Part shown: in pieces, positions 1-64,000 of the stretch
Layout: each line of letters begins with the position of its first letter
Position numbering within the stretch: position 1 is the first letter of the stretch
Assembly (NCBI GenBank): GCA_001600175.1
Contig: BCJC01000003.1
Span: forward strand, 1,240,001 to 1,304,000
From: Erythrobasidium yunnanense
Lineage: Eukaryota; Basidiomycota; Cystobasidiomycetes; Erythrobasidiales; Erythrobasidiaceae
Direction: 5' to 3'
DNA: 64,000 nucleotides
Translations under genes and position numbers: made by a program
The notes under the pieces: generated by a model
Seen by the model: the letters and a program-made list of their open reading frames with translations, nothing else
What the model was told of the DNA's origin: nothing
The model's database searches: none

Positions 1-994
1 CCTTGCACGTCGCCGATAGAGAAGGTGTAAGGTCCTTTCACGGATATCTTGCGCGGCTCTGCTGCGTTCAACTGCTCCATTCCCTTGATCTCACTGAACG
101 ACACGAAGTCACCATCTTCCAGACCGTGCCGTGTTTCGTCCAGAGTAGTCACGATGCCATCCTCGGTGATGGATACAATCATTCCTGTGAGCGGAGTCTC
201 GCCATTTGTGTCGATGATAGGGAACTGAGGACCAAAGTCACAGAAGACTGACCTGCAGACAGAATGGGATCAGCATATTAACTTATAAGTGGCGATGACT
301 GCTGCTGACCCAAACAGCCCTCTCACGTCAGCAGCGATGAAGTGGATGCCGTTGGCGTGTGTATAGTCGTTGACTTGCAATTGCTGCTCCAGAGAAGCGT
401 CTGTAAGGACTACCACTTGGAATTTGGAGAGGGTCGCTTGGTCGAGCTGTTTGGCTTCGAGGACGTTGACTGGGACGTAACGATTGAGTTCTCTGATTCT
501 AGGGAGTGTCGCTTGATCTCTAGGCTGTCCAATATCTGTTTGACGGAGGAAGAACTGAGTTCCTAGATCTGCGACCTGTGTCGGCGCTGGATCATGCAGG
601 GTGACAGATTTGACGCCAGCCAGGCAGATGTTTTTGGCTACAATCCATGTCAGTGACAGATGGCAGCTGTGTGAGTATCGACGGACCAATCTCTACTCCG
701 AGTCCTTTGAGTCCAACGACGAGGACATCGGACGCGGCCATGCGCTTCATGGCTGGCGAGACATGGGTTAGCTAGCAGTTTGAGATGATATCCAGATGCC
801 GGTTAGCACACCATCATGGCCCAGAACATAGCTGGAAGAGCGCACAAACTCGTCAGCGTTGGGCTCATCCATCCAGGACCATGACTGACGCACAGCTGTC
901 TCGAGTATAGACCTTCATCGATGTTGCCATTATTGTTGTCGCTGTTATTCGCAGTGGTGTCCTTGCTGTCGACTTGCATTGCTTCTGGATCCAT
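1..994 (-). CDS. UBA1: Ubiquitin-activating enzyme E1, N-terminal part (cut by window start)
   Basis: E1 adenylates ubiquitin and loads it as a thioester for E2 enzymes, in nucleus and cytosol. The visible part is the first adenylation half. Motifs are [20 protein letters not shown], then GLKGLGVEIAKN, the KSVTLHDP nucleotide-binding stretch, QLNDYTHANGIHFIAAD-like and FCDFGPQFPIIDTNGE. Exons read as 994-894, 831-812, 752-687, 637-310 and 252 to the window edge, with introns of 49-82 bases; the second exon is only 20 bases. The start ATG at 994 gives an acidic, Asn-rich leader of about 20 residues before the conserved region; an ATG 15 bases further in is also possible. It diverges from the TMEM41-like gene with almost no spacer. 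Identity is very sure; the C-terminal catalytic Cys domain lies outside the window. Confidence 0.95.
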
Positions 995-1031
995 AGCAGA
1001 GGTGACTTCTTGGAAGAGAGACAACGATGAG

Positions 1032-2435
1032 ATGAAGAACAACGAGGAGACAGACAGTGAACAGCAACGACGACAACAACGACGTGATGATGATGATACT
1101 TCCATAGCCATCAATAGCAGCGACGAAGACAGCGAAGAAGACCATCCTGATGATGACGATGCACCAGCTCCTCCAGCTGTTCTGACCTGGAAACAATGGG
1201 CTATACACCATAAAGTAGTCCTCCGAGCTGCTGCAAAAGCTGCAATCCTCTTTGTCGCCTGCTTCGTAGGCCTCATCCTCGCCTTGAAACTCCTCCTACC
1301 CCCTATAGACCCTCAGGACAGACCAGCTGTCAAAATACCAAAGAGCTTTGACGATCTAAAGCGCCTCAATCAGGTACTTCAGATCTACAAAAAAAGGCAT
1401 AGCGCGAGGGTGCTGGGGTCATTTATCCTCCTGTACCTATTGTGCGTTCGCATCGGCCCAGCTTCATGGATACCGTCCTAACGTTATTACGTTGCAGCCT
1501 ACAAGCCTACAGCTTGCCAGGGTCAATGTACCTGAGTATTCTCGTAATTTAAGCCAGAACTCTTATAGCCGGAAGCCGACTAATTGCACCTGGTCCTCTA
1601 GGCTGGCGCTATGTACGGCGTCCTCTTCGCTCTCCCTCTGGTATGCCTCTGTGTAGCTACAGGCGCATCTATGTGCTACCTCATATCGGCCCTTCTCGGA
1701 CCGGCCCTATTGCTAGCAAGCCAGCGCTGGCGCGATAGACTCGATGTATGGAGAGAGCGCATACGGAAACAAGGAGGAAATATGATCAGCTATCTCATCA
1801 TCCTGAGGTGAGCATCATTCCCGACAAGGAAACCCTCGGCTTGGCTGAGTATTCATTGATATTCGTAGAATAGCTCCGCTCCCGCCTCATTGGTTTGTCA
1901 ACGTAGTATGCCCTCATCTCGATGTCTCTCTCCCTCTCTTTTGGGTCTCTACCTTCTTTGGCGTGATGGCCGTCTCATTCATCCATGTTCAGATCGGCAC
2001 AACGTTAGATCAGATGGCTAGTCCTAGCGAGTTTCATCTCATATCGGTGAGCTCACCTTTTACTGATGCTTTGTCCTGGCCTACGCATTGAGCTCGATGC
2101 ATGCACAGTGGCGCAACTTCTTTGGCCTAGCTGGAGTAGTCGCTGGCGTAATGCTGCCCGTCGCCCTCAGATACTACTGGCGAGACGCGTTGGCTGAAGC
2201 TGCCGATCCTCCTAGCGGACCTATCAGGCTGGGCGTCAATCACCCTGATCCCCTGCTGACAGTTCGCGCTGAGACGGCGCATAAAGCCGGCTCTGCTACA
2301 GAAGCATCAAAGCACCCCATAGATACAAGAGGAGCTGATGTAGACGCAATCGCTACAGACAGTACGGATGGATCGGGAATAGCACTTCCGCTCTTGACAG
2401 CAGCATCGCCGGGTTCTGGCAGAAGTAGTGATTGA
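1032..2435 (+). CDS. TMEM41/VTT (SNARE-associated) ER membrane protein
   Basis: This is a polytopic membrane protein of the VTT/DedA superfamily, whose TMEM41B members are ER lipid scramblases involved in autophagy and lipid mobilisation. Exons 1032-1441, 1498-1543, 1602-1807, 1869-2046 and 2109-2435 give 388 residues. After an acidic, Asp/Glu-rich N-terminus come a first membrane segment, the family signature LPGSMYLSILAGAMYG, the RIAPLPPHWFVN segment and a final hydrophobic stretch before a disordered tail. An in-frame ATG at 921 would add 37 residues but would overlap the UBA1 first exon on the other strand, so 1032 was chosen. The family is clear from the VTT motif; assignment to TMEM41 rather than the related TMEM64/TVP38 rests on the short spacing and the HWF motif. 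Confidence 0.85.
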
Positions 2436-2628
2436 GTAGCATGGCCTCTATGTGTACTTCTAAATCTTTCATGATGGACTCTCACACTAATTGTAGTTGT
2501 ACGGATTCTTGCTGCCTGATCGGGCCGATGATGATGCGGCAGCCTGACGTTGTCTCTACACCAAGCAAAAGACAGAGGAAGCTGCCGCCTTTTCTTTTGT
2601 CAAAATCTTGCAAGATACATACAGTACG

Positions 2629-4391
2629 ATGGTCGGATCTATGCCCCCAGTTCACATCGCTGTACCAGCATCAGCCCATCTTTGGCCGGGCATCAGAACC
2701 TGGGCCAATTCTGCGGTAGAAAGCGTCGCCAACCTCAGTGTGGACAAGCTTCAGGCCTATGACTATAGCCTCAAAGGACTAGAGGTGAGGAAGACCGCCT
2801 TTTGTGCAATGTTATGATGACGGCAGGCCGATATTCTGCAAGAGACGCTGACTTGAATGGGCTGTATACAGAACTGGTACATCCGCACAGATCCCCTTCA
2901 CTCTGCTTTGACGTTCAGCACCTTCCTGGCCATCGCCGTCTTCATCATCGGAGAAGCTACAAACAATGCTTCAACCGTAGACCGGATGTGGGCTGCTCTG
3001 CCCGTTGTTTACTCTGCACATTTTGCACTCCATGGTCACTGGGGAGGAGCTGCTAGTGTGACCAAGCTCTTCAGCTGGTCTGGCCTTCAATCGAAATGGC
3101 AGTCGATAGTTCCCGCTGGCGTGGATGAGCGCATGTTTCTGGTGCTCCTCCTGCAGGTAAGACCACAGATGCTGTCGGCAGCCCGAGAGAGACTAATTAA
3201 CGGATCGTTCTCCAGATGGCATGGTCTACTCGGCTTACCGGCAACACCCTCCGAAGAGGCTTCTTCAACCCTTTCGAGGAGGACTATCGATGGCCTATTG
3301 TCCGCAATCGTATGCCAAGGTGGATGTGGGTCCTCCTGGACCTGACCTTCGTTGCCTTCACCCAGATCTTCCTATTACTTTCCACCGCGGTAAGTTGATA
3401 TGACAGATTCAAAAGACCCAAGTGACCTCTGCTTACACCGCTTACTATCTGTCACAGCTTCCACAATACCTGCTACTCAGTAAGTAATTGCCTTCTGATC
3501 TGTAGCCTTTGGCCCTCTGCTAACGCCTGGTTTCAGCCTCCACGCGTGCCTACCACCCATCAACTCCCCAAACACCTCTTGGATGGCCAGACTTTGCTAT
3601 CGCCGGTCTATTTCTCACTAATCTGGTTATCGAGCAGGTCAGTTCAGGACGATGGTAGCCTCGTCGTCAGCAAACCTGAGATTTGAACCTCCCATCAGAT
3701 TGCCGACTCACAGCAGCAGGCTTTCCAGAACTGGAAGCACGGACCTGAAGGCAAAGAGGGCAAAGGTGCACGCATGCTGAAAGGAAAGTCACCTCGTCAG
3801 ATAGCGGTAGCCGAGGGTAATCTCCGTCGTGGATTCATTACCTCGGGTCTATGGTCCTGGAGTCGTCATCCCGTAGGTCACATCGATTTGTAAGAGGCTG
3901 ATTTGAGCTAATTCATGGTCTCCCAGAATTTCCTGTGCGAGCAGATCAATTTCTGGATACTGCCACTATTTACCCTCCGCGCCACGGTGCCGCAAGCGGT
4001 CTTCAACGACATTTGGAGCTCTATCAAGACCAGCATCGCGCTCAAGGATGCATCTTATGCTTACGACACCATCAAAGCTGCTTCTGGCCACATCTTCAAC
4101 TATAGTTGGTGCCCAGCTATCGCAATGACGCTACTATTCCTTTCGAGCACAACTCTCACCGAGTCCATCTCGTCTGGCAAATACCCGAAATACAAGCAAT
4201 ACCAGCGTAGAGTCGGAATGTTCCTGTGAGTCGATTGCGTTACAGTACGCCTCGGATGGTCCTCATTTACAAATCCGCACTATAGACCGGGCATGACGAT
4301 CTTGAAAGGTTTCTGGCTAGCCATCACCGGCAACTTGAAATCAGTCAATGAACAAGTATATGGCGATGGAAAGCCAAAGAAGAACGAGTGA
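2629..4391 (+). CDS. DUF1295 multi-pass membrane protein (steroid-reductase-like fold)
   Basis: Eight exons (2629-2784, 2872-3156, 3216-3389, 3458-3479, 3537-3637, 3699-3872, 3927-4225, 4286-4391) encode 438 residues with several hydrophobic segments. The C-terminal half carries the DUF1295 pattern: GLWSWSRHPNFLCEQ, then FNYSWCPAIAMTLLF and SGKYPKYKQYQ. The RHPNF and the KYP...Y..Y parts resemble the NADPH-binding C-terminus of 3-oxo-5-alpha-steroid 4-dehydrogenases and isoprenylcysteine methyltransferases. The substrate is unknown in fungi, so an oxidoreductase role is only an inference from the fold. Exon 4 is a 22-base micro-exon. The start at 2629 is the first ATG in the coding frame of exon 1. 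It lies in tandem 193 bases after the TMEM41-like gene and converges with UTP7, 90 bases apart. Confidence 0.85.
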
Positions 4392-4481
4392 AAGGATGAT
4401 GATGATAGTAAGGCAGAGCATGCGAAAGCAAGTGAAATGTCACAACAACGAGACGACAGTGTCCAAATAGTGTTAAAACTC

Positions 4482-6537
4482 TCATGCAAATCGGCCAAGA
4501 GCTCCATCATCAGCAGCATGACTTATCTTGCTGCGCTTGCGTTCTATTTGCGCTGCCTTCTTACGCTCTTCCATCAGATCCCGCACACGCATTGTCTTGG
4601 CATCGATAATGTTCTTCTTCCGGCGAAGAATGCGCTTGAGTACCTTGTTTCTCCCTCTTGGCTTTCTGACTTTGCCTTCTTCATCTTGACCAGGCGGGGC
4701 TTCAGTCTCATCATTTTCCCCAGCATCTGCCGGATCTTCATCCTGCTGCACACGCTCCAATCTCGACATCTCGCTGTACGACTTCTGCTTGCGACCTGGC
4801 AGGGCAGCCAACCGTCTATCGTTGACTCCCATCCCTTCTAGCGGATCTGCCGCCGTTTTCTTTTCTACGAGTTTACCAATGAAGTCGGTGTCCAGATGAA
4901 TCTGATCGGGCTGTATTTTGTCCAACAGGCCAATGACTTCACGTTCGCGACGGGATTTCTTGGACTCGAAAGGATCGGCTTCTAGGGAGTCGTAGTTGGC
5001 CTCTCCGGCACCGGGAATGAGCAAAGAGCTGATGCCACTAGCATGACCGACTCCAAGGACATCTTCGAACGGACAGAACGCTAGCGACTGTACGGCGGTA
5101 GATGGAAACAGCTTGGTCATATAAGGGCCGGGCGCTCGCGCAGCGGCTTTTGCTGTCTCGGCATACACCTGCGACGATCTCGTGTGAGTGACAGCGATGA
5201 TGCAAAAAAGGGCAACTACTTACCGTAGCGTGATTGCTCCACCCTGCGGCCAGCAGCCCTTTCTGGCTGTAGGCTAGCGATGTTGCTGGCTTGTGCAGCT
5301 GCCATTCGTGTAGAGCAGCCCACTTGCGCACGTCCCACACTTTCATGCTTCCATCTAACCCGCTTGTTGTAAAGTAGTTGCCCGTAGTACTTGGGTCATA
5401 AGCGATGGCGGATACTGGACTTCCGTGCGCAAGAAGGGTCACTTGTGCCGTCGATATGTTGGGCGTCCACATCGTCACGGTGCCGTTCGAATGGCCTAAC
5501 GAAATGACGCCGGAGTGGTGATTTTGTGCCATGGTGGAACAGGCGCCGAGTTTTGTACGATGTTCGGCGACCAGGGCTCCGGTAGAGGTGTCTTGGTATT
5601 TAAGGTATCCCGCGTTGCCCTGCAAACAATATCAGGCCTGTAGTCTATTGCAAGTCAGTGCGTTGAACTTACTACTGTAGCCAGTAGGAAGTGGTACCGC
5701 AGAAACTGCATCGAATTGACTTCCAGATGATTCCGCAGCTGGTGTATCTCGAGACCGTTTGAATCATAGATGTAGACATACTTCTTCTGGGCTGCAGCAA
5801 AGAAGGAGGTATTGTGCAACCAGCTGGAGATGTTCACTTAGCAGGAGTTTGAAAGCATTGGCGCCTCAAGTACACTCACCATACATCCCTTACAGTCTCC
5901 TTGAGGTGTAGTTCTGTACCCAATTTTCCTGCCTGCCAGTCGAACGTTGCAACATGTCCCTTTCTGCCTGCTATCGCTAGATGCCTCCCATCTGCAGTAT
6001 AGTTGAGCTTGTACGGCCCAAAGTCTTCCAAGCGCAGATTGAAGTTCTTGCTTGCTGCGGCAGCTCCGATGTTGTCTATAATCTCATCTTGGGAGACTTT
6101 CCATGTACGCTCGAGATCTGTTTCTGCCTGAAGCCTTGCGTTTACATCTTGCGGGAGGAGGAGGGAGTCATGTTCATACGCAGCAGCTGCAGCTCTCTTC
6201 TGCTGGTTAGCCAGGCTTGTCAGATGAGTTGCGAGCTTCTTGTTTCGCTGTAAAAAAGCTGCTATCTCAGCTCTTTCGGTCGCACAAAGTCGCAAAGATC
6301 CAGGATGGGCATATTCACAGTAGCAGGATTGATAGCTGAACCTCTTGCATATCTTGCTATCTGCGCTGGCTGTGCGACGTAGCTGGGCTGCTCGCTGCTA
6401 CCACCCTCTAGTTTTGCAGGATTCTCGCTGGCGTTGCTGCTGTCGGCGTTCTTCTGCCTCTTTCTTCTGACTTTTGTCGTTCTCGCTGTTTGTGTATTGT
6501 TGCTGGTACTGGTACTTGCTTCCATCGAGCCTTGCAT
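4482..6537 (-). CDS. UTP7: U3 snoRNP / small-subunit processome WD protein Utp7 (WDR46)
   Basis: Utp7 is a WD-repeat component of the small-subunit processome in the nucleolus, needed for early cleavages of pre-18S rRNA. Exons 6537-6319, 6265-5880, 5823-5673, 5619-5224 and 5168-4482 encode 612 residues. A Lys/Arg-rich N-terminus leads to the DLERTWKVSQDEI segment, WD-type repeats (HLAIAGRKGHVATFDWQ, GLDGSMKVWDVRKW) and the diagnostic BING4CT block FCPFEDVLGVGHASGISSLL followed by PGAGEANYDSLEADPFE. The tail is very basic, as in orthologues. The joint of exon 1 to exon 2 is the least certain because the flanking residues are poorly conserved. The start is only 56 bases from the start of RRP36 on the other strand, another 18S processing factor, so shared regulation is likely. 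Confidence 0.95.
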
Positions 6538-6593
6538 TGTTAACGAGAATTGAAAGGCGACTCTCTGCTTATTGACGGATTACTCTACAAACG

Positions 6594-7883
6594 ATGAAGG
6601 CGAAACAACGGCATAATAATGGCGAGGATGAAGAAGATGGAGTAACAATGCAGCTGGACAGCGAAGGCGACGACGACGACAACGAGAGCGGCCTGTCTGA
6701 GGATGCTGGTTCAAACGATGATGCTGCTGGCGACAACGCAGACTTAGCATCCAGATTCGCACAGTACATGGGAGACAGCGACAATGCCAACGAAGAAGAT
6801 CTGGATCAAGATCTGTCGCACACTGACTCTGACGACGAAGAAGCGCCAGATGATGCGCAAAGTCGACGCCTTGAAGCTATGAATGCCGGTACGCGACGCT
6901 AATGCATTCACCCTTCAAGCATACAGCTTATACCTGGTTGTTCATTCGGCAGAACTGCAAAAGATCCCCATGAAGACGCTCCTCAAAGCTCAGAAAAAGC
7001 TGGCCCGTCAATCTGCGTCGACCACACCGAGTGCCAGCCTGCAGGAAGCTGGTCCATCTACGTCCTCCGACAAAGCTCGCAGGGGCCGTAAAGCACCGAG
7101 AAGGACCCTAGAGCCACATCTACTCCAAGAGAAACCTTCAAGCGAAACCGAAAAGCGCAAGAAGGTGAAAGCACATCGGGATCACAAGCACGCGTAAGCT
7201 ATTGTGACTCGGTAGCAGCCACTCAGTCGCTAACTCCCATCGCAGACCCACGGAAACCACCTCGAAGCGACCAGTCGGTCGATATAGACCGGTTGTCGAA
7301 CTTGAACAGGATGTCAGTCAAGTTGCACCATACCTTCAATACACACTAACCCTCAATCACTACCAGACCCGTCGGGATCCTCGTTTCGAGAACGTCGGTG
7401 GAGACTTTGATCAGCAAAAGTTCAATTCGTCGTACGCTTTCCTCGACGACTCCCGAAAGGAAGAGATATCAAAGCTCAGAACAGCGTTGAAAAAGACAAA
7501 GCGAAAGATGGGAGCCGTAGACTTGGTAGAAAGGGCTGCTATGGAGCAAGAATTGACGAGGCTGCAGAGCAAGCAGGCTGCAAGAGACAAAGAGGCCAGG
7601 GAAGCCGAAGCTACCAAAGGCTGGCAGTCGCAAGAACGCGCGAAGCGAGCAGAGGGCAAGAAGCCGTTCTATCTGAAAGATGGTAAGCTTATTCGGATGT
7701 TGCGGTATCTCTGAAGCTAAAAAGTCGTTTTCTCTCACAGCGGAGAAACGGAAGTTTGCAGAGGAGAAGCGTTTACAAGAGCTCTCAAAGGATAAGCGCA
7801 AATTGCGCAAGGTGGAGGATCGCAAGAGACGCTCAGAGAAGCGCAAAGACTTCGCATCCGCGCCGCCTCTCAGACAAGTGTAA
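6594..7883 (+). CDS. RRP36: rRNA biogenesis protein Rrp36
   Basis: Rrp36 is a nucleolar protein of the 90S pre-ribosome required for cleavage of pre-18S rRNA at the early sites. Five exons (6594-6888, 6953-7193, 7246-7312, 7367-7682, 7741-7883) encode 353 residues. An acidic N-terminus precedes the family blocks LLKAQKKLARQ, SKRPVGRYRPVVE and TRRDPRFENVGGDFD, then YAFLDDSRKEEISKL and a long, highly charged Lys/Glu helix ending the protein. These match the order of motifs in known Rrp36 proteins, and the length is usual for fungi. It is transcribed away from UTP7, and converges on SEC20 with 190 bases between stops. Confidence 0.93.
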
Positions 7884-8073
7884 CGTGATTCAGCCTCTTC
7901 TTGCTGCTGTTTGTCCTGAACAATGATAGATGGTTATGAGGATTACAAAAGGCTTGGTATGCCTGTTGATGTATCAGTATGCCAAGTATCGCAAGTACTT
8001 CGATTCATGTAGGCGGAGCAACTGGACCGGTGTCGAGCTTGTTGCCTCTTTTGCTACATTTGCCGACTTCGAA

Positions 8074-9733
8074 CTACAGCTCATCATGGTTTACTACCGC
8101 TAAAACATCATCATCCGTATAGTCGTCGGTTGGCTGGTAGACATTAAAGTCCTCTTCGTCTCCCGCCTGCTCTGGTATTGTCTTATCGGCTTCTCCTAGA
8201 AGCGAAAGCTCTTCTTCGTCTGTTGTTGGACTCAAGTCCGCGTCCTCGAATACGACTTCCCTGGGGCGGGGCTGGTGCGCGCCGTCTGCAGTAATGTGTT
8301 CATGATGCGGGGTATCTTGCGCATCGAAGCATGGCTGTGCGTCACCTGTTGCAAGAGCACTGGTAGCACCGCTGTCGTCCGACTGCCCGGGGTCGTCTAG
8401 CATAAGCTCTTCTTCCAAAGGAGCAACGGTAGAGGTAGAGATACTATTCCCGTGATCATACTCTGAACTTGCCGTAATCTCGGCATTCGCTGGCTCTGCC
8501 TCGATAGTGACGGGTAAAGATGTGACGTCGGCGGTAATGACTTGCTCGCTCACACCCATGCTGGGTGCATCGTCAAGCTTCTCTGTACTTGCGCTTGCAG
8601 CTTTGTGAAGTGGAGCAGAGCTCAAGGACCGCGAAGTAGCGGAGAGACTAGCCAAGGCCGTGCTAGCGGAGGCGAGCGCAGTGGTAACTGACTGTGCAAT
8701 CAGAGTACCCGATGACTTGGCTGAGCTCGGAGATTCCTGTGGTAGCATGGCTTTTGCGCCCCGTGTCGCAACACCACCAACGCCTCCCGCCACTCTGCCA
8801 ACGAGAGATACCGCCCTTACACCTCTATCGATGATCCGCCGCTTAATGATGAGAATGCAGACAAGGAGGAAAAAGATGAGGGCTGCTGTGATGAGCAGTC
8901 GGTCGAGCACGTCCGCCTTTTCAAGCGCCGTGATGAGCTTCTTGGACGCGGACAGGACATCCGAGAAAGAGGTATATTGGTTGGAGGTGAGACTAAGGGT
9001 CTGGGACGAGCGTTCTGCATCGTAGAACAGGTATGCGATCAGTAAAGCATTGTGCGAGGATCAGCCAATTCTTTGCTCACCTAGCATCTGTGTACTCAGT
9101 ACAGAGCGCTCCAGTTCCTGCTCCATGAGCTGACGGGTTCTTCGAAGGCCATCCGTGACATTGGAAGTCGCGCTCATGAGTTCATCGTCCTTGCTGGCGT
9201 GCGTTTCTTGTTTAGACGGGTTGCGCTGAGCTGAGGCATTGCTGCTGAACAGCTCGGCGCGCATCGAGGAAGTAGTAGATGCTTGTATACGGCGTCGAGA
9301 TGTCAGAGTAGCATCGCGAACCTTGCTTCGAAGGCTGCATACATGCTTCAGCCGCAAGCCGAGTGACGGCTTCCGTCTCGACTTCACCTTTCAAGCTGGG
9401 AAGAACGTTGCGAGCACTGTTCGATGATGTCCAAGCGTCGACGAGGGGAAGGATGCTGTTCAGCAAGCAACGCGAGATCCTGCACGTCGCGGTCAAGGTC
9501 AGCTTCTGGATGTCCAGGAAGATGTCGGCATGCGCGGTCACCTCGACGAGGCCATCTACGACAGCAAGATCACCATTGACCTGTCCAGCGAGCTCGGCGT
9601 GCAGCGAAAGCGGTCCTCTGCATTGAGCGAGCTCGACAAGCGACCATTCTTGCAGCGAAGACAGACGGCGGTCGATGGAAGCCAGCAGATCAGCGGCAGC
9701 AGCGTCGTCTTCAGCGTCAGCGGCGGTAGTCAT
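8074..9733 (-). CDS. SEC20: SNARE Sec20 (BNIP1 type) with C-terminal HDEL
   Basis: Sec20 is an ER t-SNARE for retrograde Golgi-to-ER COPI vesicles and acts with Ufe1, Use1 and Tip20. Exons 9733-9322, 9281-9081 and 9014-8074 encode 517 residues. The Sec20 domain is visible around TRQLMEQELERS, then YTSFSDVLSASKKLI and ALEKADVLDRLLIT, followed by one strongly hydrophobic membrane anchor. After it comes a lumenal tail of roughly 250 acidic, Ser/Thr-rich residues ending in HDEL, the ER retrieval signal also found at the end of yeast Sec20. The first intron is about 40 bases, near the minimum for splicing. The start at 9733 is the first ATG in frame. It diverges from the DAHP synthase gene, 216 bases apart. 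Confidence 0.92.
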
Positions 9734-9949
9734 CGCTGTCGTAGAGCTACTTGTCACTTCAGTTGATGGACGATAGGCGAAACGGGCGCTCAGATGTCGC
9801 AATAGTCTTATAGCAGCAGCAACAGACAGCCATGCTTAGGTATAGCATTCTGTATTGTATGTGATAGTATTGCATGGCTTGTCCATCCATAGTATATACG
9901 ACCTGTCCAGCTTGCCTTGCCTTTCTTTCGCCAAAGAACCGCGCGCGAT

Positions 9950-11902
9950 ATGGCTGATCCTGCTACTTCTGAATCATCTGCTTCTGCTGGCGCTGCTCCC
10001 TGGTCTCCCTCCTCATGGCGCTCGTTCCCTGTGTCACAGCCTGTCGTCTACCCTGGCCAGCCTGAAAAGCTCGAAAAGGTCGTCGCCAAACTCAAGCATC
10101 TCCCGCCGCTTGTTACTTCAACAGAGGTACTGTCTCCTGATGCATTGACTCCTGGTGCCCCATCTGACTGTTATTCCTCGAGATTGACCGCCTCAGAACT
10201 CAGCTGTGAGTTCATGCGAAACAGACAGCGCTCGACTCGATTTAACATATGCTTCATTTTCCAGAGCCGACGTCGCAGAGAACAAGGCTTTCCTACTGCA
10301 GGGCGGTGACTGTGCAGAGCTATTCGAGTATTGCAATAGTGTTCGTCCATGACAAATTTGTCTCACCTTACTGTGATCGGCTAACCATACTATGTTCCAC
10401 AGCAAGCCATAGAGCAAAAGCTTTCGCTTCTCCTGCTTAGTAGTCTGGTGCTCGTATATGGGGGCAGAACTCCTGTCGTACGCATTCTGCGGGGTGCAGG
10501 TCAATTCGCCAAACCACGAAGCAAACCAACTGAAATTATAGATGGAAAGGAGGTACTCAGCTTTCGGTGAGTCGTTCAATGTGCGGATATACAGCTGCGC
10601 AGGCTGAAGGTGAGGCGCAAGAGGCGAGAATGTCAATGGCATAGGTCTAGATGAGCGAGATCCAGATCCTGAGCGATTGCTGCAGTAAGCATCGCCTGCT
10701 TCAACGTAAAATTCTGCTGATCGCCTTTACATCGTCAGAGCGTACTTCCACTCCGCGGCCACCTTGAACTGCATCCGCTCTTTACTAGCATCTGGTTTTG
10801 CGGATCTGCACAACCCTCGCTCCTGGTCACTATCGCATGTCCGCAACCCGCAGCTAGCAAAGTCGTTCGAAACTATTGTCGAAAGGCTCGAGGACTCGCT
10901 CGACTTTTTAAAAGTTATCGGAGGGGAGAGCGGAGCCTCCTTGAGGAGCGTCGATCTGTGGACCAGCCACGAGGTATGTATGCAGCACGGTAATGCATCG
11001 AGCGAACACTAACTTCACGCTCACTTAGGGCCTGATGCTGGAATATGAAGAAGCTTTGACGAGATCTGCCTCGTTTGACGGTCGACAGAAGTGTTATAAT
11101 GCATCGGCGTAAGGCATCGCACATTAGCTAGATGTATAGCCAAGCTGATGTGTATCGCAGGCATTTCTTGTGGATCGGAGACCGTACAAGGGATATCAAT
11201 GGCGCACATATCGAGTACTTCAGAAACATTCGAAACCCCATCGGTTTGAAAGCAGGCCCTACATTAGCACCCGAAGAACTTGTCAGACTGCTGGATATCC
11301 TCGATCCTTACTATGAACCCGGCAAAGTCACCATCATCGGTCGCTATGGCGTCAGCAAGGTGAGTGAAGCTAAGTCTAAGTCGAAGTCCGGCGCTCAAAC
11401 CAAGCCGTGTGCTTCTCTTAGGTCGCAGACTGCCTGCCCGCGCACATCAAGGCCGTCCAGGCTACCCGGCATAAGCCTGTGTTTTGTGCTGACATCATGC
11501 ACGGCAACACGGTATCGGCAGGCAAATACAAGACACGCCATCTGGCAGACATGGTGAACGAGCTTTCGCAGTCCTTCCAAATACATCTCGATCATGGATC
11601 TCGCTTGCAAGGTGTACATCTGGAGATGACTGGAGACATGGATAAGGATGGCTTCAGCGTCACGGAGTGTTTAGGAGGCAGTATGGAGCTAGAAGTGGAA
11701 GAGCTAGCCAAACGTTACGAGTCATTCTGCGATCCGAGGTTGAACTTGGAGCAGACGCTTGGTGGGTCAAGCAGATATTCCGTCGATCGCTTGCTAATCA
11801 TCAACCTCAGATATCGCCTTCCTGATTGCCGATCGTATGGCCAGCGAAAGAACAGGCAAGAAAGCCGAAAATGATATTCTGCGAACGTTGTCTTTGCGGT
11901 GA
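9950..11902 (+). CDS. DAHP synthase, class II (plant/microbial type)
   Basis: This enzyme condenses phosphoenolpyruvate and erythrose 4-phosphate to DAHP, the first step of the shikimate pathway. It is the class II type, not the class I Aro3/Aro4 type. At least nine exons join into blocks typical of class II: PWSPSSWRSFPVSQPVVYP, FLLQGGDCAELFEYC, RILRGAGQFAKPRS, RGENVNGIGL, AYFHSAATLNCIRS, HFLWIGDRTRDINGAHIEY, NPIGLKAGP, GRYGVSK, KPVFCADIMHGNT and DMDKDGFSVTECLGGS. The metal- and PEP-binding Cys, His, Glu and Asp of these blocks are all present. The start at 9950 is the first ATG before the conserved tryptophan-rich opening. Some internal joints, including one short exon at about 10616-10685, are by-eye calls. 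Converges on the CorA gene. Confidence 0.93.
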
Positions 11903-12302
11903 AAACTGATCCTGCATACTACAACTACGGATTGACAGCAGACTACAAGTGACTCGAATATATACATTCAGATAAGCCAGGGGTGGGTATACGCGCCAAA
12001 AGAAGATGCAGCGTCCACTGTGGAGTCTCTGATCTCGATAATGTAGCGATAGATCGACTCTAGAGCGTTGCTCCATGATAAGCCCTCTCATCGCATACGG
12101 ACTGTTCGAACGCTAGCTAAAATACCGTGGCCGAAATGCGGCGCATCAGCTGTAGCCTCAGAGCGGTTCCCAACCTTATCGAAAGACTACTCTGCACACC
12201 TTGCCTTGCGTGGCCACCAGTAGGCCGCTCGCCGCATCTTTCACGCGAGTCTTCTGCGGCGGCTCCTATTTCTTTCACGCGTGGCATGTTGCTGACGAAG
12301 AC
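11903..12302. other. Convergent 3' intergenic stretch
   Basis: The stretch lies between the stop of DAHP synthase and the tail of the CorA gene. I see no independent gene. Part of it (down to about 12119 on the minus strand) stays open if one more intron at the CorA end is spliced, so it may be the last coding exon or the 3' UTR of that gene. Confidence 0.4.
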
Positions 12303-14864
12303 TTAGCGGCGCAGAACTAATGTAGTAGTAATTCTCAACTCACTTTCACGAGCCGGCCGTGTATAATCTTCCGCTGAATGGTTTTGACCAATCTGAGCAG
12401 ATCTGGCGATGCCAAAACGAGGATGATGGTGACAGAGATAGGCCTAGAGTGGGATTGCTTAGGTCGGCACAACGACTTCAAAATGATTTTACTCACACTG
12501 CAATCTTCCAGAAATAGCTAACGGAGCCAATGATCTCCGGGAAACCTGGATAATAACGAGCTCAGCAAGGACCAGGCAGAAGTACTGAGAAAAGCTGCAT
12601 ATCTACCCTCGAAGTTCATGCCGAAGTCTGGTGACTCGTCAGCGCATAATGGAACTCCTGACTGCCACAAGACTTACAGCCAGTTAGAAAGCTCAACGGC
12701 AAGAAGATCTACCAGACCGTCAGTACATTTCACAAACAAGCTTATAGCCTTACTATAGTGATATAGGTGAGGATCTGCCCTTCGTGTCAGCGCACCTGCG
12801 TGTAGAGGCGAGGCGTATCGAGCTGACCTTCATTGTTTCGTTCGAACTGAAACTTAGAGTGTTGAAGATGAACTCCTCCAACTGTTGAGACATGTTGATG
12901 AACAGCTCCAGAGAGGAAACGGCCGACTCTACGTGGTCGAGGACGTCACTCATATATATGCGAGCCATGGGCGAGATGAAGCCGCCAGTCGACAAATTCG
13001 AGACCAACGACGAATCTTTGCCCGACGTCCTAGAATCGTTGGGCATTTGCGATATCGAGCGTTGTAGACCGGCGTTCTGGTTCCCGTTCAACGCAGATCG
13101 CCCGGCGCCATACGAGCCTCCTCCGCCTCCTGCGGCAAAGGATGCCCGCTCTTCGTCAAAGCTCCTGAGACTGAGGAGAAGGCTAAAGACCCATTAGCAT
13201 TCAACTCCGATTCAAACAAGTAAGGGCACACCAACTTTTGCATGGGCGTTATGCCTCGACGAATCTGAACCAGCTGTTGTGACAGTACATGCAGATGCCG
13301 CACAGTCGCCACGGAAGGATTGAGCAGCGCTGTACCTTCCAGATCGTCCAGCTTTCGCCTGAAAGCGTCTGTAATCTCCATGCTCTTGTCCACAGTGACA
13401 TCTAGGAGTGCCTGAAGAAGCATCGAAGGATCCTCTGCCTGCCGAAGAAGTGTGTCTTTACTGCGTAAACGTGCAATGATTGACGGGATGATCTCGCTTC
13501 CATCGCGACTGAATATGGAGATGATTGTGCCATCTTTAGTCAAGAAGATCGACAATTGCTGCCTTTCGACTGCAATGCGATATGCTTGCGTGAGCCTCTT
13601 CACCACACGACGTGAAGCATAGTGGGAGGCGATCGGGTTATCTTCCTCGTCTTCCGAAGCGATTGCGTCTTTGTATTCCTGCTCGAAATAGTGCTGTGTA
13701 TCCTCGTCGGCGAATGGATTTTCAGATACGTCCCGACTCGTGGCCCCTGTCTGAGCCTCTTCTACCCCGAGGTTTCTAGCATTGATATGAGAAGGCTGCT
13801 TGTCTTCAGTCCCAAAAAAGCCTTGACGAAAGCGGGTGAAGAAGGACGGTTTTTGCGTCGCTTTTCTTGGTTTTTCCCCCTTATGGCGTGAATGTCTGTG
13901 GGCCGGGCGATGTATGCTTGCCCTTCCAGTCTTGCGGGATACACCGAACTGAAGTGTGTTGTCTCTGCTTTTGGCTCGCGAGATAGACGGTCCGTTAGAT
14001 GCTGTAAGCCGCTCTGAAAGCTCTTCTTGTCGAGCCTGCTGCTTCTTCTGCAGGTCAAGTCGCCGCTGGAAGGCTTTGTGCATCTTGTGATTGTCTTTGC
14101 TTCTGGCCATTTGTGCGGTAGAGGGTCTTCGATGATCCTTGGTGTCCTCAAAATCCGATTCATCGCTAGCGGATGACCGATCATCCTCTTCTTCGGGATA
14201 TGCAAGTTTCCAGAAGATCAGGCGGATGAAAAGCTGATTCGAATACCAGTCGCTCTTCGACCTTGCAGACTTGTCGTAGAAATGGAGAGCATCTTCTACA
14301 GCTAGAGGATGCAAGCCAAACTTTTGCACTAGCTCTTTGAAGACTGCCCAGTCGAGACCGTCGTTGAAGGAGATCCATCTAGCTTTGCTCCAATGCGGCC
14401 TATTGGCTCGCAGGATATTCAGAAACTCTGCATTGTTGAGATTTGTATGTACTTTAGCTCTGGCTGCACTCCAGTCTGCAACAGTGATAGAGAGCTCCTT
14501 GTTCCAGATGTCGGAGAGGTCAGTCTAGGGCGGATCAATGGAGCATTGTGTTTGGGAGGAGGATGTGCAGGAGAATAAAGAGCTTAGTCCGGCATATCTG
14601 CTTCTCATTTCTACGAGGGATCGTCATACCTTCGAAACATCGACGCCTGACATACAGGGTCAGCCGGAGTCGCTATGTACAAAGGACATTCGTACCAGGC
14701 TCTACCTCGTTAGCGAGCCAGTTGCCGTGATCAGATAGTGCATCCTCATCGTCGGTCATCTCGCTTGCTGTTTGATTCGAGTTTCTTCTAGATCTCGTTC
14801 TTCGCGGTGTAGTGGAGCCAGCAGCAGCCATTGTAGGATCCAGCGTGTCATCAGCAGTCTCCAT
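12303..14864 (-). CDS. CorA-family divalent cation (Mg2+) transporter, ALR/MNR2-like
   Basis: CorA proteins form pentameric Mg2+ channels with two membrane helices and a GMN signature at the pore mouth. Exons read as 14864-14696, 14646-14630 (17 bases), 14524-13236, 13182-12828, 12774-12754 (21 bases), 12708-12678, 12627-12607 (21 bases), 12545-12497 and a last exon from 12444. Visible blocks are EPGVDVSK, FGLHPLAVEDAL, LDDLEGTALLNPSVATVRHL, LRSFDEERASF, MKILTYITI, IFLPLSFLTGYFGMNFEGF and YFWKIAVPISVTIIL. A basic, disordered insert of about 200 residues splits the cytoplasmic domain, as in the fungal ALR/MNR2 branch. The end is uncertain: the frame closes at 12303 without further splicing, or near 12119 if one more intron is removed. 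Plasma-membrane versus vacuolar location cannot be told. Confidence 0.88.
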
Positions 14865-15016
14865 GTCTCGCTAGAAAGTAATCAGTTGCTTCAAAGCCAA
14901 AGCTCGTCAGCTCGTCAGCCGCGTCTTGTGTCAGAACCGATAACTACACAAACGACGTCGCAATTACCAAAGCGTAGATAGCTTGACGTAGCTGCTACGA
15001 CGATTCATCGGCGACC

Positions 15017-17155
15017 ATGCCCTCGTTCTGGCGCAACATCCTGGGCGGGAGCAGCAGCAGCAATAGCGGGGGAAATGGGTCATCTTCGTCAAAGCATCGC
15101 GTTCTAGGCAGCAGCAACAACAGCAGCAACAGCACACTCGATGCATCGCTCCCATCAGCGTCAGCTGGGTCATCTAGCAGGCAGCCAGGCGCATCCGGGT
15201 CTTTGACGCCTGGATCCAGGAAACAACGTGCAGCCAGCAGCTCGGGTGCAGGCGCAGGCGCCGCAGATCCAAGCTACGTGGATGAGAATGCTCGTAGCGT
15301 GTCGGATGCGGCGACAGCTCCAAGCTCAGCTGCAGTCAGCAAGAGGCCCGCGTCGCAACAACAGGCGCAGCCAGTAGGAGTATCTTCGCCTCGCAATGGT
15401 GCTGGAACTACATCTACGCAAGCTATTGGTATACCGTTGGCGACCTCGGTCAGCAATACCGCCTCGTCAGCGGGGCCATCCAGCTATGGTGTTACCGGCA
15501 GCACTGCATCGAACGCGGGACTCACAGATGACGACGAAGATACAGATAGCATTCCTCAGACACCCTTCAGCACAGGACATTCTCCCTCACACGCCCGTCA
15601 CAAATTCCCCTCTTCTCAAGCCAAACAATCGTTGGCCAGCTCGGTGGATGATCCAGATGATTTGGAGGCACTCGATGATACGGCTGCCAATGCAAACAAT
15701 ACGGCAGCACCTGGAAGTGCTAGGAATCCGCGACATACGGGCTCGGTTTCATCAGTGTCTTCGACTCTTTCCAAAGCATCCATCTCCTCTCCTCAATCAA
15801 GCGGAAAGCCAAGCATCCCTACCACACATACCATCCTTGCGAATCCACTCCCACAGCCCTCCTCTGGCCTCGCAGCAGCCATCTCATCCGTTCTTCCTAG
15901 CTCAAACAGCTCGACCGGGGTCTCAAACGGCAAGGCTTCTTCGTCTGGCAATGAAGGCCCGCGAACCTTCGACATTGATGACATGATCTCCCGCCTTCTT
16001 GATGCGGGCTACAGCGGGAAACTCACCAAATCCATCTGCCTGAAGAACAGCGAGATAACAGCGATATGCTCGGCGGCGCGAGAGGTTTTCCTATCTCAGC
16101 CTACTCTTATCGAGCTCTCACCGTCCGTGAAGATTGTGGGCGATGTGCATGGCCAATATCATGATCTCATTCGACTCTTCGAAATGTGCGGGTTCCCCCC
16201 GAAGAGCAACTATCTGTTCCTAGGGGACTATGTGGATCGCGGAAAGCAATCTCTGGAGACAATTCTATTGTTGCTATGCTACAAAGTCAAGTATCCCGAG
16301 AACTTCTTCCTGTTGCGAGGTAATCACGAATGTGCGAATGTAACGAGAGGTATGTGCCGACTGCGGACAATATGCCCTTCGCCGACTAAATCTCCTGTTC
16401 TTCGAAGTGTACGGCTTTTACGACGAGTGCAAACGACGTTGCAGTATCAAGACTTGGAAGACCTTTGTCGACGTATTCAATTGTCTGCCGATCACGGCAA
16501 TCGTTGCCGGCAAGATCTTCTGCGTTCATGGCGGACTGTCACCAAGTCTTTCAGCCATGGATGATATACGCCGTATATCCCGCCCGACCGATGTGCCTGA
16601 CTATGGTCTGCTGAACGATCTTTTATGGAGTGACCCGAGTGACACAGCCCTCGATTGGGAGGACAACGAAAGAGGGGTTAGCTATTGCTTTGGTAAAGCC
16701 GTTATACAAGACTTCCTGGCCAAGTACGACTTTGATCTGATCTGCCGGGCGCATATGGTAGTCGAGGACGGTTACGAAGTATGCATGCCGTTGGAACGAC
16801 CTCATGAATACTTCTTGCTGACGAAAGCGTGTAGTTCTGGAACGAGCGCACACTTGTGACAATCTTTTCCGCGCCCAACTACTGTGGAGGTGAGTCCTTG
16901 GCTTATACCTCCGCTTGAACAGAATCTAATCGTTCTATCCTCTTAGAATTCGACAATTTTGCGGTAAGCCAGAACCAATATAGACTCGTGCACAGGGATG
17001 CTGATTCTAGTGTCCAGGCTGTCATGAGCGTCTCTGAAGACCTCTTATGTGCATTCGAGCTGCTAAAACCTTTGGATGGCCCAGCCCTCAAGAAGGAGCT
17101 TCTCAAAAGCAAACGCAAGAACTCTGCAGCCCTCGCTACCACCAGTACATCCTAA
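15017..17155 (+). CDS. PPZ1: Ser/Thr protein phosphatase PPZ type (PP1-like catalytic domain)
   Basis: PPZ phosphatases are fungal PP1-like enzymes that control salt tolerance and cation balance. Exons 15017-16349, 16408-16778, 16835-16889, 16947-16963 (17 bases) and 17018-17155 encode 637 residues. The first 320 or so are Ser/Gly/Asn-rich and start with MPSFW, consistent with an N-myristoyl-independent disordered arm of Ppz. The catalytic domain keeps the metal and substrate motifs: [68 protein letters not shown] and SAPNYCGEFDN. The arm and the ending, unlike PP1, support PPZ. Normal Ppz has Gly at residue 2 for myristoylation; here residue 2 is Pro, so membrane anchoring would differ unless another start is used. 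Converges on SEC14. Confidence 0.93.
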
Positions 17156-17422
17156 AATACACAGAGACTTCTTCTTTTATATATTGTCCGTGCATTCTAT
17201 CAGTCCTGCCGCAATCTACGTTTCTGTGCGGCCCTGTCGTCGGCGCTTCTGGTCATGGCGAGCGAATGTTGTACGCCTCGCAGCAATCAGTTATGTAGCT
17301 TATAGCCAGCATGACATGTAATTCCTGGAGTGCTACGACGAGTATTATGCGTATCGACATTTCACAACAACTGCATTTCAGAATTGTACCAATGCATTCG
17401 CCGGCACATGCGGAGTGCTGCC

Positions 17423-18710
17423 TCAAGATGTCCCGTTAGATTGCGTCACATTCCAGCATCCAATATCCCCGCTACGACACCCATCGTCATGTTCTTGGCA
17501 TGTGCAAGTGCCGCCATATCTAGCTGGCAGGTTTTCTGGCGCAATGTGCTCGAGTAAAGCTTGCTTGTAATCGGATCCGAGGATGAAGATCTGCAGAGGA
17601 GAGTTGTCAATCTTGGGGAAGATAGAGCGACCAGAGACCTTCTCTCACTCTTGAGGCCGTCCGCTGGTCCAGAAGACCTTTGATATAGCTCCATATGGTG
17701 CTGAACATGGAAGGAGCGTTAATGATGTACTACCAAAGGCAAATCAGCTGCGGTCAATCACAAAGCAGATACGCAAACCCACCATTCGATTTGAAGTCTC
17801 GGGATAGTAGTTCTGGTGAAGGGTTAGACGTGTAACCAGTCTTCAGCTGCTCGTAAGAAACTCACATCCGAAATTTGTATGACTTGGGTCAGGATGTCCT
17901 TGACTTTCCAGAAAGACATCAACCCCACGCCTTTTATATCCAGCACCCCTGTAACTGTCTCAACTTCTTGCATTTCGAGAGCTTCTTGGCCAGCTTCGCT
18001 GGGGGAAGGATCATCGTCGGCGGCTGCATCCAGAGGAGAACCTAGCTTGGCTTTTCGTCTCAGGTCTTCCGTACATGCCGGAAAGCGCTTTCTGAAATTG
18101 CTCTCGTTTAGAAGGTACATAAACTTGACTTGATCTTCAGGTGAGATTACTTTGAAGAGCTGTGGGACAGGATGCTCAGCTTGATCGAGGCGCCTGGAGC
18201 CTCACCGTCGCATCGACGACGCACTTGGGTAAGGTCTATACTGCCTATCTCGTGATAATGGACCGGAGATCCTGTTCTGTCTTGTTTGTGGAAGTACTGT
18301 CTGTAGCCAACTCGGGCCGCTCGCTGTGCTTTTTCCCAATCAAACGTTTTATATAGATTGTCGAGATCTACGTCTTTTCGCCAGCGTAAAGCTGCCGTAT
18401 ACATGGCATAGGAGCGCTGTACGTCGAATTTGCGAGCGCGGAGGAACCGCCTGGTATCAACGAGACCGGCCTGATGTCAGTACTTTCGATGTTGGAGAAC
18501 CAGGGCAGGAATACAAGCACACAGTAGCGCAAGGTCAGATACGCCATGGGATCTGTCGCCGTGTGCTTCGTCGTCGAGCGAGCCCAGCTGTAGACCGTCG
18601 TTACGTAGGAGCTGCTTGAGGTCATCGAGCGCCTTCTGCTGTCCGGCCTCCAGATGGCCATAATATCCAGACAGCTTGCTGCCTGACGATGCAGATAGCG
18701 GCACAGACAT
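17423..18710 (-). CDS. SEC14: Sec14-type phosphatidylinositol/phosphatidylcholine transfer protein
   Basis: Sec14 couples lipid metabolism to Golgi vesicle traffic by moving PI and PC between membranes. Six exons (18710-18523, 18450-18225, 18159-17866, 17812-17783, 17729-17649, 17590-17423) encode 328 residues. The CRAL-TRIO N-terminal helices end in LLRFLRARKFDVQRSYAMY. The lipid-binding fold shows the DIKGVGLMSFWKVKDI strand, NYYPETSNRMYIINAP, IWSYIKGLLDQRTASRIFIL and GSDYKQALLEHIAPENLPAR followed by YGG. One 30-base exon is inside the lipid pocket region. A loop of about 25 acidic residues is inserted before the VTGVLDIKG strand, compared with yeast Sec14. It diverges from the MFS transporter, 140 bases apart. 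Confidence 0.93.
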
Positions 18711-18850
18711 TGTCGATGATAATATCAGACTGCGATTTGACGCGGTCAAAGAAGTCGGGCTGATTGATACGTGCATTTCAAGCAAGACGACTAACCCGAC
18801 GTAGCTGGCTGAAGCACCAATACTGCTGTCGTGTGCTCAGCTTTAGAAAC

Positions 18851-20961
18851 ATGACAGCAGACTCTGTGCAAGACAGCGACGGCGCATCGCAGACAGGGAG
18901 CTCAGACGAATCTGGCGCCAATATGACATGGCTGCAGCGAGTGAAGCACTGGCGCAAGACACCATCACCTTCCCATGTCCTCATCATAGCCATACTAGCG
19001 AGCGCAGGTGTGCAGGCTTGCTAGATCAATGTGTCTGGAAAGCTTTCTGATTGAATGACTATGACCTCAGGCGGTGGTCTCGCAGTCCCTCAGGAAATCC
19101 CAATTCTGCGCAAGTTTGCGTGCGATTACTACTACAACCATCACTCTGGCAAAGACCACCTTACGCATGAGGCGCGCTGTCAAATTCCCGAAATTGCGCA
19201 AGCTGCAGGCGAAATCATCACAGCAGCACGGATCTTCAATGCTGTCATGAGTGCGTGTCCGAGCCGCGCACGTTGCTGCTTTCCATAGAGCTGACTCTTC
19301 GCTTGCTTAGCTGTTCTCTGCCTGACAGTCTACTCCGACCTGTTGTCACGCATTGGCCGAAAGCCCATGTTTGCGTTCACAGCTTTCTGTCTAACTGCAT
19401 CGATCTTCTTGTTTGGCCTAGGAGGTAAGGACTATTTCATCTTGCACGTTCCAGTTATTGACATACAAGTCTCCTAGCATACTTTCGCGGAAAAGTCGGA
19501 ATGGCTCTCATCGCAGCAAATTTCTTCTTCTCTGGCATTGGATCACAGCCTCTTCTGCAACTTACATTCCAAAGCTATATTGTCGACTGCGTGCATAGTG
19601 ATGAGCGATCGCCGACCTTTGCACTCTTAGGTGCAGCAACTTTCGCCGGTTTATCTGTATCCGCTGTTGCAAGCGCAAGTATGACCGCGTATACCAAGTA
19701 CGTAATAAACCCTAGACTCTATGCTACGATTCGCTGAGCATCACCGCCACTCTAGCGTTCCTCTGCTGCCCTTCTGGACGGGAACAGCCGTATTCTTCAC
19801 AATGCTATTGTACGCAATATTCGTTCTACCGGAAGCGCTTACGGCAAAGCGTCGCCAAGAGCTCATGGATGCGAATGAAGCTACACAAAACTATCATTAC
19901 GGACACCATACAGACGATCATGATGAGGAGGCAGAGGGCCGAGTTTCTGTCTTTTTCAAGCGGATCAACTTCTTCAAGAAGCTGGCCATACTCTTACCTC
20001 GGAAGGACGACGGTGGCAAGGGCTACGATTACCGGCTTTTCATCCTCGCAATTGCTTTCCTCATTTATCGCATCGGCGGCCTCTACACGAATGATGTGAG
20101 CATTGAGCGACTCGCTTGATATTCTCTCCAGTCTCTGACGATGTTTTAACAGCTGCTACTCCTGACTACAACGGGTTCGTTTGGGTTTTCGGGCACGCAG
20201 AACGGGATTCTGGTTGGCTTTATCACCGCAAGCAAAGTAGATTATGAGTATACTTCTATCGTCTGCTCGCCTAGCTGAAAACTGCGTAGGCAATTCTCCT
20301 GATGGGCTTGCTTCCATTCCTCATCCGCCTTGGTCGCAACAAATATGTGGAATGGGTCCAACAAAAGGCCAATGTGACTGAAGGTACCATCAGTGAAAGC
20401 TCTCGATTGCTTTCGCACAGCGATGATGGCAAGCAAGACGACGAGATGCCTACGGGCTCCGAACGCTTCGATATTTACTTCGCTTTCGCCAGCTTCATCA
20501 TTGATGCGCTTGCTCTTACGGGAGTCGGTATGAGCACGGAAGTCTGGCAACTGTATGCTTGTGGGTCTATACCGTTGACCGCGGCTGTGTGGCCTTACTG
20601 AATGTACTTGAAGCCACTGCTCTTCTGAGCATCTCTGCTGCCGGCGGGCCTTCTACGCAAGCCCTATTTACACAAGTGTCTTCCAAGTCCATGACGGGTA
20701 AGCGCCCAGAATACCTGGTTCCTCCTGTGCTGAGTCATCTCTGAAGACCAGGTACTCAGCGGAGTCGGTATCATCGAGAATCTTGGTGCCATTCTGTCTC
20801 CGTTAGTTCTCGGAGGTATCTACTCGGCGACCTCAACCACAAAACCATCAACCGCATGGTTCGTCGCTGCAGGTCTCTTCATCGCGGCCGCAGCGAGTTT
20901 GCTACTCGTGCCCTCTAGAAAGACCTATGTACCGCACAGATCGAGGCGCGCTAGGCGCTGA
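18851..20961 (+). CDS. Major facilitator superfamily transporter
   Basis: Nine exons (18851-19007, 19071-19250, 19311-19424, 19478-19697, 19756-20095, 20153-20236, 20290-20560, 20614-20697, 20747-20961) encode 554 residues with about 12 hydrophobic segments. The MFS loop between helices 2 and 3 is seen as YSDLLSRIGRKPMFAF. A central loop rich in His, Asp and Glu (YHYGHHTDDHDEEAEG) splits the two halves. The C-terminus is basic. The N-terminal lumenal-loop motif CDYYYNHHSG after helix 1 is unusual and may help group it with related basidiomycete transporters. The substrate cannot be told from sequence. Start at 18851 is the first ATG in the coding frame. It is the last gene before the repeat-rich island. 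Confidence 0.85.
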
Positions 20962-23900
20962 ATGTACATCGCTTCCCTGCTTAGATATCAACACGACTGA
21001 GAACCTGAAGTCGTCTTCGGATCGCTGAAGCAGCAAGAGTATCCGTTGGCATTTGCTTGACTACTTCTGATCGAGCATCGTAGGTCACGTAGGTCGACAG
21101 GGTCCCGAACTTCGACAGGGTCCCGAACTTCATCAACAAAAGGGAGTACTCCTCAATACGCACGCGTTGAACGGACTGATGTGCGTGTACTCTTCATATA
21201 CCTATGCGGAGTTCAAGATAGCATAGCCAAGCGACGTCGCAACTTGGCATATTACCTTTTAATCAACGATCTCTGCAATCCCGATCCGATGAAGGAGCGT
21301 ACTAGGCAAATTCCCTTCTTTTCGTGAATACCTTCGGATGAAAAGCCTGCCGGGGAAGAAGTGCTGACCCCGATCCTAGGCAAATAAATCATGTTACTCG
21401 CCCGAAGCGCGCAGCACAATATGCACCATCTCGACGCCTTGTTATGTCATATGCAATGAACGACTCTGGCAGATCCCAAAGGTCGGACAGGAGATTGGGC
21501 TCCATTTACAAGGACCATTGCAGCACATACGCACTTTACTAGGTGATGCCTGAAAGCTCGATGTATCTGCAGTGTCCTACCAATACAAAATGTCTGCAAT
21601 GCGGTCCTTCCTTGAAGCAATCGTGGCAGAAAATGGTGAAGATGGTAAAAGGGTTAATGCGGCGAACTCTGTGGAGCGACACGGAGCACCACTTCGAGGA
21701 TTTCAGTTGCGACATGTGCCGTATACCCCTCGTAATTGACATTAGCCAGTCAGTCAAAAGTGATACACGTCAACTGAGTAAAGATCAGATTGTATTCTTT
21801 CGTCGCTAAAAGCCTGTGAGTGCAGACCCCAGATTTCATACTGGAGCCGGAAGATCTACGATACAGTCACTAACTGCTGTACTTGTGGTGTGGTGTAGCC
21901 GGTACAGCAAGTTGACGGCGCTCAGTTTGTTACTAAGAGTTTCGTTCGCTTGCAGTTTTGCGTGAGCTGCAAGACTTTACATACTTTCACATCTCTTCCA
22001 ATTTGTCCGATGAACTTTTTGCTTGATTTTAACGTTTCCCTGAGTAATTGTCGAATTTATCAAAATTGGGATCAAGGAGCCTACGCTATAATAGGAGCTC
22101 TACAAGCTCGAACATAACCTTGTCAGAGCGTCAAACTTCGACCTTGCCACTTCCAACGAAAGCTTGTTGTTGGAGCTATGAAGTCATGTATGCTCGCTGA
22201 ATGCAAAGCAGCTTCCACAACAAAGTCTAAGGTTAAAGAACTTCTGATCCAATTCAGATAATGGAGGTCGCTGCTAATAACATTGAGGTTCGCAGCCAGC
22301 TATAGGACCAATCGTCACCCTTTCTAGCCTGATTTGCTAAGAAAGGTTCTGATCTCATCAGGCCAGCTCGCATTTCTCGTGACAGCAGCGCAAGTAGTTT
22401 GGTTTAGGTGACGCATTAGTGCAGCGTCCCACATTGAAGGTCGGTCACAAGATATCGCCTTCTTCATTGACAGTAACAGAGGTGAGGTTCAAGATGCGCA
22501 CTAGATACGATGCGCAAAGTTAGCCACGCGTCTCGTCATCACGCTGTCAGCGCCGCTGAAGTCTATTCATGAAGAAGCGGTAAGGCCACGATACCCGAGA
22601 TTGTGATACATGCCTGTACTAATGATATCATGAGTGTCTGTGCTTCCTGAAACCAAAATTGACCATACACACTACATCTTGGATAAGATCACTGTCGCAT
22701 AATCATCCACCCAGTCACTCACTGACCAAAATATCAATGCAATCTGAAATATTTCCGGCGTGCTACTCCCTCTTTGCACGCTCGATCGAGCCTCAAGAAG
22801 CGGCTCGGGCAAGTGTACCCGGTTGAACTTCAGCCATAGCGCAAGAACATGCTCACCCTGCTCTGGCGCAAGTCTTCCTTGCCGTCGTGGAGGTTCCCCA
22901 AAGAAACTTCAGTACGGAGTCTGTATCGTGTGTGGGTGGTTCATCTAGTCTTATACATTCCAGCATGTAGTAAGGCAAGCTTCCCGTGTGATCTACATGC
23001 TATGCCTCGGCCGCCTCCGTATCACGGACGCAAGCTAGCGAGTGATGCCAGCCAGCATTGCGAAAAAGCTTAGCTGGACCTTACCACAGTCGTCTCTTGG
23101 TTGGAAGAGCGACCAGATGTTTCTGAAGACCGGGAAAGCAACATTTGCTCAATACGGGTCCTATGTGTCGGGCCTCTGGGACGATCCGGCAAGTACGGGC
23201 GTGGCATGATGAACAAAATTTATCGGAAAGGCAGCTGCAAGTTCTGCAGCTCTGCTCAAGTTACGTGTCACCAAACCATCTTAGTACGAACAAGCAGTAC
23301 GGCTTCCGAAAGTGCTTGACTCGGAAATGTTGGCTGATGACAAGCGCTTATATGGCAAACAAAATACGAGATGTCAGTCGTTTGCTTCACAAAATCGATA
23401 GTTACGCAATTCGACAAGCTGTCAAACTGCCTTGGCTGCATATGCGGACAAGTGGAACGTAGAAGACCAAAAGGGTTGACCTGCTGAAGCTCTTAGTTTG
23501 ATTGTCCCTTCCCAAAAGGGTCGATATGATCGTTTGCGAGCTGCCAGCCTGCTACGTTTTGAATTTACCGCCCGAACGTACAGACAGGCAAATGTGATAG
23601 TGCGCATGTGACATCACGAGCGCTTCTTCCCAGAACTTTGTAACAGCGGAGACGGCGAGAACGTGATGACATGGGTCAAAGAAGCAACCTTCGGGGGATT
23701 CAGAGCCAATACATGTGTCGTATATACTTGTCAACGACGCGAAGGCTTGCTCGCACGGGAGAAGCTTTCCAGATCAAACGTGATATGGTTCCCGGTAAAG
23801 TCCGGATGTCTTACATCGCTCAAAACAACAACTTGACTTACTGAATCTCCCCATAGAACAGCGATAGCGACATCTTGGGAATACGGCTTAGCTGCTCGAA

Positions 23901-24889
23901 CTTGAAACCTTGGATCAGAATTGGAGTACGTTCTCCCTCGTATGCATATGACTGTAATTTCGCATCTGAAGCGAGTCATCCTGAACTCTCGAGAACGACG
24001 ATTGTCTTCCTCGCTGTGGCGCGTGGCACTGCTGGTTCTTGATCGGTGTAGCGACACCGCCTTCTGCTCAACATCTTGACTGAGTACAGAACGGTTCCAT
24101 GCCTGGCTTGAAGTTTTCGAAGCTGCTGTTTAGCGACTCAGACAGCATCTAATAATGGTTGGCGGGCCTAATTAACGTTAACAATTACGCAGGAAACGAT
24201 GTGCTGAGGTCCTGCGATAGTCGCCATCGGGTGGGGCAATCTTCTTGCTGACTTATGTGTCCGCTATTCGGCTCGAGCAGTAGCTCTACTGCTTTTCCAC
24301 ACGCGGGTGACGGCAGAAGTTACCCGCTCGCCAGGGCGTAGAAGCGCATGCATGCTCCTAGTTTGGCTTCTGCAATGTACACTGAGGTGCCAATAATTTG
24401 CCGTGGTCCTGTACATAGAGGATAGACCAGCTTGGAGTTGTAGAGAGGCAATACAATTGGGCTGTCAAGGCTCTTGCTGATAAAGCGTGGCTCTTGACGG
24501 CGGAAATAATTATCAAAACCTGCTTCAAGTCTTCAGCACAAATGGCATGAAGACAAGAGGCCTATGATACAACCCAGGCTCTACAAGCTCAAATTTGCCT
24601 CTGGCTGACTGTTCAAACATCGACGTTTGGGTTACAAACAAGATAAAAAATCTCATGGAACAGTCAGAGATATCAGAGAAATAGGGAGCCTCGCTTCACT
24701 AGGTTGTCTCACATTGGTCATCCATTACATTTAGTCCACTCTGTGGACGTTCGTTTTTCACTCGTGCTCAGGACAAGCCAAAGGAAACGAGGGACGGAGG
24801 AAAAAGAACGAGAAGTGAGAAGCTTGCCAAGACCCATGCTTGATATGCTACAACGCGTCTAATTTTGCCAGTCTTCTGCAAGCTACGAA
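20962..24889. other. Gene-poor stretch of about 3.9 kb
   Basis: No reading frame here has recognisable domains, good codon continuity or plausible splice pairing. Frames are short and broken on both strands. A minus-strand fragment near 23730-24060 has a weak OB-fold-like look but nothing I can defend. The stretch borders broken copia fragments and probably is old repeat DNA. Confidence 0.6.
21094..21129. repeat. 18-base tandem direct repeat, two copies
   Basis: The unit tcgacagggtcccgaact occurs twice head to tail with no mismatch, directly downstream of the MFS gene. Its function is unknown; it may be slippage in non-coding DNA. Confidence 0.85.
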
Positions 24890-25205
24890 TGACAAGAAGT
24901 GCACCTCAACGATATGGCAGCTGCGTCACTCACTTCCATATTCACTCGCCAGGAATGGGTCGTTGATGCTGTATGCACTGTTTTCACGACCTTAAACACT
25001 TTTATTTCCGCCGACTGCCGCAACTCGTGCAGTCAAGTCGGCGACAATAATGTTATCTCGATAGATGGACTTGGCAGCGTTGTGTGTGTAGGAGAAGATG
25101 AAAATACAAGAATAAGCGAGTCCTTGATGTTCCTGCTGCGCTGTTTTGCTTCACAGGGCGGCTTGGGTATTTGGAAGGCCAATGAGATCGAGCTGAGAAG
25201 GTGAA
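24890..25205 (+). mobile_element. Ty1/copia pol fragment (protease region), plus orientation, broken
   Basis: The plus strand shows TRQEWVVDAVCT, closely similar to TRQEWVVDTDCT of the larger copia relic in the opposite orientation about 2 kb away. This is the region around the retroviral-type protease of Ty1/copia elements. It is a short fossil with several breaks and no open pol frame. Confidence 0.6.
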
Positions 25206-25579
25206 GTCGTCTGATCATGCGAAGGAAACTCCCGAACCTTGCCTTTCTCTGGATTCCATCTTTTATTACTGCTCCGCCTGAGCATCTGCCAACTTTCAAA
25301 CCCACTTGGTCCTATGCGTCGACACCAAAAAATTCCGGCTGAGTGTGTCCAAATATCGAGCTTAGATTAGACAGAGGGCCAATCTTAGAGAATGCAAGGG
25401 ATGGTCTTAAATTTCTAACGTTGACAACCGGTGTCGGGTTGGTTGAATCGTTCAATGGATGGTTTTCGATCTTCTCTGCCGTCTTTTAGTGGTTACTATG
25501 TTGGAAATGATCAACTTTGTCATTAATGTTGAACAAGTTTTTCCTGCATCATCTTCCCTTGGAGAAGCTTCCGCGCTAG

Positions 25580-27080
25580 CGACGGCTCTGGAACTCTGAC
25601 GTGGCCAGTGCATCTGCTTGTCTTTTGCTGTCTTTCAGTCGTCGACCAAAGGTTCTCTTCTTCGTACCTCCACTACCTCCTCTTCTGAATCACCACCCAA
25701 AGCTGGGAGATCCTGCAAAACGTGTCTTGGGCGCTCTTCCAATCGACGTGCTCGTTTGCTCGCTGGGGTGCGACGCCTTTCTCAACGTTCTGCATACTAT
25801 GCGACTCCCATTGATTGTTGAGGAATGTGATATCAGGCACGGCGTCTCCTCTTGCTAACGTCCTCCAGAAAACGTACATCACGACTTCGTAGAAATCGTT
25901 TCTCTTTCTGCACTACATGGAAGCTGTTGCTGGTACCTTCCTCGAACCCGATAAAGATCGTTCGCTCTCCCCTGGCGTTAAGCTTTCCGAGCTCTTTCCC
26001 GTTCGGTGTCAGGAATCCAGACATAGGCTCAGCAACCGAACGGTCTGAGATGATCTGTTCTTGGTTTTCGCTGGAAGATCTTTTCATGAGGTGGAACACC
26101 CTTGCTGTCTGGGACTCGGTTTCGAATGTAGATGCGTGTGCTGACGCATATCCCCAGTACTCGGCAGAGAGATTGGAATCGATGAGAAGTCTACGACAGT
26201 CGTTCAAGATGATCCTAGTCGTCGTTTGGCTTTGCCGTTTTGTTGAGATGAGAAGAGAATGTTGGTACGGTACTCGATTCCGTCTTTCTCGCAGATGTTT
26301 TGCACATGCTGATTGTCGAATTCTTCTCCACCATCAGTGCGCGATCGTTTGATTTTATGAGACGATTGGCTTTCTATCCACGCTTTATATTGAATGAACA
26401 CTCCCACTGTTTCGCTCTTCGCTTGCAGCCGATATGCCTTCGTGTATCCGCTCGCGACGTCAACGAACACGCAAAGATACTTCGCACCCGTCAACGCTGA
26501 CACACGAGTCGGTCCACAAAGGTCGGCATGCACTTGCTCAAGCGGGACAGTAATAGGACATGGGGTTTTATTGAAGGGCAAACGTCGAAACTTTCCCTAG
26601 TCTCTAGAGCTGGATGGGGCGAACCTTCAGTTAGCGATAACCTGGCGCGGTATAGGTTCCCATTACGATTACCCAGGATGACGTTCGATTCGTCGACGTC
26701 TCGAATGGCGAGAGCGGAGCCAGTGATGGAAAGAAATGCACCCTTGGAAGTAAAAGTTCAGAGATTGCAGGCAATAGCAGGAACGTGCAGCACTCGACCC
26801 ATTCGATACTTTCGACCATTCTTCCGAACGAAGCCGACAATACCAACTCCTTCGACTGGAATGACGTTGTTGTCGTCAACTCGTACGGTCTGTGTGGATA
26901 CCTTGCGGTAGTCGGAGAGGATGAAGCGTCTGGAGTCATCGAGACAGTGCAGTCAGTATCAACGACCCATTCCTGGCGAGTGGAAAGGGAGGTGAGTGGT
27001 GCAACAGCCATGAACAGAGTTTCCATCTCTGTCGTGGTCTCCTTATGGTCGACAACGAACACTAACGCCTACTTCTGGTC
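25580..27080 (-). mobile_element. Ty1/copia retrotransposon relic (protease, integrase parts), broken
   Basis: On the minus strand, from right to left, come a protease-like part (TRQEWVVDTDCT), a gag-pre-integrase stretch and an integrase core with EQVHADLCGP, YLCVFVDVASGYTKAY and RTDGGEEF. The order PR-IN without reverse transcriptase in between identifies the copia superfamily. Downstream parts fade out; reverse transcriptase and RNase H are not recognisable. No paired long terminal repeats were found by eye. It is a fossil with many breaks and probably old. Confidence 0.85.
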
Positions 27081-27300
27081 CATAGCTTGTAAAGGACCAA
27101 GGAGACCGGTATGAACCTGTTCAAGAGGAGTAGTGTTAGACGATAAAGCTTTACGGAAAGGCATACGCCGGAACTCTCCCTCCCTCCAATACATACATTG
27201 CAAGTACTACTACATCCGTCCACTGCTATGCCTCCCGCTTTCAACAAGTCTACATGACCAAAGCGTCTTATTAGTAGAACAGCGTTGGTCAGCAAGCAAG
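27062..27300 (-). mobile_element. Second Ty1/copia fragment (gag-pre-integrase), broken
   Basis: This piece resembles the RFGHV...C..C gag-pre-integrase motif and then the start of integrase (TTPLEQVHTGLLGP, compare VPLEQVHADLCGP in the neighbouring relic). It repeats a part already present next door, so it comes from a second copy or a rearranged one. It is short and has several breaks. Confidence 0.6.
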
Positions 27301-27974
27301 TCTCAAATGTCCGCTGGCACGGATCTCAGGCCGTGATGTTCCCAGGCGCTACGAGTTCTTCCCCGGGTAAATTCGCTTGGCACAGCTACAGCTTCATATT
27401 CTTCTTAGAGCTGTATTCGCACGGGGTCGTGTTGTATACTCGCCTAAGTATCTTGCCTGGGTCACGTGTTCCGGGCAACTGGGACCACAATTCCTGTCCT
27501 AAGTTTAACTCGGTTTCCGGTGCCCAATATAGGTTGAGTAATTACAAGCCGTTTTTTTAGTCTACCCGTCACTCTCGCTTATGTACACGGCAGGAGAATT
27601 GGCATACTGCAGCTTCCGGTACACCCGTCTCCATAAAACTAGGATGTTCTGTTGGCTACTGTGGATATCCTTGCCAGATTATAGCCGATACACACTGTTC
27701 GCACGGCGTTTAGCGTTCACGTCTGCCAAAGAATTACCAGGTGCGGAAGTTGGGAGATGACGACGAATGGCAGAAGATCTAGCCACTGCGTACGCCATTG
27801 GCAGGTGGGAGTTGTTCGGGAACTTCGGCGCACCGCTTTGCGATCAAAGAAGATCTCTTGCATGTAGCCGAACACTGTAACGGGATCTGGCTAATTGGAG
27901 AGTCGACAGGTCGTGGAGCACGCGAGAACGGACCTTGTCATGGCCTCCAGGGCGCCTTGTGCAACGCCGTTGAT
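27301..27974. other. Intergenic stretch beside the copia relics
   Basis: I see no gene or repeat structure. It contains the 3' flank of the SMN gene; an alternative splice at about 27970 would extend SMN by only a few codons into it. Confidence 0.5.
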
Positions 27975-28789
27975 TTACAGCTGCACGAGTCCGCTTCGTA
28001 CATGATGCAAAGCCGTAGCATACCCTGCTGCGTACCATCCTTCGAGAGCCGTCTGTAGCGCTTCCTGTTGAGTCTGGGATTGTGCGTACGTACTAGGCGG
28101 CGCAGACGCAGATTCAGGAGACGGCGGAGATGGAATATTCAAGGTAGATTCATTGTCGAGAGGTGCATATAAAGTGGTGGGAGGAACAGGCTCGTAGTCG
28201 GCCAAGTCCAAATAAGGCTCAAAGGTTTCTTCTGCCTCTTCTGTTGGTGCGTTCTTTGCAACTACCTCTTCGACTACAGCTGTTGCAGGACTTCGTTTCC
28301 TCTTGACAGCCGCGTTGGTTGTGGTTGATGCTTGTGCTTTGGGAGCATACCACCTGCGCAGGATAGTAGCGCGCGAACACATGCTTCAGCTTTCAAAACC
28401 CCTCGACGATGTCGGTTAGAAGCTAATCAAAAGCGGCAAGGGAGGGAAAGGGACGGTAGGGAGAGCAAGAGTGTGTGTAGTAGTAAGGGCGAGCAGAACC
28501 TACAGCGGAGATGCTAGAAGCTGCTCCTCACGCGGAACATCTGCTGGTACTCCATCGATAGATGACTGAAAGAACCGCAATATCAAGAGGATAGCGAAGT
28601 TCAGCTTTTCCATGCACCAAATAATCTCCTCCGACCAAATAGACTCACGCCAAATTCTGCAGCTGCTGCCTCCCAAGCCCGAGCGAAAGCGTCAGCAGCC
28701 CATATGTCTGCGCTGCGAAGCTGAGCAGGCGCCGCATCTGCGCTCTCCAGCAATTCCAGGAGAGCGAGATCGTCAATTTGGTCTTTCAT
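27975..28789 (-). CDS. SMN1: Survival motor neuron (SMN) homologue without Tudor domain
   Basis: SMN with Gemin2 assembles Sm rings on spliceosomal snRNAs. Exons 28789-28649, 28565-28504 and 28353-27975 encode about 193 residues. Near residue 27 is the Gemin2-binding motif SADIWAADAFARAWEAAAAE, matching the D-I-W-D-D-x-x-L-x-x-A-[FY] pattern of SMN. The C-terminus has the oligomerisation YG-box-like ALEGWYAAGYATALHH. The middle is Pro/Ser/Thr-rich, with a basic KRKRSP cluster; there is no Tudor domain, as in fission yeast Smn1. The last exon may splice at CATCAT followed by GT near 27995, changing only the final residues. The two anchor motifs at the proper ends make the call good, though the Gemin2-binding motif has Ala-Ala in place of the usual Asp-Asp. 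It diverges from a C2H2 regulator. Confidence 0.75.
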
Positions 28790-28854
28790 GCTTGCGGGCG
28801 GGAGCAGAGAAGGGCCCGGCTCTGATCTGAGAGCAAGCATCTCGCGAGAAACGG

Positions 28855-31281
28855 ATGTATTCGACCAGTAAAGGATACAGAAGCTACAACAACACTGCAA
28901 GCCCAACAGACCTCAACGACGACGTGCAAAGGCTTAAGACAGTCCGCGAAAGTGGAGCTGCAAAACTGAAAACCGGCATGCTCGAGGATGTCAGCCGAGA
29001 CCGCAATACGACGACGCTCACGACCACTCTTCCTTCAGCTGCATCTGACAAACCCTTCTCCTGCAAGGTGTGCTCAATTGCCTATCTTCTGACCTGGTTG
29101 ACCTTTGACATGATGCGGGCAGACATGTCGGCGAGCGTACACCCGCGTGGAGCACCTGCGACGGCATGTAGACCAGAAGCACGATGACAACAAAAGACAT
29201 TCATGCGAGCACTGCGGCAAGAGATTCGCGAGATCAGACGTCCTCCGCAAGCACGACGCCCTTCACCTCCGCGAGGCTTCTGACAGGACAGAACACGATG
29301 ATACAGCGCGTCCTGTCAGCCAGCGTTTCCAGACTGGCGCCTCTGTCAATGACGCGAAGCAAGTGCAGGCCGCACCTGCGTCTCTGCTCTTGCGAGACTA
29401 ACACGTTCCCGTCTCCTAGATTGCAGATGCATAGACCTCAAGCAGCGGAAGCCAAATCGGTGGTTACAGTCTATGATCTCCCCCCGTGTCGATGTACGTA
29501 CTCATGAGAAGCTCCCGCAGCCTTTTTGCAGCTTTCGCGTAACGAGTTCTCCAAGTGCTGGACATTCTCCCTTAACACCAGAGACGGACGTAACGGCGAC
29601 AGATGCTGAAGGTGCCCATTCGCTCTTGACCCTGGGAAGGCAGTTCTCCTCGCCAACGAGGGCTGCCGTCGTAATTACCCCCAGTGCCGTGCCCATGCAG
29701 CTGAAATGTCGATATTCCGAAGAAACCATGGTGGAAATATATGCAGCATTGCCCTCCGTCACAGTATCCCATACACAAGAGTTCATACAAGCATATTTTA
29801 GCTCTGTGCATCCAACATTTCCGATCTTGCACGAAGCAACTTGGAACGAGAGCTCTAAGACGGCGGCTCTCATTCTAGCGGTAGCATGGTTGGTGGGGAC
29901 ACGGTAGTCCCACCGCCTCCCTGACGCCTTTCTTCTAGCTTAGGCGCAAGGTCACTTAGGCAAGAGAGCGTCGCGGTAGCCATCTTCAACAGAGCTTTTC
30001 AAAGCATGCGGTCCAGCGAGGTAAATACACATGTAGCTCTCTCGTCTGTCGGTTTTACCTGTTGACCGACCGCCATTAGCAGATCCCGAACGTGCTATCA
30101 ATCGAAGACCACCAATCTCAGATGTTGATGCGAATATTCTGCCTCGGCGATGTTCGGCACCCGATACACCAGCTTATACAGTCGTCGGAGCTCTGCGAAT
30201 GGCTTTCACAAGAAGCGTTACACGATTCGGTTCAGTCGGAACATCAAAAGTGGCTCAGCTGGATACGCCAGCAAAGCTATCGCCGCCTGGTGGTGGCTTA
30301 CATCTATCTGCTAGACTTCCAGACAACTTTGCTTGGAGCAGATCAAGTCTTTCTGCAGAGGGCCTTGTTAGACCATCTTCTGCCGGACGACGAGCACCAA
30401 TGGAATGCTGAAACGTCGGCCCTTTGGGCAACCTCGTCGAAATCTCCTGGACAATCATTTTTGCAAACGCTCGACATGCTTTGCTTGGCCAAGTACGCTT
30501 ATGCCGAGATTCAGCAGCTCCATCCGTTCACTGCACTAGCAATACCCTACCTGCAGCGAATGCTGGCCTATCACCAACGGCTGGACGGCAGAAGCGCGCT
30601 TGTTTCAACTCAGTCGCAGCCTCTGTATGCCTCCATGCCCGAGCATTGCCGAGATGATTCGAATTATCAAAGCCTCAAGTTGGCAACAAGTCTAGGCTGT
30701 CTCCTTCGGGAGATCTTGACATCGCTACCGCCGGACATCCTTCGATCATGTATCTCTGCATACGACGGGACCTGCCATATTGGAAGAGCCAGGTTCCTGT
30801 TTTGGTTGGCCTCGAAGACTTCAGGCGAGAGGCATGCGGCATTACAAAGCGCTACCAACCTCTGGCGTTGCATCTTTGTTTGCAATAAGGCCAAGCTATA
30901 CATGCCGATTTTAGCTCTCAGCATCTTTTATGCCTATGCGGTTATTGTAAGTGCAACGCATGATCAGGGCATGTGGTGCAACTCGTTGGTACTGACCTTC
31001 CCAATCGATAGAACCTGTACTCCGAGACCATGCTGCTCTGTCATCACTTGAAGGGCACGCCTGATGGTGACGAGCATTTGTACGATGGTCGTAATGGCCT
31101 AGTCTTACTCTCGGACCAAGGAGTCGCGACATCCCTATCGTTGGCGCTGGGAGAGGAGGTGAATCCAGACAGAGGCCCTACGCACGCTTCGTTGCTCAAG
31201 CTTCGGGAGAGGGGCATAGCTATGCTAGAAAGCCTTCGCGAGGACACAGCAGCCTATGCCCTCCTTCTTTTCGCTCACTAG
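28855..31281 (+). CDS. C2H2 zinc-finger transcription factor with fungal regulatory domain
   Basis: A DNA-binding regulator of the C2H2 plus Fungal_trans type. Exon 1 (28855-29067) and exon 2 (from 29123) join to make two tandem C2H2 fingers: FSCKTCRRAYTRVEHLRRH with H at the fourth ligand, then HSCEHCGKRFARSDVLRKH. A region of uncertain exon structure (about 29340-29440) follows; it reads CIDLKQRKPNRW in the frame that continues downstream. The regulatory domain runs through exons ending at 29888, then 29939-30020, 30080-30946 and 31012-31281, with IQAYFSSVHPTFPILHEATW, ACLGARSL and RRLVVAYIYLLDFQTTLL. I could not find a complete Zn2Cys6 cluster after the fingers. The start may instead be the ATG at 28978. 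Targets are unknown. Confidence 0.83.
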
Positions 31282-31596
31282 CCTCCTAAGACCGCAGCTG
31301 TACAAGAGCTATCCGCAGGAATTACACCGTCTCGTCACGCTCAAGCAATGTGACGGTGAAGCAACAAGAATGCTTTGTGGTTGTGTGTCAACGAATCAAG
31401 AGTGGGCTCCCTGGTGACCGCGCGTGCGTTAAGCACGCGGAGCATACAATGTGTTCTATAAGCCGCTTGTGGCATCAATTCTCGAGAATATGCGATTGGG
31501 TTTGCACGCGGCCCATGATTTTGCTCTTCGGCCCAGAAATACAACAACACGCAGAAATGCAGAAAGCCAGCGACTATATGCGACAAGAGCAATCCA
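31282..31596. other. Convergent 3' intergenic stretch
   Basis: It lies between the stop of the C2H2 factor and the stop of the CDCA7-like gene. I see no gene in it, so it probably holds the two 3' UTRs and terminators. Confidence 0.5.
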
Positions 31597-34500
31597 CTAC
31601 TGAGCCATCGCCACCTCATCCTCCCTCGGCCCATCATCGAAAGCAGCGAAGTTGAGATAACCGGACATGGCTTCGTCGTCTATATAGCTTCTGAGAATGG
31701 CGGAATCGAAGTAGTCCGGCACATACAGCTTGTCGGACGCAGTCGGGTCGAGCGGTAGTTTATGCATTGACAGATCGCCAAAGCCTACCTCGGGACTGTG
31801 TGGTAAAGTCAAAGGCACGCTTAATGCGTCAGTGACAGTGAAGGCTGGCGAGCGCTGAAGGCCAGAAGCCCCAAAGAGCTGTTGCTTTGGGGGTAGGGCA
31901 GCTGGCTGAGGTTGCGAATCTTCAGCGGGCGAGGGGATTGAGGGAGTAGCTTGCTCGTCATCGCCTGTTTGATAGACCAGATCTGGAACCGTACCCAGTG
32001 CCTCTGTCGAGAGATCACTTGCATTGCCCGCCGCGACGTCTGCTTCAGCTAGGTCTGGCTTAGTGTCTTGAAAGGGGAACGACATAGCCGAGAGATCATG
32101 ATGGTCATCGTGTTGCAGGGAAAGGTGCACACCAGTGCTTGTTGAGTCGATTTGGCTCGGAAGCGTAAATACCGGTTCGTCTGAATTGAAGGGTCTGGAT
32201 TGAACGAAACGCTGGTCAACAAACAGGCAAAATGGCGAATAAGTTGACTCACATGAGCTGGTCGCCCTCTATTCGCGGTATAGCTGAAGCAGCCGCAAAC
32301 AGCAAGCTTGCAGGACTCTTGCCCAGTTGTTCGCCCACTGTCGTCGCCATTCTCACTCTCGTCGAGGTAGATGCACCGACTGGGCGAGACGACGTCGTAG
32401 TCTGAGATTCTGAGCCGTCGCTCGTCGAGGCGTACCTATGTCTTGGAGGACTGCCGAGACGCGGAACAGCATTACTGACTTCAGAGGAGGTTGCCCTCGG
32501 TGCAGCTCGTGCCGCTACTACTGGAACATAGTCTGTCTCGGCGTCTATTGCTGCCCGTCTCGCCTCTGCTCTCTCGATTGCGGACATGCGTTCTCCAGAC
32601 GCGCTTGACATAATGCCATTGAATTTGAGGCGCACCCGCCTTCGAGATGTCATCTGATCTGAAGAAGGAGGTTTTGTGATGTTATGGTCGTTGGTATGCG
32701 CTGAAGTGGATGATCGCGATGTCGGAAGTGCGCTGGTAGCATGCTCCGCATGATTATCCGAGGACGAGTCTGATGCCGATTCCACATCCATCTGCCTTGC
32801 CTCTCTGGACCGTCCATTTCGGGATTGTGAGTTCGAGGTCTTGCCAAGCCTTTCGGCCTCCGTAGGTTTGCATCGAACCGTTTCTGGCCTGGGATAGGGA
32901 CCGCGGAGGCAGTTTGCACAATTGCAGACAGCCTTACAGACCGGGCATTGGAAGTCGAGCATGTGGATGCCTCCCACACTGCTTTGACTGTCCGTTGAAA
33001 GATGCGTACGAGGATCTACGGCACCCTGGAGTAGCGATGCATTGATAAGAGGTATATCGGCGTCCGAATCGTCAGACACAGGATGCTGAACGGAGGCCGA
33101 GCTACCTGAGCCTTGGCGTTCCAGCGTCGTCGACTTGGTCTTCTGCCTACGTGGTGGCTTCGCATGACTTCCCCAGCTCGTTGTCCCAGCCCTGGAGGTT
33201 TGCAGGTATAGAAGGTGTGCAGCGTACGTAGGATACGCATGGTACCTATCATACATGCATTTGGGGCACATGCCCCTTTCACAGCTGACACAGTGAAGAA
33301 TGCCACTTCGGTCATGGTAGACTTCGCATTGGTGACATAAGAGGCTTGAGCTAGCACTTCCAGCTGCCGTCTGAGACCGTGTATTCTTGATCGGATATCG
33401 AGCTTGATCATCGAGAGCATTCGGAGCGTCTCGAGACAGGCGCCGGGTGCCCGCTTGCGACAATGGTCTGGATCGATTGGCGGGAACCACTTTTCCCTTT
33501 CCTTTAGCAAGTGTCGATCGAGGACGCTGAGCTGGATTTGCCGGAAGTGCACTCTCCTGCCCATCGATATCCATCGATTCGTATATCGGCGCTGTAGGTT
33601 TCTGTTTTGGCGGTCGTCCCATAGGACCCGCTCGTCGAGTTGAAGCGGACTTCGGCCTGCTTGAGCTCTTCCCACGGCTAGGAGCAGCCTTTGAAAGTTG
33701 TTCTGAGTGCTGGTGCACTTTCCGGTGCCTAAGTGCCTGGTCCGAATCGCTGTAGTCTGAGTCCGCCGAGTTGTCCTTGATCTCATACTGCAGCATAGTG
33801 ATGTCGGGATCTTCTTCGTTTGCCTCTTCCGAGTCCGAAGGTGATCGAGTGCGAGACAGTCTGGGCAATTTTCTGCTACTTATAGCGTGACGAGCTTTTG
33901 AAGACGGCTGCAATTGATGCGTCTCCTCTTCCTCCGAATCTCCTACTACGTCTTCTTTAAGCGATGAACTTTTGCTTGCTAATCGTGCTTCTCCTGTTGC
34001 CCCTTCCTCTCCTTCGCTACTGTCAGAATCGCTAATGACGATAGCTTGGGTGGGTTGCTTAGTGACCGTCAAAGGCGATTTATGGGGTGTCTTCTTCTGG
34101 AGCTTGACTTTAGACGCTTCAGGAAAAGGTAGTTCGGGTGTGGCAGAGTATCGGGGACGCGAAACATCTGGACTTTCGCTCCCTCTTTCCCTGCCGTTCT
34201 TCATCTGCGGCATCCTGCTGACCGGTACACTGGCATCTACGTTTGCTGAAAGTGACTGCCTTCTTGAAGCGCCATTCTGGCTGTATTCACCATCCCCCTC
34301 TTGACTGTTTGCTGGTTCGGAGATACTCGAATTCGTTCGCACAGGGTTTTGCTGACGTGGAGCAGCCATGGAGTCGTCTCCAGTGAGATGGCTCAGAACA
34401 CAGATATTGTTGTTCGCTTGCTCCGAAGAGGCTGCCGATCGCTCATCTCCCTGAAGAATGCGGGCCGTGTCATCTCGTCCAGATGGGCTGTTCGTTCTGA

Positions 34501-34986
34501 GCTTCTTGTATACGTTCTCAGAGCTGCTAGGAGAGGTCGATTTTGTTGGATTAGAGCGCGTTGGCGTGCTTGCCCAAGAATGCGGTTCTGCTGTTGCGAC
34601 AAGCCCGGCAGCGTCAAAGGAGGATTCCTGATGTTTTCAGAAGTCAGTCAGTAGCATTATAACCTTTCTTGTAGCTAGCAAGAACGTACTCTGCTGCTGG
34701 CGCTGTCTGTCTCGTCTCCTGCATCGTGCTTTCGCTTGACGTGGTTCCGCTGACTCGCAAAGGCTGCCTCTTTCGCCTGCGTTCGCTCTTGTCGCTGTTT
34801 CTGTTGCTTCTGTGCTCTATCCTTTGCTCTAGTTTCTGCCTGGACCTTCTCGTATTCCCCAGGCCGCGATAGAGCAAAGACTCCAAGAAAGACAGATTTC
34901 CGCGGTTTGCGATGAGCCGTTTTGGCGTTGCTTGAGCTAGCAATGGAGGTCGTCGTCGTCGAGTTTACAGGGACTTCGTCGTCCAT
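31597..34986 (-). CDS. Large protein with CDCA7-type zinc finger (zf-4CXXC_R1)
   Basis: Three exons (34986-34690, 34627-32253, 32194-31597) give 1089 residues. The reading frame runs without a stop through the ATG at 34369, so the gene begins at 34986, not there. The zinc finger is split in two: LLCHQCEVYHDRSGILHCVS then C-x2-C and CPKCMYDRYHAYPTYAAHLL, and after about 95 residues FQCPVCKAVCNCANCLRGPY. This Cys spacing and the RY and CNC elements match the R1/CDCA7 domain. Animal CDCA7 recruits the HELLS remodeller and is linked to maintenance DNA methylation. The rest is low-complexity, charged, Ser-rich, with an SDSDSSEGEEG acidic block. A KPRKSVFLGVFALSRPGEYE motif opens the protein. A nuclear, chromatin-linked role is inferred from the domain only. 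Confidence 0.83.
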
Positions 34987-35167
34987 CGCTGTCTTTGTGC
35001 TGCCGCCGTCTCACCCCATTCCTATTTGATCAATGTTTTGGGCCAAATCCAAAAGGATGAAGTCACGAAGATGCAGACAGGAACTAATTGCTTGACAGAT
35101 ACATCAGAATATCAACATTTGTATACTATCTACTGCAACTATGCTCAGAGCTCTTCTCTCGCTGCTT

Positions 35168-37302
35168 TCACGCCCGAATGCACTTGGCTTCGCACGCTTT
35201 GAAGCGCGACTCCATTTCACCGTAGAGTTGGCTAGCCTTCAGATCCGGCTCAGCAACTAGTTCTGCCTCACTCTTCTGCCCTTTGCGAGCTAAGGCAATC
35301 GCATCTTCGAAAGTAAGAGCATCTCCGCCCTGAGACGATGAACGCGACCAGCACCAGTACGCTTTAAGACAACCTCCTACCGCGCAAGAGTTGACAGATG
35401 ATGTCCGAGGCTTGTACACTGGCGCGCCCAGGACCGTCGAAAGGACTTCAAGCATGCTTGTATTGGCGGAACCGCCTCCGACCGCATATACGCGATTGGG
35501 CAGACTTGAAGCGGTAGCAGAAGCCATCATCGGCGCGACTCGTGTGCGGAATGAAAGAAACTGGGATTCCAGTACAGCTCGACTGTTGAATTTGGGGGTC
35601 TGCTTATAAGCAAGGTCAACACATCTGCCGCCATGCAAAGCATGCCGCCAAGACTTACATCAAATTCAGGCAGATTGTTCGAGTGTCTGTCAAAGCGGTG
35701 AATGCCGTAGCCATTGTGAGGTATGATTTCTGGTTTCAGGAAATAAAAGCCAAGCGGTCTGGTGAGAGCCTCCTCGCTGCTACAAGGTGAGCCTGCTTCT
35801 TGAACAGCACGACTGAAGTTATCCCAATTACTCGAATTGTACGTGTCACGAATATGCTCTCTAGGTAAGGATCCGCTGCAGTCGAAAAATTAGCAAAGCG
35901 ATCACGTTATGGATAGAATCGGAACATACTTCTTATAGCATAGCATCGCCATATAGCTACGCTTGCCACCAGCCCTATTAGCAGGGTAGGAAAAAACATG
36001 CGATTCTGGACTAGGTGCATAATCCGTGGTCGAAAGTAGAACTGTAGGGTATGAATAAGCCAGAGCTCGTATTAGAAAGGAACTGCCGTACTGGTATCGG
36101 AAGTTCCCAGACTGGCCACTACTTCCCCCGTTAAAAGCGAAAAAGATAGAAGGGTAGCATTGTTGTCTCCGGTGACGTGATTGACGAGCGCATCTTTATG
36201 AGATCATTAGTATTCCGTGATTTTGAACATCAAGGTTTGGCGTACCAGGATTGAAGCCATATCTTTGCACTAGATAGTTCGAGACACGTCCTGCGGCAAC
36301 ACCACCGTCGACTTCGACCGGTCCAAGCTTATTCCGCAGCTCTTCAGATTCCTTGTTTCCGCCAGCTACAATGCTCAACATATCATTGTCCCAACCTTTG
36401 CCTGTTTTCAGGTCCCAAAGGTTTGTACCGCAAGCGTCGGATTCTTCCATGCTATGGACACGGCCGTCTCCGCACAGGATGGTAGTCAGGAAGGAAGAGA
36501 CCAAGCTGATCCTACTTGTGTTTCGGTATACTTCGGGTCGATGTTTACGTAGTTTCATGATTTGTGGCCCACTGAATCTTTCGTGAGCACGCGAACCTGT
36601 TCGCATCGCCATCTCGACTTCTCCTCCGATCATAGACTCCATTTCTCTGCATTCCGCTGTCGTAGAGGAGTCCTGCCAGTTGGGCGAGAATTGGCTGGAG
36701 AAGGCGGAGGAAAGTTGATCGGCAAGAGAGGCGCGTGGTGTCAGGCTGCTGAGTGCCTTCTCTGCCTGATAGGACCAGTAGACTGTGGCATGCTGCTGAG
36801 CAGCACCTGATACGGCCACGGTCTGGGAGAGTAGCTTCTTGCCTTGGCTGCTGGCTGTCATTCGTTCGAAGAGAAGATCGATAGCTCTCAAGAACATCAT
36901 TACTGGACTGGTAACAGTGCCGTCGTCTGACATATGTACGCCATTCTTGGTGCTTAAAGGACAAGCTTGTTGTTAGTCGGGATTTGCTCTATCTTCAGAT
37001 GGCGACTCACCCGAATTCTGGCAAGTCTTCATCGAATCGCACAGAGTATTCGGCTATCACATCTAGCGTATGATTTGCAAAGCAAGCTTTGAGGGCCTGC
37101 GTTGATCTAGCATTAGGATGTGAATCGGCAGAGCAAGAAAGCTGGCCCGAACCTGGGTACTCAGGTCCAAGCCCATGAAGAGAGGTTCGCGAAGCGGTAG
37201 AGGATTGTTTGTCGGGCTGCCCAAAGCTCCAAATGACAGCTGAGACTCATGCGGGTCGAAGTGCATTGGCGACGCCAGCGGTGCTTGTAATACAGCCGAC
37301 AT
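35168..37302 (-). CDS. XKS1: D-xylulose kinase
   Basis: Xylulokinase phosphorylates D-xylulose to feed the pentose phosphate pathway, in cytosol. Seven exons (37302-37153, 37097-37011, 36952-36246, 36193-36092, 36041-35930, 35875-35659, 35602-35168) encode about 602 residues of the FGGY carbohydrate kinase family. Motifs are LFMGLDLSTQALKACF at the N-terminal ATP-binding lobe, SGAAQQHATVYW, SGPQIMKLRKHRPEVYRNT, RISLVSSFLTTILCG, DACGTNLWDLKTGKGW, TGDNNATLLSFSLLTGE, SLGTSDT, and near the end RVYAVGGGSANTSMLEVLS with PVYKPRT. The AAQQH motif is specific for xylulose rather than glycerol kinases. It sits in tandem upstream of PNP and the Arg/Ser-rich gene, all minus strand. Confidence 0.94.
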
Positions 37303-37592
37303 GGTTGCAGATCAGTGGATGGTCAGTAGAAGATGTCAACAGAAGGAAGAAGGACGACATTGTCTTGTTCTTGACAAAGAAAATCAAGGAATCGTCTTTG
37401 TCCCGAAGGCCCTCTCGATATCCTCCGACGGACAGAAACCCAAGAGAGAGAGATGATTTCATCTCAGATCCTCTAAACAAGTCAGTTACAGTTCTCAACA
37501 GTCGATATGGACTTATACGATATAGCAAGCTCCGTTTCATTGTCATTGCAGAAGCCTAGGCTATGCAATGCGACAAGATATGGCAGCAACTG

Positions 37593-38821
37593 CTACAGCA
37601 ACTTGGCAGACATTTCTACAATCTTCTCGACTAACGAGCTCATGTCCTTCGCTGCTAGGCGACCTATCTCAAGGACCTCTTCGTGGCTCACTGCCTCTTC
37701 TTTCTCGTCCGGTACTGCTGTCGCTTTGTTGAAAGAGCTCGCCGACGCATACTCTGCAGCAACTTCCGCCTTGACATCGCGATAAGGCGTGTTGACGACC
37801 TTGTTAGTGACCAGGGAAAGGACAAGAACACGCATGCCCTGATTTCTTTCACTCTCAGCGGACGCCCGATATAGCAGAAGGAGGACAATCTCACCAAATG
37901 ACGAGCCGAGATGACTTCTGGCACTGTACTCATGCCCACAACATCGGCACCGCAGTATTCATGCAGAAACTTGCAGTCTGCTCGAGTTTCGTAAGTAGGA
38001 CCTATTACCCACGCATATGTGCCGGATTGTAGAAGGGTATCTTTGAGCTTTAGCTCATAACTGGCGCGATAGGCTGTCCGTTGGAGTTCGAGATCGTATG
38101 CTGTGTGCATGTCGCGAATAAGCAGATTCCGGAACACAAGACGAAGGGCGACCTACCATTAGACAGAGGAGGGAAGCGTGGACCAAGACTGTCATCATTA
38201 GGTCCGACCAGAGGGTTCATTCCCGCCAAGGCAGGCAGAGCGATGTGGTCCTGCAGAGATGGAACAGTCAGTGCTGCCGATGCATAGAACCGGGCATCAA
38301 GCTACGTGTATGACGCATATCGTAGGCACTTCGAATGTAGGGTTCAGACCACCAGCAGCGTTTGTGACTATAGCATCCAATGTTAGAATCGCATCATCCG
38401 GCTCGGTCTCTGTAGTGCCTACTGATCCCAGCTTTGCAGCCAAGGGCATGGAAGACTTTGACGGGAAAGGTGACGAGAGACAGTGGTTTTCCTTCGTATG
38501 TATGGTATCGACCAGCTTGCGCGACCACTGGGACACCTTGAAGCGTCCCAAAAGACAGTTTGGACTGGTGACCAACGACTAGCAAGAGACGCTATCTTCA
38601 GCATAGTACAGTCTTTATGCTCTTCCTATCACACCTGTTGAAGCTTGAAAGCCTCGAATCTCAGTGTACGGTATCTCGACGCGCTCTTGAAGCAGATCAG
38701 CCAGGCCGGCCAGCCCGCTCCCGCACACGATGAAAATAAGCGGGGACTGAAGTTGCTGCGGAAGTTGCGACCGAAGAGATGCAGCAACAGTCGCAGGCGT
38801 GGGTAGCATAGTGTCGCTCAT
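37593..38821 (-). CDS. PNP1: Purine nucleoside phosphorylase
   Basis: PNP splits inosine and guanosine with phosphate into base and ribose 1-phosphate for purine salvage. Six exons (38821-38635, 38578-38423, 38367-38306, 38250-38157, 38100-37895, 37838-37593) encode 316 residues of the trimeric class. Motifs in order: PLIFIVCGSGLAGLADLLQE, VVGHQSKLSFG, VVAQAGRYHTYEG, KVFHALGC, TNAAGGLNPTF, DHIALPALAGMNPLVGPN, YAWVIGPTYETRADCKFL, GADVVGMSTVPEVISARH and VLVLSLVTNKVV. The phosphate-binding His/Tyr, the Glu of the E-T-x-A-E-like site (here ETRAD) and the base-binding Asn are present. Length is normal. Confidence 0.95.
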
Positions 38822-38922
38822 ATTGCGCGTAAGTCAAAAAGACGTGATTGCTGAATAATTATGTGTCTACTATGTACAATATGGAAAGTGGATTCACCAA
38901 CGTACAACAAGAGAAGGCGCGG

Positions 38923-39483
38923 TCAATCCCTGCGATGCTTACTCTTCGACTTCCTATCGTGTTTCTTTCCGTGTCGATGGCCACGGCCAGATCTGCTGGA
39001 CTCGGAGTGTTTACTCTTCCTCCTCCTGCTGCTAGAGTCTTCACTGCTATCGCTTTCACTTCCGCTATCGGAATCGCTACCTGACTCGACAGTCTCTGTC
39101 GCGCTGCCTGAATCGCTGTCTGCATACGAATCGGAGGTACTGTCGCTTGACTTGCGTGAATGCCTCCCCTTCCTGTCCTTGTGACTTCGATGGCTCTTCG
39201 AAGATCGATGGCCGCTGCTAGAAGCATGGCTTCTGCTGCTATGCTTGCTACGAGACGAGCGGGACGAGATAGTGGACATAGCGGGCGTCCGTGTAGCCTC
39301 GGTGGACGGAGAGGCTGCGCCTAGCTTCTTTGCAATGTCTCGCGCGTCGTTGTCCAATATCTCCTTGACTTGCAGCTTGGACTCAACCTCGGCTTGGAAC
39401 TGGCAACTCTGTTAGTCTCAACACCATTGGCAGACGATACCACTTACTAATGGCGCATAATGCGCAGACATCGCAGAAGTCAT
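38923..39483 (-). CDS. Arg/Ser/Asp-rich protein of unknown function
   Basis: Exons 39483-39448 and 39408-38923 encode 173 residues. The first 45 residues (HYAPLSCQFQAEVESKLQVK, then EILDNDARDIAKKLG) look like a short amphipathic helical region. The rest is an RS-like tail: dipeptides of Ser with Arg, Lys, His and Asp, such as SSGHRSSKSHRSHKDRK. A nuclear or RNA-linked role is possible but not shown. Its start codon overlaps the stop codon of the LRR-like gene upstream on the same strand, and a 40-base intron at 39532-39493 would fuse the two in frame. It may therefore be the C-terminal part of the longer gene. Confidence 0.55.
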
Positions 39484-41291
39484 TTGAATATTTCGATCTG
39501 TTGAATTGTCGGTAAGCATTGCGGACCAACCAGACATTTGAACTGACCGGCACAAGCTTTCACCAGAATCTGATACTCGCCAGTCTTGAGGTGCTCTAAA
39601 GGCCATATTGCTTCCAATTGGATAAGAGAAGGCAGTCGCTTGTACCACAGACAGGCTATCAGTGCCTCCATCGTTACGCGCCGACAGTCGTGGAGGTACA
39701 GAGATTGTAAAGCGGGCATAGGGCTTTTGATGATACCTGATGAGACCAAAGCGTCAGAGGTGGTACGTGAAATTAGTTGTCTGCGCACCTATCGCATTGC
39801 TTTCACGTGTGAAGGTCTCGTCCGAGATGGCCACTGTAATAACAAGGAAAGCGTCAGCATGGGTCGCCTTTCTTGTGCTAGGAGGTCAAGAGGGACTTGC
39901 ATCCTGAACAGTAGAGGTACTCAATGGTAAGAAGTGGCCTGGATGAAGGCAAGGTCAGCCAAATTGAATTGCAACTGAAGTATGTCTGGCTTACTGAGCA
40001 GACGCTTTGTCCATCAAATGAGCTAGCTCGACGTTGGATACTTGAAGAGCGCTGGCATCTGGTATGATGACAGTCAAGCGCTTCAAATTCCGAAGCATGC
40101 GACCGATGATTTGCGCTGCGAGGGTTGTTAGATCAGACTACTGGTGCATACTATCGTCCCAGACATACCTAGTCCCATCATTTCACAAGATGTGACATGC
40201 TCGATGTGCAAAGTACGAAGGCTTAGGGCGCTTCTGCAGAGTATATCTTCGAGGACCGGGAGCTTGAAGTCGGTATACATGAGGATCAAGGTTTCCAGCA
40301 TGATCGGAATGTAGTCGCTACAGCAACGTCAGCGATTACGTTGAGAGAATAGACAATCTCTGCGTACTCGTACTGTAGGGATGCTAGTCAGCTGGCCTGT
40401 CCGTCATGAAAGGTCATCACGCACTCTTTCGCTACCTTGTGACATGAGTGGACCTTCTATCTTCAGAGCGCGAAGTTTCGGTGCCCTTAGGAGTACGCGA
40501 GCTATGACATCGAAGTGCACCTGTCTGAGTATGGCGTAAGCTAGATTCGATGTTCAGCAGAAGCTGTACCTACTGATAATGTGACGTCGCAAAGTAGAAG
40601 GAACTGCAAGACAGAGGTCACTCTCGTAAAGCCGAAATCGGCGATATCGACATACGTGAGAGCTGGGCACTGTGGTGGCAGAGCATCCAATACCTGATGG
40701 CGTGTGCTGGTCAGCGAGACATTCGTTGACGATGCCAAGCTTTACGCACATTCGGGAAGGCCAGGTGTTGCAATACCTTTGTTAGAGGCAGTTGATCGTT
40801 GAAGATCTCCAGAGTCTGCACCTTATCGGCATAAGACAGAATGGTCTCTACTTTGGGCTGTATTGATATATGAGTATAAAGAATAATACGCAAGGTCGAG
40901 AGAGTACCCACCCCAAAGTACCTATGAAAAGCGAAGGCTCAATTACAGTCCATACCTTTAAGAAAGCTACTCACTGCATCTCTTTAGCATCAAAGAGAAT
41001 TCGTAGCTTATCGACCCATCCCATTCGTACGGCTCCTCCCACCAAGCCCCAATCGATAGCTCTGTCATGATGTGTTAGCAGGAGAGCAGCTGAGAGCTGC
41101 ACAGTGACTCACGTAGGATTCAAGAGCGAGAATGTAGCACTTATAGACATCTCTCGGCTTTGTAGAGGAGGTGCTCGTTCCGTAGCATTGACCACCGAAG
41201 TTGTGACGGGCACGTAGACATTCTGATTGCTTCTGACCCAGTCTTGCATTTCGTCTGTAGCTCGCGGCATGCCAGATGCACTTTGACCCAT
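39480..41291 (-). CDS. LRR-like protein (F-box/LRR type), many exons
   Basis: Several minus-strand exons join into leucine-rich, F-box-associated-like repeats. Readable parts are MGQSASGMPRATDEMQDWVR at the start, AIDWGLVGGAVRMGWVDKLR, TLSTLRIILYTHISIQPKVE, YADKVQTLEIFNDQLPLTKV, CPALTYVDIADFGF, LRAPKLRALKIEGPL, MPALQSLYLHDCRRVTMEAL and a closing segment that stops at 39480. Repeats of the L-x-x-L-x-I type about 25-30 residues apart support an LRR solenoid. No F-box helix is clear at the N-terminus, and exon joints between 40560 and 39930 could not be resolved by eye. Function is unknown; many such fungal proteins are substrate adaptors of SCF ligases, an inference here. Confidence 0.6.
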
Positions 41292-41418
41292 CTTGAAGCG
41301 GACGTGCTCTCTGTGCTATGGAAGAGTGAGTGCGCCTGTGCTTAGGCTTGCCAGCTTTAGGACTTCGCTAGCTTCTTCAACAAAAGCTTCCTGTTAGTAA
41401 TGACCTGAAGAGTTATCT

Positions 41419-41828
41419 ATGCCTTCTGACTTTGGGCAGAAAAGTCTGCGAGGCTGCCAGTTCAGAGGCGCTGCCCGACTGTCGAACGCGTTGTTCAGAA
41501 GCTGGGGCATTTACGGTGCCGTGCCTTCCAGAGACCTTAGAGCGATGTGTCACAACGACCGTGTATTCGTGCATGGTTGGCCGAACATTCATGACCTCGC
41601 TGATTCAGGACTCGCACTGACGATCGTAGACGTTTCGCTGGGACTCGCAGATGTGCATGCAGTGACAATCCACGGTAAGAGATATAGACTGGTTGGCAGC
41701 GGCGTTTTCTCCTCAGATCGGTAAGTATCGAACAGTATGGGCCTCAAAAGCTGAGGTGTAAAGAGCAATATAACAGGCCGATATACAACATCAAGCTGCT
41801 TGAACTTCCAACTTCAGATACTGCTTAG
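41419..41828 (+). CDS. Small conserved-looking protein of unknown function
   Basis: Two exons joined by a 57-base intron (41419 to about 41720, then about 41778-41828) encode about 117 residues. A donor gtaagt and an acceptor aacag keep the frame and bring in a coherent end, PIYNIKLLELPTSDTA. The body, ALFRSWGIYGAVPSRDLR and NDRVFVHGWPNIHDLAD, is neither low-complexity nor repeat-like. I do not recognise it. It diverges from the LRR-like gene by 127 bases and converges on the coiled-coil gene by 61 bases. Confidence 0.5.
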
Positions 41829-41889
41829 GAAGTATAAGAGGACTGCTGATCATGAAGAGAAAGAAGTAGAGATCGGGTGAGACGGGTTA

Positions 41890-43827
41890 TCAAGCCACCA
41901 GGCTGCACCGGATCTGCATGTCCGCTTTCAATAGTAAATCCTTCATGAGGACAAGCGCATCCTTCTGTAGAGCCAACTCGCGTTGCTCCGCAGCGTACTC
42001 TTTTTGCAGCTCTGCCAATTTTGCGATAGCAAAGGCTTGAGCGAAGACCTGCTTTTGAGTCGCGACAGCCTGAGCCTGGGCGCGAACTTCTTCTTTCAGC
42101 TGCTGTGTTGATGCCTCTTGACATTTCCAAGAAGAGTGCTCGGCCTCCAGCTGCGCTAAGCGATTAGCAGAGCTGGCACCTTTCGCCAGCATAGCTCGAA
42201 GATCCTTCAGCTCGCGCTCCTGCTTGTCTACCGTAGCTTGCATAGCACAGATGCTGCCTTGCATCTCCGCTTCGTATAATATTCTCTCTTTCGCTGCTTG
42301 CTCAAGCGTCTCTTTTCGGACTGACTCCATTTCACTGAGTCGCAGGGACACCTGTTGCAACGGCTTCAGAGGCGTGAGGGCTACACAAGAGAGGTCTTCG
42401 TGCATTGCGATCGTAGAAGACTCCGCTGCCAGGTAGCGCGCAGGTGACTGATGTGAATCTGGGGCATTAATTGCGTCTAGAATGTCCCCGATGTCGGACG
42501 AAAGTTTCGGTTCTACGCGATGATCTTTTGAAACACGTTTGGAGGCAGGCTGCGAAGCTACTTTTGGCTGTAGGGGCGCAGGCGAGTGAAGGGTTTTACG
42601 TTGAAGGGATCGAGACGGAGGGAGGGGAAGACCGTCGTTGGTTAGAGACTTTGGTAATACAGAGTTGACACCTCTAGCAGAGACGCCCGTAATCGATGCG
42701 GTACTCGTTTTCACGGCTTGTCTCGGTTCCTGGACGGGCGTAGCTTTCTGGGTAGCTCTGCTCGGAGTATTGATGTTCTCAACATCATCATGATCTATAC
42801 TGATCCAGCTACCGTCTGCACGCCTATCTTTCCTATCCTGCCGGCTGACTGCAGATGTTAGGGGCGAAAGTGTCTCCTGAAGGTCCTGCATTGAGAGTGT
42901 AGTATTGGCGACTAGCACTTCCAGACCTGGCGATTCATCGTTCGCTGACACCATACCATGCTGAGCTCGGGCAGAGGACGTAGCAGGGCGAGGTGTGGCT
43001 TCCAAGCCTCGAATCGATTGCACACTCCCGAGCCTGCGGGCAGACATAGAGGCGACCGGAACGCGAGACCCTCTCTTGTTGGGCGAAGCGCTGAAAGACG
43101 CATTGCCAGTTGCAGCTGGAGACGTACTGGACGTAGTTCTGTTGCGCTGCGCGAGACTTGGTAGATCCCGATGGGCCGAGGAAATGCGCCTGCTTTGGGA
43201 GGCTGATATAGAAGAGATAGATGAAGGAGCAGTAAAGGATGCTGTACTGGTAGTCCTAGGCCTGGGCAGGCCGCCGACAGTAGGCAGCCCACTTCTTGTA
43301 CTCGCGCTAGAATTAGCGGTACTGGCATTCGAGATGGATGAATAGCTTGTCTGCTTGCGTAGAGTGCTTGCGGACTTCCCTGTCGCGTCGGGAGTAGCGG
43401 TCCCAGACTTGTTTACCAGAATCAGCGCCCGATACCACGCGCGATCAAGCGCTGCCCGACCTACTATAATCTGTCCCAGAGGCTGCTTAGCCTGCGTCGA
43501 CATCGCGTTGAAGTGTTCTGCAGGCGATCCAGCCAGAATTGTCGACGCCGGTCGTACTGCCAGCGTTCTCCCTGCTTTTGGCTTGACCGTATCGAGTAGG
43601 CCAGGCGATAGCAGCTCTTCGTCTTCTTCATCGTCGTCTGCAGCCTTGCGTGCTGCTTCCGTAGTACGCGCTGAATTCTGCGACGTTCTGTCCTTATCCC
43701 GTCGTCCCAAGAACCGCTTCATCCCGCTGAGAGCTCGCTGCCCCGTCGTCCCTCCATTCTTCTCTGCGCCTGAACTCTGGTCGCTCATCTGCGAGCTGAT
43801 ACTCGACGTTCTCGTCAAGGCGGGCAT
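41890..43827 (-). CDS. Intronless coiled-coil protein of unknown function
   Basis: A single exon encodes 645 residues. The N-terminus (SGMKRFLGRRDKDR) is basic, and residues up to about 480 are Ser/Thr/Ala-rich and probably disordered. Residues about 500-635 form a clear coiled coil with heptads, for example SEMESVRKETLEQAAKERIL and MQATVDKQERELKDLRAMLA, then a long Ala/Gln/Glu helix. There is no motor or membrane segment. The lack of introns is unusual in this window. The 26-base gap to the start of DPM2 on the other strand leaves almost no promoter. A cytoskeletal role would be a guess. Confidence 0.8.
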   Translation of the reverse strand: MPALTRTSSISSQMSDQSSGAEKNGGTTGQRALSGMKRFLGRRDKDRTSQNSARTTEAARKAADDDEEDEELLSPGLLDTVKPKAGRTLAVRPASTILAGSPAEHFNAMSTQAKQPLGQIIVGRAALDRAWYRALILVNKSGTATPDATGKSASTLRKQTSYSSISNASTANSSASTRSGLPTVGGLPRPRTTSTASFTAPSSISSISASQSRRISSAHRDLPSLAQRNRTTSSTSPAATGNASFSASPNKRGSRVPVASMSARRLGSVQSIRGLEATPRPATSSARAQHGMVSANDESPGLEVLVANTTLSMQDLQETLSPLTSAVSRQDRKDRRADGSWISIDHDDVENINTPSRATQKATPVQEPRQAVKTSTASITGVSARGVNSVLPKSLTNDGLPLPPSRSLQRKTLHSPAPLQPKVASQPASKRVSKDHRVEPKLSSDIGDILDAINAPDSHQSPARYLAAESSTIAMHEDLSCVALTPLKPLQQVSLRLSEMESVRKETLEQAAKERILYEAEMQGSICAMQATVDKQERELKDLRAMLAKGASSANRLAQLEAEHSSWKCQEASTQQLKEEVRAQAQAVATQKQVFAQAFAIAKLAELQKEYAAEQRELALQKDALVLMKDLLLKADMQIRCSLVA

Positions 43828-43853
43828 CGTTGCTTGCTCGAAGGCCAGACGAG

Positions 43854-44336
43854 ATGGGCGATGGTGATGCTCGACTCGGAGGTTCGAATGTCCATGTAAG
43901 GTCGCTGATTAGCCTAGACTAATGACTTCCTGTCCGCAAAACAGCTACTCTTCTCCTGCTCGTCCTCGCTGGCTTTGCTTACTACACTCTCTGGGCTCTT
44001 TTGACGGTGAATCAATCTCGATTCAGATATAGTGCGGCTTTCCCGAGCTTCTGCTAACATTCTCTTCTCCATCCACCCTCGCTCTCTACTCCTCTTCCCT
44101 TGTTTCCCCTTTATCTTCGCTGGTCTCGCTAGCCTTTCATCCCGGAGTCTGCTCCATTTCTGGCTGCTTTCCCTCCACGCCTCTGGGCCATACGAATACC
44201 TATACTCCTACTCATCACGGGCCTGTCTGCTGCAGGCTTCTTGACGGGCATACTTTGCATCCAAGAATGGCGTGCGCGGATCAGCAAAGAAAGAGTGCAT
44301 TCGAGTGCGAAAGTGGTGTCGCATTCTGCCGGGTAG
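43854..44336 (+). CDS. DPM2: Dolichol-phosphate mannose synthase regulatory subunit DPM2
   Basis: DPM2 is a small ER membrane protein that stabilises the DPM1 catalytic subunit, which makes the mannose donor for N-glycans, O-mannose and GPI anchors. Exons 43854-43881 (28 bases), 43945-44006 and 44133-44336 encode 97 residues, near the family size of 84-100. Two membrane segments are seen: LLLLVLAGFAYYTLWALLTP and AIRIPILLLITGLSAAGFL. The diagnostic block PFIPESAPFLAAFPPRLWAI joins them. A Lys/Arg-rich tail follows. The first exon is fixed by phase: only the donor after CTCGGAG brings ATG into frame. Presence of DPM2 shows the separate-subunit (human and fission yeast) form of the synthase. 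Confidence 0.88.
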
Positions 44337-44924
44337 CGACTGCTGATGTGAGTCTTTCTGCTTACATCATAGCAATCTAGCTGTTGCTGATCCTGGACCA
44401 AAGGCTGTCACCCGTAGCAAGCGACACAGCTGAGGTGGCATGTTCTAAGCTCGGATACTGTTGAGCCACAGCTGGACCCGTGCTCGTAACCTTAAGGCAC
44501 TGTCCAGATCACATCCAGTGCGCGTTAACGCTGCGCCTGGTCTAGGATCTTCGAACAGAGCCCATGAATACACTGGAAAGATCGACACCCAGGCTCCGTG
44601 AACACAAGGACAAACGTAAACTGTATGCTAGGCTATCTGCTTTCTGCTTCAGTCGGCTCCGACTGAAAAGTCTCCTCGAGAGCTGATATGGGTAGTGAAT
44701 CTGCATTACGATACTTTCGCATCGGGCGTGAGGTAGTACGCGTCTTGTACAGCAGAGTGTAGCATACTTCTGTCTCAGTCAACGCTTCGTCCCGTAGTCT
44801 CGAGATGCTCCACTGATCTTGGTCGATCCTCGTATGTCATTGCTCGTCCAGGCTTACCTTCGAATACGAAGAGCTTTTCGTGGTAGTCAACTCAAAGCCC
44901 ACAATTACTCAGCTTACTACCACA
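44337..44924. other. Intergenic stretch of about 590 bases
   Basis: I see no gene. It should hold the DPM2 3' end and the promoter of the small mitochondrial gene. No clear repeat or RNA gene was found. Confidence 0.5.
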
Positions 44925-45481
44925 ATGCAAGCTCTGCGAACCTCCTCCCTCAAAGCGCGCGCGCCCATCGTTCGCTGGCAAGTCTGGCCGACTGCATCGC
45001 AAGAAGCAAGCTGATATATCTGTAGCTTTTCCAGCGTGCGCCAGTACCAGACGAGCAGCAACCCTCCTCAGCCTGCAGGGAAAGAGACTTCTTCTGGCCA
45101 GCCAACGCAGAGATCCAGCGTCCTCGTTCCAGCTGCTGCAATCCTAGCCGTCATCGGTGGTATTGCTCTCTACAACACCAGACAGACTGGAAACCCCGAT
45201 GGAATCGCAAAAGCAATGGTACGTGCTTTGCGGATCAGATTGCGAGAAGCCCTCCTAACTGAAACGTCATATCCTCCAGGCAAAGTCAGGTCTTCCCAGC
45301 CAGAGAGACGGCGGTCTAGGCAAGATGGAGATTGAGGTGAGTGCACATACGTACCATATACAATACAGCAGCAGTTCTAACACCTTATGCGCAGGACCCC
45401 AATCGCAAGTTAGTGATGGGTGGAAAGGAAGTCGAAACAGAGCCCGAAGGCAGAAAACCACCCACCTTCAAGAAGGCGTAG
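44925..45481 (+). CDS. Small predicted mitochondrial membrane protein
   Basis: Four exons (44925-44981, 45045-45218, 45280-45336, 45395-45481), all in phase 0, encode 124 residues. The N-terminus MQALRTSSLKARAPIVRW has the basic, acid-free composition of a mitochondrial targeting peptide. One membrane helix follows, VLVPAAAILAVIGGIALYN, and then a soluble end with GLPSQRDGGLGKMEIEDPNR and GGKEVETEPEGRKPPTFKK. An inner-membrane protein facing the intermembrane space or matrix is likely. I do not recognise the family; the end is charged and may be functionally constrained. Confidence 0.75.
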
Positions 45482-45781
45482 TCGTTGCATCTTCGCATAC
45501 GAAATATATAATATGTGTAGTACGCAAGGCAATCTTTCGATCCGGGCCGTTAAGCCACGATCAAGTGAAACTAATAAAGTACGCACTGTTCAACTGTGCA
45601 GCATGCTGGGGCTGTCGACTCTATCCCAAAAGGCACTGCTTGGAACGGCCAGCTGTCTTTGCAAAGTCTGTGTAAAGAACAAGAGCGAGACCCTCGCTGA
45701 AATGACATACGTCGCCGTCAAGTCCCTACTAATCGTTACAAGAGTAGGCGCAAGAATGACTACTGTCTTCCTGCAGATGGC

Positions 45782-47052
45782 TCAGAAGATAGCTATCGCA
45801 TTGGCTGTAGAAAGAAGACCTGGCATCAGTCAATGTCAGAGCCAGCCAAGCTGTTTCATCTTACGAGGCGATCCTACTCCGCCTGGAACATTCAGAGGAG
45901 CGCTCGTCAAGAAGAATGTCCAGCGTCCCTGCTGCTGGCATACGTTCGAAAGCGTCTCGAGGTTCCACATCTCGCCAATCGGGCTTCCAAACTGGCTCAA
46001 GAACCATTCGTGCACTGGTGCGACCCCTCAGCATCGTTCAGATCTATGACTAAGATTTCTCACGGCACGTTCCTCCTGATACTGGCGGCCAGGCTTCGAA
46101 AGCGACTGCATCACCTGCAACCGCAGCAAAGTGATGATCCCTAAATGGCCTGTCAGCGGTGCTACTGAACCCAACAATGAAATCTCTCACGCACCAGAAC
46201 CACTCTACGGCTGCTGGAGTGGCGTGTATGCCGATGTACTGCGCTTGTTCAAAGGTTCCACGCCTCCTCTCGCTCTCTTCGGCGTGGTCGTGCCACCGCA
46301 CAAAGCCAGTCCTGATGATGAGGATATCGCCAACTTCGAACTGAGTGTTTTGAAAGCGGGCAACCTGCTCCAGCTCTTCATGCGGAATTTCATAACGGCT
46401 GATAGGTGACGGTAATGGTTCTTCAGGGCGGGTGATCTCTCTCCAGCGCACCCAGTCAAGAAGAACACCGCGACCTGCTATACCACCGTTCTCACACCAA
46501 GCATTGATGCCGTTCCGCGTAGAACTGCCAGGGATGATTTCCTCGTGGCTGTCAGAAACACTAAGTGATGGCCTTGGCTCCAAGTGGACTGCCCGTTACC
46601 TCATGCCATTATAGTACTTTCCGGTCGATTCTAGATAGACAGCCATGTTAGCTAGTCAATACATGGTGACCATTTGCACGCCGATCACGATGTGCGACAT
46701 GTCGAAACCCGTCCCATTGGCTTGATGATTGTGTATTGAAGTGAAGCTCGTCGTCTGTACCGATCCAGCCAGACTTTGGATTGCTTTTATCGAGAATCTT
46801 CTGTTCGAGCGGCATTCGCTTGAAGCCTGGGAATTGGACGTTGTTCATAGACCAGTCCAGCTGGACACGAATACCAGTTTGTATCTGCTCTTGAGCAGCC
46901 TTGCTAACGCGTTCGGGTGTTAGAAGATTCAGACGTCCAAGCTGGTCAAGCTCCGGCTGTTCGGCACCCGCTTCTCGAGCATAGTAGCCCCAGGCGCATC
47001 CGTGAGGCATACCGCTCACAGGCGGTATGTCTTTGAAGGTACAGAATGGCAT
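45782..47052 (-). CDS. Cyclase/kynurenine-formamidase superfamily hydrolase
   Basis: Five exons (47052-46689, 46630-46600, 46548-46064, about 46014-45867, 45804-45782) encode about 349 residues of the fungal branch of the Cyclase family (PF04199). Motifs are RVQLDWSMNNVQFPGFKR, ELHFNTQSSSQWDGFRHVAH, QSTGKYYNGMSHEEI, GINAWCENGGIAGRGVLLDW, FEVGDILIIRTGFVRWH and FFLTSAPLNVPGG. Bacterial members bind metal through H-x-G-T-H-x-D; here the position reads Q-x-S-S-Q-W-D-x-x-R-H, so the metal site differs. The substrate is unknown: amide, lactone or kynurenine-type substrates are all possible. Exon 2 is 31 bases. PSD1 lies upstream in tandem. Confidence 0.88.
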
Positions 47053-47274
47053 GGCTGTGGAAAGCAGATCTCGGTACAGAAAGAAGAAAGAATAGGAAAG
47101 CACCGGTGGTCGAAAGCAGCCGGCGGATTTTGCAAGGTCTGAACGTTGATCATAATAGAGAAGTGATGCTACATTCTTCTTCTTGTGGAAGTGACAACAC
47201 TAAAGCATTATATTCTATTTATTCAATTTCCGGTTTCCGGGAGACCAAGTATACGAATTCTACTAACCGCTTTT

Positions 47275-49128
47275 TCAATGCCCTAGCATTTCCTTTTGCT
47301 TTGCATTCGCTAGATAGGTCGCAATCTTCTCTCTGGTATCTCCCAAAGTTTCTCCAACCTTGACCTTGTCACCTCGGCGAACTGAGAAGACGAAGTTCTC
47401 AGGCGCTTCGAAGACAAGAACAATCGTCGAGCCCTGCACCTGTGTCAGCTTATTCTCAAAAACAAAAACTCTATACATGTCGACTCACGAGCCAGAAGCC
47501 TCCCATCTGTTCTCCGGCCATCAAAGGCTTGCCTCCCAATAGCGTTGACGATTTAGCATACGTAGCTTCCACATACTCACCAGGAGTCTTTGGCTTGCTC
47601 GGGCTGTTTGTCCGCAGCTCGCTATCGAAGTCTATCCGAATACTGCCTACGTTTGTAGCGCCAACGGGAACCATGGAGAAGAAGCCATGCCTCCACCGTC
47701 CAAGGAGAGCTACTCGCTCATTCAGCACGAAGAGGTCCGACAGCAGCTTCGTCATGTATGGCGACACGCTAAATAGCTCTCCTGCAAAATGCCTTCTCCG
47801 CTCGACGACCCAGCTCGTTGGGGAGTGGAAGCGGTGATAGTCGCCAGGCGCCAAGTAGACAACGCAGAAATACATCTTGTTGCCTTCCTTAGGCACGCCA
47901 CGGAGTGACCAGTGGGGCGAGAGTGGATCGAAAGTCTGGGAGGCTAAGGAAAGCTGTTCACCGAAGCTGTGTTCGGTGACAGGATTTGTTTGAGATGATG
48001 CGGAAGCCGGCACGGACACGTCATGCTCTTGCGACTGGCTCGAATGCGGAGTTATGGATTCGCCTTCGGAGCCGTTTTGTGACGAGATGGAGCTCGACGA
48101 AGAGCGTCTCCAGTTGAACAGTCGTTTCCACCCTGCCTTCTTTGGCTTTGCCGTCTCTGGATCTTGGTTTTCATGCGGCTCGTTGCCCATAAGCTGGTCT
48201 ATGCTGTATGAAATGCCATTGAGCTTTGCAAACTCTCTTTCGTCTACGGTCGCATTGTCTTCCTCGGTGGTTGCGCCCTTTGCTTCACCTTTCGGCGGCC
48301 CCGTTGGATTCGAGGTTATTCCCTCTGATGCTGTTGGTCCTGGCCCGCTCCCGCTAAGTAGGGCATCCAGGGAATACGAGACACCTTTAACTTGCTCTAC
48401 GCGCTTGTTCTCGATGTATCCAAAGTTGACGACCCTTCCATCTGCTGGCGATACGAGCTGGTTCTCTGCTATCGGCCTAACGCCTGGTTTGAGCTGGCGC
48501 ATGAAGAACTCGGATAGGGATCTGTATTGTGTAAGGTCTTCGGGATCCATCTCTGTGAGATTGACTCCGAATATCCAGCTATAGAGCTTGTAGCCAGGTA
48601 CGCGAAACCAGACTGGGAGAGTGTATTCGTTGAGTGCGCCGTATATCCTTGAGATTGTACGCAAAGGGAGTGCCCCAATGACATGAACCTGCGTTGAGTT
48701 TGGCTTGTATTAGCTGGAAGAAGTCGCTGGCCAGAAATGACGGAGCTCGCCTGCCAAGGTCCTTTAACTGTAGGCATATTGTCCTGAGTCGAGTCGTATG
48801 TTCCATCTCTGAGATCTGGGCTGATGGGATGCTGCTTCCATAGGTTCAACACGACGAGCAATGCTACACCTCCGGCGACGGGCAATGGCGACCATTTGAT
48901 GGGAGTTTCCCTCCAGGACTGGCGCATGCGGGCTGTCTCATCCATCAGCATACTGTATATCTTGCTGCATTGTCCCGACTGACATGTCCATGAGGGTCTT
49001 GCATTCGAACTCGACGACGATGATGAGGACTGATATCTTCTTCCTGCATTTCTGGCAACTCCAGACTGCTGTTGCTGTCGCTGGATCAGCCTTGTAGCAG
49101 TGACACGGCCATGGAGGGTGCGATGCAT
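47275..49128 (-). CDS. PSD1: Phosphatidylserine decarboxylase, mitochondrial
   Basis: Psd1 converts phosphatidylserine to phosphatidylethanolamine at the mitochondrial inner membrane. It self-cleaves at an LGST motif to form a pyruvoyl cofactor. Exons 49128-48751, 48688-47489 and 47433-47275 encode 578 residues. The N-terminus is Arg/Gln/Ser-rich with no acidic residues, a mitochondrial presequence, followed by a membrane helix (VAGGVALLVVLNLW). Catalytic blocks are LSEFFMRQLKPGVRPI, LVSPADGRVVNFG, YLAPGDYHRFHSP, FSVSPYMTKLLSDLFVLNER and MVPVGATNVGSI. LGST is completed exactly at the last splice. The first intron begins GC, not GT. A disordered insert of about 100 residues follows a duplicated SYS-(L/I)-D motif. 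Confidence 0.95.
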
Positions 49129-49354
49129 CGTCAGTGAAGATGCAAGGACAAGGGACAAGAACAAGCTGAAATGAAACGCCGAAACAACGAGGACAACGCA
49201 GATTATTGAATAGTTGATGAAGCAGGAGTTACTGCTATGATTCTGTTGATGTTATCATCATGCATCCATGTTCTCCAATTCACCGAAAAGCTAACCCAGC
49301 TTTGATTGCCGGTCTCCCCGTTGGCTGCAGATTGACTGAATATTGGATGCGATA

Positions 49355-50791
49355 ATGACTGCATCTACTGACTCCTCCGAGTACCATCTGTCATTCAGCA
49401 GCAGCACTCACTCCCGCAAGACTCCTCTCGCTTGTCCCGTTGCTCTAAGGACAAGAAATCAGAACTTGCATCTCAACCTGAACCTAGGGAAGCTGGATAG
49501 TCAACGCAATAACAACGATGATGAACAGAGTGGTTATAATGGTACTGCCAACAAGCCAGACAGCTACGGCTACCTCATCCCAAGAAAGGACTGGCTTCCC
49601 GATAGCGCAGCCAGCATGTGCATGCATACAGATGAATGCAACGCCAAATTCCCTCCAGCAAAGGATAATGCACTCTTTGGTGGATTCACAAACATCATAG
49701 CTATCCCGTTCACATCAAGGAGGCATCACTGCCGGTCAGTCGAGGTTGATTCATGCCCGTATCCTCACTCACCGCTGAAACGCGCTCGCATTGTTTGCAG
49801 CGCTTGTGGAAAGGTGTTCTGTGCGCAACACTCTGCAAACACTCTACCCTTGCTGGCCGTGGGCAGGGACGCCATTCTCGAAGCAAGAGGAGCCGCAACT
49901 CCAGGCATAGGATCGCAAACACCGTTCAGTCCTGCTCTTTCGACATTCGGTGCAAGCTCCAGCAGGAACGGAAGCACTACTCCAAGCTATTTCACTACCC
50001 CCGCACATCCCAGCGGTGCCATTTCTCCTACTATCTCCATCTCATCTGCGTCCACCAACAACACCAAACCTGCATCAGCCCAGGGGGCACACGCAAAGCA
50101 GATCATCGAAGCGAGAGTTTGTGATATGTGCTTCCTCAGCCTATCACTGGGAGCCAATCTGTCCCTGCCTCCGCAAATTATGTCGGCAGCTATCTCTCCA
50201 CCAGTCTCGCGAAGAGGGCTGTCGCAACCCGCTTCGACCCACGAGTCACCATCTCAGTCGCAGATCCTGGTGCATTCCGATACTGCGGCTTCTAGTATGT
50301 CGAGCAGCGCTGCTACATCTTCAGGAAGGCTACGCCAAACTAGTGCCGAATCGTTCGATACGCAAGCTACCACTCCACCCTCTTCATCTTCTCCCAACAC
50401 TGCATATCATTCCACCTTATCCTCGCCTCAACACGCACACGACAAAGCTGGAATGCAGCGAAGACGCTCTCTCTCCCCTGCCGTAGCGACCAACATAGCT
50501 TCGCAAGCCATGTCGCGCGACTCGTCACACTCAAGAAGCAGTGGGTCACCCTCAGACTCGTTCATGGCCGAACAGAGAGATCGTTTGGGAGACTTGCGAG
50601 GGCAGCAACCACATAAGCGCGCTACAGCGATGCCGACAGGCTATAGCAACAGAGGCATCCGTAGTCACCCTCTCGACCCAAGACACATGAGACTTTCGCA
50701 AGAGGAAGAATCAGGTGGCAGCAATCCCGACTCTTCTCTCGAAGGAACAATCCCAAGCACGCCAGGCGCAGGCTGGACCTGGTCTACGTGA
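49355..50791 (+). CDS. FYVE-type zinc-finger protein, phosphoinositide binding
   Basis: A single exon encodes 478 residues. The FYVE domain opens with WLPDSAASMCMHTDECNAKF (C-x5-C rather than C-x2-C) and continues through RRHHCR, CSACGKVFCAQHS and RVCDMCF. The R(R)HHCR core and the paired Cys/His ligands are those of PI3P-binding FYVE fingers. An insert of about 100 Ser/Thr/Pro-rich residues lies between the third and fourth ligand pairs, and the protein ends in a long disordered Ser-rich tail. Endosome binding is inferred. A final intron may start at 50789 and would change only the last residue or two (STF instead of ST). The ATG at 49355 is the first in frame after an upstream gap. Confidence 0.85.
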   Translation: MTASTDSSEYHLSFSSSTHSRKTPLACPVALRTRNQNLHLNLNLGKLDSQRNNNDDEQSGYNGTANKPDSYGYLIPRKDWLPDSAASMCMHTDECNAKFPPAKDNALFGGFTNIIAIPFTSRRHHCRSVEVDSCPYPHSPLKRARIVCSACGKVFCAQHSANTLPLLAVGRDAILEARGAATPGIGSQTPFSPALSTFGASSSRNGSTTPSYFTTPAHPSGAISPTISISSASTNNTKPASAQGAHAKQIIEARVCDMCFLSLSLGANLSLPPQIMSAAISPPVSRRGLSQPASTHESPSQSQILVHSDTAASSMSSSAATSSGRLRQTSAESFDTQATTPPSSSSPNTAYHSTLSSPQHAHDKAGMQRRRSLSPAVATNIASQAMSRDSSHSRSSGSPSDSFMAEQRDRLGDLRGQQPHKRATAMPTGYSNRGIRSHPLDPRHMRLSQEEESGGSNPDSSLEGTIPSTPGAGWTWST

Positions 50792-50794
50792 GTG

Positions 50795-51224
50795 TCACAC
50801 ATACCGGCATTTTCCGCAGCTGATTCAATCTGTGTCCAGATTCTGAGCGTGGCGTGAAGAAACTGGCCTTTGGGCGCCCATGCTCGCAGTCGAGATTTAC
50901 CGAATTTCGTGAGCCTGCTTCGTATATAGACAGCTATCAGGAGACTTCCGATATTTAATCAAGTATACCATGTATCGTTATGGATGTAGAGCCTGCCTTG
51001 GAGGAAGTCATAGCAAATTTGCTGGTAATACTGTATTTTAGGATTACGATATTGGCGAAGCTAGCGATACCAGAACTAAGATCGATGTATACTACTATAC
51101 TCAATAGCTATCGGCCTCGTCGCAATACATATACCGAACTGGCTTCATTGCGCGGGCTTGTACGGCTCGATAAGCATCTTGGAGAAGCTGGGAAAACCCA
51201 TTAGCCAATGACATCTTTAAATCT
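50795..51224. other. Convergent intergenic stretch
   Basis: It lies between the stops of the FYVE gene and GET3. One short open stretch near 50980-51204 has no recognisable features, and I do not call it a gene. Confidence 0.5.
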
Positions 51225-52658
51225 CTATAATACCCACTTCTTGATCTTCTCGCTCCCTCTTACTTCTTCCGTTAAAAGCGGCATACGAACCACGTTGAAG
51301 TCCTCAGCGTAGAGGTCGTTGATCTCGGCCAAGTATTTCCTCTGCATCTTCCAGCGTGTCTGACATTGGACACACTCTGAGCCTGCAGGTACACGGTTAG
51401 TATGGAACTAACGATGCTTCTGCTAGCAGATGTGTCTTACTGGACTTGGGAAAGAGGAGCTGGTTCACCACGATCGAGTGCGTATCGATCTCGTAGGAAG
51501 TGAGTTCCTGTAACTACTTTAGCATGGGTAGATGTGGACTCGCACTACGACTTACCTGGATGAGGCGCTCTGTCTCATATAGAGAGAGGAACTCTGTAGA
51601 AGCGGGCCAGCATCGATTAATGCCGAATTTGCGTTACAGGAAGGAGTGGCGGCATACCCGATATGCACACGCATACGAAGGTCGTCTTGTCTGAATCCTT
51701 GAACTGAGCCGATACTTCACTGACCACCTCCCGCATGCTTTCGAGCTTTCCAAACATCTCTTCTGTATTTGCTGGCATGCCCATCATTGACGACATTGAC
51801 TGCATCATCGGCCCGAACTTTCCGCTCAGACCTGATAGTTTGGCCAGAGCTTTCTCGAGGACAGAAGGGAAGCTGAGAAACCTCAAAGTATGTCCGGTGG
51901 GTGCGGTATCGAAGAGAATAACGCTGTATTGCATGGATTTGACGTGCCTGCGAGAAGCGCAGACAAGTTAGTCTGGGCTCGGCAAATGAGAATACTCTTG
52001 TAGCCTTATGTGGACACGGGCGGCTCCTACGCACTTCATAACTTCTGCAAAACCCATTGCTTCATCTACTCCAGGGATTGCGAATGCCAGATCCTGCATC
52101 ATGCCGCCCATAGGTCCATCTGAGCTTTCCATCATTTCTTGCATGGATCCAGCTGGGTCAATCTCCATTGCGTATAGGTTCTTGTATCCATTGACGAGGG
52201 TCTATTGACAACGTAGATAAGCGAAGCTCGATGCGAACAGGCTAATTTGCCGGCCTACCGCATCTTTCGAGAACTTCTGGCTGAAGGCGTCGCTGAGATT
52301 GTGTGCTGGATCCGTCGATATGAGGAGTACACTCTCCCTATGGTAGGATAGCTGTGTTGCGAGTGCGCATGAAGTTGTGGTCTTTCCTACACCACCCTTT
52401 CCGCCTGAAGATGGGACAGGCAACGAGACAAGGGAAGTGTGAGCATAGCAGGGATAGAGGTAGGAGGGTAGTCAGTGTTTCAGCTTGCCGACGAAGATCC
52501 ATTTGAGGCTGGGATTGCAGTCAGATTGCAGACATCAGTTCCACGTATGTATGATATGATATCTCGACGTTGCAGCACCTCTGCTGGTCGAGGATGTGCT
52601 GGAGCGAGGGATCCAGCGCGTTTTCGGGATTCAGGACGGCGTAATCTTCGCTGTTCAT
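51225..52658 (-). CDS. GET3: ATPase Get3, tail-anchored protein targeting
   Basis: Get3 is the cytosolic ATPase that carries tail-anchored proteins to the ER receptor Get1/Get2. Eight exons (52658-52579, 52508-52489, 52404-52259, 52201-52035, 51947-51658, 51593-51556, 51507 to about 51442, 51382-51225) encode about 321 residues. Motifs: [28 protein letters not shown] (P-loop), [17 protein letters not shown] (switch I), [20 protein letters not shown] (switch II), a Met-rich substrate groove [14 protein letters not shown], and the zinc pair CVQC at the dimer interface. Exon 2 is 20 bases, and its following intron begins GC. It diverges from SRP68, 102 bases apart. Confidence 0.95.
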
Positions 52659-52760
52659 CGTTGTGATTGTGTATGAATGTATGTAGATAGAATTGCTACA
52701 ACATCAACAACAATCCTCGACACTTTTCGCCCTTCTTTACGGCGTCCGATTCCTTCAACC

Positions 52761-54940
52761 ATGGACAGAGCTGGCATAAACGGTGAGCTGAGAACAGCGA
52801 GGAAACTACACAACAATGGCTGAAACGACATCGGCCATGGCCAGTCCTGCCTCTGGTGCACGCCGCCAGGCTCCAGTACGGCCTGCGAACGAGCGACTAT
52901 GCCCGATACCATCGACACGCTACACGGCGTATCAGTACACTACACAAAGGTCTAAGGAGGAAGAGCAACGTCAAGAAGGTCGTATATACCGCAGAAGCTG
53001 TTCAAAAGGACGAAAGATTGCTCGAACTCCTCGTCTGGGAAGCCGAGAGAGCTTGGGCTGAAGGACTGCGTACACGAGAAGAACTGGCAGCTCTGGAAAG
53101 AGATCCCAACAACAAAGCAGCACTGGCCAGGAAGCGACATCGATCCGCCAAAAGACTGGCAAGGGCGAGCCAGCATGCCCAGAAATTCGCACAACTCCTA
53201 CAAACCTTACAAAGCTCCTTCCCTGTCAGCAATACTCTTCAAGCACATATCTATTCGCTATACATGCAGGGTTATCACGACTTTGTGCTGGCCTCGGCAT
53301 CCGCTTCTTCCTCTTCATCAGTCGCGCAAAAGGGCGTGGCACATCTATCCACAGCCTACGTCCTTCTAGAATCATTCGCAAAGGACACGCAGAGGTCGAC
53401 CGACGAAGCTCTGGCGTACGAGCTCCTCGATGAGCTGGAACCTATGATCCGCTTCTGCGCCTACACAGCAGAAACACAGTCACAGGGCTCCGTATCCGAG
53501 CTCGCAAGAGCTACGGGTATGCCTGTTGTCACCGGAGACGACACGTATGCTCGATTATTGAACGAGTATCGACAAGAGCAGGAGAAAGTAGCCAAGAAGT
53601 TAGGCAAGAAGGGAGATCAACAGGGAGAGACTGTCAAGGCCATCAAATGGCGCGATATCGACATACCAATCCGAAGCGCCGAGCTTTCTTCGGCTCTGAG
53701 CAGAGTGCAGACTGCCCTGCAGAACCTCCAGGGCAGCAGCTCGAAGGCTACAAAGCGCTCTAGAAAGACTACAATGGACCCAACTACATCGTCTTCTGGT
53801 CACGCTGCCCAGATAGCAGGCGGTGAAAATGCAATGAACGACTACGATCGCGCTCTGGCGACATTGAGCGAGTCGGCTGAGAGGTCCAAGAAGCTGGTCG
53901 ATGACAACGCTGTCGCCCTTTCCAAAGCACAATCTACTCGCTTCGAATCAGCAACAAGGCCACTCTCACTAGCAAACTCCTACATCACCTTCCAGCTCCT
54001 TTCGATACGGTTGAGGCGGGACGAAGCTCTGTTTGCGTCAGTCATGGCCAAGCTCTCAGCCCGGGAAGCAGGGAAATCGACTCCTTCTAAGCGTGCATCT
54101 GGTCGAAGCGGTCAAATAACGACTGTAACAGCCCGTAGACGGGCCAAAACGTTTCCCGTCCTGATCAAGCTCCTTGAAAGTATTTTGCAAAACTTGGAGC
54201 AGCTACGTGAACTTGACATCGTTGAAGATGACTCGGAAGATCTAGCTGGCATTGTTGATGGTAAAATCGCTTTCGACAAAGCTCAAAGGTATGTATGCAA
54301 ATTCATGGCAATCAAATGTTGGATGCTGATTTCGCTCCTTTCTAGGTGTAACTACCTTGCGCAGACATACGCGCTCCTCGAGAAATACCCTGAAGCCCTC
54401 ACCCTCTTCCAACGCGCATCTCTATACCTGCGGCAAGTACATTCTCACGATCCTGGTGCTTCCGACACACCGATCGATGCCAGTATCAAACACCTGCTTG
54501 TCGCCGCGACGGCCGAGGCAGACTTCCGGGAAAGACTGGCGCAAGCTGAAGATAGAGTGCGAAAGGACTGGTTCATCTACCAGTACAGCCAAGACGCGAA
54601 GGCAAAAGAAGGGTTGGACAGTGCGATCAGCAGAATGGACATCGATGAGCCTGTCTCTTTGCCAAAGAAGAGCAAGAAGGCTGGTCCTCTGTTCTTCGAT
54701 GTTGCCTTCAACTACGTTGCCGGTATTGATATCGATATACTAGGACGGGTTGCTTCAGGCGAGGAGACATCCGAAATAACAGAGCCGCAAGCAAGCGGCA
54801 TACAGAGCGTGGCAGCTGCGGTCGCGACGAAGGTCGAGGAGGCGATGGAAGTGGTGACCAACAATACACCAGCTGGTCCAGAGACCCCTTCCAAGACAGG
54901 CGGCGGAATTTGGGGCTTTTTCGGCAGAGGCAAGAAGTAG
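52761..54940 (+). CDS. SRP68: Signal recognition particle subunit SRP68
   Basis: SRP68 pairs with SRP72 and binds the SRP RNA for cotranslational targeting to the ER. Exons 52761-52782 (22 bases), 52845-54288 and 54346-54940 encode 686 residues. The RNA-binding N-terminal block is clear: VLPLVHAARLQYGLRTSDYA then RYHRHATRRISTL and LRRKSNV. Later parts include KWRDIDIPIRSAELSSALSR, PLSLANSYITFQLLSIRLRR and CNYLAQTYALLEKYPEALTL, the helical repeats toward the SRP72 binding end. The C-terminus ends GGIWGFFGRGKK. The start is set by the tiny first exon; without it no ATG precedes the conserved block in frame. An apparent in-frame ATG at 52816 belongs to another frame inside the first intron. Confidence 0.93.
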
Positions 54941-55118
54941 AAGGGCTACATGATCCAGCATCGACCCGTTGAAGCTTTTCTTGTACACTCATCCCAGCTG
55001 GTACTACAACAGACTGCTCCAAGACAAGAACTGCCTTTACTGCCTATATAGGATATGAAACTAATGGTATAGTACTTGTTGCTGCTGCATAACCTGAAGA
55101 AAACGTAATCCCCTCATC

Positions 55119-58100
55119 TTACTCTTGCTTATCAAGGACAATTATTGTAGAGCTGCTTGCATCTCTACTCTGCAGGTGTTTCAGTATCATGCGGGCCAAC
55201 CGAGCTTTGCTGCCGACTTCGCCTCTAGCGCTCAGCTTCTGGGCATCTAGTTCGAAGGTGTCGCCTGCTATCTGAGCACTGATGTGAGTGGGTGCTTCTT
55301 GATTCTCACTACCCTTGCTGGTGATTGTGACCGTGTAATTCGGTTCCGGTCTGTTCGTGCTTTGACAATAAGCTGTGCGGCCGACGGCGTGAGCTTTGCA
55401 AATGGCAATGTTGAGACAGTCTTATTTACCTGCTAGGTGAGCTACCCAGTCTGCCTGCTCTCGCTTGGGCTTTCCTTGCGCTTGTGGGGCTAGCTCTGGC
55501 GCCTCATCAAGCTTCCTGGCCAGCTCGCTAGCAGGTGCCAAGCGTTTGATGAAGTAGGCCTGCAGCTTCTTCACAACGCCGGCCTCGAGCGCTACTCGCG
55601 CAACAGCATCCTTGGCTGCAGCCTTGCCGAGGTAGGTCGTGTCAACCTTGAAAACCATAGCCGGATCGGTCGGAATAGTCAAGATAGCGCCATATTCGGC
55701 TTAAGTGGGCACGTCAGTATGCATATATCCATTGTGAGGGGTGATGACTTACACCCTTGCCCCTTCTTCAGTAGCTCATATTTTGGCCTGTCCTCTGCTT
55801 CTGCTCCCAGTAGCTGTTGACATACTTGTTGCAGATAGCTAACAGCCTGTGCGTGCGGATCAGGCGACTTGCTCTGATGGGCGACTTGTACGGAATGTGC
55901 TGTCGATAGGCTCGTTCCTTCGGAGGCATCTGCCTTCCCCAGATCCTCCATAATGCGAACAATGCCGCCTTCGAGTGCTTTAGTTGCGGCCGTTTCGAAA
56001 GCCATCTTGGACGTAGGCGATGCAAAGGGCACTTGAAAGGTATGCCGTGTGTCTTCGTCCACTACAAGTATGACAGCACCGCCAAAGCGGCCGCTCAATG
56101 CATCTTTGCGAATGTCGAAGACCAGATGCTTAGCCTTCTTGCTTCCGAGAATGCTATCAGCACGCTGATTCAGAAAGCGAAGGAGGGGTTGATCGGCGAG
56201 GCCCTCAGAGAAATCGTGTTGTGATGCCCAGCTCGGCAAATTTGATACCGGTACTGCTCCTGGAGTATTTGACGAATATGATGCTCCATGAGGAGTCCGC
56301 CGCTCTTCCGCCCTATCAACGTTCGCAACCGTCCTGTCCGCACTGTAAGGTGGAGGAGATATGATTTGTCGATCTAGCTCCGTTGCTGTGATATCTATGA
56401 TGGGCACGGGCCGCTTGTTAGAGTAGGTGGAGTATGATGTAGCTGGGAGGGGATCAGCAACTGCTTGGAGTCGCGGTAGTTCTTCGTCTCCATGCACATC
56501 TGGAAATCCCCGCGGGGTCGCCCGAATCAGCTGAGGTGGATCTCGCGAATTTAACTTCTGCTGTGCGATCAGATCGCTGAATTTGACAAGGTCGCCCATC
56601 TCCTGGCCGTATTGACCGTCCTTAGCTTGCTTAGCCAACTCGATTAAGCCTTGCTCGATGGCTGCAATAGCGACTGCCGTTTTTGCTGCCTTCTTCGTCG
56701 GAAAGTCGTACTTGACAGTATAGCGCCGAACCAGATGTGGTGTCAAAGTTGCGATCAAGATGCAAGAAAAACGCTGGCCTGGTATGTCCTTCAGTGACAT
56801 GCATGCTTGAGTGATGAGCGGGCTTACCGAAAGTTCGGCCAGGTGCTAATGATGGCCCGATGTTCTGAAACTCGTACACTAGCGCTTCGGATCGTCCTGT
56901 ATATGTTTGTATGCAGCTGTTCAGGTAGCCTATAGGACTGCGAGGGATTTAGCTGAGTCGTGATTCCAGAGCAGTGGAAACTGACTTTGGGATTTGATGC
57001 GGATCTACTTCCGACATCCCGCTAGGCCACGACTGAGAGCCGGATCCGCTAGATCCCGAAGCCTGACTTCCGCTGCCACTGAAGCCGCTGAGTGCGGCGC
57101 GAGAGGCTCTGAAGAGCCTTCTATGTGCTTCCAAAGTCTCTTTGATTCTCGACTTAACGGCTACCCTGCATGCGCCCTCTTTTGCTTCTCGCTTAGTGCG
57201 GAACCCTGGCGAGATTTCGTACTTGTGGACATTGTCGGATGATATGCTTATGATTATCTTTGCGCCATATAACTCGCCTTGGTAGAAAATTCAGATAGAT
57301 CGGGGAAGCATGGCATATTGAGGCTCACCTCCAGCACTCATCGCCTTCGTATATTCGCATTCCAAAGCTTTGGGATTGCGTGTAACGTCCTGTATCATCT
57401 GTGCTAGCACTCCTGCTGTATTTTCTTCGTCTACTGGGTCATGCTCCTCGATTCTAGAAGGAATGGGTAAGCCCATCTGCTTGCATACTTTGGTCGTAGT
57501 AGAATTGTGTAGTTTTAGCAATGTCACAATGCCCTCTTTCAATGCCTCGCCAGTCACGGCTTCTTTTGCTAATTTGGAAGATACAGCAGGCTCCAAAGGT
57601 CCGTAAGATGTTATCACGTCAGGCGTAATGCGGATGGTGAGGCGGCATCGGTAGAGCGGATAATTGGCGTATGCTAGTCCACGAATTAGTTAAAGGATGT
57701 GTCTCAAGTGGATCGACAAACCTGATTCGAGCGTGTCATAGTCGTAAGTCAGTGCTTGCGTCGGAGTCTCGATGCAGTATTTCTGTACCGCAAGGTTGAG
57801 GGCTGATATAGGATTTTCTGCCGAATTCATAGTTTCTCTTTCGGCATAGCTGATCTCCGTAGCCTCGTTATAACGTGCATCGCGCTTGGGCAAAGTATCT
57901 TGATGAAATCGGGGCGCAGCAGAGGTTCCCACTCGGTCTAGGGCTGCCATACTGGAACTGGCTTGCTCTAATACGCCCATAGAAAGGGCTAGCTCCGAGG
58001 CTGCACGCTTTGCTTCGCGCTTGGACAGGTACACGGCATTGGGGGGAGTAATGTAAGAGCGGTGGCTTTCGGGCGGAAAGTGTAAAGTGAGTTTGCAGGA

Positions 58101-58498
58101 GTAAGACCGTGCTAGATTAGAAGAGAGCTCAGCAATCCAGTAACAACCGACTTTGAACATAGCCGTACTCGCTGGATTTCGTGAACATAGATAGATGGGC
58201 GGCTGAGGAGACACCTTCTTCCAGAACTTGCGAACATACAATGTTGGGCTAGTGGATAGAGCGATGGTCAGCTTTTCGTTTCTGGAAGAGCTCGACGCGA
58301 TCTGAACCAAACGCACTTCGACAATCGTTCGTCGACATCGTCGGCAGTATCAAGCAGCTCTGACTCGTCATCTGAATCATCGCTGGTGCTGCTGAGGCGT
58401 TCTTGTCTGGATCCAAACGTGTGACCTGGAAGACCATCGACGCGAAAGCTTTCCTCGCCGCCATCGTCGGCAAGGATGGCAGCAGCTTCTGCTGCCAT
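55119..58498 (-). CDS. Protein with seven tandem dsRNA-binding-domain-like modules
   Basis: Eight exons (58498-58317, 58248-57722, 57673-57329, 57277-56986, about 56937-56829, 56778-55753, 55699-55430, 55372-55119) encode 1001 residues. I see seven diverged copies of one module: a start like N-P-x-x-x-L-(N/x), a Y/F strand region, and a helix with the dsRBD-type S/T-K-(K/R)-x-A-K-x-x-(V/A)-A-x-x-A pattern. Helices: LSKREAKRAASELALSMGVL (about 140), SSKLAKEAVTGEALKEGIV, RTKREAKEGACRVAVKSR, FPTKKAAKTAVAIAAIEQGL, SKMAFETAATKALEGGIV, LGKAAAKDAVARVALEAGVV and GEVGSKARLARMILKHL. An acidic N-terminus precedes them. RNA binding is inferred; the full protein is not a family I recognise. Confidence 0.8.
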
Positions 58499-58830
58499 GT
58501 TGAGGCCTACTCGAGTGTAGCGATGTGACTTTAGCAAGAATATGATGGTCGGTCAGAGACATCCGGTGTGGTCACGTTTTTCTGCGAGGCTACGTTGCCC
58601 TGATGAAAGGTGGGTTGCAAGGCTTGTATTCCCTACATGAACCAAGAGGTGATGCCTTCTGATGCAGTAATGCGAGAGCTGGAACACCATGCCTTTTTAG
58701 AGATTCCAACTGATCATAAAGTCTGCATCTACATTGGTAATACTATTTATACGATGTGACATGCTCTGTGAACTATACACATCTGATGCACAAGCCTCTA
58801 AGCCTGTGCTTTTCTTGGGTATGCTTTTGA
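58499..58830. other. Intergenic, promoter of the seven-module gene
   Basis: It lies between the start of the seven-module gene and the stop of the permease gene, both minus strand. I see no gene. Confidence 0.5.
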
Positions 58831-60694
58831 TTATGATCCCGAATTGTCTGCGCATGAAAAGGATCCAGTTGTTCCTGCATTGAGTGCATTCCTAATGTCT
58901 ATAACGCTAGCGTACGTTCCAGCGATGAGTAAAAAGACTCCGATAACCCCCACAGCCAGTGCCCATGCAGCTTTAGCTTTCCAGAGAGTGCTACGAGTGT
59001 CTCTCCAGTGATCAAAGTACCACATCATGGACCTACAGATCGTACGCAAGAAGAGAAAGGGTAAATGGATGGTGTGAAGAAGAGAAGGCAATAGTCAGCA
59101 AGCTCTCGAGGCCAAACTACCAGAAGGTCAACGTGAATTACTCACATGATCACCATGCATGTCAACGTTCCCACAAGAGCACCGAACAAGCCTAGAAGCG
59201 ATCCAAAGAACGGTACGGCGAGCGCGATGATGGTAGCGATTGTGCTTTGTGCGACCACAATGGATCTAGAGCAGACATCAAGATCGGAACAGAGCGAGCT
59301 GGCCAGAATGAAGCACATACATCCAAGTAATCCAATGCGTAGGTGTGCTTTGTGAGAGATGCTTCGTTCCTGTTGCGGCGGTCCCAAGTCAGCGTTCATG
59401 CTGAGCGGACCATGCCAGAAGCCATACCTTTCAGGACTCGGACAAGCACATACTTTGCCGGTGTATGAGTGTTTAAGGTTGCACCGACCAGCAAACCTGG
59501 GATAGCTATACCGTAACAGACTTTCTTGAGTAGAGGTCCGGCAGATCCGAGGGCAGGACTAGAGACGTATTGTCCAGCGTAGTGGTATACGACACCGCCG
59601 ATGACCAGGTAGACAAGCGTGACCAAGCCTTGACAGGTGAATAGCGCCTTGGCGTAGTCTTTCTTGGGATCTCGCATCTCGGAAACCACATTGAAGAAGG
59701 TTGCTGGACGTAAAGCTCAGCACAGACAGACTTATGCATGGAGTAAAACTTACCTGTACCAGCGTAACTGAAGACCACATTGGAAACCGCGGATATGGCT
59801 TCGAGGAATGTCGCATCGCCGATGACTTTGATGTCTTTGTTCCAAGGCCCGGTAGAAGGCGCAGCGGACGGCCTGTCTTGTTGACTGACTGCGATTGCGA
59901 GCGTGAGGACAGCTCCGAGGATGGAAGCTAGGCCGATCCAAGCCAGGAAAGCAACCTTGCCGAGAGTTCGAATAGAAGATAGTCCAGCCACGATGACTGC
60001 GCCCACCACTACGAAGACGACAGTGCAGGTTGCATGCTCGGATATCGCATTGAGAGCGATGGAGAAACTGTAAATAGGTTGATTCAGTCCGAATTCCCGT
60101 CTGGATGTTGTTTCGCTAACCTGAGCAAGGAGGCACCAGCGATACCGGTGACCAACAGCTGGCGAACAATTGAGTCAGCGTATGCTTGTCACGCAGCTAT
60201 TAGGATGCCTCACCCAGTAGCCAAAGCCAAAGAGCTCACGTCCAACGGGCCCGAAGAGCATTTGACCGACATCCGCAAGCGTGTAGACGTGAGGATGTCT
60301 GATTTTGAACATTCCGACGACATAGTCTGACCATGTTGTCATGATGGCTATGACAAGAATGACGATCACACCCGGTACGATGCCTAGGGTGTGGAAGACT
60401 CCGGGCTGAGTAGGCGTTGGATCAGCTTCATTTTGACAGCAAGCACGCGAAATGTCCTACAATACTGAGAACTCCCAAGCCGATTTGCAGTTTGACCATC
60501 AGAACACTCGCCCTCATCCATCCTAGATTTCGGTAGTTTGGCCCTTTGCCGCTGATGTCGCCAAACACTTCGTCCCGCACGATAGGTCCATCTGCATAGC
60601 CTTCGCTGACAGTTCCAGTCACATCTTCAAACTGCTGTTTTGTGTCGAGACCCTCTAGATCGCTCGTTCTCTTCATATCCGTATTTCGGGACAT
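58831..60694 (-). CDS. Amino acid transporter, AAAP family (Mtr-like)
   Basis: This polytopic protein of the Aa_trans family (PF01490) resembles the fungal neutral/aromatic permease Mtr. Several exons carry about ten or eleven hydrophobic segments. Readable blocks are KGPNYRNLGWMRASVLMVKL with QIGLGVLSI, PGVFHTLGIVPGVIVIL, HPHVYTLADVGQMLFGPVGR, VVFSYAGTG, VVSEMRDPKKDYAKALFTCQ, HTPAKYVLVRVL, and FFGSLLGLFGALVGTLTCMV near the end. The MRDPKKDYAKA loop after the Y-A-G-T helix is the hallmark of this branch. The N-terminus is acidic and cytosolic, a usual site of ubiquitin control, and the tail is short. Start at 60694 is the first ATG. Substrate is inferred from family only. Confidence 0.85.
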
Positions 60695-61359
60695 CAAGCT
60701 AGCTGGTAGGTGGTAATGATGTTACGTGACTCTCTTGAGCGCACAGTGAGACCAGGAAGACGAGGTGTCGACGGTGGAGAGAAGGAAGAAAAGCTGTCAC
60801 GAGGATGGCTTTTTATCGAAGGAAGAAGGCAGACTTCAGAGGAGAGCGGGGCGGTATGATAAGAGAAGCGTAAGATGGAGCGGTTAGGAAGAAAGAGACA
60901 AAGAAAAGAAGCAGAAAGCCTGGAGGATCCTCCTGGGGAAAGCTCGAGCGGAGTCTATTGCCGGTTATCTCACCATTCTGTCATTTTCACTAAGTGCACG
61001 GAGTCCAAATATCCGTTATCGACAGGTGGAAGCTTCCTGCCCTGTACTGGCTGGTCTGATGCATCCCACGCAAGCCAAGTCCGCGCTGATACGCGAACAG
61101 CGATGTAGATAATCTGGATTCCGGGTAGCTTTCCAAACGGGCCACATATACGCAGAGTATAGTATCGTAGGTAACAGCTTATCGTAGCAATCGCAGATAT
61201 GTCCAAAGAGCACAGATGCTAAGCGATAAGGTGCCTGCCTTTGGACTCCCAGAAAGCAGGCGAGATCTAGCCGCTTGCCTAACAAGAATGACACGCCAGG
61301 CAGTACCGGTTACGACAGCAGCATTCCTATACAAGCTCCAGAAGGCCCGTCTTCTCAGC
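60695..61359. other. Intergenic stretch of about 660 bases, permease promoter
   Basis: I see no gene. The part next to the permease start is purine-rich (about 60760-60930), with many GAAGA/GAGA runs, a usual look of fungal upstream regions. The rest holds the 3' end of the kinase-like gene. Confidence 0.5.
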
Positions 61360-62524
61360 CTACTGCAAGATCTCTGCTGCTAGAACAGAAGCTGCAGTTT
61401 CGCCAGCATTCTCCACCACTCTTACGCTAGCAAAAGACAGCTGATGAGCATCCAAGAGCTTATTAAGCAGACTGCGAAAGTCTTGAGATAGGAAGAGGCC
61501 TCCACCGAGGACCAGTGTCGCCTTCTGCGGCTGTATCGTCTGATTGACAAGCTCGCCCACCAGGGTTGCCAATGATTCCGCGGCTGTCTCCACTATCTGC
61601 AAAGCTTCATTGTCTTTATGTATGAACGCATGCTGTTGAGCAATACTGCATACCTGCGCTATGCGAGCGACAGGCGTAAGGGAGCTTTGCTGTTCAGTCC
61701 GATATATGCGCGCAAGAAGCAGTTCAGGTTGCTCTTCGCATCCAAATAGTCGATAAATGTCGCGATAAAAAGGTATCGGCAGCATACCCTGGTCGAATGC
61801 CGTGAGAACCTTCTTTAGAGCCAGCTTTCCAACGTGATATCCGCTACCGGCATCGCAGATCAAGGAACCATACCCGCCGCCTCGCTGATGGAATGTAGGT
61901 ATACCAGACTCATTCTTGACGAAAGAAAAAGCTACGGAGCCGGTCCCTGCAATCAAATCTTAGCTTACGTCCGATTTTAACAGTCGGAGGGACATACCTG
62001 CTACCAGCGCAATACCACAAGTATTATCTCGGTCTTGAAGCATAGGTACTGCCAAGCTGATTGCATCGTTGCCAATCTCAAAACGAAGCTGATCACTAGG
62101 ATCCAAGCGAAACAGCTTGGCCAAGAGAGGACTGATTTCTGCTATATCCGTAGCTCTGTCCAAGCCAGCCATGCCCAATGTGAGCGCTTCGAAGGATATG
62201 CTGGCATCGCGTGCTAGAGGAAGATTTGTGTTGGCCGGCTTGAGCGCTGGTGGTAGCGCATCTAATGCATCTTTGAGGCCACCTTGAATACGCAGTAAGC
62301 TCTCTTCAAGCCCCAGCGTTGTACTATGATGTCTAGGTTAGCGTTGCGGCTGCTGTCGCGGTTCGCTGGGACACACACTAATTGCAAGATCCGCGCGTTG
62401 ACCTCGCTTCGACACCGTTCTTCGACGCCAGAATAACGCGTAATTGAGAGCCTCCAGCGTCAACTACTGCGACAAGCTTTGTTGCGCCCGAGTCTTTGCG
62501 ATCATTTGAACCGTCATGTTGCAT
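61360..62524 (-). CDS. N-acetylglucosamine-kinase-like ATPase (BadF/BadG/BcrA family)
   Basis: Three exons (62524-62379, 62323-61998, 61946-61360) encode about 352 residues of the actin-like sugar-kinase fold. The phosphate 1 site reads VAVVDAGGSQLRVILAS (usually D-G-G-G-T-x), followed by EARSTRGSCN, ALTLGMAGLDRA, LVAGTGSVAFSF (phosphate 2, A-G-T-G-S), GGGYGSLICDAGSGYHVGKL, and ATLVLGGGLFLSQDFR with VVENAGETAASVL at the end. The layout is that of eukaryotic GlcNAc kinases, which salvage GlcNAc to GlcNAc 6-phosphate. The S-Q-L in place of T-x-T in phosphate 1 is unusual. A GlcNAc role is likely but not proven; related BadF ATPases have other jobs. Confidence 0.85.
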
Positions 62525-62828
62525 GATCTCCAAGCGAATGCATAGGAGAGACAAGATAGGAGATGGAGATAGAAAAGGCGACCAGAAGCAAAGGCGGTAG
62601 CAGCCTGGAATCTACACCTTGTGGATTGCTAGGCCGGCCTGTCAGTGATGCAGAAGGAAACCGGCTTCTTGCCTGACCGCGCGAAGAAGCAAGGTATCGG
62701 ACGCCGTCGTTTCTGAGTCTGTGAAGATATACATACTGCAGTCACATATAAGAGCAAAGCCGGGCTTTGTACAACGATAAAGCACGCATGGTATCCCTCG
62801 GACAGTTCAGAGCTATGCAGGCCGCTAC

Positions 62829-64000
62829 CTACCGCCTCAGCTTACGAATGACAGCTTCTCCGACAACCACACCGATCCCAAGACCAGCCGCTAGAGCCCA
62901 TCCGCCTAGTCCTGCCCAAGACTGATCACTGACGTTGACGCTGCCTGTTTCTCCCAATGCTGAGCGGACCCAGTCTGACATTTGGCGATTGCGATCAGAT
63001 ACATTGTTCAACGAAGTTGACCTTGCAGAACGAGTCATCTCGTCAGCGAGTTTGGCTTCCATTTCAGCGAGCCGGGCATGGAGCTGTGAAGAGACAAGCT
63101 TAGCTGAGGCATGCTGCCAATTCATGGCGACTCACAGCTTGGTACTGTTCCTTGGGAATGACGACCGTGGAACCGTCTCTACTTTTCATTTCGAGTAGAT
63201 CTGGTTCCCCAGGCGCGTCTTCGCTGAAGATGTCTTGCAGAGCCTTCCGATTCTTCGGCTGCAATCTTATGCTACTGACGCGCAAGCTACCAAAGTCTTG
63301 AATCGAGGATGATCTGCCTCTCAGGGTTGCTTTCTTGACAGTTTCGATGTTTCCGCTATTTTCAGCGAAAGCCAATGCCTTCTCCTCTGGAGTCGCTTCT
63401 GCGTCTTCCTCATTGGGCTCGTCGAAGCTCGCGTAGATTGAGGGCAGAGAGGTTGATGCCGAAAGACCTGCCTTCGATACGCCGGACGGTTGACGGAACT
63501 CCTCATCAAAGACGCTTGAAAGCGTCTCCTGTGACAGGCGGACAGGTGAATACGCATCGATGCCATGAGATCGTATGTTAGACTGCCAGTTGTGCGATTG
63601 CAGGGAGAGCTTGCTGGGAGATGCAGCTTCCGGGCCCGCCTCAAGATCGATACTGGCATCTTGTGCTTCTTCCAGTGTTACTGGTTCTACCAGACCCCAG
63701 TCATAGGTAGAGCCCATAAATTGTGTCTCTGCGTTATCGCTACGTAGACTGACAGGATGTTCTTCTGCAACATCGCTGCCTCCGTCTGATGTGCAGCTTG
63801 AATCGGACGAGCTCTGGCGAGAGCGCGACTTTCTGATTCTCTCTACCTCTTCGAGCTCCTGACTGAGAGAGCCAGCTCTGGAGCGCGCTTCTCCGTCTCC
63901 ACGGTTCTTTCCTTCTTCGAACAGGTGAGCTATGCCCTTCACGCGGCCCCTCGAATGCTTGCCTTCTTTCCGTCTCCACGAGTTCTTTTTCCAATCATCC
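62829..64000 (-). CDS. Tail-anchored, disordered protein of unknown function (cut by window end)
   Basis: The frame is open at the right edge, so the start lies outside. Two exons are visible (64000 to about 63138, then about 63087-62829). The protein is Ser/Glu-rich, with RGRVKGIAHLFEEGKNRGDG near the edge, LEEVERIRKSRSRQSSSDSS, and KALAFAENSGNIETVKKATL. A short coiled coil (LHARLAEMEAKLADEMTRSA) precedes a single C-terminal membrane helix LGGWALAAGLGIGVVVGEAV and IRKLRR. That end fits a tail-anchored protein of the ER or outer mitochondrial membrane, a class of Get3 client. I do not recognise the family. Confidence 0.7.

Follow-up and report, generated by a model that had tools for sequence, protein, structure and literature searches.

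This locus raises the question of what is made by a gene that repeats a module resembling the double-stranded RNA-binding domain (dsRBD) and has no recognisable enzyme part. To our knowledge, proteins with the dsRBD fold carry one to about five copies. With six copies plus one and no enzyme, this array would show unusually clearly how non-catalytic RNA scaffolds are put together. The gene lies on the minus strand of the window (the whole stretch of 64,000 nucleotides of Erythrobasidium yunnanense DNA that was analysed), from an ATG at 58498 to a TAA ending at 55119, as a preliminary description of this DNA had placed it. The gene is nuclear, its short introns and its neighbours are of fungal type, and codon usage favours its coding frame across 55119–58498.

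Nine exons (58498–58317, 58248–58169, 58111–57722, 57673–57329, 57277–56986, 56937–56828, 56778–55753, 55699–55430 and 55372–55119) encode a protein of 982 amino acids. The 1001 residues described earlier correspond to this protein plus the 19 codons of the second intron (58168–58112), which is 57 nt long, in frame and free of stop codons. The longer protein fits if this intron is kept, as it may be, and is replaced by the shorter one in the nine-exon model. The structure was checked by a dynamic-programming gene model that is blind to the modules, with hand-set splice scores and codons from neighbouring open reading frames, in eight settings. Seven of the eight introns have the same donor and acceptor in every setting. 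Intron 2 is uncertain; its acceptor as modelled is chosen in a single setting, and in the seven others a longer intron runs from the same donor with an extra intron ahead of it. At low intron penalty (four settings) introns are added in other places and the stop comes later, at 55037, and the exact nine-exon, 982-residue model is recovered in one setting of the eight. Apart from the doubt over intron 2 the gene structure is established. An alternative acceptor for intron 5, giving 975 amino acids, was rejected because it deletes the N-P start of module 4 and is picked in none of the eight settings.

The protein consists of six homologous copies (M1–M6) and one divergent C-terminal segment (M7). 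Each of the seven was scored against a profile built from the remaining six, with 2000 shuffles per module. From the N-terminus, M1 (57954–58330, aa 57–140) scores 21.4 bits, M2 (57504–57827, aa 183–274) 24.5, M3 (57114–57434, aa 298–387) 37.6, M4 (56627–57005, aa 424–517) 41.3, M5 (55937–56212, aa 656–747, in a single exon) 22.0 and M6 (55542–55867, aa 771–861) 37.5, and no shuffle reaches any of these values. The corresponding score of M7 (55149–55475, aa 884–973) is 0.6 bits, equalled or beaten by 268 of the 2000. All seven lie on the minus strand. Since M1–M6 score 21–41 bits and M7 0.6, the protein is six copies and a divergent segment, and the seven copies of one repeat first described are reduced to six. 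That the protein is nearly all repeats was also an overstatement, M1–M6 covering 543 of the 982 residues (55%), or 633 (64%) with M7 added. In a six-frame scan of the window, with 1014 stop-to-stop segments of at least 40 amino acids, six exceed the inclusion threshold, every one an exon of this gene.

M7 appears to be a different and more ordinary dsRBD-like segment lying outside the repeat. By eye it has a canonical-looking A-P-T-H loop, a basic second helix and R-L-A-R in the place of the lysine motif. Aligned with the dsRBDs of RNase III using hhalign it scores 22.1, reached by none of 200 column shuffles. Searched alone against Pfam it matches only the unrelated DUF1510 (0.11). A structure predicted from exon 9 as a single sequence, with half of helix 1 (the first) missing, has three short strands and a helix with a pLDDT of 53.8. 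The Foldseek matches of this model are mostly of SH3 or Hfq type, with one dsRBD by title (ADAR2, at rank 27) among the 50 matches listed. Model and list were set aside as evidence either way.

The introns are disposed in relation to the repeat. Phase-2 introns split the asparagine codon of the N-P motif in M1 (intron 1, 58249–58316) and in M4 (intron 5, 56938–56985). Phase-1 introns lie in the β1–β2 loop of M2 (intron 3, 57674–57721), M3 (intron 4, 57278–57328), M4 (intron 6, 56779–56827) and M6 (intron 7, 55700–55752), and in that of M1 (intron 2) in the nine-exon model. In that model they fall 8, 20, 8, 8 and 5 nt ahead of the β2 aromatic codon in M1, M2, M3, M4 and M6, respectively. Those of M2, M3, M4 and M6 are identical in all eight module-blind settings, and that of M1 is found in one. 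When eight introns were placed at random in 2,000,000 trials, ignoring phase and using a stretch of 5–24 nt chosen after the data had been seen, five modules were struck in none and four in 87. Intron 8 (55373–55429, phase 1) lies within the presumed helix 1 of M7, placed by eye, and is not equivalent to the others. Because the repeats share their sequence and the positions and phases of their introns match, the array probably grew by repeated duplication of an intron-bearing unit. The matching positions may also allow the order of duplication to be read.

The fold of M5 was predicted with AlphaFold2 without templates, using one alignment (A7); A3–A6 and A8 misplaced half-modules and were set aside. 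The model (pLDDT 83.5, pTM 0.71) has the order helix–strand–strand–strand–helix–helix. Such a prediction had been proposed earlier as a check, and it gives the α-β-β-β-α arrangement of a dsRBD for M5 only, the M7 model reaching just pLDDT 53.8. Among the best 50 of 748 Foldseek matches, 24 chains are of dsRBD type, including 11 of the first 12; 19 were labelled from their titles, and five (two DHX29 chains, an ancestral Dicer, DCL3 and a Loqs-PB complex) we take to be of this type. The list is headed by DHX29 (probability 1.00, TM 0.59), which recurs at rank 12 (0.99, TM 0.64), and none of the matches listed has an E-value better than 0.05. M5 thus has a predicted dsRBD-type fold, and we infer the same fold for the other copies. 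Together with the module profiles, this prediction bears out the original view of tandem, diverged modules with signs of a dsRBD-type fold.

KKxAK at the start of helix 2 and GPxH in the β1–β2 loop are given as features of dsRBDs in an excerpt of PMC11309768. By eye, K-(K/R)-x-A-K is kept in M1 (K-R-E-A-K), M3 (K-R-E-A-K) and M4 (K-K-A-A-K), partial in M2 (S-K-L-A-K) and M6, and broken in M5 (S-K-M-A-F). More loosely, helix 2 resembles K-x-x-A-K in M1, M3, M4 and M6, and M2 has the shorter K-x-A-K. GPxH is absent from all six repeats on inspection of their sequences. The isoelectric points of M1, M3 and M4 are basic (9.9, 8.6 and 9.3), that of M2 is acidic (5.2) and that of M5 neutral (6.9), with 6.5 for the whole protein. 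Copies 5 and 7 had both been said to lack the lysine pair; by eye, the motif is broken in M5, and M7 is the copy with a canonical-looking loop and a basic helix 2.

A repeated fold of RNA-binding type and the lack of a recognisable enzyme part suggest an RNA-handling scaffold. The reading preferred here, with a probability of about 0.55, is that six tandem, diverged DUF283-like modules of dsRBD fold and a dsRBD-like end form a non-catalytic, multivalent scaffold for RNA and protein. M1, M3, M4 and M7, with their basic helix 2, would hold structured RNA weakly and additively. M2, M5 and perhaps M6 would be protein-contact modules, like Staufen dsRBD5 or the DUF283 of Dicer, and RNA and partners would thereby be kept together. 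RNA binding, partners and location of the protein are those that we infer. According to an excerpt of PMC4820750 the DUF283 of human and Arabidopsis Dicers does not bind dsRNA, which counts against the RNA scaffold.

It is unlikely that the scaffold is purely one of proteins, the dsRBD-fold modules having lost RNA binding and serving to dimerise or to recruit partners. Plant DUF283–DRB pairs are a parallel. The missing GPxH loops agree with this, as do the acidic M2 and neutral M5 with their incomplete or broken lysine motifs, and complexes of Staufen dsRBD5 with Miranda and of DRB7.2 with DRB4 are among the M5 Foldseek matches listed. An excerpt of PMC4600727 describes Staufen dsRBD5 as not binding dsRNA and contacting Miranda by its sheet. 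However, M1, M3 and M4 are basic with the lysine motif kept, and M7 looks canonical by eye, which counts against this reading.

The sequence relationships of the modules are weak. The Dicer-dimerisation family of Pfam (Dicer_dimer, PF03368, corresponding to DUF283) matches the whole protein at aa 778–842, in the region of M6, with an E-value of 1.6e-4 and 22.0 bits against a gathering cut-off of 23.7, and M6 alone at 0.017. The canonical family (dsrm, PF00035) matches the whole protein at 0.0019 and 19.2 bits against a cut-off of 23, best over aa 894–922, inside M7. Neither cut-off is reached by the protein or by any of the seven segments, and with GPxH absent from M1–M6 canonical dsRBD membership is not upheld. 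Up to an E-value of 10, in searches where the HMMER filters discard most matches above about 0.1, no single segment matches dsrm; M2, M4 and M5 match no Pfam family; and no catalytic family is found, nor helicase, PAZ or RNase III families, in agreement with the first description. A match to Arm-DNA-bind_4 (E-value 0.0084 with the whole protein), over a 17-residue stretch around the second helix of M3, was judged to be chance. Of two consensus sequences, one matches Dicer_dimer (0.0089) and the other no Pfam family; one consensus and M7 give a single, irrelevant NCBIfam match (thiB, 0.14).

When the seven segments together were made into a profile and compared with the PDB, 14 sequences came up at E ≤ 10, of which 13 are dsRBD proteins or Dicer (best 0.011). 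The second is the ancestral Dicer helicase construct AncD1D2, matched by profile positions 6–79 of 90 over residues 551–627, which we take to be DUF283. The six-repeat profile finds 19 sequences, 15 of them dsRBD proteins or Dicer (three over helix 2 alone), the best being the dsRBD of DUS2 at 0.011. The E-values are weak overall (0.011–7.4), and Dicer is outscored by the dsRBDs of HYL1 with the first profile and of DUS2 with the second. Single-sequence searches of the PDB with the whole protein, M7 and the HMM consensus found no dsRBD; the first two gave no match at all, and the consensus matched trigger factor (0.04) and a regulatory subunit of PI3K (0.94), both unrelated. Using hhalign with gappy columns dropped, none of 200 column shuffles reaches the scores of the M1–M6 profile and of M7 against 31 RNase III dsRBDs. 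An earlier run of this shuffle control was set aside; its maxima were 135 and 137, and for each query 12 of the 200 shuffles equalled or exceeded the real score. In a second control of that earlier analysis the dsRBD set scores 22.9 (M1–M6) and 24.7 (M7), against 11.4 and 10.3 for the RNase III catalytic domain. Against RNase III dsRBDs taken one by one, M2, M3, M4 and M5 are matched by many shuffles (1074, 140, 187 and 134 of 2000). By sequence, the closest family would be DUF283 as much as dsrm.

These relationships bear on a third explanation, in which the modules attach to single strands and accelerate their pairing, as the DUF283 of human Dicer does, with avidity raised by the number of copies. 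ssRNA binding and annealing by DUF283 are reported in an excerpt of PMC4820750, and Dicer_dimer as best Pfam family and the rank of AncD1D2 point the same way; yet with the cut-off missed, one consensus without a family and two dsRBDs scoring above Dicer, an RNA chaperone or annealer is quite improbable. That the repeat is an independent α-β-β-β-α unit with a superficial likeness to the dsRBD would suit the weak E-values of Pfam, PDB profiles and Foldseek, but is very improbable given the specific families found (13 of 14 and 15 of 19 PDB sequences), the M5 fold predicted without templates and the lysine patterns of helix 2. Beyond the mixed scaffold itself, it is a tentative and rather doubtful proposal that this is an undescribed fungal family, a DUF283-like array of six without catalysis, derived from an intron-bearing unit and capped by a dsRBD of canonical type, acting as a multivalent RNA annealer or scaffold and possibly replacing the RNAi machinery or standing beside it. 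Literature searches by phrase for such a family give weak negative evidence. Contigs of prokaryotes gave 21 pattern matches, none confirmed as an orthologue, and viral contigs none, which says little because these collections covered prokaryotes and viruses. Should orthologues occur in fungi with and without Dicer, the life of DUF283-like modules outside RNAi would become testable.

Among known systems, likeness to DUF283 includes an aromatic-x-C-x-L in M1, M2 and M4 and the S/T-K-x-x-A-K type of helix 2, besides the Pfam and AncD1D2 matches. The differences are the six copies, a score just below cut-off and the absence of the setting between helicase and PAZ of a Dicer among Pfam matches up to E 10. 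The canonical dsRBD is resembled in the predicted M5 fold, the helix-2 lysine motif of M1, M3 and M4, and the P-x-H loop and basic helix 2 of M7 (by eye); unlike it, M1–M6 have no GPxH and, by eye, a longer β2–β3 segment, and score below cut-off. Staufen is similar in architecture only, having several tandem dsRBDs and no catalytic domain, with the fold here predicted for M5 alone; its copy number lies within one to about five according to an excerpt of PMC6477676. This protein differs in having six modules of one lineage and a different seventh, and no Staufen-specific sequence relationship was found beyond weak matches at the level of the fold, among those to many dsRBDs (one chain at E 1.4 with the seven-segment profile, none with the six-repeat profile). 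The dsRBD of DUS2, the best PDB match of the repeats, is one domain of a tRNA-dihydrouridine synthase, whereas no synthase family is found in this protein by Pfam. DHX29, presumably matched through its dsRBD-like part, gives the best Foldseek match of M5, with a sequence identity of 18%; it is a helicase, whereas no helicase family is found in the present protein by Pfam.

The protein can be divided into seven segments, M1 to M7, numbered from the N terminus. Each was scored, together with 2000 shuffles of itself, against a profile built from the other six. M1 to M6 score 21.4, 24.5, 37.6, 41.3, 22.0 and 37.5 bits respectively, and none of the 2000 shuffles of any of them is as high. M7 scores 0.6 bits, equalled or exceeded by 268 of 2000 shuffles. 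Based upon these scores, M1 to M6 are at the sequence level six diverged copies of one repeat (pairwise identity 11–28%), and M7 is a different segment; the seven copies of one repeat proposed in the preliminary description are thus reduced to six. The protein, described there as nearly all repeats, is composed mostly of modules but not nearly entirely, since the six cover 543 of its 982 residues, and all seven cover 633. The array is arranged as 4 + 3, split between M4 and M5 by a module-free linker of 138 residues (aa 518–655, in exon 7, 56213–56626). No further copy of the repeat exceeds the inclusion threshold in the rest of the window, read in all six frames (1014 segments of at least 40 aa). 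We regard this modular architecture as very probable.

The structure of M5, the sole single-exon module, was predicted from an alignment of its paralogues. The model is ordered helix–strand–strand–strand–helix–helix, with a mean pLDDT of 83.5 and a pTM of 0.71. In a Foldseek comparison with the PDB no E-value falls below 0.05; among the best 50 of 748 matches 24 chains are of the dsRNA-binding domain (dsRBD) type (19 classed from title and five from the known make-up of the proteins), including 11 of the first 12. The dsRBD-type matches listed include DHX29, DHX9, DRB4/DRB7.2, MLE, DCL1, DRB3, HYL1, Staufen dsRBD5, DUS2, an ancestral Dicer and others.

Searched against PDB sequences (E ≤ 10), the seven-segment profile finds 14 matches, of which 13 are dsRBD proteins or Dicer (best E = 0.011); these 13 chains, classed by molecule name, presumably contain dsRBDs. 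The six-repeat profile finds 19, of which 15 are dsRBD proteins or Dicer (best E = 0.011), three of these covering helix 2 alone; the remaining four are an antibody and two designed proteins, all three unrelated, plus an unclassified viral chain. Compared with 31 bacterial RNase III dsRBDs, the M1–M6 profile scores above 200/200 column shuffles, with just 16 helix-2 columns aligned, as does M7 (200/200). Taken singly, M1, M6 and M7 are reached by 3, 16 and 3 of 2000 shuffles respectively, and M2, M3, M4 and M5 are not better than nearly all of theirs (1074, 140, 187 and 134 of 2000 as high).

In Pfam the whole protein matches best to Dicer_dimer, the Dicer dimerisation domain DUF283 (E = 1.6e-4; 22.0 bits, cut-off 23.7; best stretch in M6), followed by dsrm (19.2 bits, cut-off 23; best stretch in M7). 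Searched alone, M6 matches Dicer_dimer (0.017), M1 the dsRNA-binding family DSRM_2 (0.17), M3 Arm-DNA-bind_4 (0.084) and M7 just DUF1510 (0.11); M2, M4 and M5 have no match. With the majority consensus of M1–M6 as query, the hits are Dicer_dimer at 0.0089 over 65 of 89 profile positions, dsrm at 0.28 over 63 of 66, and Arm-DNA-bind_4 at 0.11; their HMM consensus has no Pfam match. Among six shuffles, one hit an unrelated family at 0.19. The dsRBD-like identity originally suggested is thus supported as a fold type, by the predicted M5 fold and the profile matches, but not at the Pfam cut-offs of dsrm or Dicer_dimer. Several weak but concordant signs point to a dsRBD-type fold for M1–M6, and we file the modules as a diverged variant with DUF283 and dsRBD nearest.

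The gene lies on the minus strand, with its ATG at 58498 and its TAA ending at 55119, and contains eight short introns (48–68 nt each). Codon usage favours the coding frame (0.05 versus −0.28 and −0.29 in the other two). The coordinates 55119–58498 reported earlier are confirmed; the product modelled here is 982 rather than 1001 residues long, and the difference of 19 fits intron 2 (58168–58112, 57 nt, in M1). Since this is in frame and stop-free it could be retained, so that both proteins are conceivable. A module-blind gene model, using codon usage from neighbouring ORFs and hand-set splice scores, was run at eight settings. Introns 1 and 3–8 are returned with identical donor and acceptor in all eight. 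The donor of intron 2 is picked in all eight and the acceptor of the 982-aa model in one; seven settings have a longer intron 2 and an additional intron ahead of it, which would cut into M1. By this modelling the form of intron 2 is uncertain. The exact 982-aa model is recovered at one of the eight settings, and a low intron penalty (four of eight) gives extra introns elsewhere and shifts the stop later, to 55037.

In the 982-aa model a phase-1 intron interrupts the β1–β2 loop of each of M1, M2, M3, M4 and M6, located 8, 20, 8, 8 and 5 nt respectively ahead of the aligned β2 aromatic codon. M5 has no intron. M1 and M4 share a phase-2 intron that falls inside the N-P motif, splitting its Asn codon. 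When eight introns were placed at random (2 000 000 trials, phase ignored), none of the trials reached five modules and 87 reached four, the target being a stretch 5–24 nt before the aromatic codon that was defined after inspection of the data. The initial choice of splice sites was made by eye and with knowledge of the modules; the module-blind model lifts this concern for M2, M3, M4 and M6 (8/8 settings), and it stands for M1, whose phase-1 intron (intron 2) is reproduced in 1/8. The simplest reading is that the array arose by tandem duplication of a unit already bearing these introns.

According to a section of PMC11309768, dsRNA binding is set by three regions: a helix-1 Glu, a GPxH motif in the β1–β2 loop and KKxAK at helix 2. 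GPxH is not found in the sequences of M1–M6. K-(K/R)-x-A-K is present in M1, M3 and M4, all three basic, and is partial or broken in M2, M5 and M6; in M7, with positions assigned by eye, the loop reads A-P-T-H and helix 2 is basic. Excerpts of PMC4820750 report that neither the human nor the Arabidopsis DUF283 binds dsRNA, but that the human domain does bind single strands, which it anneals. Staufen dsRBD5 also lacks dsRNA binding and contacts Miranda via its sheet (a passage of PMC4600727), and in Staufen2 weak tandem dsRBDs bind stably together (a passage of PMC6477676). With these precedents, the uneven motifs lead us to favour a mixed multivalent scaffold, in which some modules would bind RNA and others proteins; by analogy this is the most likely role, with a probability of about 0.45.

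A phrase search of the literature found no mention of six or seven dsRBDs or dsRBMs, and a broader one with fungal terms found no fungal multi-dsRBD protein among the titles listed. As a sign of novelty this silence is weak, because most subscription journals lie outside the coverage. A search for relatives in two collections, of prokaryotes and viruses, found nothing.

ARAGORN finds no tRNA in the 64-kb window (1–64000), and no Rfam family matches there at the gathering cut-off. The neighbouring genes encode SRP68, phosphatidylserine decarboxylase, a FYVE protein, CorA, a calcineurin-like serine-threonine phosphatase and BING4; together with the short introns they indicate no more than a eukaryote of fungal type. 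Two long open frames on the minus strand, of 795 aa (32249–34636) and 672 aa (41890–43908), have no Pfam match at E 0.001, and by eye both contain many low-complexity stretches. Upstream lies a minus-strand gene (about 58831–60174) that by eye resembles a multi-pass amino-acid transporter interrupted by introns; the one piece scanned (59142–59558) has no Pfam match at E 0.001. The SRP68 gene (stop-to-stop frame 52787–54940, plus strand, Pfam SRP68 7.7e-59) is convergent with the module gene, their stop codons being 178 bases apart.
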